A DNA stretch of 64,000 nucleotides from Polytrichum commune (Eukaryota; Streptophyta; Polytrichopsida; Polytrichales; Polytrichaceae), in contig OX485809.1 in the NCBI GenBank assembly GCA_950295325.1, forward strand, positions 23,622,001 through 23,686,000. The letters run 5' to 3'. The notes below the pieces were generated by a model that was not told where the DNA came from, made no database searches, and saw nothing but the letters and a program-made list of their open reading frames with translations. Positions 1 through 64,000 of the stretch are shown one piece after another; position 1 is the stretch's first letter; every line of letters starts with the position of its first letter. Made by a program: the position numbers and the translations under genes.

Positions 1-131
1 TATTAATTGTTTGATTATTTGATCTAATATGTCATCAACATCACCTATCTGATTGCATACCTATTCATGCACTTTCTCAGATTCAGATAGTTATGAAGAA
101 CTGTTAACACATGTGAACTTCTATTGCGCAG

Positions 132-2873
132 TGGCAGGAAGTTCTGGCTGTTGGCCCACTGATTTCAAGCTCCATATCTTCCAAGCCACCTGGAGCTCTC
201 CAAGAGATCGAGACTCGTGCACAGATCAGGCAGTGGTTGGATACGCAAGAGCATTCATCGGTGTTGTATGTGTCTTTTGGAAGCCTTTTAACATTGACAG
301 AAAATAACATTCGTGAGCTTGCGTTGGGGCTCGAGGATTGTGGACAGCCATTTGTGTGGGTTTTCCGTCCCCCGAATGTGCCCCAAGTTATTGTGACAGA
401 CGACTTGGATTCCACCGGCCTCCCTACAGGTGCCCACCATACAAAGCATCCATCGCATCCAAAACATCAAAATCTCACATGAAAGTCTAACATTATTTTG
501 ATGAAATGCTTGTAACTCTATTCCTTGTAATCTTGTCATCTACAATAGCGGGTTTCAGAGAAAAAATTCACATAAAGAATCCAAAATTGCCAGAGGTTTC
601 AGTGGAAGGATAACCTGATGAATGCTGGAGATGAACCCCGTAAGCAACTTGTTCAGTTTTTTACATCGACCTGAAGATGAGACTCAAGCTCTGCGCTTAT
701 CTACTAGTCTTTCAATACTTGAGTGAAACTTTTGACATGTTATAATTTCAGTTCATTGTTCATCTGTCAATCTCAACTCCCAGCATAATGAGAAGAAGAA
801 AAAAAATTAGAAATTCCCATTTCAACTGTTTAAACCCCTAGTGCAGAGAGTTGATGTTTCAATGACGAGAAAGTTACCGATCTGTTGGTCATAGTATTTC
901 CAGGAATTTAAACTTGAGGTGATCATTTCCTGAATTCAGGTTTTGAGGAACGTGTGAGTGGGCGTGGGCTGTTAATCCGCGACTGGGCTCCCCAGCAGGA
1001 GATTCTCGCACACAGCTCGGTGGGTGGATTCCTCTGCCACTGTGGATGGAATTCCACTTTGGAGGCCATATCTGCAGGCGTGCCTTTGATCACATGGCCT
1101 GGTTTTGCCGATCAGAGAATGACTAATAGGTAAGTATGTTTCCTCTTCTGCAAGGAATCAACGACTTCCAAAAACATCTCTCCACCAATTCTCTAGCCCA
1201 GCCCGTGATAACTCAGGTTATCCAAAGAAGTCTAAATTCTCTTGAATCCGGCTTCGATTTGTTACTCAAACTGCTAGAAGTTGAGTCCACATGTCAACAG
1301 CATCCAACCACAATCGTTAGTTTCTATAACTATTTCTTGCACACACATTGCCTCCATGTACTCTCTCTTGAGCACAAAATCCCACATCTCAGTAATTTCC
1401 TCTTCCTGCATAATTTGTTGTTTAGCCTAATTCGCTTATCATCGCAGCAACAGAAATCAACTGTGTATAATTCAAGGAGCGATGCTAAACACTCTGTGCA
1501 CAGTTACCTTCCCACTGTCAAAGTTAAATTCCTCCAAGACCAAAGTAGTTCAAAACCTCATCCTCCTCCTAACCTCTCTTGGACAATCACAAACTAGGTA
1601 ATGGATACAAGGAGCCCTTGGATTTCATTTCCGAGCACCTAACATGGAGGTTTGGTAATTGGTCATAACGATATCATGGAAATGCTGCACGGACCCATAT
1701 TTAGACAAACAGGAAAATAATAATAATAATAATTTAAAAAAAAACCAAATAGAACTTGGAATCGCATGAAAAATAAGAATATCTAAGATGGGCAACCAAC
1801 CTCCTAAAAAAATCAATGTATATAGATTGGGAGAGTAAGGGTGTAGCTCTGTAGCCCGCTTGAGCCTAAGAATAATAGATATCCAATCCCTTCTCAAAGA
1901 ATTGTACGTGACACTCTCACCATACAACTTCGTTTCGAAAATCTTACATCTCATCCTCTCTAACGCCACACTTAAGTCTTCAACCCATGAAGGCCTCCCA
2001 TGGATGTCTGAGTGTTTATAATTGGTACAAACAAGTCCCTTATAGGTTAATTTCTCATTTATCCGAATTTAATCTTAGTAGACTAATTTGATTTATGTGT
2101 TAATTTACTTAAAATAAAAATCATGGGTTTTACATAGCAATTAGAGTTTTCATTTCCCCCTTGGTATGCTCTATGAAATATCATCCAGAGTACTCCCAAG
2201 GTCTCTAGTAGGTGCCCGGAAGGGCGAAAAATGTCCATTACCGGACAAAGTGATGAGACCATTACAAGGTCATCAATTACATGTGCTATAGACCTCCTCG
2301 TATTCAATCAAGATAAACACTTGACCTTACCACTACAATTAAATGGTACAAGCAGCCTTGGCACATGCTCTAGTAGGCGTCCAACTTATTGAACTGCAAT
2401 AACGACAAAGTAAGTATACATTGGGTTCCTACTACACCCAATGACAAGGCAAGATGCGCCCATTATTGGACGTTGATGAGGTCATTACAAGGTCATCAAT
2501 TTCATGTGATAACGTGTTTCCTCATATCCCATCAGAAATAGACACTTTAGCAGAATTGCTTGGTCTGACCACCATGTGATGCATAGAAGTGCATTTGTTC
2601 TGTTGTTTGTGCAGGTTTCTTGTGGATGATGTGCAAGTGGGAGTGGAGGTGCACAGGGATGAGAGTGGGAATGTGGAGAGTGCGGAAGTGGTGAGGGCGG
2701 TGGAGATTCTCATGAGGAGTGAGGAAGGGCAGGCAATTAGAGCCCGGATGCAGGAGCTGAAGGTGCTGGCCCACATGGCTGTTCAAGAGGACAAAGATGG
2801 CCCCACCATAGCCAGCATGCAAGCTTTTGTGCAAAGAGTTCATAGAGATCACCGCAACCTCCACGCCAAGTAG
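132..2873 (+). CDS. UDP-glycosyltransferase (family 1), 3' part, three exons
   Basis: Family-1 UGTs transfer a sugar from a UDP-sugar to small acceptors such as phenolics, hormones or terpenoids in the cytosol. I read exons 132-429, 940-1129 and 2615-2873, joined by GT-AG introns in matching phase and ending at TAG 2871-2873. The first exon carries the end of the N-terminal domain and the linker, with [18 protein letters not shown] and PFVWVFRPP. The second carries [19 protein letters not shown] and a complete 44-residue PSPG donor-binding box running from WAPQQEIL through [10 protein letters not shown] to GFADQ. The box ends in Gln, which is usual for UDP-glucose users. The third carries [12 protein letters not shown] and the C-terminal helices. 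An AG acceptor precedes base 132, so the 5' exon(s), coding for roughly the first 250 or more residues, lie outside the window. No frameshift or stop is seen. The acceptor substrate cannot be told. Two introns inside the C-terminal domain are unusual for angiosperm UGTs, which normally have none or one. Confidence 0.93.
1130..2614 (+). other. UGT intron 2, with an internal direct repeat
   Basis: The donor is AG/GTAAGTATG at 1129/1130 and the acceptor TTGTGCAG ends at 2614. The intron holds no gene I can support. The 153-codon frame that starts in it at 1136 shows no domain and overlaps the splice donor. Two diverged direct copies of about 70 bp (2249-2318 and 2472-2546), both containing CATTACAAGGTCATCAATT, lie about 223 bp apart. 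They suggest a small tandem duplication or a remnant of a repeat. Confidence 0.6.
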
Positions 2874-4426
2874 AACAGCATCCTTTGAAAGTTAATTCCT
2901 ATGTTTATAGTTTTGTACAAAAAATCTTGCTGTTCCTACATGATGACAAATTCTGTTTCATAGGTCTAACAACCTACTTTCTTGGGTACAGCCAATAGAT
3001 GACACTGCACCCAAAGGTAGCAATTCCGGTACTGACAATATGATTCCAAATCGGGCAAGGCTGATTGTAAATATTGATTACATAGTACATAATTCTTTGC
3101 TGAAGCCGTGATGAAGATAAAGTGGTATGCAATGGGTAACCAGCGTGTCAAATCTGTGGAATGGAAGTTGGTCGTCCACAAAATCACTTGTGTGTGGATG
3201 CTGCACTGGTATCACCTTTGGTATTATACCACTTGGGTATATATGAGGAATTCACATGTACTGGGGTGGATGTAACTAAGGATCTATATGCTATTCAAGA
3301 AATTTCAGATCTAGTTGGAAAAACCCAAGTTTCAATATGGTGCCAGAAGGGGGACCATCTGTACTGTAGTGCCCAGTGCCCACCCCTGAAAGGTGACAGT
3401 AGCCTGCGAGCAAAGGGGTTCGTCATTCATGCTCACTTCCCAAGGAGCCAACATCTATTATATGTGTGGTGTTAGGGCCGGCAAGATTATGATACTTGGT
3501 ATATAAACATCCATTCTTATTATGAATCAGCCACCATGTATCAATATCTGACTTGTAATACAATATTGATATCAGTTCTTTAATAATGAGTACTGCCTGC
3601 ACCCAGCCTATGATTACAACTTACGGTCTCAAATGGCTGTTTCTTCCAAGAAGCACCCTTCTCCTATGTATTTAAATACCCAATCCCAAGATGATTAGCA
3701 AATCTCAATCACAGCTGTGGTCATTTTTATCATTATTTGCAGAGTTCATATGAATATATTGTCCATCATCAGTGAAGATTCGCTTCTTCTTGTATTGATG
3801 TAATTGCCCCCTCGAATATGTTCACTATTGAACCTAAAATAGTTAACAAATTTTGAGCACATAGTCCAATTACACTTGACCATTTGTTTTTAAGTAGTTC
3901 TATTACATTGGCTCCTAACCATATCACTTAAATATAGGTGTCCGAGTAAGATAAGTAACCAAATTGGACCCATCTACCTTGAGATTACAACAGTGGAGTA
4001 GGTAGACCACTGAATCCTGGTACCAATAAAGCCATAGTGGTTGCAAGGTTAAGACTTCCCCTTATTCAGTTCAAGGGTATTGACAAATTGCACGACAATC
4101 ATTTGAAAAAATACCCATAGCTGGAGACTCGACCACAGTTCGAGCATCTTTAGAGGCTCTTTGACTAACAAGACATTTGGTCCTCATATAGATTATCTCC
4201 ATGTTACAAGATTTCTAACAAGGATTTCTGAATTTGCTATCATCAACCCAATCAAGCCACACTTGCAAATGAACTTGGATTGAATCCAACAAAAATTGAC
4301 TGCAATACAAGGGACGTTGCTGAGTACTAAACATTTTAAGTATCTAGAACATGAGAATGGCCTAATTTAAAAACTACCTGCTACAAAGCTTCAGGTCTCC
4401 TGGTCAAATGCATGTAACCAAGAAGA
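2874..4426. other. Intergenic between two convergent genes (UGT and EMC7)
   Basis: This is the 3' flank of both genes, and their 3' UTRs must lie at its edges. A 104-codon frame at 3161-3475 (+) has no motif I recognise and I do not call it a gene. I see no transposon ends here. Confidence 0.5.
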
Positions 4427-7400
4427 TCATGTCCGCCCTTGCAAAAGGTTAGCTAAGGGACTGGGTTGGTTACGCTGTGTCTCCTGGATTCTCTTCAACT
4501 CTTCAGGATCTGAAACAACATCAAAGCAGACTATAAGCACTTTCGCAAATCAATGTCCCAAGTACACTTCACCACAATCACATAATTGCATTCAACATGG
4601 ACTGCAGTCTCAAAAGGTAAGGAAATGCAATGGATAGACTAGACAGTACAACATTACAGCATGATAATTTACCAAACGAGATGGGTCAATGTTGGAGGAA
4701 TAAATGCAAGATGCAATGGTGAGCTTTCATAAAGTCAGGAGCTAGCTCACAATGGTGGGGAGAATACCCCTCCTGTCTATTAATATATATATCCCTCAAA
4801 ATAATTACTGTAAAACGCCTCTCTAGTGTATTATAAAGTAGGCTTGCAACACTACTAGATGTGATATTTTATGTATTAATCTTTGAAGAATGCCTCAATA
4901 GATTGATTATGTTTACAAATCCAATTAATGATTGGTGCAAATTACAACTCCCCTTAGTAACTCCACATCAGAGAATGGACTCAATCACTGACATATATGA
5001 TACAATGTAAGCACTTGCAGAAGAATAGACTGCAGGTTAGAGAAACATTCTCTCCATATTCACAATCAAACAACCCATTTGCAAAGAATTAAACATACCT
5101 ATACTGTCCATTAGCTTTGGCAAGAGAACCACGCAAATCAGCATGAAACCAATCATCAGACCCATGGGGCTCTTGAGGAGTCCTAATAGTGAGAAGGGCT
5201 CCCGTCTCTGCACGTAGCAGCAAACATATTATAGAGATGGCCTTCTCCACCAGACAAGACAATGAGCAACATACAAAATCTGAAACCAGCCATGACCTCG
5301 TTAAGCTTTTTGCAGGCACTCAACCCCAGAAACAAGAAGAAATCCAATGACTGTAACACATTCCGTTGATTCTATACAAGCACAGCAATTTATGTGAACA
5401 TTTGGAATAGAAATTGAAGCCCACAGAAGGGGTTCAATAGAAAATTGAAAGTTATTAGAAATGATGTACTGGACTGCACAAGTTGCCATCACTTCTCCCA
5501 GAGTTCCCCAGCTCCTGAAAGAAGGACTTGGACACAAGACATCAATGATACATTGAACAAAAAATATGGCTAATAGCTTGCCTCATAATAATACTCCTCC
5601 CGGAGTGGCTCCAGAATTAATGACTCAGGTATTCTGCGATTACCCTCCACATAAGTTGCACGCACTTGCCCTTGCAGCCTAGAGCTCACATCTACTCGCA
5701 CCTGTTAAATACAACCATAAAGTGCAAAAGGGGGCACAAACCAAGTTAGGCCAAAGCTGACCACACCTGCACTAATATTAATTGATTAGGGGCTCTAGAA
5801 TCATATGAAACTGCCTCATGACCATCAAATCTTTAGAATAAATGACACTGGTGCAAACTGATCAATTATGAAACAATGAATCATCTTGTGCTGCCAGTGC
5901 AAACTTTCTACCACAAGTGAAACATCCATGTCTAAAAAGGTGCGCATGGGTCAACTTCAATGCAAATAGCAAAGACTAGTCAGAGGTCTCCGGCTATATT
6001 GTAATTTCCTCTCTGGCATCAAGATTTCATGAGTTCATACTTACAATGTTAAGCTACAAACAAATAAATAGTTTCCAGATCATGAGATGCATGTGCAGAC
6101 CCCATGATTAACACCATAACACTGTGTAGCAAACCCAAACAACAATCAAAAGTCACTGGACCTCAGGAAGTACAAATTGTGCAATGTAAATGAGGTGTAC
6201 CGGAGAAAAAAAATAGCTGAGTGCAACAACTTCCAAAAGGTGAGTACCAGCTGGCACGCCCTGGCTTCCATCAGATAAAGGTCAAGGAAAGCTACAGTTT
6301 CTTGCACACCATTTGATCATTTCTATAACATTCTGTGAGATACTCTAACGTTTTACAAGAAAGAGTCACGATCACATCCACCATGTTACAGCACGTCACA
6401 AGTTTCAGACCTGCTTATCTCTGCAAATTCAAACCTCTGACAGTAATTAATAGGATACAAAGCGAAGGAGCCATCACTTCTAATGAATGACACTTGTTGG
6501 CCCCCGTTCAACACTACTTTCATGTTGGCTGTCTTGCTGAGGCCCTTTGCACCCAGACCTGAAAACAATGGTATATTTTCATTAGTGAGAGAGTAAGCAA
6601 ATAGCCCGACACTTATTAATAAGAGTCACCATTTTGTCATCAATAACACATGCAAAGATACGTATAATTAAAACCACTAGAGCCAGATATCAGACAAATT
6701 TCTGAAATTTTGAACAATTCCACAGTAACAATATTGTCCAAGCTTGGATGATCTCACCTTCCACTCTAATTCGACCCTCCACAGGATACCCATCATCATT
6801 CCTGCACTCCATCAACTTGTTAGATAGCAGAAAAGACTACACTACAACCTACTCTCATCCATGAATGGTTAAGAAGCATTTTGACTACTTGTAAATGGAC
6901 TTGTCTTTAAAACCTTCATCAGACTTACAGGAGTCACATCTTTCGGAACATGAAGGAAGAGGCATCTGGACATGGTCATGATTGACGTAGTTCCAACCCA
7001 TCATGTCTAAGTGTCTCTTATGTAGACTACTACGAAAGCTCGTTAAACAAAAAACATGAAAGGAAAACCTCCTTGCAATAGCCCAGCTCAAACTCGTCAA
7101 CAAAAACCCTCAACCCAAGTAGACTGCCAGAACGACAACAAGGAAACTTCAATCCTTGCATATGGAATCGATTCCTGCTATACTGCACGTGTGTGCTAAA
7201 AGGGGGAAAAATATTATCTTAACAGGTTCAAAATCGATCTCTTCCTTTACTAGTGAGGATGCCAGACTCCTTACCTATCAAAACTACATTAATCATCCGA
7301 AAAAATGCAATACCGTTAAATGCCCTGATTTACTTCTTGCGATGTTACGGCCAAAGCAGACAACCAGTCACGTCCTGGTGATCGACTAGTGAAGACAATA

Positions 7401-8156
7401 TCAATTATTTGGCGGTCAACACATTTCTCATATCATGAGAGGAAACAGTCAGGAATTCCAGGCAGTTGATTGAATCCACCTTCCTACTACCTCTCACTAC
7501 CTTAAAACCCCCTGTTCTCTTCAAAATGCAGGATCAGTTTAATGTCTGATCACAATTGTCATTCGTTTAAAAGCCCATTCAGCTTGAAAAAACAAAACAC
7601 AAATTAACATACAATTATAAGGAGGTCTTCCCACCAAGTCCCCAGCGTAGAATTTCAGTGGATGTGCAGGTCTTCCCAAGACTACTTTCGCAATATGAAA
7701 ACCTTCAGCTGCATGCTGCCACACTAAATATCGTAATCTCGGCCTCATTTACGTCATCCAGAGCATTGAATCGTATATCTTGTGGAATTCTCCACTTGAA
7801 CGCTTAGTTACGGAAGAATTTTGCAATACGGTAAAATTTTCTCCAAATAAAACCCTAATTACGGTAGAAGTGTTGCAATATGGCTTTCCATAGTGAACAA
7901 GCCCACTGCTTCCAGGCAGAGGAGGGAACGAAATCCGCTGCAAATCCTAGTGATCCTGGATAAAATGAGCAGAGAAGCAGCAATTGAAAGGGGGAAGATG
8001 TAAGAAACCCTGTTGCAGTAAGTAGGGTTTGTGTCGCGAAACAGACCTAGTAGGTGCCTCTTCTTCACCGCAAACAGAGGATCCGCACAGAAGAAAAGCA
8101 AAGAGGAGGAAGATGGAGACGGTGGTGATGTGCCGCGATGATGTTGGCATCGCCAT
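4427..8156 (-). CDS. EMC7: ER membrane protein complex subunit 7 (EMC7), complete, seven exons
   Basis: EMC7 is a lumenal beta-sandwich subunit with one membrane anchor in the EMC, which inserts transmembrane proteins into the ER membrane. Read right to left, the exons are 8156-8047, 6801-6758, 6558-6459, 6264-6201, 5701-5582, 5207-5099 and 4509-4427. They sum to 630 bases: 209 codons plus TGA at 4427-4429, about the family's usual plant length. All phases match. Residues 1-30 form a signal peptide (SIFLLFAFLLCGSSVCG). Next come DDGYPVEGRIRVEG, KTANMKVVLNGGQQVSF, VPAGTHLLEVVALSYFFSP, VRVDVSSRLQGQVRATY and LILEPLREEYYYE. REPFSLLGLLKSPMGLM leads into a membrane helix (IGFMLICVVLLPKLM), and the tail is DPEELKRIQETQRN. 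Six of the seven intron donor/acceptor sets I placed are GT-AG or inferred so; the exon 5/6 intron has a GC donor (GAG/GCAAGC). The start is the first in-frame ATG; a second ATG two codons on is also possible. Confidence 0.93.
5208..5581 (-). other. EMC7: GC-AG intron 5 of EMC7
   Basis: The conserved reading frame ends at TATTATTATGAG and the next bases are GCAAGC. It resumes after GTGCAG with codons for RREPF. Family alignment (YYE followed by one residue and then REPF) fixes both junctions to the codon. No GT donor nearby keeps the frame. GC donors of the form AG/GCAAG are a known minor class of spliceosomal introns. Confidence 0.8.
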
Positions 8157-8258
8157 GGCGATGGCCAGATTTAAGTTAGGGATTGCGCGGGCAACGCCGG
8201 AAGAAGAGGTGTGCTCTGTTTTGCTTTCGTTGCGACCAAGGGGGAAGACTCAAGGACG

Positions 8259-8282
8259 AGAGAGAGAGAGAGAGAGAGAGAG
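8259..8282. repeat. (GA)12 microsatellite in the EMC7 leader/promoter
   Basis: A GA run lies about 100 bp upstream of the EMC7 start codon. In the direction of the gene it reads as a CT run, a common composition for plant 5' leaders and core promoters. Frames that run through it, such as the +strand ones near 8029-8365, are artefacts. Confidence 0.85.
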
Positions 8283-8289
8283 TTCCCAG

Positions 8290-9630
8290 TGATGGGAACG
8301 AGGTGATGTCAAGTATTCATCCAACAAGGGGAATCTGTTCATCCAAACAGCACGGGAGAGCATAGGTGGCCTCTTAAATTTTATACGAACGGGGAGATCC
8401 GACTAATTGCATGCTAATGACATGTGTGGTTATTTGATGTCATTACCCATGTAATCTGGAGTATTTGATTATAATATTTCTTAATTATGTAGATCCTTAG
8501 TAACCCAAAATTTAACTACCGTTTTCGGTTGAGAAAATGGTTATTGAATGAGGATCGAGGGGCGATTTGCTTGTGTAAACGGTTGTAACCACTCCAAAGC
8601 GGACAACTAAGCATCCCTACAAAAAGACAAGGTGTACTAGTATTTTCTAGCATTGTCTAGATAGCAGCTGCCAAGATGGCATAGAAAGGCTACTAGGTTG
8701 AGAGGTTGAAGCATGCAACCCTCCATCCTTGAATGATTAGGTGATTGGGTGATTGGAAAATAGATATAGTCATAGATTGGTAAACAATGTTTGTGAGAGG
8801 ACTATTGAGTGGATTATAACCATATTTTGATCTCCTACGATTGGAGAAAGTACCGATTCAAGCATAATTTAGGCAATGTAGAGTAATAAAATGTGTTGAA
8901 GTTGTTTGTCATTTTGTACAACTAATCTCCACGAATGTGTGGAACTCATAAGAAAGATAAAATCCTCATGATTGATAGCCAATGACAATATATAGAACGA
9001 GTGCCAAGTACAGCCAAAGAACAGAGAGATTCATAATGGAGTTCAAGATGGAAGGACAAGGTTTAAGAAATGAAGCCTATTTGAATGAATAGTAGAGATT
9101 GTTTGTATTAAGAGTATAGCGATGGAGACAGTGATGAGGATATTGTGGCAAGACATAAGTGAAAATCTTACATGAGAAAGAAGAAAAGCGGTCGAGAGTT
9201 GAGAGAGATCAAAAGGCTATAATATGTAGAGCATTGTTGAAGCTATTGGTTATGATGTCATGAAGTCCTTTCATTAACAAATATGTCATGGTTATTATGA
9301 CGTATTGTTTTTTATTTTAACTTTGAAGATCGATATAGAGGCCAATTACATTGTACAACCATAGCCTACACTTGATTTTAGTATGTGCAATGATGGCTTT
9401 GTATATGTACATTGATGAGATGTTACATTGGCAATACTTTCCTTTTGCATGATTTGTAAGTGAATGTTTGAGGCTTGGCAAGTGAAATATTATTTGAATT
9501 ATTCATGGCCGTAGAGCCGGTGGATGTGTGGAAGTGTGCTATGGGGGTGGTGGTGCATATTTTGTGTATGGGTTACATTCTGTAGTGTTGAAGGGTATAT
9601 TTTGGGGGTGTGGGTGGAAAATCAATTTGG
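8290..9630. other. Upstream flank of EMC7 and intergenic DNA
   Basis: AT-rich unique-looking sequence. The proximal part should hold the EMC7 promoter. I see no coding motifs and no paired transposon ends. Confidence 0.4.
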
Positions 9631-9635
9631 AATTG

Positions 9636-9798
9636 ATTAATGTGGGCCACTCTAATTATCTAGTCATGGTGGAAATAATGTGGGCCCAAAACCCTAGGTT
9701 TTCCCCTAAGTCTTCCGATCAACACCTTGAGTATTAGTTTAGAAACAATAGTAGCATAAAATAGAGTAGCCACCCACATCAATTTCCTACAAAAACAA
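9636..9798 (+). repeat. Dispersed repeat, copy A (pairs with 16426-16598)
   Basis: This stretch and 16426-16598 align along about 165 bp in the same orientation. Shared landmarks are GTGGGCCAC, CTAGTCA.GGTGGAA, a TTAGTTT block, and AGTAGC/GGTAGC followed by AAAATA. The copies differ by many substitutions and small gaps, so the repeat is old. I could not find its full ends. Confidence 0.65.
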
Positions 9799-9799
9799 T

Positions 9800-12700
9800 T
9801 AAGGTTGCCGGAATAAGCTTCCTGAACCTTAAAAGTGCTCCATTTGAAGGACTATGGTCCCTCTAAGTAAGAAAAAACATCTATCTTGTGGCCATGTTAT
9901 CCCATGGTACACATGCCTAATTTGATTACTTCATCTAAATCAGACACCTTATATATTGAGTGATGTGTGGTTAGGCTTGCATATAAGAACAAACACTAAA
10001 CATACACGTTTATAAGAGAGGTGTATTAGTTTTTCAACATGGCAGTTATCTATTGTTTGTAGTTGAAGATAGTGCTTGTGGTGTGTTTTGTTGAGGTGTT
10101 CGTGTGTGGTAAGGAGGATTATGTTGTGTGGAGGTCGCAATCTTCATGCATGCCAAAGAGTTTTTCTTCCAGTTCTCACATCTCTTCCGAATTGGGATAA
10201 CCTTGTTGGTGGCAGAGGTGCATGCAATTTGATTTAGTAATTCCATTGGAATATGATGTGCAATCTACATGGACGTTGCAGATGGCGTCAATGATGTAGG
10301 CATGGGAGTTGGGGTCGTTGTTTTGGGGGGATGTATTGGTTGGGGGTGTTGGGTGTTGGAGATCAAGGTTGTGGTGGGGTGGATGTTGTCTAGTGGAAAT
10401 GGTCTGGGTGGGGGGTGGGTTAGGCATTGTGGTTGTGGAAAGATGGTTGGGCCATAGTGGGTCAATACTAGGGGAGGATGGTGAGATTGTTACATTTGTG
10501 GGTGTAGGGGGGTATACAACGGGTGGTGCATTTGCAGTGTGTGTAGCAAAAGGTATCCTATCATGTGTCAAGCTTGTTGGATGAGGTTTTTTGTACTTGT
10601 CGTTGGAGTTTAAAAAGGTTTATCGAGTGAGGATGCATGTATTTGTGAACTCAATAGTGTATTAGATTGTGGTGTGTTGTTGGTTGATGCGTTGTCCAGT
10701 AGTTTGGGGCGTGTGAGTTGTTTGGTTTTGTCTAGTCTAGGTATGGAGGTAGGTCATGCCATAGTTGTTTGAAGGGGGACATGTAGTATGGGAAGTCAAT
10801 TATGTTTGTTTTGAGGCTAATGTTTTGAGTTTGCACCATTCGGAGGGATCATGTGGTGGGGGAGCGGAGGAAAACTTGTGATATGAATTTAAGGAGGTTG
10901 CGGAGGCCACTAAGTTTATTGGCCATGTGGCGGGTGAGGCCTCGGTATATCAAACAAAGGCAATCATAGTTGTTGAGGGTTCTTTTTGGCATCTATGGTA
11001 AACATTCATGTGTCACAAATTGGTGAAAATTAGTTAATACCAATGTTGGAGTGATTTATAGGTGAATACTATAGGATAATAGTAGATACGTAAGAAGAAA
11101 GGGTTAGAGATTTGAAAAACACCACAAGATAAGGTGTCATGGATAAGATTGAAGGTTCTCTCAAAAAGGAACCATTGGTTTGAATGTGTGCTCAAGGAAG
11201 TGATAGGCTTAGGAGATGTAGTTAGGTTTTTGGATATGAAAAACACCAAGGGAAACACTCGGGGAAGATTTAAAAGGTGATTTTGGTATCATCTAGGTGT
11301 CATATATAAGTTCACTTAGGAAACACGTGTTGATTTTAGATTGTCTTGGATTTGACCTAACAATTGAACAATTATTTATGGGATAATGTTTAACAAACTC
11401 TCAACAATAATACATGTAATTGTGGTTGTCTCTCAACTCGCATTATTTATCCATGCAATAATTTGGAAATGAGTTCATTTTAATTAAACCAAGTGTTGTG
11501 CTCAAGCATAGGCACAATTATAGTCAATTGTCTTGCATAAAGCATCTCATTTTTGTCTCTTCTCCAAAGCCAAGGGCACTTTGGTGTAGTCAATAGACTC
11601 AACAACAATCCAACCATATTTATCATTCTCATCAATTAGAGCCAAGAAGACATTGATTCACAACTTAATAATTCAAAACACATTAGTCCAAAGAGTTCAA
11701 GTTAAGTCACAAGATGGACAATCTAGTACAATATGCATGGATATTAGAGAAATAGGTTCAAACAATAGACTTGCTACTGAGAAATCCCTCCTCTAGTGTT
11801 GGAATACATCTCTCGCAAATTTAAGATTTGTTCAATGAAAATCAAAGTTATTATGAATCACTTGAGGAAATGCCTACTGAAAGTAAAAATGTTCAAAATT
11901 GCTACACTACATATCCAACACATGTGGATTTTAACATACAAACCTCTTTCAATCGAGCCATAGTCCTTCCACTCGCTATGTCCAAAAATCTCGAGCCAAT
12001 GGCCTATTCATACTTACTCGTTTGAACTTTTATGGTCCATTTCATGTTCTATTTCCACCTAATTTCTCATTGGACTAAGAAAAACAAAAATTAGCATTAC
12101 AAGAGACTTTGACCTAGTTTAAGTAGAAGAACAATATGCTGAAGGGTGACCATTTTTTTTATTAAGCATTGTAAGAGATTACCTTCTTGTGGAATGTATG
12201 GAGTAGAGAGTTGTGTTCTAGTAGGATTGTGTAAGACTATATGAAGTGTATTCTTGATTACGAACAGACACTCTATTCACTCCGGCCTCACCGGAGACTG
12301 GAGTTCTTCTTCTTCTTCTTCTATTCTTGAAGATCAAAAATACTGAATGTATGAGATTGTCGAATGTATGAGGAAGGTAGCTCAACAATGGTATTGGTGA
12401 AGGTCTTCTATCTTCCTTGATAAAACTCTCATATAAACATTGATAGGACACTTAAACCAAAAGGTAGTGCAAGATAATTGAGAAGAGATATACATACTAC
12501 GTGTTGAATGTGTGAGGTAAGGCATAGTAGTATTGGGAAGTTGGCACCTCTTCATAGGGGTAGAACAATGAATTCCTTGGAAGGGTGGTGGTTGTTAGAA
12601 GGGTACAAGGATCGAAGTTGATATGTGTAAGTGCCCGAATATTTATTCTCGGTAAGATACACGGTAAGTAGTTGAGACAACTATAGCAAAAAGATAATTA

Positions 12701-13240
12701 TAAGGTAGTACTATGGTATTGAACGCCAGTGGATATGTTAACTTCTACTATTGTTGGGCAAATTGGTGACCTCATCTACGAGGAAAAGGCGGTATAGATG
12801 CGTCCATCTATAGAAGAAGTACCTCGAAAGCAATACGAGTCAAGCTGCAACTATAGGCAGTAATACAAGGTCTAGTAAGAATGACTAGTTCTATAGAACA
12901 AAGGATTCCTTAGCAAAAGAACCTACACTTGGGTATCAAAATAATGATAGTTGATGGGCATCTCAAGATGAGAAAATCTTTATATACCTCCCAAATTATA
13001 CCTTGGGTCCATACCATATTGACCTAGGGTGATTTAGCCTATGTACGAAGGTCCTTGCATGGTATATAAACCCGAATGATATTGAACTAAAATTTTATAT
13101 ATACATATAATGCAATTATCCATACCCTATCGATATCAAGAAAAATGTGATTTCTAAATACCCAAATGGTATCAAAAAAAAGATAGTACCATTAAAAAAA
13201 CATTGGTTAATACTATTGATACTGCACCTTTTCCACAATC
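9800..13240. other. Intergenic; strongly G+T-rich stretch 10040-10930, otherwise AT-rich
   Basis: From about 10040 to 10930 the plus strand is dominated by G and T. The minus strand therefore reads as Pro/Thr/Asn/His-rich frames, the longest of 131 codons at 10571-10176, without recognisable domains. A short TTC-repeat lies near 12300. The part 11400-12030 holds a 65-codon frame with no motif. I cannot support a gene here. Confidence 0.4.
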
Positions 13241-14592
13241 TAATTAATTCAACAAAACAAGACCATTTCGACATGGGCAGTTCATTATCACATGTTGGTT
13301 GTTTAGCTCAGCCAAAACTATAGGAACAAAACTATAGGTAGTGCTCTTGTGGACACTTCCATTTTCACAAACATTTGTGGCTGTTTGGGCCAATTCAGGA
13401 ATCATCTCATCCAAGTAGCACTTGCATATCATGTAGATGGTCAAATCACGTTTCCTAAACAAGATTCAAAAACAAAGGTTATACTGTAGGTAGGAGGTCA
13501 AAGTGAATACCCTCTTTTTAAGTGACCACACAGACACTCCCATTTGTGTATAATACTGAACCTAGATTTGATGCCAACATTTTGAGCAGAGTCCAAATCT
13601 CATTGTTCTGCGTGTCATTCTTGTGTCCATTTCTACCTATAGACCTTTCCATATAGCACTCACAAACATAGGTCTCAAATCAAGAGTAGTGACCACATAA
13701 GGCCCACATACGTTATAGTGTGATGTCAAGAATTTTAGAATCTCTTCTTGATTGTCATTATAAACAGCAGATATCGACAAGCATCCAAAATCTATAACAA
13801 AGGATATAAGAAAATTGGGAACCTTGCTGTAAATAACTGAAGCTAGCAAATTGCAATCTTCATTGTAGGATCAAGCATGACCACTGTTTTCTTCATTGTT
13901 AAAATTCCGTTGAGAAAACTCTGTAGTTCGGACTGCACCATTGGTTTAATCTCCTCCAGTCTATGAAGATCAAGTCCAACTTCCATCTGATGTGCAAAGC
14001 AACACAATGAACAGAATCCTAAACTAATGGCAACCCTCATGCAACACACACATATTCACAAGAAACCACATCAACACTGCCATTCTCACCCCATGCATTC
14101 AATAGCATGACATACGTGCACACAGTAGTTATATCTCCAACACACTCGAAGAATGTCCGTTCAGAAAACACTTCATAATATGTCCAACCTATACACAATA
14201 ATGATCTCGTACAACCTCAAACCTATGAACTTTCCCGTCTGTTGATACTGATGGGAGTACCTACATCTAGTATGTACTCGGATGCATTTTGCATGAAGAA
14301 ATAGTGCGTCGGCACTATCTCTCAAAACTTTGTCGAAGATAACACTATGCAATTACAATGTACAGTGCCAAAATTCGATTGCATCTTGTGACCAAATCCT
14401 ACCAACCTTGAAATCCAAATCCCCAAGTATTTCTTCCACGTCCTGTTCCTCTGGAAGTGTGCTCGCCATGGTTCCATGGCTGCCACTGATGTTACTTCTG
14501 CTATTTCTTCTCGATGCTAACATCCCCTTGCTGCTTTCAAATTTCACATTTGATCTTGTGGATTTCTTAACTGCTTTGTATACGTGATGCAA
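13240..14592 (-). pseudogene. Unrecognised multi-exon gene or gene remnant
   Basis: Four minus-strand segments look coding but belong to no family I can name. (1) 14592 to about 14410 starts MHHVYKAVKKSTRSN, contains LPEEQDVEEILGDLDFK and meets a plausible donor AAG/GTTGGT. (2) 13986 to about 13853 follows a good acceptor (TTTGCACATCAG), with MEVGLDLHRLEEIKPMVQ and later VVMLDPTMKIA. (3) About 13845-13705 has CLSISAVYNDNQEEILKF and then a donor AAC/GTATGTGG. (4) About 13455-13320 follows the acceptor TTGTTTAG, with CYLDEMIPELAQTATNVC. Segments 2 and 3 lie side by side in different frames with a stop between and no usable intron, which suggests a frameshift and hence a pseudogene. Its first ATG lies only about 105 bases past the stop of the EF-hand gene on the same strand. 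Confidence 0.35.
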
Positions 14593-14696
14593 TTTGACAT
14601 TGCTAAGTTGTTGGAGCGAAAATTAGCATGCGCATGCCCTTTCTCAGTAAACCCTAACAGAGAGAAGCATCCTGCCGAGATGGCCAATTCTACTGA

Positions 14697-15428
14697 TCAT
14701 GCAGCAATAAAGGGGACGACCAGAAGCATGAAATCCGTGTAATTGAACGTGGCATTACCAGACAGATGCTTATCCTGGTCTCTGAATTTTTCTGTCAAGC
14801 CTTTCACCACAAAACCGCACTCGACGAAGTTATCATATCCAATGATCCGACTGCCGCCCGTCATGTCATATTTGCCAACAAGCATCTGCAGAACTTGAGG
14901 AGGAATGGCAAAGTTGAAGCTCCGCAGAGCAGAATCTAGCTCATACATATCAATTGTACCACTTCCATCTCTATCATACTCGCTGAACTTGGCGTTCCAC
15001 ACTTTAATTTCTTTCCACAGCTTTGCAAACCCTACGGGTCCGATCCTAGAGGTATCGCTCCTGTTGTCGGCAAACAGGTGGAGCATGAGGCGCACAGTGC
15101 GATCGGTAAAGGGATACCGGCCTAGAGATAGTACCTCCCGCAACTCCCTTGCGTCAATCGTACCACTCCTATTGTGGTCGGCCCGCTGGAACACCTGGAC
15201 GATCTCCGGGTCTGTGCCAGGCGGGAACATCGATACTGGTGGATACTGTGGCTGTGGCGGATACTGTGGCTGTTGATTCCACGCCTGCAATCCTTGCGGC
15301 TGCTGACCATATCCATAACCTCCCGCCGGTGGTTGCCCGTAAGATCCTGCTGGCGGCTGTCCGTAGCCTCCCTGCTGAAACGGCGGAACTGATGGCTTAC
15401 CTCCAACTCCGTATTGATGCGACGCCAT
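14697..15428 (-). CDS. Penta-EF-hand calcium-binding protein (CML48/49/50-like), single exon
   Basis: The 243-residue protein has a Gly/Pro/Tyr/Gln-rich N-terminus (about residues 1-70, with GGYGQPPAGSYGQPPAGGYG) followed by five EF-hand segments, the layout of the ALG-2/sorcin/plant CML48-50 penta-EF-hand family. EF1 (D84 to E95, DHNRSGTIDARE) and EF3 (D152 to E163, DRDGSGTIDMYE) have canonical calcium loops. EF2 (near 121-132), EF4 (near 188-199) and EF5 (near 218-229) are degenerate; EF5 normally serves in dimerisation. Such proteins bind calcium and attach to membranes or partner proteins; the plant targets are poorly known. The frame is intact and uninterrupted. The plant relatives I know carry several introns, so this copy may be a retrogene, or its lineage may have lost introns. 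Confidence 0.92.
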   Translation of the reverse strand: MASHQYGVGGKPSVPPFQQGGYGQPPAGSYGQPPAGGYGYGQQPQGLQAWNQQPQYPPQPQYPPVSMFPPGTDPEIVQVFQRADHNRSGTIDARELREVLSLGRYPFTDRTVRLMLHLFADNRSDTSRIGPVGFAKLWKEIKVWNAKFSEYDRDGSGTIDMYELDSALRSFNFAIPPQVLQMLVGKYDMTGGSRIIGYDNFVECGFVVKGLTEKFRDQDKHLSGNATFNYTDFMLLVVPFIAA

Positions 15429-15504
15429 CTTTGAAATTCACCTAAACAAAACCTAATACAGCAACAATATCAGCAAAATCCGCAGAGAAGAAACCTCCAA
15501 GCAA

Positions 15505-15920
15505 CGCAGACAATCCACCATTGCATAGACAAACGTAGAGACACCTCAAACCACCGCAATCATTCACTCGCAAAGCAAAGCTTCTCCAGCACTTTCCACA
15601 ATATTCTTTGTGAACCAAAACCGAGCAAATCTGCAAGCTCCCGAAGAATTTGATACCATAACTACAAGCAAAATGATACAACGTAGACAATCTAGACAAA
15701 CCTCACCAAATACACAAACCACGGCATTCCTTCAACTCCCAAAGCAGAGCTCCTCCAGAGCTTTGCACATTAGCCTATGTAAACCAAACCCAAGCAAATC
15801 CACAAGCTCGCCGAATAATCAATACCGTAACTACAAGCAGGTTGACACAAACGAATGCAACACTCGACGTCACAGTTCTTACGAACCTCGCCAATACCCA
15901 ACCACAACGAATTTTCAATT
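15505..15920. repeat. Two and a half degenerate ~168-bp tandem repeats upstream of the EF-hand gene
   Basis: Matching blocks recur at a spacing of about 168 bp. The first pair is CTTCTCCAGCACTTTCCACA (15581) with CTCCTCCAGAGCTTTGCACA (15749). The second pair is AGCAAATCTGCAAGCTCCCG with AGCAAATCCACAAGCTCGCC, each followed by ACC(A/G)TAACTACAAGCA. A third, partial copy begins near 15845 (ACGAACCTCGCCAATACCCA). The array starts about 75 bp upstream of the start codon, so it occupies the leader or promoter of the gene. Confidence 0.75.
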
Positions 15921-16425
15921 TCGGTAGGGAAGAAGCAAGAAACCTGAATCACCAATGCCGAAATGCCACTAACCTGCACTCCCAAAACAGCTCCTCTCTG
16001 CCTCTTAATAGTGCCAACCGAATCCAACTCTCCACACAAGATACTTACAATCAGTGAATCCGAACGCTTGCCTCAAGTTCGATGTTCAACAGTCTTAAAA
16101 GACGCACAAAATGCGAGAGACTACGGAGGTACACCTAAAAATATACCACTGTACCTTAAATTGTACGCAGTTAAGCACCGGTGAGTTACGCGCTTGGAAC
16201 TTCCGAGCAAAGACTTGAACAGATCGAGACGAGTGAGAATTCTCGGCGTCTGCAGCGATGCTTCCAGCGACCTTCCGTGTCGACTCCGAGTGTCCAACTT
16301 ACGTATAGTTGGTTGGTGGCTACCCTAGTTACCATTCCAATCGTTACACACGTGGCAGCCTACGTGGCAGGTAGGTGTTACTACCACCGCAAGCTACACT
16401 AAAAATAGGCCTATTAAGTTAGTGC

Positions 16426-16598
16426 TTAACGTGGGCCACGCTAATTTTCTAGTCAAGGTGGAATTGACGTGGCTCCAAGACCTTGGCTCTTCTTCTAAGT
16501 TTTCATGAAGACTTCTGACCAACACGTGTAGATATTAGTTTCAGGACAAAGGTAGCACAAAATAAAATAATCATCCACAATAAGTTTTTAGGAAAAAG
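16426..16598 (+). repeat. Dispersed repeat, copy B (pairs with 9636-9798)
   Basis: This is the second copy of the old dispersed repeat. It begins at AACGTGGGCCACGCTAATTT and continues through CTAGTCAAGGTGGAATTGAC to the AAAATAAAATAATCATCCAC block. No flanking duplication could be recognised. Confidence 0.65.
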
Positions 16599-16599
16599 G

Positions 16600-18084
16600 G
16601 ATTATTTGTCCGTTTTTAGCGTGGGTTGAAAATGAATGAGAATTGGTGAGGGCTCCAGAGAAATATTGTGGCCCATAATGATAAGACTAATTAGTGTAGT
16701 TGACTTACATGTGAGCCCATTTGTGAATTTGGAGCAAATGAATTTTCTTTAGCAAGGAATTGAAGAACAAGAAGCTAGGTTAATTTAATCAAGCTCATGT
16801 ACGTGGCCCTATTCGTGTTTGTAGCTTTGGCAACTATAAATGTGTAAGGATGTTCCCTTTCTATTCAAGCTTCATGAACAAACTTTTGCAAATCAAAGTC
16901 TTAGATAACATGCATGACTAGCAAGGTTATTCACTTGGCAAGTTGGCAAGCTCTTCTCTTGTAGACACCTCATTGTTGCCTATCTTCATATACTATACAC
17001 AAAATATTTTCCATGTATACCAAGATTCAACATAAAGCCCTTGCAAAGGGAACCTCATGAAGTATAAGCTCTCTAAGAGAGTCATCTATAAAGGGCCCCC
17101 ACTATGTACACCAATTGATGATGTTATGTAGTGGGCACCTTCAATTTGTTTGGGTTTCTCAACATCTAGGTATTCTCATTCAATTGAATGAGGTGACAAA
17201 CTTTCATCACATGAAAATGAGGTCTAAGGTATGTTGTCTTTTTCTTCTTCTTTTTGGCACAAATCGAAAAATCGATTGCAAGAAAGGAACCAAAAACAAC
17301 CACCTCAAGAGAACCAACGCAACCCGAGGGGAAATCAAGAAGTCTAAGGTATGTTGTCATGTTACCAAGGGGGTGCCCCTTCATTGAGCTCTAGGGAACA
17401 AGTTCAAAAATAAAGGTTCCTAAAGTTCCCAAACTAATGAAGGGAGTGGAGGTGTTGGAGTTAGGTGGAGCCCATCTCCATGAAGGAGATTTAAAAGCAC
17501 TTACATGAGAGTGGCAAGTACCAAAAACAAATAACAAAATCACTCTAAGCTTGGCTATAGGATTACTTAAAGTATGTATAGGCAAGAATTTAATCATTCG
17601 AGAAGTTTAGGCTAGAACTAATGGTTGTGTGAAGAAGACTATAATGTGTTAGTCATAGCTCTTTTGCTTTATTAAGAGAATTTTTGGAAATACTTTGGTA
17701 TATTACCATAATGAAACTACCTTTTATTTTATGTATTTGGATAGATTTTATATTGGCTTCATTGGGAGGCTTGTGTAGTTTTCTACACCGTGTGACTTTC
17801 TAAAGATTGCATAAGAATTGTGTGTGTGTGAAAATGGGAATTACATAAACTTGGTGTAAAAGGATTAGAATCTTTGCATGTTGATATCAAAAACTAAACC
17901 CTTTCCACTTGGCAAACCAAAGCCTTTCCACTTGGCTATACTCCAAAAATTGTACCTATGGCCTTTGTTTGTAAAGCTTACAAAGTGCTACACACCTAGA
18001 ACAAAAACAAAAATCACTTCCCATTGTGCCAATGGCTTATAATGAAACCGCACAAGGGCATGTATGTCAAGTTATGTCATCCTA
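16600..18084. other. Intergenic, repeat-like
   Basis: AT-rich sequence with a short direct repeat, GTCTAAGGTATGTTGTC at about 17223 and 17343. No gene or paired transposon ends are supported. Confidence 0.35.
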
Positions 18085-18205
18085 CTCCCTCTATCCCAAA
18101 ATGATTGTCCTATACCCCCCCCCCGCGCCGGAGTTTATTGAATGAAACAATTTAGGGACATAAAACTCCGGCAGGGGTAGGACAATCATTTTGGGATGGA
18201 GGGAG
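18085..18205. mobile_element. Stowaway-like MITE (Tc1/mariner type), 121 bp
   Basis: The left end CTCCCTCTATCCCAAAATGA is matched in inverted orientation by TCATTTTGGGATGGAGGGAG at the right. Both ends are flanked by TA (18083-18084 and 18206-18207). The CTCCCTC start, CCCAAAAT core, TA duplication and small size are the signature of Stowaway elements, which are moved by Tc1/mariner transposases. The inverted repeat runs about 28 bp on each side, then a C-run and a short loop follow. High arm identity suggests a fairly young copy. Confidence 0.93.
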
Positions 18206-18207
18206 TA

Positions 18208-19606
18208 GGAGATACAATATTATTAAGTATTTAATCATTGATTTGTATCGCGAATGAAGGATCTATTTCTCTAAGCATGGGTAATATCCTTTTGCATACA
18301 TAGTTAATAGAGCACATAATAGCTTGTAATATGATTTATGAATTGAGCACACTTCTAATAAATAATAAAGAAATGTTGTTTTTTGGCCGACTAAGCATTG
18401 TGACTTCTCTTACAACCCCCAACAACAATTTGATCACAATTTGTGTTCAATTTGTTGTCAAATTTTGCTATAAAGTTGTCTATGAATTTGGGTCAAGGCT
18501 TTAACTATAAACCCTTAATAAACATATTCAAAACATCATGGGATCTACATTTGAAGATCAAGCAAACTAGTAAGACTTAATCTTGATATTGATCCAAAAG
18601 TTTAAAACAATGTTGGCTATTCAAGAGCATTCTTGCAACAATTTACCAGAGAAGATAGTAACTTGTTTTCGCAAACAATTTGTGACAAATTTCATTTTTC
18701 TAAATTGCCAAAAAAATACAGTCAAAACCAATTCAATAAAGCACGGTCTTATTGAAAGATGGGGATTAATATGGAATGAACGAATTTATAGAATGATGGA
18801 TGTTTTCCACGAATCATGAAGATATAGGAACTCTATATTGCATTTTTAGTGTCATTTCCAAAGTAATGGAAACATGCTTCTTAGTAATACTTTGTATGAA
18901 ATTAGCACAATCTGGAATTGAATTCTTGGTGAAAATCATCAACATTATAATGTGTTAATAACAACTCATGATAATTTAATGATTTTCTTCATTGTTATGC
19001 TTATGTTAATCAATGGATTTGGTAGATGATTCATTCTAATTCTTATAGGTGCACCCAATGTGACATGTCCACAATTAAATATCATGGTAAGCATAGTTTC
19101 AAGAACAATAAGATTCCTTCTTATTCCCTTGCTCTGATTGGTTGGCTAGGATGTCAAATCTTGAAGACATGCTGCATATGCAACATCCCCCAAAGCACTA
19201 TATTGGCTATTATAATGCACATGCCCCTCATCCCATGCACATTCATGGCTCAAACAAGACCATACAACCTTTGTATACTAGGTGCCCCGTTGACAACCAC
19301 CCACCACTCGCTCCCACAATCTCAAACACTATGCAATTCGTCAAATTCACTTACTACTACGATAGATTCCCAACCACTACTACTAGCGAAAATTCCAAGC
19401 AATGGACCATCACAACAACGACTCATGTAAGAGGGGCCATTCACAAATCTTCAATAAAACACTGAAAATCTCAAAATACCCCCAAAGTGAGATTTTTTTT
19501 AATGAAACACATACATAAAATAGCCATAAAATACTTAATTCTAAATAAAGAGACAACTAGATAACAAACAAACACCAATGGACCCACCATAGGAGGAGGT
19601 TGTTGC
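18208..19606. other. Intergenic, no gene supported
   Basis: AT-rich DNA. Short frames at 18583-18819 and 19026-19465 show no motif I recognise; the latter has a Pro/Thr/His-rich composition typical of chance translation. Confidence 0.35.
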
Positions 19607-19609
19607 TTA

Positions 19610-19999
19610 GAGCGTCCCCACCAGACCGGGCATGGGGCATCTTGGGTTCTTAGGTGGTGGTACCGGTATGAGCCCCACCAATGTCCGGTCCCCCATAATT
19701 TAGAACTGGCCCGGGTATAGTAAAGACCTTCCCCCGCCATAAATGGTTCATATAACGGCCCTCCTCCGGCCCACCAAGAGATTACTTTAATATCAGATAC
19801 TTCGATATCCTACTTTATCCCATGTCAGATAATAGGTGTCGTTGTCTTATTGATTGCTTCCTAACTATACCAGGGGTATGCTTAGGCTTTGGTAGGCTTT
19901 GACTCAAGATGAGTTGCCCCGCCCAAGATGGAGGGCTCCCCAAAGGTAAAGAATATTATATACTCTACTTGGTGTGTACCCGATCTGGTGGGGATGCTC
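19610..19999. mobile_element. Tourist-like MITE (PIF/Harbinger type), 390 bp
   Basis: The left end GAGCGTCCCCACCAGACCGG is matched inversely by the right end CCGATCTGGTGGGGATGCTC. TTA duplications flank it at 19607-19609 and 20000-20002. The GAGCATCYCCACCAG type of terminus with a TTA duplication is a familiar Tourist pattern in plants. Confidence 0.9.
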
Positions 20000-20350
20000 T
20001 TACAACAGGTCACCTCTAGAGCCCACCTTTTTGAAAAAAAGGAAGTAACCTTACCATGTAGCTTGGTAACATGACCAAGATAGGAAGACCATCCCATTCA
20101 CATTTGTTTACAAATAACACAAATGTTGCTTGTTCATTTCTTTTCTTTTCTGCCAAGGAGGATGAATATAAAATCAATAACAAATATACCCACCTATTTA
20201 AAAATGGAAATCTAATCTTGGGCCTTTGAGAAATGCTCCCAATTGAGGCCTTGAATATACTTAACAACATTCCCACCACAAAGACCATGGCTATCGATGG
20301 CATGGGCCATTGCCCGTGCAACTAGGGCAATGCTAAATTCCAATTTATAT

Positions 20351-20387
20351 ACATATACATACATACATACATACATACATACATACA
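20351..20387. repeat. (ACAT)n microsatellite
   Basis: About nine tandem ACAT units. The Tyr/Val- or Thr/His-repeat frames across it are artefacts. Confidence 0.9.
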
Positions 20388-20514
20388 ACGTTGGGCAATT
20401 TGACGTGAATTTGAGCATGTTGGCTCTACCCTACTCAAGAATCCTTTCAGTGCAGGGTGGATTTTACTGCCTACCTACCTAGCTAGTTTTTTCTGTCAAG
20501 TAGAGCGAAGATTT

Positions 20515-20580
20515 CACAGCGGGAATTGAACCGCCAACCACTGCATTTGAAAATGGATACCTCTCCACTATCACCCGGTT
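20515..20580 (-). repeat. Possible tRNA-related fragment
   Basis: On the minus strand a B-box-like GGTTCAATTCCC (20532-20521) lies about 35 bases after an A-box-like GATAGTGGAGAGG. A full cloverleaf with an aminoacyl stem does not form by eye, so this is at most a tRNA relic or SINE head. Confidence 0.25.
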
Positions 20581-21069
20581 TGAGTTTAGTTTTATCTTGG
20601 ATAAATTCCTGTCATGCAGGGGGTTTGGGCATTGATGTCAATTCACAGCCAGAAGAGGGCCAACAACAAGGCTGTCAATCTCAATTGATGGCCATTAGCT
20701 AGCAAATCTCTGGAGTCTGTTTCACCAAAATTGAAAACCATGTTCTAATCCGAGAAACCATGAGATTCTTAAACATGTAGCCTTGCACTTAGATTTAAGG
20801 GTCAATTTACCCTATTTCATGTGTCATGTGGGTTGGAGAATTGTTTGTCTTCGACAATATTGGAGGGAGGTTTATTTGTCTGTAATGAACATTGTGAGGC
20901 AAAGGTGCGAATTATCTCATAAACGAAATCCCAAGCACGCAGCTCAAGTTGCCATAGATGAATGCAGAAGGGTATGATTATCAAAAGGAGCTTCAAGATT
21001 ACTCCTCTCGACTTTAATATGTGGACATATTACCACAGTCAAAGTATGTATGTGTGATGGGTTGAATAA

Positions 21070-21453
21070 GGGCCGGTTCACACTATGGCCAAACTTCGAG
21101 AGGAGAAGCGTTTGGACCAATGAAAATGCAGAAATGTCCAAAGTCCGTCCTCTCGGCCTTCACACTAGAGGCCAAAGTCCAAAGGACGTCGCCTCCAAAA
21201 GAGCCTAGGTGGCAGCACTTTTAGGAAGTTATGGCGCCAAGAGTTCGGCCTCTCGAGCAAAGTTTGGGTCGAGCAAAATGCTTGACCCAAACTTCTGTCA
21301 GAGGCCGAACTTTTTTTTCATTAAAATATTCAAAATCTGACGGTGGATGGTTTTAATATACTTTTTTCAGCCCAAAGGCTTCTCCTCTCAACAGAGTTTG
21401 GTCCATAAAAGTGACACTTCTCCTCTCGACTTGGGCATAGTGTGAACCGGCCC
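21070..21453. mobile_element. Tourist-like MITE (PIF/Harbinger type), 384 bp, with internal hairpin
   Basis: The left end GGGCCGGTTCACACTATGGC and right end GCATAGTGTGAACCGGCCC are inverted repeats, and similarity continues through the GAGAGGAGAAG block. TAA duplications lie at 21067-21069 and 21454-21456. A central palindrome pairs AGTTCGGCCTCT and GTTTGGGTC near 21240-21265 with their complements near 21280-21312, so the element is foldback-like. It is a relative of the element at 23394-25872, sharing the GGGCCGSTTYACACTA terminus and a GGC(A/G)GCACTTTT block. Confidence 0.9.
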
Positions 21454-21456
21454 TAA

Positions 21457-23062
21457 GGTTATGTTTATTTAAGAATTGAATCGTGCGACTTCATTACGAC
21501 AAAGCATGTGAAATGAAGTTGTCGCTCCCTGGGTATAATTACTGACACTTGTTTTTTCCCTCCCTCCCTCCCTAGTTGAGTTGCATGTTTGATGTTGGTG
21601 CCATACAATAAATTTAACACGTGATGTGATGGTGCATGACTTAATATGAGTCTTCTCATAATGTTATTCAATCATGTAGGTCAATTTCACGATCCTAGAA
21701 TATGTCAATTATATTGTGTGGGGTTCTTGGAAAAATTAGGAGTATTCATTTACTATTCATACATTCAAGTTTAACTTATAAATTTGGGTGGAGTTATTCT
21801 TCCGACATTTTGCACATGAATTATTATTCATCCCATAAATATTCGCAAGAAACACTATTCATTCCACAATTATTACTCGTAGCAAAACTATCATTGAAAA
21901 TACTGACATCGTTCACAATATTCTTACTATTCAAACCTACACTATTCATTATTCACATTGTTGTCAATTTCTTCCTATTTTCTAAGTTTCTTCTCGTGGA
22001 GGTAAGATAGTGGAGGCCCGTGTCAAATCCTAAATATATAATGGGACACAACCATGCGACTGAATGATGTTAGGCTGGCACTAGGTTGGGCCATCCCATG
22101 GTTATATTTTTAGGGCCCACATGAATGAGAGTTCGCACACTTGCTTAATAATGTTGCGAGAATAAAGCCCGCTATGGCCTATTATGAAAAGCACCCATTC
22201 CCAACCAGTTCAGCAATTTAGCCTATGTGATTTAGATATGATCAAAGAAAAAAAAATCCCTTGTAGAGAGATAAAAATAAGAAGCAATTTGAATTTCCTC
22301 ATATATGTTTTTGGCAATAACCAATTTATCACGAATTTCCTAAGTGGATATTATCTTCAACATGTACTCGTGATATACGCTAACCTCTTTCCGATCGCCG
22401 ATTGGTTAAAATTTTGAGAACACTTGATTCTCATAATTGATAATTATGACAACTAAATATGCTTGCAATCCAGACCTAGTTATTGATGTACATGTTGACA
22501 TTTGGCTAAGTTGGATTTCAACCATGACATGTCATCAATGATTAGAGATTGGTATTGCGTTCCACGGTAATAAGTTGGCCTAAGCTTCGAGAATGGAGTG
22601 GTGGTTATGAATAAGCCACTTACCTTAATATTTAAGAGGGTCCTTGAAGCTAATATAACAAACACCCCTTCGACAAAGCCAACCTCTACAAATTCCTTAG
22701 CGGCTAGAAGGGAACTTGCATAGGCTCAAACCCCTTCTAATATTACAACTCTTGGATTCCAATGCATGCTAGTACTCAAGAATGGTTTCAAACCTTGTAG
22801 AAATACTCATCTTCTACATACGGGATGTGTTTTTCACACCCTTAGATGTAAACATGCTTGATTCTATTTATTCATTTTGAGCATACATGCTATGGTACAA
22901 AGAGACATGTGCCTCCCTCGGGGGTTGGTAGCTATCAACCATCTTGCTAGACTTTGGTAGCATGAGGTGTTGTTCATTAGTCATTGAATTGAAAATATAC
23001 AAATAAATGGTATCTAGAGAGTTGATTATGCAAACAAAGAAGTACTTCTAGGAAATGTGGTC
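21457..23062. other. Intergenic, no gene supported
   Basis: AT-rich. The 102-codon frame at 21702-22010 (+) is hydrophobic and low-complexity, without a motif. No paired termini were found. Confidence 0.35.
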
Positions 23063-23577
23063 TTAGGGCCACTTCACACACAAGACTGAGAGCCCTTGAC
23101 CAATACACGTCAAGCACTCTCATTGGTGGAAAAGGCGGAGCCGGTCCAAGTTCGCTTCACACTACGCTTGAGGGACCAACGGAGTATGTGAATGCAAGGT
23201 GGAAGTAAAGTCTACATGGAATCCTGCATTGTTTCAAATGGATAATGTTTCATGGTCACTTGGATCATTTTCAAAAACCACCTCTTGGAGGTATGTCTAA
23301 CACAAAACCGGGAGACCATGGCACTCTGAACGCCTTCGGCCTCGTAGAGTTCCCTCTTGGCAGAAGCCAATGTCCTAGGACCTCGGGGACTAAGGGCCGC
23401 TTTACACTACGGTGGAGAAGTCCACCGGTCATGAAAAAAAGGGCGTTTCTCAATTGTGATTGGTCGAAAATGCAACTCTTGACCGGTGGGTGTTTACACT
23501 AGGTGAAGAAAACAATGGTGGTGAACTTTTCTCATGGATGATAAAATGACATGGCTGCCTACATGGCGGCACTTTTT

Positions 23578-23623
23578 GGAGTTGGGCTTCTCCGGCCTCA
23601 AGAGGCCGGAGAAGCCCAACTCC
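23578..23623. repeat. Perfect 46-bp palindrome (22-bp arms, AA loop)
   Basis: The arm GGAGTTGGGCTTCTCCGGCC plus TC is followed by AA and then its exact reverse complement. It sits in the left subterminal part of the nested element and corresponds in place to the central hairpin of the 21070-21453 MITE. Confidence 0.95.
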
Positions 23624-23705
23624 ATAAAAATTTAATTTTCAAAAACAGATATGGATCGTAGATTTCATATTTGGTTTTTTTTTTAAAACCTACGGTGTTG
23701 GCAAG

Positions 23706-23708
<3 letters not shown>

Positions 23709-23791
<83 letters not shown>
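23709..23791. repeat. (CT)~41 microsatellite
   Basis: An almost pure 80-bp CT run inside the nested element. The Ser/Leu-repeat frame translated through it is not a gene. Confidence 0.97.
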
Positions 23792-23794
<3 letters not shown>

Positions 23795-26122
23795 TAAAGC
23801 CATATGTTCAGTTTAAACTTGTATTCCTTTACTTTATACCTATCATGTACACATGGATGAAAATATATAGTTACTATATGGACTAAGTTTTCATAAGCAT
23901 AGATGAATGGTACAAGGAAACTAGGGTTAAGGATGTAGAACACATCCCTAACACGTGGTAAGATTAGGGTTGTACAGAACTTACCTTGAGTAAGATCTCC
24001 TATATAAACCCGTAAACCCTAAAAGAGGCTCTTTTTTACCATTCGCACAAGGGCTTGGTGAGGTAACTTAGAGCACACTTACTGGGATACTAGATACGTG
24101 TGCTAAGTGAAGTAGAGGATACTAAGGCTATTCACCAAGGAGAGCATTCTACTTGTGGTGATACAATCATGGCTAAAGAACAAGTTTGAACACCCATTTG
24201 ACATTTTGTAATGAGTGTTACTATTAGAAATACTACTATGCATGTAATGTAAGTTTAATGTGTGTGACATGGATAACAACTGGGTCCTACTGTTATTTAC
24301 CTCGTGTACGTAACTAATCCTCAATTATTTGTTGGTTGGTTGCATGGGCATAGGTGAGGCAGGCCCTTCACACTCTCAATACTACGAAGTATTGTGAATA
24401 TGACATTTTATGCATTTCTTTTGGTTGATACTACTAGGCATATCTCCTGGTATGTTTTCCATATATGTAATAGTTAGGGTACATCCTTGATGGAGCAATG
24501 CATGAAGATTGGTAATTAGATCTACAAAGGTATGATGGGGTCAGCCACAACTTGTTTTTGGGTACTTAGGAACCATGTATGAGTACTGAAACCCTAAGTA
24601 TGATACAAATACTTATGAAAGTACAGTATATCGTATTGTTACATGTTTGTATTGTTTACATACAATTAGACATGAGCATTTGCAATGAGCATTGAGCATA
24701 CTTAGCCTTAAAACGATATGATGAGAAGGTTAGATTTGAGGTAATGAGGGTTATGAAAAAGTTCCCACCCACCCACCCTTGCATTGCAATGAAGAAGACA
24801 TTGAAGGATCAGGCCTCTGAAAAGAGGAAGTTCAAGCTTTGCAAAAAGCATTGAAAAGTCAACTCTCTATGCTGTAGTAGCTCCTTAGCGATTTTTTTTT
24901 GTGCAATTTTTTTTCGCAATGGTTGGTTACTCACAATTTCAATTTGGTAGTAGCCAAGATGAGGATGACCTCATTGGTAGTGAGAATTATTTTGAGCCCT
25001 CAAGGCAATTTCCATGAAGTGCTTTTAGGGCTTATGTTCAACACCCTTCTCCACTTGCAAGGAATTTGAGGGAAGAGTTTGAAGGAGGAAGAGAGATAGA
25101 AAAAGAAAATGATCTTTGAACATTTTTGCATTATATGATCCAAGAAGAAATTGTGACACATATCCACTTGGCCGGTCAAATTTCCACACCACCCTCTCCT
25201 TGCTCCCAAACAAAAAATATGCCATCATCATAATTGAAGCATTATGGTGATACATGATGGTTTTTTGTATCGCCATAGTTGAAATGATAAAATACTTCAA
25301 AACCATAAAGATCATAAGAGAGCACAAAATCTCTCTTCTTCGATTATCCATAATTGAAGATCAAAGATAAGAAGAGAGAAATTGATGAGGATGATTAAGA
25401 GGAGAGCATGTCTTAAATAATACCAAAGAGTAGTGCTTTGCCCAATGTGTATGGGTTTTCCCCTCTTCATTCTTAAACACCCAAGGAGACATTTATTTCC
25501 TACATGGGCCAAACTTGACAATTGGCAATTTGGCAATTTTCATTATCTTTTGAATAAAATTGAACATTATATTACACAATTCTTATGAACACAATTCTTG
25601 TTGAAATCTTTTGATACAATGTGAATGTAGAGAATTATGGTTTTTTATCACAAAAAATCTTCACCATTAGGTGAACTTCTCTTCACTGGTGGACTTCTCC
25701 GCTAAACTTCTCCTCTAGATGTTTAGACTTCAACCGGTCAAGACTCCTTAAGAAATATTTTATTGCCTTTAATTCTTCTCCAGCACATCCACCACTTGCC
25801 TCATATAACCATGTCTTGGCCAAGCATTCTTGACCGACCGGAGGCCTTCTCCACCGTAGTGTAAACCGGCCCTAATTCCTACTTAGACTCATGACCGTTG
25901 GTTTCTTCTATTTTATCATGCATGAAGACCTGCATGAACAAAATTTTGTTGAAAGAGCATTTGGTTGAGGGCCCGGTCACATATGACTTCACACTACACT
26001 TGAAGGTACGTGACCACACTACATGATTTTGGAGGTGTGTTGGGACAACCTTTGGACACTTTCTCTTGAGCTCTCACAATTTCATGGTCACGGCTCTTGG
26101 CTCGTGTATGAAGTGGCCCTTA

Positions 26123-28270
26123 GAACACATTACCCATTTGACATGGGCGGTCATTAGGACATGACCCCAATTACATGTGTTTAATCTAATCTATAAGTGT
26201 AAAGTCTGTTTTGATAGCATGATTTTATGTTCTGTTTGAATTTGAGTCAAGGTCCACTAGATAATGTATAATTGAAGTTGAATTCTTTTAAATTATTTAT
26301 TAGGAGTGTGATAGATGCGGTGGGAAGAAGCAGAGTCCGGGAAGTTTTTGAAGCCTTAGTGGCTAATTGCCGGTAGTTGCTACGAAGGGTCGGATTTTTT
26401 CCAATTTACATCGGCAAGAGCTGGTCTTTTGTAAAATCAATCGGCCAATTGCCTATATTTTCATATTTTCATTGGCCAATACCCGATTAAATGGAATTCA
26501 TATCGGCACTAATTGTTTAAAAAATGTATGAAAAGTTATTAGAAATCATTTCTTAGTACAAAATCTTGAATAAGTGAAAAGAAAGGCATGTTCAAAACTT
26601 TAAATTTGAAGAGTTAATATCCTTGGCAGGAATTGAACCTAGCAATGCCTTCACTGCTTGAAGGCCAAGGGTCCCCCAATTCTTCATAGAAGCAATTGGA
26701 TTTGGTCATGGAAAGGTTGCATAATTCAAAAGGTTTAAGATTTAGGGTACTTCCTCAAGTGCATCATTAGATGCCCCAGACAAATAGCGCTCTGGATGCT
26801 TCCGACTGAAATCCAGTAACTCAAAAGAAGAATCGGCTACATTTCCGGGACATTTTATGGTCCATCGGCTAATTGCCGGAGGATTGAAATTACAGTCAGA
26901 TTGCCATCCGATGGTTGGAAATTTGGACCGGCCATAGGGGAAATCCATCGGCTAATAATGAACTAGCCGTCGGTTTTCCCCGAACATAGGGTCAGGGTCT
27001 TCAATATTTGTTAAATTGACACCATGCATACATATCAACTCTAGTCAAGAGCAACAATACAAACCCTAATACTTGGATGAGCACGTACTTAGCTCAAAAT
27101 CTCAAGGGATCCAACGTGGACATGAGAAAATCTTAGCTGGCACAGCACTTTTGGGGAACTTCCCTTAGCGCCTGCGGTACCGCCAAGTCAGCATGACCAG
27201 GTTCACTGTATAGTCCCCATGTTTCATCCACCTTTGTTCTTATCCTCCTTCATCTAATCATCTCATCCATGTATATCATCAAGATCGCACAGAAACCCAG
27301 AACATCTCATCCGTAGGGATGAATGTAGTGTAACACTGTCGTCTCCTTCGGAAGGGAATGTTTGCCAACACGCCGCGCTCTCTTCTTATATCGGTGCTGA
27401 AATTTACACATTTGCGCAAGAAGCTTCGGTCGGAAGATCGAGACTCATCAAGCTTGGTAATTCATTTCACATGCTCCCTTTCCATTTTTCCTTGAAGAGT
27501 TACGTGATCTTTTTAGAGATTTTTGCCAAGTTTTGCACAACTACTTGAGAAGTTTCGGCCATTGGCACACCTTGCGTCTTAATTCTGATACCGCAGATGT
27601 ACTGTTGCGCTTATGTGAATTTTTTACTTCACTTTAGCATGCCTGTCTCATGAATTTTCTCGAGAATCATGCGGGTGGAAGTGAAAGAGTATAAAGGACT
27701 GTAAATTTAGATCGGCATTATTCGTTGTTTCGGAGATTGCGAAACTTCGAGGCGCAGATCTGGTATATGTGTTGCCTGTTTGGAGATTTTCAGTTTACCT
27801 TTATAATGTGAAAGCATTATTTTAATTTTGTAAGAATCTGATGTTTCTTGCACAATTGCATGAGAAGCTTCAAAGAATGGGACACCTCGAGGCCTAATTC
27901 TTATGCTACAGTATCGTTTCTTTGATGTAGAGATGTCACTTCGCTTCTTCACATCCCTGTTATGTATTTAGGAGAATATAGGCGAAAATCAAAGTAGTGC
28001 AGTGGTTGCAGAGTTTAAGCCTTTCCATCGAGTGTTGAAAATCTGATGACGTGATCTGACACTTCAGTGTCCCTTGTTCTTCTTGAGGGTGCCTTATTTA
28101 TTTTGGAATTCTCTCGCCGTTTATTTTTGAGAAGGCAGGTGAAAGTTAGTAAGCGTGCTCAAGTGATCGAAGAGTCTGAGAATTGCATTGATTCCGAGAG
28201 AAAATATTCCTTGTTTCACTTTGAAGCGGTGGGATCGGAGTGAAGACTACGTAGAGTTATTGGAGGCATC
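26123..28270. other. Intergenic and TfdA-gene leader
   Basis: From 26300 to 26990 the motif GGCTAATTGCCGG recurs (26361-26373 and 26867-26879) among other CGGC/GCCG words, suggesting a decayed foldback element without clear ends. A B-box-like AGGTTCAATTCCT sits on the minus strand at 26640-26628. From about 27300 the sequence becomes unique and should hold the promoter and 5' leader of the next gene. Confidence 0.4.
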
Positions 28271-29751
28271 ATGGTAGCGCTTACGAAGCAATCTTTTTTC
28301 ACGGAAGGCCAAGTGCCGGAGCAGCGGGTGGTAGAAGGCGGTGTTCCATTTCCACAGGTGTTGCAGCCCCAGTCAGCGGTATCCGATACCTCGTCTCTGG
28401 TCGCTGCAATCGCGAAGGACAAGGCGTGGCTGGAGAAAGAGCTTGAACGGAGCGGTGCAATTCTCTTCCGCGGGTTTGATGTTGCGACGGCGGCCGATTT
28501 TGATGCAGTTGTGAAGGCGTTTGATTACCTCGAGTTGCCTTATGTCGGTGGAGCAGCTCCACGGTCGAGCGTCGTTGGCCGTGTCTTCACATCTAATGAG
28601 TCTCCTCCGGATCAAAAGATTCCCTTCCACCACGAAATGGCTCAGGTACTTTCAAATCTTTCAAAATCACCTGAAATTTTCTTATTCCTTTCAGGTTCTT
28701 CATCCCCTGTTTCTGACTTTGCCAATCAACGAAATATATATTTTGAAATCACGAACGTCATCATAACAAACATAACCTTCTACTCAGGCTGGCAAAAATT
28801 TATCCATCGATTGCAGTTTTACAATGTGCTTGCCAATATGCTTGATTCTGATGCATCTGATGTGAAGGATGCATTAACTGTCAATCCTAAGTTTCAACAT
28901 TTTGTCTTGCATTTACATATTGATGGTGGATTGTAATCAGGTGCCTGAGTATCCGGGGAAAGTATTTTTCTATTGTGAGATCGAGCCAGCAGAAGGTGGA
29001 GAAACCCCAATTCTTTTGAGTCACTTGGTATACCAAAGAATGGAAAAAGAATGGCCTGAGTTTGTGCAGAAGCTCCATCAGCATGGATTGCTCTACACAC
29101 GCATCCTTGGCGCAGGGGACGACCCGTCATCTCCAATTGGTCGCGGCTGGCAATCCACTTTCTTGACGAAGGATCGCGAGGAAGCTGAAAAGAGGTTCAC
29201 TTCCTTTTGACCTCATGTCGATCAATGCTGTATTGCTTGGACATTCAATGCACAATCTACACCTCTGTTGTAACAGAAACATAGTGCCTGAAAACCTTGA
29301 AGTAAGGTTCAAGGTTGAATCATTTACTCTTGAATTATTACTCAATCATAAGTAAATCGTTTGTAAGAGTTGCTATTTGTGGGTGTGCAGAGCTTCAAAG
29401 TTAGGAATGCAACTGGAGTGGCTCGAGGATGGAGTGAAAACCGTTTCAGGCCCAATTCCAGCTGTGAAAATTGACGAGCTGCGGAAACGTCCAGTGTGGT
29501 TCAACAGCATGGTGGCAGCCTACACGGGATGGGAGGATGCCCGCAATGACCCTGTGAAGGCGGTTACATTTGGCGATGGCACACCTCTGCCGAAGGAAGC
29601 TGTCATGGCATGCCTTCAGGTTTTGACTGAGGAAAGTGTGTCCATCCCATGGCGCCATGGGGATGTGCTGCTGCTTGACAATATTGCTGTACAACATGCT
29701 CGGAAAGCGTTTGTCCCACCCCGCCGCGTCCTAGCCTCTCTGGCCAAGTGA
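28271..29751 (+). CDS. TfdA/TauD-like Fe(II)/2-oxoglutarate dioxygenase (clavaminate-synthase-like), complete, three exons
   Basis: Exons 28271-28645, 28941-29194 and 29391-29751 join in phase across GT-AG introns of 295 and 196 bp. They encode 329 residues plus TGA, the same size as the plant clavaminate-synthase-like family represented by Arabidopsis At3g21360. The iron ligands are readable. HxE is H120-x-E122 in PFHHEMAQ at the end of exon 1, and the distal His is H312 in LLLDNIAVQHARKAF. It is followed by R321/R322 in PPRRVLASLAK, which should bind 2-oxoglutarate. Other landmarks are GAILFRGFDV, FYCEIEPAEGGETPIL and WRHGDVLLLDN. Family members oxidise a small substrate using 2-oxoglutarate and oxygen, but the plant substrate is unknown. 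The start is the ATG before VALTKQSFF, with no in-frame ATG nearby upstream. The frame that reads through the first donor to 28936 is intron translation. Confidence 0.95.
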
Positions 29752-32495
29752 GTGTCATGTATGTAGAGCTTTGCCATAAGGCAGGCCGGTCTTGTATATA
29801 ACCATATTGAGGAATACTACAAAGTACTCCACAGTGATACTTCCATTCATTTGTGCTGAAAAAAATGCTTGGACAGGCCCCAATGTTGTCATTTGAATGA
29901 TCTGTTCATGTACATTGAGTTTGCATTCATTATTACGGCTTGCATAATAACTGGCATCATTTCTTGCCAAACTGTTCGACATGCCATTGTGTGGCTATCC
30001 AAGCCAAATGGTGCTCAGTGCTAATTCAGATAGTAGCATCTCTGGGTCAAGTATGATGAGCAATACATGTAAAAAGTTGTTGAAACATTACGGAATTAGT
30101 CACCAGAGTTGATTGATATGCTTTAGAACTCCTAACCTAAAAGAGAAGTATCCAAAATCTGTTCCTCCACCATAGTTGCGTGATGTGGTGCAATTCTCAG
30201 TGACAGATGATTCTACAGAGCCTCATACTGAAACCTCGAGGGCTTACTAAAGTCTCGAGCATTTATTTTAAAATGTGGTTAAATGTAACGTTGAATTTCT
30301 AGACAGCATCTCTGAAAAGTGATCCAGATTGAGACAAAGATGGCATTTTTTCACCTTAGGGTTTTTGATGGTGGAAAGTTTATTCAGCTTTTATGCCATG
30401 ACTCCACATGTTTTGTCACCTTCCCAAAATCGAAAGGTTTAATGGTTGATCCATTAAGGTCTTTGTTGCTCACAATAAAGATTGCAAAGAGAAAGATAGA
30501 AGCTGGCATAACAAGTATAAGTGTGTGTGTATATATATATATACACATACACTAGTGCTCCACAATATGAGTAAATGTATGTTACATAGATGTATAGACT
30601 ATCATTTTGGACTATTTATAACATATGTTGTGGTCCTTCACCATTTTACATTTTCACTTCACATAGCTTTAGGACCCATGACCATGCAAAATTGGATTCT
30701 ATTCCCACAATATGGTTGTTGGATGGGTTTTAAGGGCCCCGAATATTTTTATGATCACATCCCTTGGTTTGTATGTGAAGTGCCCCTAAGTGAAGCTCTT
30801 TTGAAAAACCAAATAGATGGATAGGTGGATATGTTGGCTTCATGTGACATGCTCACCCCGGGGAGTGCACTCCATTATCAAGTTGAACACCACGTGCGAT
30901 AAATAAAATAAAATAAATCTACTTTTTACATAAAGCATCACCAAAATGGGTCAAAATTTTATCAAATTTTCTTCATGAGTAAATATAAACGGTATCTATT
31001 ACATAATAAAAAATGATAACCAAATTTGATCATTTTCTTCTTCTTTTAAATAAATAAAAAATACCGTTTCTAACTAGAATGATGCAAAATTGAACTAAAA
31101 CAATTACTACAAAAATGAATATGAGTAAAAAATTCAAAAAATTTCAAAAATGTATAAAATCAATGGTTATGTATATGTAGAAAAATTATCATAATATTTT
31201 AAATGATCAATGGCATATAATATAGGGTAGCAAACTTTTATCACTCATGGTTATGAAACGTAAGGGGGTGTGATTGCCCCAAGGTGCTCACTCTTGAGCT
31301 CTAGGGTTTTGTGGACCCACATGGACATAAAATATTGTTAGCCCTAGTGTTTTTCATGGCCATTTGACACATCATGATGGTTATCTCCACACAACAACTT
31401 GCCATTGGATATCACTATGGATCTATGACGATGATGTTCGCCATATCATTGAGGGCGACAAATCACGACATCGAAGGGTTTGGATAAACAAGGGAGCTTG
31501 TTGATTTACGGAGAGACAACTATTAGGTAGTTATTTAGCTTGAATTTTGAAGCAACAACCAAGGTAGAATCTGTAGGCTTTTACATATTTGTGATAAATC
31601 GTCGCACCTTCTATGAGAAAAATCAAACTCACATGTGATCTTGTAATCCATTACAAAGACGTGTAGCTATAGCACTATCTCAATAACATAGTTGTTACAC
31701 ATTACAAATGTGTGGTGAGGTTTATGGGGTGGTAGAAGTATTGCCTTTATTATAATCAAATGGTTTTTGCATTTATTAGGAAACATTTGAAACCTATAGT
31801 GTTTTGAAAAATCCACTAGTCAAAGTATAAAGATGATGGCAGCAAAATCAAAGCACTGCAAGGGTTTCCATATATTTTTGGAGCCGCCCCAAATCTTGAT
31901 CTCTTGGAATCATGGTCCTAAAAATTACATGCGGAAGAAAAATAATTATGATTCCGATATATGAAGGTGACCCCCAAAAGCAAGTATAATCCAAATCTCA
32001 ACCCATTTTAGGTTTATTTCCTTGTCCTACTAATTCCTATCATCAAAGTCATGACATTAGGACCGAATATATCATGATACAAAAGGAATAGCAAATGTTA
32101 CTCAAAATTTGCAAAAAAAAATCATATGTAAGAGTTTAGGACCCCCTTTACCTACATGTTAATTAACAAATCTAAATATTTAATGAAAAAAAAAATCATG
32201 AACCTCTTTACAAAGTGTCAAAATCATGTCATGTGCAATGGGACAATACTAAAGGGTGTCTTGTTCTTGCATGGACCCAATAATATGGATAGAAACCAAC
32301 GCTTTATTACACAGAGTCAATTGTCAAACATATAGACTCATAGATGAACCATGAGATCAACTTTAGTCAATCACAATATGAACATGAGGTACTAGGGAAG
32401 ACAACTTGCTTTTTGTTTTTTTACTACATGAAACGTTTCTACAAGAAAAATGTGAGCTTCAATGGCTTCTTGTAGTATATTTTTGATCCCATGCT
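29752..32495. other. Intergenic; 3' flank of the TfdA-like gene and AT-rich DNA
   Basis: The first few hundred bases should contain the 3' UTR. A TG/TA microsatellite lies near 30523-30550. Near 30770-30790 there is a lone terminus similar to the right end of the outer element at 26119. The rest (30840-32495) is very AT-rich without recognisable coding. Confidence 0.4.
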
Positions 32496-32497
32496 CT

Positions 32498-32990
32498 TTA
32501 ACTTTTCCATTTTGTTTTTTGTTCTTTCTTCAATTGCTTCATCACTTGTGTTGTTTCTTCATTGATTTTTGTTTCAAATTTTGAATTGATATGAAAATCT
32601 TGTAAGTTTTTCATTTCTTTTATTGCACTTTCAACAACACAAAACATGTCAATTTCATGATAATTTCCAAAGACGTAATTGGCTTCATTTTGCATCAGTT
32701 TTAGAGACCTTTCAATCAATCCATGTCAAATGCATCTCCATATATAATGCATAGATTGTGTAGACCCAACAAAGCAATGACCATGTTTGGTAAACACCTT
32801 AGTGGCATATCCAATCACTTTAATAAAATTCTCCAACATCCTTTTCGTAATCTAAATGCTCTTTCAACTGACATTCTTATACTAGATTGTGTAAAATTCA
32901 AATTAGTTATTACTCTTCATTGATTATCCTCCTCACTTTTGAATGGGGAATAAAACCTTGGTCTCATGGGATATGCACCTTTTATTGTTT
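32498..32990 (-). pseudogene. Decayed PIF/Harbinger transposase, C-terminal part of the DDE_4 nuclease
   Basis: Minus-strand translation from about 32981 gives GAYPMRPRFYSPF. After one stop comes SSIRMSVERAFRLRKGCW, then RILLK, a stop, LDMPLRCLPNMVIALLGL, HNLCIIYGDAFDMD, and another stop. This is the conserved C-terminal pattern of Harbinger-type nucleases (AYP....PF, then R..VE.AFG.LK..W, then HN.C). At least three in-frame stops make it a relic. It continues as an open frame to 32498 (IERSLKLMQNEANYV). The catalytic N-terminal part is not clearly readable, though IAIDGNHI near 33150 could be a trace of the first Asp region. Confidence 0.75.
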
Positions 32991-32999
32991 TATTTTTCC

Positions 33000-34463
33000 A
33001 ATTTCAATTCGTTGGCAGAATGTCAAATCATGACTACGTCCAACCACACTGAAATCATAGTCCCAATTTTTTTAAATTAAAAATTAAAAAAATCTCCTAC
33101 TCCTCGAAGTAAATCGGAATAGATCCTATACATTAGTAATATGTGGTTGCCATCTATAGCTATAGAGATGAAGACATCCCAAATTAGCTAAAATTAAATT
33201 ATAAAATTGGGAGTTTCATTATCTACAAATTGACCACAACTAGTCGTATAAAATCCTCAAAATGACTACTTCACTCATCAAGATTGGGAGATTAGGGTTC
33301 ACAATTAGGGGTGCAAGGCACATGGAATTCAAACCAACAATGACCAACAATACAGACTATAAGGATTGATCAAGACTGTCAATTTTAGGTGGATTGGGGT
33401 CGTCCACCTCAGTGGACCCATCAAGTTGATCTTTGCTATTAACTAATATAGTAGTTGATCATAGGCGTTCACTCATCCATTTGATTATTTTTTGGAATGT
33501 GTGAATGCATCTTCTTGCAAATGGGTACATTGGAGTCTTTCTATTTCACCTCAAAAACGATTAATGCCTTCACATTGGAGTCTTTCCAATTCTTCAAAAT
33601 TCAAAATTCTCCATGTTCTTTACCGCTCCTTTTTTTTTCTTTTTTCTTGGATTTTGTTGCTTTTGGTGCAACCTTCTTGCACTGAGCTTCTTTTCTTTTT
33701 GTTGTAGGGTTTGGATGGACAATATGTACATTCATCTAGGATTTCTATGACTATGGGCTCTACACAAGGCATTTTTCTCGTGCATTGTAGTTTTTCAACA
33801 ATCCCCTTTAGGTTCAGTGATTGCATTCAATTGATCTTGGGTGTTTGAAATCAAAAGAGGCAAGGGCGATCTTGTTGCTACAATAGGGAGACATGGTTGA
33901 AATGTGTGAGACCCTACACTAGACACACCCTTGCCAATCAAGCGTCCCAACAATGATCCTCGAAGCATATTGTGAGGAGCTATTTATTTTATAAGCAAGC
34001 AATCAACCAAGGAGAAGCGAAGGAGAAAATGATGAGAGAAACAAGAGTGTGAAAGGGAAAGATGTGGAGTTGATGCTCATTTGATCCAATGGTGGAAATA
34101 AAGTTTTTAAAATTGCATTTTATTTGGAAAGTCATTGGCCCCAAGGAAATTTGTTAGTCTTCCAATCCATGAAGCATCCTTTTCTATATTTGGGGGCCAT
34201 CTTGGGGCCAGAGTTCTCTAGATTAAAAAATTAAATCATATGTTGGCCTTGAATCCTAGTGCAAAGTAGGCCTTTTGATTATCTTCATTGCTATTAGAAT
34301 TTTGTAGTGAATTGATGAATATGAAACACCAACGTACATATGCTAGACATTCATGCTAACATACAAGAAGCATGGCAAGCCTTGGTTAGTAGGACAACGT
34401 TTCGGGATGCAATTGTTGACATGAGATTTGATTGCTAATCCTCATGAGCAATGGAAAGGGAAT
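33000..34463. other. Intergenic, possible upstream debris of the Harbinger relic
   Basis: AT-rich with a short T-rich, hydrophobic frame at 33492-33707 (+) that I reject as a gene. No terminal inverted repeats could be matched around the Harbinger relic. Confidence 0.35.
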
Positions 34464-34465
34464 TA

Positions 34466-35208
34466 AGGTAGAGGGTGCTAAAACCAACACCCCACCCAAC
34501 ACCAACACTTATAAACGTCTTCTAATTGTCAACACTCTATTACCTTGAACCATACCCCATGATGAAGGAGCGTCCAGGCCCATGGAGTGACGGTTTTAGG
34601 TGTCATAGTGGCTTCCACTACCTCCATCCAAGGTAGGCAATGGGCTCCACTTCATCTCAAGTTGGTTCAAGGTGGCTTGTCAATGCCTATTCTAGCCATT
34701 CTATACCTTAGGGGGCGTGCACCGGGGGGGGGGGAGTTATAGCCATTCCATTCACAAAGCCAAGGAGGTAGGCCCACAAAGCACAAAGGGGGTCGGTGCT
34801 AGGCATAAAGGGGGTTGGTACCCATGATGCAAGGTCATGGTTTTTGCAAGTGAACAAGGTGGGATCATGGAGGTGGCCATGTGGCTATCGCACTGTTACT
34901 AGTTGGGATTTGGTCTAACTTGAGTCTAATACATGACTATGTTGTGTTGGTTCTAAGCAATGAAGATGGGGTCCTCATCACATGCAAGGTCATCATACAT
35001 GGGGCCTATGGATTGGTTAAGGAAGCTAGTGGTTTTGACTTTGAATATTCATCAAATATTCAATTGAGGGTAAATATGGTTTTTTTCTTCTTCTTTATAC
35101 CTATATTTAGCCCAAAAGGCTAAGATGATTTTATTTATTTTATATATCAACCACATAGCCATATGTATGTGCAATAGCTTAAAGTGTTGGTTTATTCACC
35201 CTCTACCT
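34466..35208. mobile_element. TA-flanked element with AGGTAGAGGGTG ends, 743 bp
   Basis: The left end AGGTAGAGGGTGCTAAAACC and right end GGTTTATTCACCCTCTACCT are inverted repeats with TA at both outer sides (34464-34465 and 35209-35210). A second, truncated copy starts at 48163. Its first 40 bp closely match the right end here, continuing through CCAACACTTTAAGC. The interior has a G12 run near 34730. TA duplications point to the Tc1/mariner superfamily; no transposase is encoded. Confidence 0.75.
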
Positions 35209-35441
35209 TAGTTGATTTCAACACACCCAAGTTACATGCCAACCTTGTTTTAATTATGAAATGTGCACAAGTCATAAGGGCTCAAACTTTGATTGGTAGT
35301 TGACCGACATCCATATCATTTCTACAGGTGCCTGATATTGAATACCCATTGTGCAAGATTTTAAAACTTTGATGGGTTTTGGTATGTATAGTAATTAAAA
35401 ATGGATTTTAGAATACTTCTAAATGATGTCATCCTAAGTAG

Positions 35442-35980
35442 CCATGGGCTAGATCACATCTTCATTTGGCTAGGGCCCGCCCCTCCCACGCCTCCTTCAC
35501 TTACCTTTCAACCTGTCCACACCTACGTGGGAACTCTTCCTCGTTGGGAACCAATGTGACAATACCCGGTCAAAATTACAGATATTCAAGTTGACATCAC
35601 TTTCATTATTCCCAAATTAATTGGTATTGTCACATTGGTTCCCAACGAGGAAGAGTTCCCACGCAGGTGCAGGCAGCAATGCCCGGGAAGTTTTTGGGCA
35701 TAATCGGTCAAGATCATGGTGATTCTAAATCCAACCGGTTACATGTTGACATCTTCCGGTTTTGCTCTATTCATTTGAGGTATATTCTATAGATTCCTCT
35801 AATACGATTGGTAATTCTACTGAAGTCTCAAACTTCAACCGGTTATTTCTCAAACTCAACCGGTTCATTTGTAACTAACTGACAATTCTCCCCGGCCATT
35901 GATGGGCATGAAGATTGGGTAGTGAAGGAAGCATGGGAGGGGCGGGCCCCAGCCGAATGAAGATGTGATCTAGCCCGGGG
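35442..35980. mobile_element. Diverged Mutator-like MITE (same family as 38891-39245)
   Basis: GGGCTAGATCACATCTTCAT at the left pairs with ATGAAGATGTGATCTAGCCC at the right. Inward come CGCCCCTCCCACGCCTCCTTC and its diverged complement, and a second inverted block GTTGGGAACCAATGTGACAA against TTGTCACATTGGTTCCCAAC. It has extra internal sequence relative to the 355-bp relative. No flanking duplication is recognisable. Confidence 0.75.
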
Positions 35981-36353
35981 TTGTTGGGCAAGCGGAACAG
36001 CCTAATTTCATCATGACCTAATTTTAATACTGCGTTCATTGGTCCTCTTGGAATGTTGCATGTGTTGCTGCTCAATTGATCCTGCAAGCCAGGAGAATGG
36101 CTTCATCCTACATTGTACACGAACACTGTATCTTGCAATTCTCTGTAGTACTCTCAAACAATTCTTGAGAAGCCCGGTTATAAAGCTGACGCTTTCATGT
36201 AACAAGCATTTTTAAGACTAACAAGTTCAAGGTGGTTTTACAAATTACATTAGTATTTGGAAGTGTAGACCTTTCTAATTCAGACCCAAATGGCATCAAT
36301 GGATTCCTCTCAATCGCGTGCTCTTTTCGAAGCATGTTACTCCTACTTATGAA

Positions 36354-36849
36354 CATGGGTAGATCACTCGAAGGCATTTTTGTGCACCACGTGCGGCTAG
36401 GGGTTTTTTGTTTTGAGGTTATTTACCTTCAAGGGCCGAATTAAAGTCTCCCTATAATTACTTAAATTTCAAAAATGGCCCATTTGTTTGCACCTTTCCA
36501 TTACTTATATTGTCCAAGTCACTACAATTTTTTGTACTCTATATTCTTTTTAAGTAATTTTGGACAGACGGAAATCCCAATTATCATCCATCCCCGTGAG
36601 TCCTAAACCCATTTACATACCATACTAAACATACCTTCTAGGATCCTTATCTTTGGCCCCTATATTAATTTTACAAAAAATAATGGCCCGCGTTTTATGT
36701 CCATCTAACTTACTTATAATGGGATTGTTTACATTTAATGGCCCCTGTATTATTTGGAATTCCTTTATAATTTTTATTTCAAATAATTTTAATCCTCTCT
36801 ATATTATGCTGCACGTCGTTTTTAAAATGCACTAAGTGATCTACCCGTG
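36354..36849. mobile_element. hAT-type MITE, 496 bp
   Basis: The left end CATGGGTAGATCACT and right end (read inversely) CACGGGTAGATCACT are inverted repeats starting with CA. The 8-bp direct duplication CTTATGAA lies at 36346-36353 and 36850-36857. An 8-bp duplication with CA-starting termini is the hAT signature. The similarity continues inward (GGCATTTTTGTGCACCACGT against TGCATTTTAAAAACGACGTG). Confidence 0.85.
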
Positions 36850-37051
36850 CTTATGAATGTCAAAACATCTTGAAGTCCTTAGAACTTTTAGAAGTGATGC
36901 CGCATCCCAGGAATTAAGAGCCGTGACGATGACTCCAACATACTCGTGACGAATCCCTCCTGTTATTGATCTTACAAAATACCAGCGCCAATTGATTGAG
37001 TCACCGCAACAGTTTGTTCTAATTCCGACATCTTGGTGGCATTTGTAACTA

Positions 37052-37684
37052 CAGTAATCTCCCACTTAAGTATGCACTTTGAACCGGAGTTGTTGGTGCG
37101 CACTTAATGGGTAGGTGCGTGCTTTGCTCATATTGCTTTCTAGACCTTCCGATTCGATGAATCGCAATGGGAAACGGATGAAACTTGAGGCAACCTGCTT
37201 GACCGAAGCCCAACGATGTGAAAACGTTTGCAAAGTTGAGCACGCTGAGCAAGTAGGCACTGGGGCGGGAGTATGAAGTCAATGAAGGTGCCATCCGGTA
37301 AGTTTGGGACAATCGGGAGAACATATTGCAACGAAATCCAACCTAGCGAGACATTTGTTGAATATGAAAATGCTACCGACTTCAAAGGATTTGAATCTCT
37401 ACACAACACTATCCTCGACATCAACGACCAACTGCTTTGCTCCAATGTTTAAACAAAAGTTGGACAGATGTATGATGAAATGCGATGATCAATTGAGACG
37501 TTTTAGCGAAACGTTAACAAATTGATATTTAATTTCAAGCACAAAAAATTCATGCATTCGCGACAAATGACTATGCATGACATGTTCAAACAATAAAGTA
37601 TGAACCCTAATTTTTGTCCAAAAATTTGCACACTTAACCGGGATGCATACTTAAACGTGTGCGTACTAAAGCGGGAGATTACTG
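37052..37684. mobile_element. Pogo/Tigger-like non-autonomous element, 633 bp
   Basis: The left end CAGTAATCTCCCACTTAAGT and right end, read inversely, CAGTAATCTCCCGCTTTAGT are matched for about 28 bp (on to TAYGCAC). TA lies on both sides (37050-37051 and 37685-37686). CAGT starts with TA duplications are typical of pogo/Tigger elements. No intact frame is inside; short plus-strand frames (37304-37525) could be remains of a coding region but show no motif. Confidence 0.85.
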
Positions 37685-37686
37685 TA

Positions 37687-38879
37687 CAGCTCCTTGTCCA
37701 AAATTCCATGTGCTTCTTGGCTTGAGAAATTGTTGGTTTCCTCAAAATAGATCCATCGACAACAAACGTGTTGCCCTCGCCACCAAAAAGTCATCGCAAA
37801 CCCATCAAGAAGGCATCAGCTAAATGGTTGCTCATATGTCGTTCTAAAATTTATGAACTAAACGCAAATATCCCCTTTGTATTGCCAATGATCAGCAATA
37901 TTTCGATGTTTTGTTAAGGGAATTTGCACGCAAATGTTTTGCAACGAGTTCACATCGACCTTTCAATGTCCTTGAATTGCATTTGGATCATCATGAATTA
38001 AGGTATGCGGTTGTTACTCAGTTACTTTTCTTAATCGTACATCTATATTTTATTGGTGTGTGGTTCGCTGAGGATCAAAGAACGAAAAATCATGAAGATA
38101 CATGTTTAAAAGAGATTGAACTACGTCTTCAAATCTTCTTAACTACTCCACGCTCAAAAAGTGAACACAATTGAGAGGGTTTATATCCCAACTTAAGGAA
38201 TCAACAAATATGCGATTCGGATAACCATAACTAAATAAGGGGAGGTGCATTTGTCAGTTTGGTTGTTGTTGGTGTTTCATCATAGTTTTGCTAATGCAAC
38301 ACAAATTTGAAAACGTGTATAAGATTGATAGAGGATAGAGAATAAGAAAAGCAAACCGATTAACATCCTCATCCTTTATGTCATGCTCTCGTCACACCTA
38401 TTTAATATACATGAATAGTCACAACTTTTATAAGAGCTAACTCAATTATTTACTCTCTTCATCGGGATGCACCGTGTGCTGAAAGGTCCAAGCCAAGGAT
38501 CTATAGGGTTAGGAAGAGAAATATCTATAAAACCTAGCTAAGGTAAGTGGGCCTAATTTGGGTACTTATCTTAAATGGACTTTCATATTTGAATGGTTTG
38601 TGGTTAGGTGTGGAGCTAAGTACGGACACGAAAAAGACATGTGATTTAAAAGAGGGACCATATGACCAAGTTATAGCTCTTTGGCCGTCACTTTTGAAAA
38701 TTCATATCAATTTATAGTAGGCTACATAACATTAGTCAATAGGCAAGGTGAGTTGAGTGGGTCATGGAATTAAAGGTGGTATTATTGTTGGATCTTGTCG
38801 ATTTTACTTGCAAAGTCTATATATAGTGTCAGGTTGAGCTCATTAAAGGTGTCCAAGGCTATTGAGTAATTGTTACTTA
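37687..38879. other. Intergenic, no gene supported
   Basis: AT-rich; the 87-codon frame at 37911-38174 (+) shows no recognisable motif. Confidence 0.35.
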
Positions 38880-38890
38880 CACTAATGAAG

Positions 38891-39245
38891 CCCCGGGCTA
38901 GATCACATCTTCATTCGGTTGGGCTCCGCCCCTCCCACGCCTCCTTCATTGCCCAATCTTCGTGTCCGCACCTGCGTGGGAACTCTTCCCCGTTGGGAAC
39001 CAATGTATTCAATACCCAGTCACTTAAACCGTTAAGCTCCTATGGCATGTGAAGGAACTCTATCAATTAACTTGGGAATAATGAAAGTGATGTCAACTTG
39101 GATATTTGTAATTTTGACCGGGTATTGTCACATTGGTTCCCAACAAGGAAAAATTCCCATGCAGGTGCGGGCAAGAAGAGCGTGTATTGAAGGAGGCGTG
39201 GGAGGGGTGGGAACTAGCCGAATGAAGATGTGATCTAGCCTGGGG
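38891..39245. mobile_element. Mutator-like MITE, 355 bp, with 11-bp target duplication
   Basis: The left end CCCCGGGCTAGATCACATCT and right end AGATGTGATCTAGCCTGGGG are inverted repeats; the arms stay similar for about 120 bp. The direct repeat CACTAATGAAG lies at 38880-38890 and 39246-39256. Mutator-like elements normally duplicate 8-11 bp (most often 9) and have long terminal repeats, so this assignment fits. Confidence 0.88.
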
Positions 39246-39445
39246 CACTAATGAAGGTGTATTGATAAAGCATGGTTGATGCACTCCCAATTTTGAAAGT
39301 TAGTAGTGGGTTCAAGAAGTTGCAACCAGAATGCACCATGTAGATTGTTACGAACCATTCACTCTAGATTTTGAGATAATTCCCCGGCACTTCTGTTTCC
39401 AATACATGTGATTCATTATGAAAACTGGGAAAAGGTATTTTGAGT

Positions 39446-39593
39446 CATAACATTATTCAAATCCATAACATTGTTTTGTGGGACTAACAACATATCACAA
39501 AATATTCCCCCACATTTAGTCTAAATGTGAAGAATATTCCATGGTATATTGTCGATCCCACAAAACATTGTTATGAATCTAAATAATGTTATG
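39446..39593. mobile_element. Hairpin MITE, about 148 bp
   Basis: CATAACATTATTCAAATCCA continuing to AACATTGTTTTGTGGGA is matched inversely by TCCCACAAAACATTGTTATG and on to AATAATGTTATG. Nearly the whole element folds into one hairpin with about 40-bp arms. A TA duplication is possible, but the boundary is ambiguous. Confidence 0.7.
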
Positions 39594-39599
39594 GTTGTG

Positions 39600-40789
39600 A
39601 ATATTACTTATAATAAAGACATTTCCGTATGTTTTCTTGCATGTTAAGCATCCCGCTTGCATGAGCATACCGGGAGACATTTCTTCCCACTCAACAAAAG
39701 TAACCCACTTTCTTGGGGCTTGCTCAAGAGCAACTTCCTCACACCCGTTTTGAAGGTTACAAAAACAGACGTGCAAAGGAAATGAAACCAGGGACATTCA
39801 CTACATCTCCGGAGAGTTTTGCAGGTGCTTGCTTGGCACATAAGGTAAGGTGTATAATACACTGTGCCTTGTATGTGGTCACTCCTTGTAATTGGATGCC
39901 TATATTTGAGTGGTATATGACAAAGCTTGAAGTCAAGAATGGATGCCACAAAGTCACAAAGTAGAAGGATATAATTTGGACTACCGTAATACTTTTACCA
40001 CATTGGCTAATTATAGCCGAATAAAATTCAATAATCCCAGTTTGAAAGGAAAAGCCCATTATTTTCATATTATTTTTTGGATTTTAAGAATTCAATTTTT
40101 GTTTTTCCTTCAATAGTTTAATTAGTGCCAAAGTGGTCAAGGTATTACGGTGTGTTCTCAAAATTTACAATAAACCATTCTAAGTTTACTAATGATAAAT
40201 ATGATCAATATAGGGGAGAGCAATTAGACTCACATTCATGTCAATGTAAGCAACATGGACGTTAATTTTATTCTAGTCAACAATAAACACAGTTTTGACG
40301 ATGTATATGTGATCATGTAATTCTTTTTAAAATAAAATAAAATCTTTCCTTTGAGATAGACAGCCAACAAATTGATGTCAATAATGATTTATGAACTAGG
40401 AATACATGGCCGCTTGGAGGGGATGTGGGACCTCCAAGCATATATATGGCTCCTATATGGCCACCATGAAGCCGCCATCCTTCTGGCGATCCTCCATTAT
40501 GTGACACTTAGTCGCTAGATGGATGGCGCTTGAGCAAAAACATGGAGATTTTGGAGATTGTGTCAATTTATGGGCACTTTGGTTGCGGATCATGACTTGG
40601 ATGCGATGTTACATTTGTGCTTGGAAAGCTTGGGGGAATTGAGCTTCATAATTTGAAGTTGGCAGATAAAGTGGATATGTAAGTTTCTTCATCCACAGTT
40701 TCATGTATAAGTAGCAATATATATGCAGTACTCCATTTTAAAATCTAAGCTTAGCCACTCATTCGTGTTTCGGGTATGAGTTTGAGGTG
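39600..40789. other. Intergenic, no gene supported
   Basis: Overlapping frames on both strands (for example 39713-39964) show no motif. No repeat ends were matched. Confidence 0.35.
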
Positions 40790-41770
40790 ATACGAGTGAA
40801 TTTTAAGGCCTACAAATAGGTTCTTGAGGTGTTAAATCCATATTTGAGGTTCTAATGACATAATCTAGTCATTTTGAAGCAAACATGCAATATGATCTTA
40901 TTGAAATCTATATTTTTGAGGTTTTTTGACTTGATATGGTTAATGCGAAGCAAATATACATTTTGATCTTCCTTGAAAGCACATACTTAAGGTTCTTTAA
41001 GCGTTTTTCCTTTTCTAGCCACATTTGAGGTATTTTGGCGTAATAGAGTCTTGTCAAATCAAATCTAGAAGCCGTTCTTAGCGGAATCCACAAATTTGAG
41101 GTTTCAGAAGTATTTTCGGCTCATCTAGCCACATGTGAGGTATTTTGGCATAGTTTGGTCCTTTAGAAGCAAGCCCACAATTTGATCATGTTGTAAAGCA
41201 AAATTTGGAGGTTCTTGAAGTGTTTTGGGCTCTTTTAGTCACATTTGAAGTGTTTTGGCATTATTTGATCATTTGCAAGCAAATCCATAATATGATCTAC
41301 ATATTATGGATCTACATATTCGTGAAAGCTACATATTTGTGGTCGTTTGAGGTGTGAGTTGGATTTTGAAAACACACTTAATGTTTTTTGATGTAGTAAG
41401 TTTTTATTTTGGCAAACCTACAACCTCGAGTACTTGGAACCATGTTGTGTGCACTCTTGAGGTGTTCATTTGGTCATTTGTCAATTAAACATACAATATG
41501 ATCTAAGTATGAACCACATTTTGAGGTCAATTGAGGTGTGTTTTGGGCTCTTTAAGCCACACTTCACGTGTCTTAGCATAAACTGGTTGTTTGGAGAGAA
41601 AACCCAATTTGATCTCAATGGAATTCACATATTTGAGGTTTTGGAGGTGTTAAGGGTTGTTAAGGCTATTGTTTTGGGTATCTGGCATAATGTGATCCTT
41701 TGCATTTGTCAACCCACAATCTGCCCTTAGTGGAATCCACTAAATTGAGGTTTTACAAGTGTTTTGAGCT
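40790..41770. repeat. Degenerate tandem array, ~110-130-bp unit, about eight copies
   Basis: Each unit carries the same series of words in order: TTTGAGGTTNTTGA.GTGTTTTGGGCTC, TTTAGCCACATTTGAGGTATTTTGGCATA, TTTGGTC, then AAGCAAACCCACAATNTGATCT. Clear units begin near 40810, 40910, 41030, 41090, 41200, 41340, 41515 and 41630. Unit length and sequence vary a good deal, so the array is old. It directly abuts the hAT-like transposase relic, which suggests that it is subterminal repeat DNA of that element or an independent minisatellite. Confidence 0.75.
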
Positions 41771-42244
41771 TCCGCCATGTTTCCTAAAGGGTCCCAACCC
41801 CTTATCCAATCCAAGGCAAAGGAAATATGCCAAAAGTGTCTTCAAAGATATTGAAACCAAACTTCCCAAAAGGTTAGGTTGGCAAACCCCACAACAAGGA
41901 GTAGAAATGGTTTGGGATGTACCATTACTTCACAAGCTCCCATAATCCATCAAGAGCCTAACTGTTCTTTTTGGTTTGTGATCCATACCATTGCCATATA
42001 ATGGGGATTGCAACAACTCTTGGCCGCATGTTGAGGCATCAACAAATGCAGATGGAAGAAATGGGGATATTATCATGCTCTTCACATTTGCGGGGGCAGT
42101 CTATGACGACGTGGATCCATCTACATCCCAAGGAGTTAGATCATCATTTGATGATTTGATTTCCCTCACCAATGCATTTGAGAGTGATGATGTGCCCATC
42201 AAAGTGATGATCCGGCAAATAAAATAAAGAGAAATTACGATGTC

Positions 42245-43380
42245 ATTAGAAAATTCCAAATCACATGGGCAACCAACCTCCCATGGGCACTGGGGGTTAA
42301 TGTCAACGATGAAGTGTTTCTTAAAATGTCGTGCAAAGCTTGTACCACCATTGAAAGGAGCTTGAATTTGATGAGGCCAAAATGGGATACCTTGAACAAG
42401 CATGAAGAGGGGAGAAAACAAAAGAAGGACATCCCCAAGCAGGGTTTGAAGAAGTGGCACTAGTACAAATCAACTACGCCTCATCACAAAAAGAACTTGG
42501 CCTTGTTATGCGGGAAGGGATTGCTAAACTGTATTGGAGGAAGTCAACATGGTTCGTAAAGCGGAGAGGGATCAGGAAAAAAATGTTCAATCTACAACAA
42601 TCTTGCAACTTTTGATGGGTGGTCGGCCTATGACCAAATATGAACAATTGGCTCCATTGTTCAATTTCCTTGGTGTTCCACATTATTCCTTGACGCATTG
42701 GAGTGTTTCTTCATATGGATTATGGCAAAGTACATGTACTCACAAATCCAAGATTACACGATGAATGAGGTGAAGAAAGTTGACTACATTGCCTTGACAT
42801 ATGACGAGGTTACTTCGATTGAGAATGGGAGTTGGTTGTCATCCATGTTTATGTGGTGACAAATTGGGTGAGGTTCCCAATGATGATATCCCTCTAATGG
42901 ATAGTGGATGAGGCGGGTGCAGACACCTTGACCCGAGTTACCATGGATGCCTTGGGAGAAAGAGGAGGATTGTCAAGAGAGGATGTGCAAAGATTTTGTT
43001 TGCTTTGATGTGGGTGGGGTGGCAACATTCCAAGGTGTAAGATTGGGCGTCACAAAGCATGTGAAGGACAATTGTGCCATTTTTTGCATTGGAATTTGTT
43101 GCATGGTGTACAGATGCAACCTTGCCTTCAACATCCTCGCATTTTGGGGATTTGCTTCAATTGACTCACTCATACTTCACTCATAGAGCCAAACGCCACT
43201 TGGAGTTTATGAAGCAAATAAAGATGATGGAAACTAGGGGTTGAAGTTGTTGTCAATATGAAGACTCTTTGGTTATCATTGTTGGAGCCTCTCAAGAGGG
43301 TGATGTCGGAGTATCTTGTTTTGCTTGCAAATATGGATCAAGACACAAGTCAAATGCATCAGCCAAGGTACATGTTTGTT
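42245..43380 (+). pseudogene. Decayed BED/hAT-like transposase (ZNF862/KIAA1586-like family)
   Basis: Translating across several frames gives pieces in the order expected for this family. First is a BED-like segment (FQITWATNLPWALGV, then CKACTTIERSLNLMRPKWD and LNKH). Next is VKKVDYIALTYDEVTSIENG and SWLSSMFM, then GAGTDTLT-like and GGLSREDVQRF. Then come DVGGVATFQGVRLGVTKHVK and C.VYRCNLAFNIL (the conserved CMAHR.NLA region with His lost). Last are RAKRHLEFMKQIKMMETRG and SLLEPLKRVMSEYLVLL. At least five frameshifts or stops separate the pieces, so it is dead. The family is known as domesticated and transposon-borne genes related to hAT transposases. Confidence 0.7.
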
Positions 43381-43389
43381 TTCCATTTA

Positions 43390-44460
43390 TTTTTTGTTGG
43401 TTTGTTGCATTTTGGGTTGGTGGCAAAGTCTAGTGGACTTGCAAGTGGCTTAAAATGGCCATTTCAAGCCTTTTGTTTCTAAACAATTCTATGGAGATCT
43501 CATGGGCTTGCAGGTGGCTTAAGGGCCATCTAAGACCATTTCTGTCTAAGCCAATGTACATAGTTATGATGGATTTGTAGGTGGCTTAAGACGTATATTG
43601 TGTCCAAACTAAGTACAAAGACCTCATGGGATTGCAAGCAAAAAATTTGGCCATCTCAAGCTTGTTTTGTGTCTCAACCCATAGAACAAGGTTCTTAAGG
43701 TGCCATGATTAATGTGATGTAAGGTTGGCTTTCTATCGTACCTACCAGTGGTGTAATCCATAGGGTTTGTGCAAGCTTTCTACAAGGTGCTAGCCAATTT
43801 GTATGCTCTCTTGGGCATGTGTTGCATCTTGCCTCTTCTAGAGTGCATTGACAACCTCTTGACATTTGTCCAGAACATGAAAGTTTGTGACATGATTGCA
43901 ACTATAAAGGTGTGACATACATAGTTGAATGATACAAAACTTGCAAATTAATGATACAAGTTCAAGGATACAAAAATGCACCTTTTTTTGACCCATTTTG
44001 TAGCTTATGGGATTGTGTAATGTGTATACACAATATATGAAATTTGCTCATTTGACTTATGAATGGATTATGATATATTTGTAAAGTTGGACTTGGTGTT
44101 TATTTGCTTAGTTCCTCTCATATGTAAAGCCAATATGTGTTTCATTGACTGCAATAAGAGGGCAATTTACAAAGTATGTGAGGTGGTTGGAGCCACATCA
44201 TGCCTCCAACTCCTAAACAATTTAACAAGGGACGTTAAAGCCCCCCCCCCCCCTCCCACGAACTTATAGGGGTAGGTCAAGCCAAAAAGTAGGCTACCCA
44301 CCCCCTGATGTAGCTGACCTGCTACCCCGGTTACCGATGAACAAAAAAGAAGGAAGGATGGAAGGATGCGCCAAGGTGTGGGTCGCGTTATTCGAGGATG
44401 GTTGTTCTGCCAAGGTTTAGGGTTGGTATCATTCATGGCGGTTCTTCACTCTCAACGACA
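43390..44460. other. Intergenic; contains a C13-14 run
   Basis: No coding motif. GTGGCTTA-containing words recur (43440-43600: GCAAGTGGCTTAA, GCAGGTGGCTTAA, GTAGGTGGCTTAA), indicating another short degenerate tandem repeat with a 60-70-bp period. A poly-C run sits near 44240. Confidence 0.45.
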
Positions 44461-44465
44461 AATTA

Positions 44466-44956
44466 GATGTCGCGCGCCTCTCCATGAGGAGTGCCCAAAA
44501 TACCATGGGCACAAAGAGGACCCCGGAGTGACACCCGAGACTTGTGGCGCCATTGTTGGGAGGGCCCAAGTGATCCTAGTGTGGGTGAGGGCCCAAGCGT
44601 TGAGAACGCCTCCCATCCACGGAGACTAGGAGTCAGGAGGGTGAGGCCATAAGCTACGAGTAAGCGAGACCACAACTTCCTTGATATTTGCATGAATGAA
44701 GCAATAGAGGGATCCATCAGCATCTAAACGGAGATTAAATGTTGAAAGAGGGGTTTCTTGATGTCGCGCACCTCTTTATGAGGAGTGCCCGAAACACCAT
44801 GGGCACAAGGGGGACCCCGAAGTGACACCCGGGACTTGTGGCGCCGTACGTGAGAGGGCCGAAGTGATCCTAGTGTGGGTGGGGGCCCCGGGCGTTCGGA
44901 ACGCCTCCCACCCACGGAGACTAGGAGGCACAAGGGTAAGGCCTTAAGCTATGCGT
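44466..44956. repeat. GC-rich direct repeat, two ~190-bp copies 296 bp apart
   Basis: Copy 1 (about 44466-44660) and copy 2 (about 44762-44956) share GATGTCGCGC, ATGAGGAGTGCCC, CACCATGGGCACAA or close forms, GTGACACCCG, ACTTGTGGCGCC, AAGTGATCCTAGTGTGGGTG and ACGGAGACTAGGAG. They are the most GC-rich stretch in the window, so they may derive from a different type of repeat, such as a retroelement leader. No 5S or tRNA core was found. Confidence 0.8.
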
Positions 44957-44959
44957 AGC

Positions 44960-47480
44960 TCATGGCGTGGTGATTCTAAAATGCTTAAGAACACCTCAAT
45001 CGGAGGTGTGACACAAATTGTCATAACTCAAATGGCTAACTCAATCCACCTGAGGCCAAATGACACGGCCTTCCACGGGCATTGGCCCAACGTGAGGGCA
45101 TAGTTGCCTAGTATGATTTGGGTTGTTGTAATGTTGCTCCAGCAACGCGATGATCAACTAAAGATTGGACTTCTATGAATGGAAGTCCACATCTAATCAT
45201 TGGTTACCGATTAAAGGGAGAGTCCCGAATCCAAGGGCAAGAGGGTTGGTCCCCCTCCTATGAGCTAAAGAGGTCCGCAGTATGGGGAGCTAACCATTCG
45301 CATAGTGGAATGCGAAGGGTTAGTGCTCGTGACCCTTACTAGTATTAAGAAATGGTCAAGATAATTAAGGGACACTAGCAAGGGTTGTGACATTAGATGT
45401 GTTGTAAGATTGGGTAATCTTTGCCATCTAGGGTATCACAAGTAATGATTAAGGAGGAGGTAAGATGGGATTGGTAATAGATGCGGTCCTACTTTGGTCG
45501 CCACTTATGTGGAATCTAGAGTGAGAAGTGAGAGGGGTTTTAGTTTAGGTCGTGGTGGTTGCAACTTGTGGTTCTGTGTCGATGTGAAAATTGTAGACAC
45601 AGAGATGATTGATGAATCGCAACCCATACAACTTAGATTCATCTTTCCTCATCAGTCGCTATTGTCGCCAATTAAGAAAAAATTGTAGTGAAACGGGTTT
45701 GGGTTTAGGTCATCATGGTTGCAACCTCGTGGTTTTATCCATGCGGCAAGTGTAGAAATTAAGAGATGAGTGTTGAATCGTGAGATGTGACGGCATGAAT
45801 TGGAGCACAAGTGCCTTGGACAACTGCTAGGCTTGTTGCAGAGGCTTTGGTCATCGCTTGCACGTGATCAAGGATCCTCAGATGATCAAGCTTCTCCGGA
45901 ATGCGAAGTTTGGTAAGCTGATTGTTTTCGGCAATGTTCGTTGGTATGAAGGGGTGAGATCATTTCAAATTTTTTTTTCATCTTTAGCTTAGTTCAGGGT
46001 TGCCACTGCTTCCTCCTCTCGCATTTCCTAGGTCGAGTCATCTCAGACTTGTCCCAGTTTTCTTGTTGCAGTCAACTCGATTTTTTGGACTTTGTTGGCC
46101 CATTCTAAATGTGTTCGTCATGACTTTGTATGTCACACATTGAAACTGCAATACGTTGTCGAGTAGAGAAGTCTTTGCTTTGGGAAAATACTGGATTTTT
46201 GGGTGTAATTAGTTTTGGCTTAAGACATGGAAGACTAGAATAATGTAAGAAATATTCATTCTTGAATACATCATATATACAAACCCATATAAGTCTTGCA
46301 CATACCTTCAAATTTTTGAATCTTTCTCTAAAATTGTAGTCAAACTTTAAATAACCACTAAATTAGCAAAAATACTCCAAATGAAGAGTGTTTTAGCATT
46401 TTGGAAAGCTATCAAAGTGTTTAACAAAATAAAAGAGAGATTAAATGTTAGTAAGGTACTGTCCAAGGTCCATAGCTCGTCAAAGGTCATACTTCCAAAT
46501 TCAGTATTAGCTGCAACTCCCTTCACTTCACAGGACGCTCTAGCTTTATATAAGTTTTGCCAACGCCAAGTGTTAACTTCTTGAAAAGCTAACAACATCA
46601 CACAGATTCTCTCTAAAATTCATCTTCAAATTACAAAACGTTTTCTATGCTCTTTTGAAGTTGGTACATACTTTCATTCTTGAATCTAGTTGGCAGCTCA
46701 ACACCCTTTCGCCTTGAAAGCCATAACTTTCTTTTCAACACTCTAAATCAAGAAACATAAAGCTCCATAGAGAGCTGATATAATAACACTTCACTTATTC
46801 AAATTTCATAAACAAAAATACTATATATAAATTTCTACAAGCTTTTAAAGTCATGGTCTTCTAAATTTCATTACAATAAACACCTATCCACTCTAACACT
46901 CATAGAAATCACATACAAAATCCAAATAAAGCGTGTTATATCATTTCATAACCACACCAAAAAGACGTACAAACTCCAAAAATCTCATAGAAATATTCCA
47001 AATACATACTGAATTCTCCCTCTCCACACACCACACACTTTAAAACTCCAAAAAATCCCCCCTTGAGGAGAGAGGTCCGATTCCTTAGCCTCCTCCCAAA
47101 GTCAACACTAACCCATACCTAAGTCACATGGACTTCAACAAGTCACTGGCTAATCCCCATTAGCTTACTCATCTTTATCTATCCTTTATCTTAGCCATAA
47201 GGCATCAAAAGTTTACCAAAATGGTAAACTATTTATATCTTTCATTTATCAAACTTCAAACACACAAGACGAAGTTTGAAGACATTAAAAACTAAACATA
47301 TAATATCAAATATATGTCTAAATGATATTGAAAAGAATTCCAGAAGGAATTACACTTCAACTGGAATAACTTTATGATACATCGAAGAATAACTACAACG
47401 TAGTCTGTACGATCAGCCTTAGACAATGAATAAACTAGACCTTCAAGCCAATGTTGATGACCGCAACTTCATTTGATAGG
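44960..47480. other. Intergenic, no gene supported
   Basis: A weak direct repeat (TTTAGGTC.T..TGGTTGCAAC near 45547 and 45705) is visible. From 46350 to 47450 the plus strand is A+C-rich and poor in G. No coding motif was found. Confidence 0.35.
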
Positions 47481-47489
47481 CCTAAGACA

Positions 47490-47815
47490 ACAAGAATATT
47501 GATCATCATTTAAGCCTTCAAAAATTCCTCCAAACGTTACATCTCGAGTATCAGGTTCAACACACCCAACTTGCAACAGAAACACTAATACACGAGCATT
47601 TTGTTGAAGGTTTCCGTGCCACCGCTGCTCCACACGAGGTTGCTTTGATGGCCGAGAAGGCCCAGCTTCTTGTTGAGGACACTCGTATAGTGGTGCAAGA
47701 CTACATGGCAAAAGAATACGAATCGGCAGTTGAAATAAAGAAATATCTAGCTCAAGCTCTGTTTGAAGTTCTTTATCTTGATTCTCAGAAAAAACTCTCT
47801 AATTCGACATGTTAA
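47490..47815 (+). other. Open frame without an initial Met, alpha-helical, unknown
   Basis: An open frame of about 108 codons begins after a TAA near 47487 and ends at TAA (about 47813). It has balanced, protein-like composition unlike the surrounding AT-rich translations. Segments include LHLEYQVQHTQLATETLIHE, HFVEGFRATAAPHEVALMAE and MAKEYESAVEIKKYLAQALF. There is no ATG before mid-frame. It could be an orphan exon or a retroelement remnant. I recognise no family. Confidence 0.3.
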
Positions 47816-48034
47816 AAAATAAATCAAAATAACTACATCAAACTGGTGAAGCTCTAAAATGGTCCTTCTTCTTATAACATAAATATTTTATAACAAAAAA
47901 ACGTCATCTTGAAGTTTCGTCAAAATGTGTGTTTTTTTTCTTCCAATCAAACTCCAGTCAAACAAAAATAAAACAAATAATGTATAAACAATGGATGAGA
48001 TATAAATCCCTTCGGCATGCTCCGATAAACGCCA

Positions 48035-48150
48035 AGCTGCGGAAGCCCAACTGGTAAAGTGTTTGAAGCGCCATAGCACTGGTCCGGGTTCGAAACCCTT
48101 TGAACCTGTATGAGCGGGCGAATGGCCACGTGGCTTGGTTTTAAAAACCC
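48035..48150 (+). mobile_element. SINE-like tRNA-derived head
   Basis: GCCCAACTGGTAAAGTG resembles an A box (TRGYNNARNGG type). After about 30 bases comes a perfect B box, GGTTCGAAACC at 48087-48097. The spacing and the missing cloverleaf suggest a tRNA-derived SINE promoter and not a functional tRNA. The 3' end is unclear; it runs into the truncated TA-flanked element starting at 48163. Confidence 0.55.
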
Positions 48151-48162
48151 TGCAGGTAACTA

Positions 48163-48640
48163 AGGTAGAGGGTGCTTAAACCAACACTTTAAGCCATTGC
48201 ATACAAATGTGGCCATGCCACGGGGAATCTATGAATTGTCAAAGTCAGAACTAGTAGCTTCTTAATTCCACTAGCTAGGCCGGGCAAGTAAAGTGAGGGA
48301 GAGACACGAGGACTATCTCATTTATTATATAACCTCAACCTCTACTAAATACATACTAGGCCTACTTTACACCGGGAACCGAGCTCATGCTCTCATGAAG
48401 CCCCACCATGCAAAGCCTTAAACCAACCTTTGTCTAATAATGAACCAATCCTAGTGGAGCGTGCCAAGATACCAACCTAGTGAGCCTACCAAGCGGGCCC
48501 TACACTTTAACCACTATACCTACATGACATATATTAATCTCCTTCGTATCATGAACCAACCCCTTTGACTTTGTGGGCCTACCCCCTTGGCAACAACCTT
48601 GTCCTTGGGTAACAACCTGCGTTTTCACCATCGGTTAATT
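48163..48640. mobile_element. Truncated copy of the AGGTAGAGGGTG element family
   Basis: The left end AGGTAGAGGGTGCTTAAACC follows TA and continues through AACACTTTAAGCCATTGCAT, as in the 34466-35208 copy. A second shared block is GGGCCTACCCCCTTGG (about 48580), which matches the complement of the other copy near 34770. The partner terminus is not found. Confidence 0.6.
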
Positions 48641-48764
48641 ACCAAGAAGTTAGTACAAAACACAATCAAGTTACTCCAAATGGTCATCACAACAACCCAT
48701 TTAATTTTGCAATGAATTTACACTTCCATTAAGTTAGATTGTCTTAAATAGTTAATTTCTAATA

Positions 48765-49707
48765 CACCCTAACCTTGATAATGTCACACCTTCCGTTTCA
48801 CCAAAAAACGTGGTATAAATAAGGTGTGGCATAATGGATAATGTCACATTTTGTGCATAATGTGATATTATCACAAAAATATGTGGAAAATCTAAATAAC
48901 ATTACAATGTAAAAAAGAAAATAACAAATACAAGACTTCAATGTTTTTTAATGTAAAATCTAATTCAAAATTGTGAATAACAATAAGAGCACATCATAAT
49001 GTGTCATTGAGATTAGGTAAAGACCTCTTACTACACTAAATAAGTATATTAGTGATAGATGAAGATTAGTGTTAGAGCCAATAGTTACCCAAAACACTAA
49101 ATGTCAATTGAAAGTACAATTAGTGTTGATAAAGTACACTTTATTTTGCATTGTCAAAGTTGAGTTCCCTTAAGTTTAAATGTTGTAATATCAAATTCCT
49201 AGCATATTACATTTTCTTTGAGGCTCTCATATTATACCTCCAATTCTTCACTTGAAGATTTACAAATAATGTCATCTAACACTAAATGCGCTTTTGTAAA
49301 TATTCAAAGTTACTAATTGGTACAAATAGTATTAGAGTTGACATTTAGTGTTCTAACACTATGAAGACAATTGACAAATAGCGTTTTCGTTGACTATTAG
49401 TGCTTCCAACACTAATCTACCCATTTAGTGTAGAGACAAAGAAGCTTCTAATGTCATATTGATTTGCCGAAAGGTAGGTGAAGATGGCGACGTCATCCAT
49501 AGAATTTGTTGTCCATCCGGCCTTTTTCATCCATATTACTTGTTATTATCACACTTACACTACAAATTTTGGAAAAATTAGTGACATTATCAAGGGTGGT
49601 AGGGATAATAACGAGGGAATTTTACACTATGGAAATCGGTTTCAAACTTTTAGGTGACAATATCAAGGTGTTCTATTAACAAGGGTGGCATTATTGAGAT
49701 TAAGGTG
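48765..49707. mobile_element. TA-flanked element, 943 bp, with CACCYTAAYCT ends
   Basis: The left end CACCCTAACCTTGATAATGT and right end, read inversely, CACCTTAATCTCAATAATGC are about 80% identical over 28 bp. TA lies on both sides (48763-48764 and 49708-49709). The word GACATTATCAAGG or its variants recurs three times within 49600-49707, resembling subterminal transposase-binding repeats. A smaller inverted-repeat element is nested inside. Confidence 0.6.
49031..49433. mobile_element. Nested inverted-repeat element, 403 bp
   Basis: CTACACTAAATAAGTATATT at the left pairs with AATCTACCCATTTAGTGTAG at the right, and similarity continues inward through TTAGTGTTAGAGCCAATAG and ACACTAAATGTCAATTG. 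No target duplication is evident. Confidence 0.55.
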
Positions 49708-49942
49708 TAGTCATTTTTATTATAATTGTCTAAAATAAAATTATGAAAGAATATACAAGTTAATCTAACATACCTTCTTTTGTAGTTTAGCAAGACGTAA
49801 ATTTTAACAAAGTGCACATAAAGGTTGAAAATCATACCTTGACTATCGGAGATAGAATTTTCACCGCCCACGTTGGTAATTTGACCAAGGAGATGGTTGT
49901 TTGGAGTGTGTTGGGCCATAGGTGGTAACGATGATCCTGTTG

Positions 49943-52395
49943 CTAGCCACTCTCTACGAGGGGCTCCAGGGTAATGCACCCAAATAGGCTCTTGCAATGG
50001 GCATAATTTTTCACTGGGTATTTTTTTTTCATAGCCCTCCTCCACATGCTCATTTTTTGGTTCAACTGAAACAATGGATGTATTGTACCACAACATGGGG
50101 CCCGGTAGGCCCCCCTACCAAGAGGTGCATTAGCCTTTATTGCCTCATGCAATTTTACCCCAACTTCAGTGCATCGTTTAACTGGCCACATTACTCCATA
50201 TTCTTCCGCACGTTCTTCGGCCCTAACCTTCTTCGCCTTTGCCTTTTGTCTTTTTTCTTGTGCCTTTCGACTTTTATTAATCTTAAGATCAGCTTTTCTT
50301 TTCTCTTTTTCTCTTGCTACCTCCTCACGTCTCTCTTGCTTCTGTTCTAAAGCAGTACTGTAATTATCACTAGTCATAATTATAGACTTTGAATAATCTA
50401 TAAGCGGAGTGTCACGATTCCGTCGAGGAATCACCACTGTTTGTGGAAGGGCCAAAATCGAAGTTAACCTTAATGCTGCGTTCACGTCAACTCCATCCAA
50501 CTCTTGTGAAATCATATTTACCTCGTCGGTAATTTGCGCCCCCATCTCTACCCCCTCGTGCACTGTATGCATTGTTTCTCCTTCATCATCTCTCACTGCC
50601 ACCATATATTGATTTCCACCTCCTTGAATTTCACGTACCCTTTCTCCGAGCACCTCCTCCACATACTCATCATCTACCTCTTCTTCATCAACCACATCCA
50701 GAGTATTTACAAACACTTTGCTGGGGCCCATCTTGTCATCCATGGCTGTCCGATTTAAAGGCCAAATACCAGTCGCGCTAAATACTTTTCTAATATTTGT
50801 TGGAGTCATGGCCTTTTTCAAGGCCAATGACACCCATTGGGCTAGGTCCTCCTTTGCGGCACCTTTACCCTTGTTTCTAATGGTCCAAAAATCCCGATAT
50901 TTTCTAAAGGCCGTTTTGAACGGTTTGAAAATACTAACATCCAAAGGTTGGGTAGCATGAGATGTGTGGCTAGGAATGGTAAGAAGGTCTAGACCTACTT
51001 TTCGGGCCGTATGCGCAACATCTATAGTAACATGGGAGTTGTGTCCATCCATTATCAGTAAATGACGATTCTCGGTAGAAATGCCATACATTATACCAAC
51101 GTGGTGTAAAAAGTGGTTAATCCACTCGTTGAATAATGTTCCCGTCATCCACGTTTTTTTTGCATAGCCATACAAGCTCCCTCCTCACACCTAATTATAA
51201 AATTCCGCCTAAATGACCTACCCTTAAATATATAAAAAATAGGAATACTAGAACCGGAAGCATTGATGCATGACAATACTGACAACCATTCTCTCTCATC
51301 GGGAGTGACAGTATGTACATTCCGTATTCCCTTTTTAGCCAAAACACATCCCCCGCCATTCCTCCCCACCTGGGCCCCGGACTCATCACAGTTCCAAATG
51401 TGAGTTTCCGGATATTTGTGTATTGTGTACATATCCTGTAAATTATCATACAAAGATGCAACATTCTCAGGACATAAACCCTTTGCCTTGGACTGCTCCA
51501 ATCCTTGCGCTACTCTAAGTGTCAAAGTCGGATTCCGTGTTTTGAACCACTTTACCCACCCTGGATCGGGAATGCCATTGGTAAAAGGTGTGTCACGATC
51601 TTGGGTGATTTCAGCCACCTTCAATCGGCATTGACTTAAGGTAATTGGATGACCTAGTGTTTGCATTTTGAAAATCCAGTTTACTAGTTCATTCTCCTCC
51701 TCAGATGATAACACCCCCGATTTGCCACGTTTTCTACTTAATGTTTTCCCGAAAACATGGTCACGGTAAGACGTTGTGGGAATTCCATAAAGTCTAGCCA
51801 CTGTTTTAATAGGAGCACCATCATCAATTGCAAGCATGGCTGCATTTAGATCTTCATCCGTCCAGTTCCCATTTTTTCTAAGTTTTACACCTGTACGTTC
51901 AGAACTTGTACCATTTATAACTGGGCTAACACCAAAAACATGCCCGCCTAGCGCACTAGTGTGAGCCGCTCTAGCCCTAGCTGCATTGGGACTAGGGGGC
52001 AATCCATCAATATTACGGATTTGGATATTGCTTGAATTTCCTACTACACGAGCCCTTAGACCACCAAGCGGACGACCTCGAGCAACCAACATCTCCGGAG
52101 ATGCCATAACACCCTCATTGATTCCATTCACATCATTGGCGTTCTCCCTTATCAAGGAGTTAACTTGAGGAGATGACTCCTGTAGCTGCGCAAAATCAGC
52201 AAAACAATCCCCGCTGCGTGGATCATAATCAGACTCCTCTCCACTTTCATCCTCTTCCACGTCAATAAGTGGTTCAATTGCCACATCGGATCCTTGAAAA
52301 TGATCAATAAATTGATCGCTTTGCTCATCCAAACTTGTAATATAGTCTTCAGCATGTGACCTAGCCCCCCTCATGTCTGCACGCAATATATTCAA
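49943..52395 (-). pseudogene. CENP-B/pogo-family (Tc1/mariner superfamily) transposase, split by a one-base shift
   Basis: Two long minus-strand frames make one transposase. The first, 416 codons (52395-51145), has an acidic N-terminus, a Psq-type HTH at about 175-215 (GNWTDEDLNAAMLAIDDGAP), a CENP-B-type HTH at about 228-290 (LSSEEENELVNWIFKMQTL, GWVKWFKTRNP) and the first catalytic Asp, D337 in IWNCDESGAQ. The second, 410 codons counted from a TTG (51175-49943), has the second and third Asp 36 residues apart, D43 in LLIMDGHNSH and D79 in SHATQPLDVSIFKP, then a Lys/Arg/Glu-rich coiled region. The frames overlap by 31 bp and change at an A8 run (T8 at 51154-51161). The switch is -1, so it equals one lost A or a -1 ribosomal slip. 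An acceptor-like GCGTGCAG precedes ACATGAGG at 52376, so the true first exon may start elsewhere. All three catalytic Asp are intact. Confidence 0.9.
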
Positions 52396-55034
52396 TTAAG
52401 ATATTATTAAAAATTAATAAATATTATATGTACACACAAATAATGAGACGGCTCACTAGTGTCACATTTGTATAACACATAATTTGTCAAGGCACGAACA
52501 ATGCAAAAGATTCTAAAAATGTTAAGTTTTGTGGTGTATGTAGGTTAGAATCTTAGTGACAATCATTAATAGAATACTCTATATTATGGATTTAGATCTA
52601 ATATGTATGTGTAGTTTATGCCCCTTTCCAACTTAACTTTAGCGAAGCCTAAAAGTTGGTTACGAAAACAAAGCCTTCACACCATCAACACTATCTAGTC
52701 AACATAATTGGAAGGGCATATGTGATCACTTAACTACAAAAATCGCCTTCATTATGAGATCTATAAACTTTGGCATTCAATTCCGATCCCAATTTTTGGA
52801 ATGGTACTTTGCATGATTGGCAATTGCTAACTAGGCGTGATAATTCAGTCCAATCCAACGGTCCATATGAATTCATGAGGAACACATTTGCCCACCATAT
52901 GGCTAAAATATACCTTAAGGCAAAAGCACGAAGCTCAAAAGCTTGGGAAGACATGCAACAATTGACGATGAGAACCTACCGACATGTTGATTTAGACCTT
53001 CATTATACGTTCAAATATTAATATAAGTGAGAAACCTCTATGCGATTTTTTTAACTATAAAACAAATGTTCATTTGGCCACTAGTAACTTTTGCATATAT
53101 AGTCCATGATTGTAATTGCTAACTAGATGAGTTTCATGATCCAATCCATTGGTAATTGTTTCGGGGGGGGGGGCAAGGCTAGGGGCAATAAAACTTAAGC
53201 ATAAGTAACAAATGCGCAAAATATTAAACTTATGCATGCATGGTTTGACTACATATATGCAATTGTCAACCCAATTAGCAATACATTTGAAATTGCTTAA
53301 AAGTAAATATACATTCACTTTGATCTCTAGTGACTTTTGCATCTCAACTTTCATCCCCAAATTAGGAGGGATAGTTTGTGATTAAGAACTACACTAAATA
53401 ATCATAATATTGTGGGGCGCAATAACTTTCTAGAGCTCCCGATAGTTCTCAACATGAGAATTAACTTGGACTACATTAATTATTTTTTCCCTAAAAAATT
53501 AGTGTGTGGTTTATTATTTAATTATATATTTGTTGTCCTATAACTAGTATTCACATGGGGTTCCAAGTCATTGGTCCTAAGGTTGATATGGATGCTTACA
53601 TGGCAACATTTTTTGGAGTTGATATGGCATGATTTAAAAGTGGAGGTTTTAAGCCTCAAGCACCAATCTTCCTATCGGTAACTAGACATGAGGCAAGAAT
53701 TTTACGACCTTCAAAATTGTTGTACTCCGGCCCTTGGATTGGTTGCTTATAGTCTTGATTTCGAGAATATTAGGAGTTTTTCTAAAAATTGATGTTAAGA
53801 TAGATGAATAGTAAGATATTTAGGGATGGGACAATAACTATCCAACATGTCATTGCCTAGTGGATAAATAATGTGTGTGAAAACTTTTTAACTAAAACCT
53901 ACTCGAAAATCTCCATAGTAAGTTTTTTTATATGCATTGAGATAGCCGGATGTTATAATTAATAAGGTTTTTATCCAATACTCGGGGTCTGATAAAGACT
54001 TTGGTTATTTGTTAGATTTAAGTATGAAGGAGGCATTGGTAGTGCAATAAAGGTTTAATGGGTTAGAATTTATATCCAAATGGGATAGAGATGCAATAAG
54101 TAGGCAAAAATGTATATTTATAATAAAATCATTCATACAAAAACATAGATCTACTTAAGAATGTAATTAGGATGGTTAAGGGATAAAAATTACCTGGATG
54201 ATAAAGTTGAAAAGAATGACTGAATGCCGAGGAAAAGAATAGCCAATAAGAAGAAATGATATACCAGATCGCTCAATAAAAAATATATATATATATATGT
54301 GTGACCTTAAATCCTCCTTATACTACATACATTAATCACCCTTGTATGTAAATCAATCTTCCAATCACCTTCTAATAAATAACTTAATGAGCCGTCAAAG
54401 CAAATACTCTAATCACTCTTGCACATGGATCAACCTCTCATTCACCTCCTAATATGTAACTTAATGAGCCCTCAAAGTACCTTAATCACTATTGCACATT
54501 ACTCTTAATTACCCTTAAAATACTAATTGCATGTAATTAAGCAGTCATTCTCAATCAATCCTCAACCAAAACATGAATGTATTTATGCACGCTGATCCGC
54601 CTCTTAATCAACCCCCTTAATCACTTAGGTAAAAGCTAAGCAACCTCCGCCTAGATAGATGAGCATGAAAACAAGAGATCTAACACCGAAATCCGGACAC
54701 TTAATACACTAGTGTCAACCTACCTTACATCCTAAACCGCCACCTAATATCTGACAACCCAGCTAGGTTGCATGGGTGGAATGAATAGTGTTGTCATATT
54801 TTCTAATCTAAAAGTCCGGGAATAACAACCTAACATAGTGCAATGGCCATTCTAAATAGTATTTAATCCTAGCACCTCCACTATGGGGTGGCGTGCCAAC
54901 TAGCACCTTAAACCGTCACTTGGCGGGCCCAGCCACAGAATTAGCACAAGTGACGGTTTAAGGTAAGTAGGTATTGGTAGTTAGGAGGTGGGTATAGGTG
55001 TCGGTTTATTATGGGGTAACAGATTTAGCTGCCT
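52053..55034. repeat. Left arm of a large inverted duplication
   Basis: This arm is matched in reverse orientation by 56691-60525. Checkpoints from outside to inside pair as follows: 52060 with 60520 (transposase codons), 52390 with 60190, 52500-52690 with 59890-60150 (CACTAGTGTCACATTTGTAT region and GTTGGTTACGAAAACAAAGC), 53600-53990 with 59440-59870, 54000-54170 with 59330-59440 and 58500-58570, 54300-54520 with the tandem TTAATCAC/TAATGAGCC units, 54680-55034 with 56691-57050. Arm identity by eye is about 75-90%. Confidence 0.88.
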
Positions 55035-56690
55035 CTACCTTACCACTTGGCACCACCTACCCCCTGAGCATGTGAGAAGACACGAAGTCTGCAAGTTTCT
55101 TGATTATATCTACAGGTCTTTCTCTTCCCCCTTCATTCCTCTGATCTTCGCCTTCATTTTTGTCTATATTTTTATTATTGTTTTATTATTTTCTTTAAAT
55201 CCTACTCTTTAACCATTCCACATTATATTCACCTATTAAATTAATTTTTGCACGACAACATGTTTATCATTATTCAATTGCATGATTCTTACGTCTTATC
55301 ACTTACACCATTTTTTTAGTACGAATATAACATATAATGAACTTGTCAACACGATGATATAAAACATGGCCCAAATATAATTACTTCATTGCGTGCCCAA
55401 TATTCTAACTAATATCTAAAACTTATAAATCATTTAAAAAAATATCAGTCATATATTTGTTTCAAAAAAATATTTTTTAGAAGAGATATAAGTGAAAATC
55501 AATCCTAAATAATCTTTAAAATATTTTCGTGCTCATATAGAAGAATATTTACATAAGATTTCATAAGATTTGGCCTTAATATGGCTGAAGATTTATTTTT
55601 AATAAACGTTTTATCTACTTTCTTATTTGTTAATGGCTTTCTCTTTAGAATAAATATTGCATCAAGTGTGTACAAAAAATATGTTTATTATTATAAATAT
55701 TTATAAGAGATGGCCAATAACTTTGGAATCACAAGATTTCGACGATATAACTTATCATTAGCCTTCTTGTATCTTAAAGTTTTTGGAATAAAATATCACA
55801 CATTAAGAAATTAGACATAACAATTTCAATAATACTATATACATGCGCCAACATTGAAGGGTCGACATTCTACGAAATTGAAAAAAATTTAAATCCAATT
55901 CTATAATAAGGGGTAAACTACTGTTAGATATTGTCATATCTTTGGCAAAGACATACGCAATGAATAAATGATAAGCAAATAAGTTGCTCAAGTGACAAAA
56001 TATATTATTGTCTGATTATTAAATTTTATAAATTTTATTTTATTTAAAATTTGGATAGAATTAAAAATATTATTTTGTGAAGATCATAATGAAATTTAAA
56101 AAGTCATTGAGGGATAAACCTCATCCATTGCGTGAGGTGAATAGGTATCTCATACGTTAAAAAATCAAACTCCACAACAATTAATATTTATCAATAAAAA
56201 AAATCACCATTATTATTTCGAAATCTAAATATATTATAAAAAAAACTTTATGTTATATATTACAGTATCATTAATATTATTTGTAACAAAAGAACTAGAG
56301 AAGTTGATTTTATTGGCCGGATTTATTCAACCCGTTAAGCATATTACATGGATCTCAACAATGATAATTGTTTGAAAATAAAACCTTTAGCAAGGTCACG
56401 CTCAATAATCATTTTTCGCTTTCTTTCATAAACCATATTTCAGAAGATGTCGTTTGTTATGCTATGTATCCATTTGCGGATAATTATTCTGGATACAACT
56501 AGATTGATGTGGTACAAACTGATGGTTTAAGACGGCATTTAGCACACCGTGATGAACATTTATTTATGTATTAATAGTCTTTGAATTATGTAATGCCTCG
56601 ACTACATTTCAAAGGGCGATGACGTATATTTTTTCCGATCTTTAGCATAAGTCGATGGCGGTTTTTATTGACGATTTTTGTATAATGTAC
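55035..56690. other. AT-rich spacer between the inverted arms, 1656 bp
   Basis: No inverted match between its halves was found. It is very AT-rich with A and T runs, and I see no coding motif. It could be an insertion between two head-to-head elements or the loop of a foldback element. Confidence 0.6.
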
Positions 56691-57486
56691 AGGCCGCTAA
56701 TTCCGTTATCCCATCATAAACCGACACCTATATCCACCTTCTTACCATTAATATCTACGTACCTTAAATTGTTACTTCTGTTAATTCTGTGCCTGGGCCT
56801 GCCAAATGACGGTTTAGGGTATTAGCTGGCACGCCATCCCATAGTGTAGGTGCTAGGATTAGATACTATTGAGAATGGTCATTACACTATGTTAGGTTGT
56901 TATTCTCGGACTTTCAAAATGGAAATTATGCCGACACTATTCATTTCACGAATGCAACATAGCTGGATTGTCAAATATTAGATGGCGGTTTAGGATGTAG
57001 GCTATAATGACACTAGTGTATTAAGTGCCTCGGACTTCGATTTTAGATCTTTTTTTTTTCGTGTTCATTTAGGCAAAGGTTGATTTTTACCTAGTGATGA
57101 AGGTTTTAATTAGGAGAGATGAAGAGGCGGATATGCGCGTAAGGATGATTGGAACTTATATTTTCAATGTTAATTAAGGTGGATCAATATGCGAGTGTGA
57201 TTCATGCTTATATTTTGATAATACATTAAGGTTTTTGTTAGATATTAATTAAGAAATGGATCAATGTGCTAGGGTGATTAAAGCAAGTAGTACTCTGAGG
57301 GCTCATTAAGGTATTTATTAGGAGGTGGATCTTTACTTCAATACCTTTGTCCTGTGGGCATCGGATTGGGGGTGGATCGAACAGACAATTAATTTACGTC
57401 TGTCTCCTCCGGAGACCGAATTTTTTTTTGTTCTCTCTCTTATTAGGAGGTGATTAAGACATTAATCTATATGCAAGAGTGATTAA

Positions 57487-58062
57487 GGGCATGTTTAGAC
57501 TTGGGGCCAGGGCCATTGGTGAACGAAGGCCAATATGTCCCATGTGGCATGCAAATGGGCCCCCAAGGCCATTAATAAGAAAGTTATCTAATTTCATTTA
57601 TTGCTTTCATGTGTAAACCTATTTAGGTGGACTTGAGGCCATTTGGAGGCTGCAATTATGAGAGGGTTATCCACCTCAATACAGGAGCCATGTTGAGTGA
57701 GTATGACACTCTTATTTGTTCTTGTTTTGGTAGCTAGTGTTCTTTTGTGTGTGTTCTTCGTTTCGTATAATAAAATTAGAATTTTTTCCTTTCTATTTAA
57801 TGCTTAAAGAATAAAGTATTACAAGCAAATAAAAGCTCTGACAATGGCCTCAACTAGAAGAAAATAGTCCACAAGGTTGGGAGCTATCTTTTCCAAGGCT
57901 TGAGACCATTGTCATGAAGAATAAAATAATTTATTTTTTAATTGGCCCCAACTGATGGTGTAAACTTGAAGATGCGAGTTCCAGCCTCTCTACCAATGAG
58001 AGGAGTGGATTTCTTGCACCCCAACTCATTTTTGAGCCTTGACTCCAAGTCTAAACCTACCC
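57487..58062. mobile_element. Tourist-like MITE, 576 bp, inserted in the right arm
   Basis: The left end GGGCATGTTTAGACTTGGGG and right end CTCCAAGTCTAAACCTACCC are inverted repeats. TAA duplications lie at 57484-57486 and 58063-58065. It is absent from the left arm, so it arrived after the duplication or was lost there. Confidence 0.85.
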
Positions 58063-58665
58063 TAAGGTATTTGCTTTGAGGGCTCATTAAGATATTTATT
58101 AGGAGGTGATTGAGATGTTGATCCACGTGCAAAGATCCATGTTGATTAAGATATTTGCTTCAAGGGCTTGTAAAGGTGCTTAGTAGAGAGTGATTGGAAG
58201 TTTATTTACATACAAAGGTGATTAATGCATGTACTATAAGGCGGAGTTAAGGTATTAATTATAGAGTGATTGAGAGGTGGAGTAGCGTGCAAAGATAATT
58301 AAAGTATTGCTTTGGAAGTGATTAAGAGGTGGGGGACATCCAAGGGCGATTAAGGCGAAGCAACTAAAGATAATAATTGGTTTCTGTATTTAAGTTGAAG
58401 TGATCAAGGCCACATAATTTTATTTTATTTATATTAAGCGATGTTGTGTTAGCATTTCTTCTTATTGACTATTCTTTTTACTAGCATTCATTCATTTTTA
58501 TCAAATTTATCATCCACGTAATTTTTATTTGTTAACCATCTTAATTACATTCTTAAGTAGATCTATGGTTTTGTATGTATGATTTTTATTTTAAGTATAT
58601 ATTGCATCTTGAATCCATATAAATATATTAAGATCTAATTCTTTAATCAATTTTTACATATCTAA

Positions 58666-59192
58666 TGGGGCATTCCCATCTGACTTTAGTTAAGACCCAA
58701 AGTATTTCCTAAAAACCGGGTAAAGCTCCTTCGGTTATAGCGGAGGCATCCGACTATCCCAATGCACCTACAAGAACTTGCTCCGGAGATTTTCAAGTAG
58801 GTTTTAGTTAAGTAGCTTTCACACATGTTCATGGTTTTATCTACCAAGCAATGAATGTTGGGTAGTTTTTGTCCCATCCCCAAATGCCTTACTACTCACC
58901 TATCTTACCATCGGTTTTTGTTAATGGGGCTCCTCGTGCCCTCATAGCTAAGACTAAAAAGCAACCAATCACAAGGGTGGGAGGCGACACTTTTAAAGTT
59001 CCTATATTCTTGCGTCATGTTTAGGTACTGATGGGAGGGTCGGTGGTTGAGGCTTAAAACCTCCACTTTTAAGCCATGCCACATCATTTGCCACCTAGGC
59101 TCGGCACTAAAAAGAGCCGTATGTGTGAACCCTAGATAAAACCGCTTTTAGACTAAAACTACTTCTAACTAATGTCAGGTGGGAATGCCCCA
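58666..59192. mobile_element. Tourist-like MITE, 527 bp, inserted in the right arm
   Basis: The left end TGGGGCATTCCCATCTGACT and right end GTCAGGTGGGAATGCCCCA are inverted repeats continuing to TTAGTTA. TAA duplications lie at 58663-58665 and 59193-59195. Its interior (TCTACCAAGCAATGAATGTT, AAAAGCAACCAATCACAAGG, GAGGCTTAAAACCTCCACTT) is closely related to 59440-59880 and 53580-53990. An older copy of the same family is therefore part of both arms, and this one is a later arrival. Confidence 0.9.
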
Positions 59193-60184
59193 TAAGCCAT
59201 ATAGATTCTAGATCTATATAGTTAATCATTGGTTGCATCATTAGGCTATATAAATGTTAGATTGAAGCCCTTCATCACTTATTGTATAACTAAGTTACAT
59301 GTATGTTAGATCTACATTCTTAATTATTTATTGCATCTCTATCCCATTTGGATATAAAATCTAACCCAATAAACATTTATTGCACTACCAATGCCTCCTT
59401 CATACTTGAATCTAACAAATAACCAAAGTCCTTATTAAAACCCGAGTATTGGGTAAAAACCTTGTTGATTATAGCATCCGGCTATCCCAATGTATATAAA
59501 AGAACTTGTTATGGAGATTTTTGAGTAGGTTTTAGTTAAATAGTTTTTACACATATAAATTATTAAGTAATTTTCATACATATTAATTAGTTAAGTAGTT
59601 TTCACACACATTATTTATCTACCAAGCAATGACATGTTGAATAGTTATTGTCCTATCCCTAAATATCTTACTATTCATCTATCTTAACATCGGTTTTTTA
59701 ATAAAGCTCCTTATACTGTCAAAATCAAGACCAAAAGCAACCAATCACAAGGGCCAGAGACAACATTTTTAAAGGTCATACATTCTTACCTCATGTCTAG
59801 GTACCGATGGGAGGATCGGTGCTTGAGGCTTAAAACCTCCACTTTTAAACCATGCCATATTATTTACCAACTAGGTTCGGGACTAGATAGTGTTGATGTT
59901 GTGAAGGCTTTGTTTTCATAACCAACTTTTAGGCTTAGCTAAAGTGAAGTTGGAAGGGGGCATAAACTACATATACATATTAGATCTATATCCATAATAT
60001 ATATCATTCAAATAATGATTGTTACTAAGATTCCAACTTACATACACCACAAAACTTAATATTTTTAGAATCTTTTGTATTGTTTGTGCCTTGATGAATT
60101 ATGTGTTATATAAATGTGACACTAGTGAGCCGTCCCATTATTTGTGTATGCATATAATATTTATTCATATCTTAAATTTATTGT

Positions 60185-60525
60185 ATGCAGACACGAGGGG
60201 GGCTAAGTTACATACAGAAGACTATATTACAAGTTTGGATGAGCAAAGCGATCGATTCAGTGATCACATTCAAGGATCCCAAGTGGCAATTGAATCATTT
60301 ATTGACATGGAAGAGGAGGAAAGTGGAGAGAAGTCTGATTTTGATCCACGCAGCATGGATTGTTTTGCTGATTTTGCACAACTATCCGAGCCATCCCCTC
60401 TCAAGTTAACTCCTTGATAAGGGAGAATGCCAATGATATGAATGGAATCAAGGAAGGTGTTATGGCATCTCCGGAGATGTTGGTTGCTCAAGGTCGTCGA
60501 CTTGGTGGTCTAAGGGCTCGTTGTG
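60185..60525 (+). pseudogene. Truncated second copy of the transposase N-terminus
   Basis: After an acceptor-like TATGCAG, the frame starting TRGAKLHTEDYITSLDEQSD matches residues 8 onward of the minus-strand transposase, with HIQGSQVAIESFIDMEEEES and DFDPRSMDCFADFAQL. A shift at CCATCCCCTCTCAAGTTAAC ends that frame at 60417. The match resumes in another frame (RENANDMNGIKEGVMASPEM, then LVAQGRRLGGLRAR) and stops at 60525. ATG of the other copy is ACG here. It covers about 115 of the 416 codons and has no DNA-binding or catalytic domain. Confidence 0.88.
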
Positions 60526-61727
60526 AGGCCAAACCTACCACCTTTAAGCGTCCTAGTCCAGGTAATAGGTTGGAGATCACATGTGTAACATAACAACTTG
60601 TGGTAACATGGGATGTACATTCTACCTTGATGAGTTTCTAATTTAATTCAAATCATGACATTTTATTAGTGTGAACCTCGTGCATAGACACATCCTTGGT
60701 TTTTTCCAGAGTCCACCCCACTGCCTTTGTCACGTATGCCTTCAATGATTTCCCCCTTGCAACTTTGGTTCTGGCTGTCGATTCTTCACTGGTGCATGAC
60801 ACCTCGCTGAGGCTATGATGTGTTGATTCCATGAGGCACATAAGTTTTAATACAAGTGTTAAAAAACACTTATATAACTTAATATTACCTCATCTTCCAC
60901 AAGTCTCTCACAAATCCTTTCCAACTTCATCTCATAATGCAACCACTAAACCAACTAGCCTAACCCTCTAGCCTAACTAATTAGTCTAATTAACCATCCT
61001 CACTAACTAGTAGTAATTTAGCTTGTCGATCTAGCTTAGACTCGGGAGTGCACAACTAGTTGGAACTAGATTCCTCCTTAACCCATTCGCTAAATCTACT
61101 TAACCCAGCCGCTAGGCCTAACTAGCCTCCGTCTTTAACCCAGCCGCTAAGCCTAACTAACTTCAACTTCAAACCAGCAGCTAAGCCCAAGTGCCTTCAA
61201 CTTCAAACCAGCAGCTAAGCCGACTGCCTCCAACTTCAAACCAGCAGCTAGCCTAAGTGGCCTCCGCCTTAAAGCCTACAAGGTTGAATGCTTTAAATCT
61301 AACATGAATCTAGATGCTATAATTTTAAATGTCATAATTCTAAACACTATAAATTTAAATGATATAAGTCTAAATTCTATAAGTTGAACACAACGAGCTA
61401 AGCTCTAAATGCCTCAAACCAAAGACTACTCCTAACAAGTGTCAACTAACTTCAAGGTTAATTAGTCTTGGTTCTTCACCTTGAGACCTTGCACACACGC
61501 GTGCTTCTTTCTTGTTTCCCACACACCCACACTCATAACACGTGGGGTACCAATAAGCACAAAGGAAACAGAGAGAGGGAGAGGGGAGAGTGAGGATTAT
61601 ATAGTGAGGTGAAAAGGAGTAGGTGAACACCCCCAAGGCTCAAAATAAACCTTTTGATCATTTCCTAATTTGTAGGCTCTCATCCTATCTTTTAAGCCTT
61701 CAAGGAAGTAGGTGAGCACGAGAAAGA
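60526..61727. other. Between the inverted duplication and the retroelement; short tandem repeat
   Basis: At 61097-61275 a unit of about 39 bp recurs roughly five times. The core is ACTTCAAACCAGCAGCTAAG, with older variants CTTTAACCCAGCCGCTAAGC. AT-rich words (CTATAAGT, CTATAATT, each followed by TAAA) repeat at 61310-61390. This may be the LTR or leader of the following retroelement, but no LTR ends or primer-binding site were recognised. Confidence 0.5.
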
Positions 61728-64000
61728 ATGGAACCAACATCAAGACTTGATGTGGAAGCTCCTGCGACGACTTTGCCGCCCTGTAGTCCATCAACATTTT
61801 CGAAGGTTAAGACCTTAGATGAAGGAACCCTCGAGGAATTAATGCGAGGCAAGAGAGAGCTGAACGTAAAGTTCGGTGTTTTGACAAAAGGCACAATGTC
61901 ATGCTCTTCACGACCGAGTGAAGGCCCAAAGAGGTTTGTGATGCGATGTATTTGGTGTGATGGTCCAAAACACAAACAAGATGATTGTGGGTCGTATACT
62001 GCTGCCATAAAGAGCGATATTGTTATCTTTCAAGAAGGTAGAATACAAAATGCTGCAACGGATGAGCCTCTAGATCACTAACTTTGCGAGAAGAGGCATG
62101 AGAAAATTGATGGATGATAGATTGGGAAGAAATAATTTAGCACGTGGTAAGGAGGTTGAATCTTATACAATTGGGGCTGAACACAAGATGGAATAAGCTA
62201 TGCATGTTTCTAGAGAAGTGATGGTGAGAGGAGCACAAACCATAAGGAGTTTAACTGGGTGGGATGATCCAGTTGATGCAACCACCATCAAAGTATATTT
62301 GATGAGTGAGCATGGAGAGAAATTTTTTTTTGATGTATCAGTGGAGGTCAAAAGGGGCAGAAGTGGAGAAGAAGAAAAAGGAGACGAGCTAACTAATAAA
62401 CGAAAATCTCTAAGAGATGGGAAAATTACTCCAAAAAAAGGACCTGCGAACAATACAAGGCAGAGGCATGCACCAAGACCAGAATTCATTTCACGACAAG
62501 GAGCTGATGTTTCATTACCAAATGAGAAGTCAGAGGAGATGATGAGTAGTAACAAAGGAACTAAGGGGGAAGACAATATGAAGGGAATGGGTAAGGCACC
62601 GGCCTACAAATTCCAATCTGATATTAAATCTTCAGTTGATTTGAAATGTATTTTGGAGGAAAAAAATTTTAGATGCCAAGATTGAATTTACTCTGAGAAA
62701 AATTCTTCGTATTGCCAAAAAAAGATTTCATAAGTTTATCATCGATGTGATAAAGAGGAAGAGACAAATGACAGCATAAACAATGATGGTGGAGGCATTG
62801 AATAATGTAGTGATGAAAGAAGAAGATGATGATATTGGACAGATGTTTGCCTTAAGATGTGATAGTAAGGGCAGTAGTGACAAAATCAATGAACGAGAGG
62901 TCATTTCTTTGAAGAGGAACGAGGAGGAAGGAAACACTGATGAGAGCCAAGCAATTGAGGTTGTAATGGAGGTACAATTAATACAATGTGGAATTGATAC
63001 AAATTCGAGGAGTGATGGTGATTTGTATATAATTTATATTCATCTATTTTAGGCAAGAGTTACTTCTAAAGCATGTGTGAAAATTGAAGGCCTTGGAGAG
63101 CCAATTTTAGCATTGATTGATCATGGCTCTGAGATCAATATCGTGTCCAAGAATATTTATGAGAATGCAAATGGCCAATTGATACCAACCATGGATGGGT
63201 GTTGAGAGCTGCCAACGATGGAATAGATAGCCTTTATGGATCAAAATTGAAGATGTGGAGGTGGAGCATAATTCTTTTGTACAAAATCAAAGAAGTTATC
63301 AGGCCATCTTAGGATAACTATATATCACTGCAACAAGGATGGAGACCAAGGTGTTTGATGATGGTTCACAGTATGTTAAAATTCGTAGTCTTAATAGAAA
63401 AAGGTCAATCCAATTTCTCACCGTGAGGCTAGATTATGATAGGCATAGGGATGAACTTAGAGATACTCCTATAGTCTATAAGCATGATAATTTTTTGGAT
63501 TTTTAGATTGTACACGTGGAGGATGGGGTACCACGGGTGCAAAGGAATTTTCTAGCATAACAAACCCCATTGTACAAAGAAGTAGTTATAGTATTTGGAA
63601 TTTAGTAGAGTATGGATTTTATAAATTTATGGAATTATTAGAGAAGAAAGATTTTGAAATGATGTTTTACGAGTTTTAGAGACTTTGTAAAGAGAGGTCA
63701 CATCGTGTACCCAATTAGTAGTGGAGATTCATTCAATTAGGTTGTATAAAGATATTTTCAAATTTGATACGGAATTAATGATGGATGGGAATTATGGCTT
63801 GAAAACTGAAGCAATGGTGAACACCATGTATAAAATTGTGACTAAGAATATGAAGCCAGTGGCAACACAACTCCTAGCGGACTCCGAAGATTATATCAAG
63901 AAGGCAAAAGAAGAACCTAGATTGAGGTGGATAAGATATATTGGGCACAAGTTTACAGAAGCAACATTGGCCAAACTGAAGATTGGAGGGGATGAGGTTT
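61728..64000 (+). mobile_element. Decayed Ty3/gypsy-type retrotransposon, gag to pre-RT, running off the window
   Basis: The first frame (61728-62081) ends gag with a zinc knuckle of the form C-x2-C-x4-H-x4-C (CIWCDGPKHKQDDC). Then come a shifted segment with VMVRGAQTIRSLTGWDDPVD (62200-62685) and LDAKIEFTLRKILRIAKKRF. An aspartic-protease motif LIDHGSEINIVSKNIYE (about 63115-63165) follows. Near the end are QFLTVRLDYDRHRDELRD and a pre-RT segment (IGHKFTEATLAKLKIGGDEV) at 63930-64000. Several frameshifts and stops interrupt it (near 62080, 62660, 63050 and 63200), so it is inactive. RT, RNase H and integrase would lie beyond the right edge. Confidence 0.75.

Follow-up and report, generated by a model that had tools for sequence, protein, structure and literature searches.

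The stretch of Polytrichum commune DNA analysed here (the window: 64,000 nucleotides, G000:C7:23622001-23686000) contains two long inverted arms that face each other across a spacer and have the 5' portion of a transposase gene in common, and the question raised by this arrangement is whether it is a single structure, generated by the duplication or folding back of one transposon, or the by-product of separate events. The evidence points almost with certainty to two pogo-like, TA-targeting copies which would have inserted independently, facing each other 1.64 kb apart. The ends of the two elements, their TA duplications, the target sequences they interrupt and the difference between their sublineages are observed directly; that the right-hand copy is the older of the pair, and that the two do not function together, is what we infer from these observations.

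Geometry of the inverted arms

Comparison of the window with itself resolves the arms as collinear inverted blocks, 52048-55042 and 56683-60521, with identities of 72-88%. The five tabulated matches between them are 52048-52711/60521-59867 (87.6%), 53622-53895/59860-59587 (88.0%), 53864-54120/59563-59307 (88.3%), 54304-54484/58253-58063 (79.2%) and 54615-55042/57103-56683 (82.1%), the weakest having an E value of 2.8e-39. The inverted repeat that the first-pass annotation described as a palindrome of about 8.5 kb is therefore real, but it consists of two features, not one. Its inner edge had been placed closely, at 55034/56691; the actual edges lie 8 bases farther out, at 55042 and 56683, and leave a spacer of 1640 bp.

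A second cluster of inverted repeats is present at 35440-39593, in which a pair at 35447-35626/39240-39061 is 87% identical and a 357-base stretch (38890-39246) is self-inverted at 73% identity. Elsewhere in the window, the minus strand carries a 243-residue penta-EF-hand-like open frame (14697-15428) and a tRNA match (17851-17945), the single Rfam match in the window at gathering thresholds.

Two elements with separate ends and targets

The left arm belongs to an element of 6882 bases on the minus strand (48161-55042, TA at both edges included) with complete ends, the 5' end at 55042 and the 3' end at 48161. Its termini read TA-AGGTAGAGG... and ...CCTCTACCT-TA (start TA-AGGTAGAGGCAGC, finish CCCTCTACCT-TA). 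The left element is collinear with loci L036 and L037, both on contig C6, at 97.1% identity and with L039, on C3, at 96.3%, the only break in collinearity being at 48227/48228, where a gap measures about 81 bases. Its transposase occupies two overlapping minus-strand frames in 49943-52395, the first of which (51145-52395) matches the HTH_Tnp_Tc5 profile with E = 7.1e-09, while the second (49943-51175) matches positions 45-177 of the 177 of DDE_1 with E = 3.1e-17.

The right element, on the plus strand, occupies 56683-64000 within the window and continues beyond it (locus L046) to a TA at 66415-66416, its other TA being at 56683-56684; its termini read TA-ATGTACAGGCCGC... and ...CGCCTACGT-TA. 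Its matching blocks are 73-89% identical to L036. The homology is lost at 60521 and returns at 64999-66094 (82.7% to L036) and 66254-66416 (79.4%), so that the element ends at about 66416, 2.4 kb past the window. The arms had been read as the 5' half of a transposon only, because the last parts of the right element lie in L046, beyond the window edge; that reading fails on both sides, since the left element reaches 48161 and the right one resumes at 64999. The abrupt stop described for the right arm does coincide with a loss of homology, but it is the edge of an inserted repeat, past which the transposase resumes.

The foreign repeats that interrupt the right transposase begin at 60522, run to the end of the window and extend to 64998, and about 1.04 kb of the transposase is missing at this interruption. 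The DNA from 60522 begins with TG and forms a 1.2-kb repeat (60522-61719) found at 35 other places among the candidates scored (40 of 1302); at 34 of these 35 places the repeat begins exactly at the position corresponding to 60522, and at one it begins four bases later. Several genomic copies of this repeat finish with extra tandem units at 89-base spacing, for example on C4 near 52517856-52518213. Beyond it, from about 61720 onward, lies a second, distinct repeat that matches 4 other places at 86-87%, and at none of these is the 1.2-kb repeat listed alongside; a DUF4100 match within this second repeat falls under the cut-off in a profile search (22 against 27.9 bits). The interruption thus comprises at least two foreign repeats plus a deletion. 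Self-comparison at E 1e-5 found no pair of repeats flanking the 60522-64998 insert. Splice-like letters after 60521 had suggested captured exons of a host gene, a candidate which is ruled out by the recurrence of the DNA from 60522 at the 35 other places.

One of the insertions that had been assigned to the right arm alone was recovered, at about 57487-58063; its ends are inverted and TAA stands at each edge. Within the right element an internal segment is also present in two versions in tandem (58428-59109 and 59307-59885), of which the first is 73% identical to L036 but 83% to L040-type copies (over 58675-59109), while the second is 88-89% identical to L036; judged by these identities, it is as if the right element were a mosaic of two subfamilies.

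The spacer (55043-56682) is made up of the flank of the left element, a dispersed repeat at 55043 to about 55257, a middle part, and a retroelement fragment at about 56278-56684 whose codons, rather than a profile match, suggest a Ty3/gypsy-like pol region. Matches to the spacer are listed at 29 other places in the genome for its left part and at 9 for its right part. All seven retroelement copies tested, which are those given as loci (L002-L008) among the 9 listed, are continuous across the right insertion point, from 56684 to 66416, the alignment of L007 restarting at 66425 and that of the other six at 66416. At the left site, the first 12 of the 29 listed places were compared: all 12 match the spacer side, and 11 of them match the far flank beyond 48161 and align over the joined site. 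The twelfth, L058, stops at the junction and matches one side only, which is counter-evidence at this site. A pattern search for the far flank of the right element found no matches inside the window, because the site lies beyond it, in L046, and the sequence differs. Parts of the spacer (55295-55778) recur in the same orientation just past the right element (G000:C7 23688899-23689772, 83% and 76%), and these may possibly be remnants of the element into which the right copy jumped.

Kinship of the copies and origin of the pair

The genome searched comprises 407.8 Mb in 64 contigs, and the inner 446 bases of the left element occur in it at no fewer than 27 places, two of them within the window. 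The comparison covered the DNA around 11 of the remaining 25 places, together with the DNA past the window. One of the places compared (G000:C6:17293321-17293643, covered by the two overlapping stretches L048 and L049) is a miniature derivative of 323 bp which retains both ends only, with TA on each side. A TA with a related terminus is present at both ends of the left element, the right element and 8 of the 10 other printed copies; L040 and L043 are not counted among the 8 because their 3' ends fall outside the guessed coordinate.

Over three aligned blocks (the 5' end, the transposase 5' part and the transposase 3' part), the left element is 95.8-98.9% identical to L036, L037 and L039, against only 82.4, 89.7 and 84.1% to the right element, which in the transposase 3' block is no nearer to it than L041 is (85.1%). 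In a tree of 10 copies, which leaves out the internally deleted L038 and the partial or tiny L042 and L048/L049, the left element with L036, L037 and L039 is split from the right element with L040, L041, L043, L044 and L045 at an ultrafast-bootstrap value of 100. L036 and L037 have near-identical flanking DNA and lie about 392 kb apart on C6; they probably go back to a single insertion that was afterwards copied along with the DNA around it, in a segmental duplication, and are therefore counted as one independent copy.

The content of the copies divides in the same way. One segment, at 52712-53620 and about 909 bp long, is present in the left element, L036, L037 and L039 and absent from the right element, L040, L041, L043, L044 and L045. 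A second segment, of about 946 bp (48768-49713), is likewise present in the left element, L036, L037 and L039; L040, L041 and L044 lack it at their printed junctions, and the right element has no room for it, with 159 bases between the neighbouring matches. This second segment has inverted TACACC-type ends at TA and is perhaps a small nested transposon. The sequence common to both arms at about 53622-54120, which had been taken for an older shared MITE, recurs, entire or partial, in all but one of the 11 copies compared (10 of 11), the exception being the internally deleted L038, and so is a segment of the family itself and not a later insert.

These results fit a sequence of events in which the right copy would have inserted at a TA within the Ty3/gypsy-like pol retroelement fragment and later received more insertions, including one within its transposase, while the left copy, from a different sublineage, would have inserted at a TA in the neighbouring dispersed repeat. 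Cut-and-paste transposition acting twice, in opposite orientation and 1.64 kb apart, would then leave the inverted repeat as a by-product. A post hoc estimate of the chance of a facing pair at this distance, for a family of 27 places and uniform insertion, is about 7e-4, and because of this low value a local or regional preference for insertion may also have played a part. Against this low figure stand the large number of transposon families and the tendency of repeats to accumulate where repeats already abound.

An alternative that assigns a role to the pair is a trans-silencing locus, in which read-through of the facing arms would give a hairpin RNA, and from it small RNAs directed against the family. 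The arms as originally delimited do have 109 exact inverted 21-mers and 73 exact inverted 24-mers in common, but their longest exact inverted match falls short of 40 bases. Because the two transposase genes point outward, neither would give a hairpin by ordinary transcription, and a transcript across a whole element and the spacer would be required; the layout of Mu killer, in the accessible part of its description (PMC3440606), is also different. This alternative is accordingly very improbable, and there is equally little likelihood that the separately inserted pair, if read through, yields small RNAs restraining close family members, a trans-silencing locus made by chance geometry. Judged on sequence alone, a hairpin-RNA role for the facing arms has no support.

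The first-pass annotation had offered two head-to-head insertions alongside two origins as a single unit, and it is the former that holds, given that each arm has its own terminus with TA, that each interrupts a different repeat and that the left element is far nearer to copies elsewhere than to the right one. An inverted duplication, by replication or breakage-fusion, that took in one element and the DNA upstream of it would account for collinear, inverted arms around a spacer, but on either side of the spacer the homology stops at a transposon terminus, the two elements each possess a TA and a target repeat of their own, and the tree places the nearest kin of the left element elsewhere in the genome; because the arms are not each other's closest kin this origin is rejected, its probability being close to nil. 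A single giant foldback element moving as a unit is just as hard to credit: it would explain the long inverted arms and the spacer, but TA and termini occur at the inner as well as the outer edges, the left element groups with L036, L037 and L039 in place of its supposed other half, and, among the matches listed, a second element adjoins in none of the 11 other places compared (of 25). An assembly artefact is unlikely, the arms being merely 82-90% alike and lying in different target repeats.

Comparison with known systems

The family to which both elements belong is classed, by its domains, the spacing of its catalytic residues and its target duplication, among the pogo-like DNA transposons. 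The family assignment was compared with PMC7386202, PMC7325037 being a further reference. As in the pogo and Lemi elements of the accessible text of PMC7386202, the copies have HTH_Tnp_Tc5 and DDE_1 domains (over two frames in the left element and in one 606-residue frame in L036, where the N-terminal 180 residues are in a separate frame), a TA target-site duplication and short terminal inverted repeats. In L036, with the catalytic residues of the DDxD motif chosen by eye, 35 residues separate the second and third D, and this DD35D spacing is within the DD29-42D range given there for Lemi. Unlike those elements, whose published lengths are 1.2-5.2 kb, a descriptive range and not a criterion, the present family measures 5.5-7.0 kb (L036 and L037 7011, L041 5510 and L044 5546 bases), and in the left group this extra length is mostly due to the two inserted segments. 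The family is perhaps part of the Lemi group of land plants. A protein search with the N-terminal frame of the left element returned 53 relatives without informative names, at most 62% identical with one exception (87% identity over 22% of the query). The locus is best seen as ordinary transposon clutter and not as a dedicated silencing structure.

As a caution, the case shows how a nested repeat and the edge of the window gave two complete-ended transposons the look of one truncated palindrome; it was decided by the genome copies, the TA duplications and the interrupted targets. Among the papers listed for head-to-head insertions, inverted repeats and small RNA, none reports this locus in its title or in the opening of its abstract, which is no proof of absence from print. 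Were the small-RNA reading true, the locus would show in simple form how chance insertion can give rise to a silencing locus. According to the accessible part of PMC3440606, Mu killer is an element that has undergone internal deletion and partial duplication; it has two TIRA ends, and its partial mudrA copies end in an inverted duplication. The two loci are alike in that each combines, as inverted copies, the 5' portion of a transposase gene with its terminal region. In contrast to that layout, in which one rearranged element has its termini outside, the locus described in the present work consists of two separately inserted elements, each with both ends, whose 5' termini lie inside and whose genes point outward.
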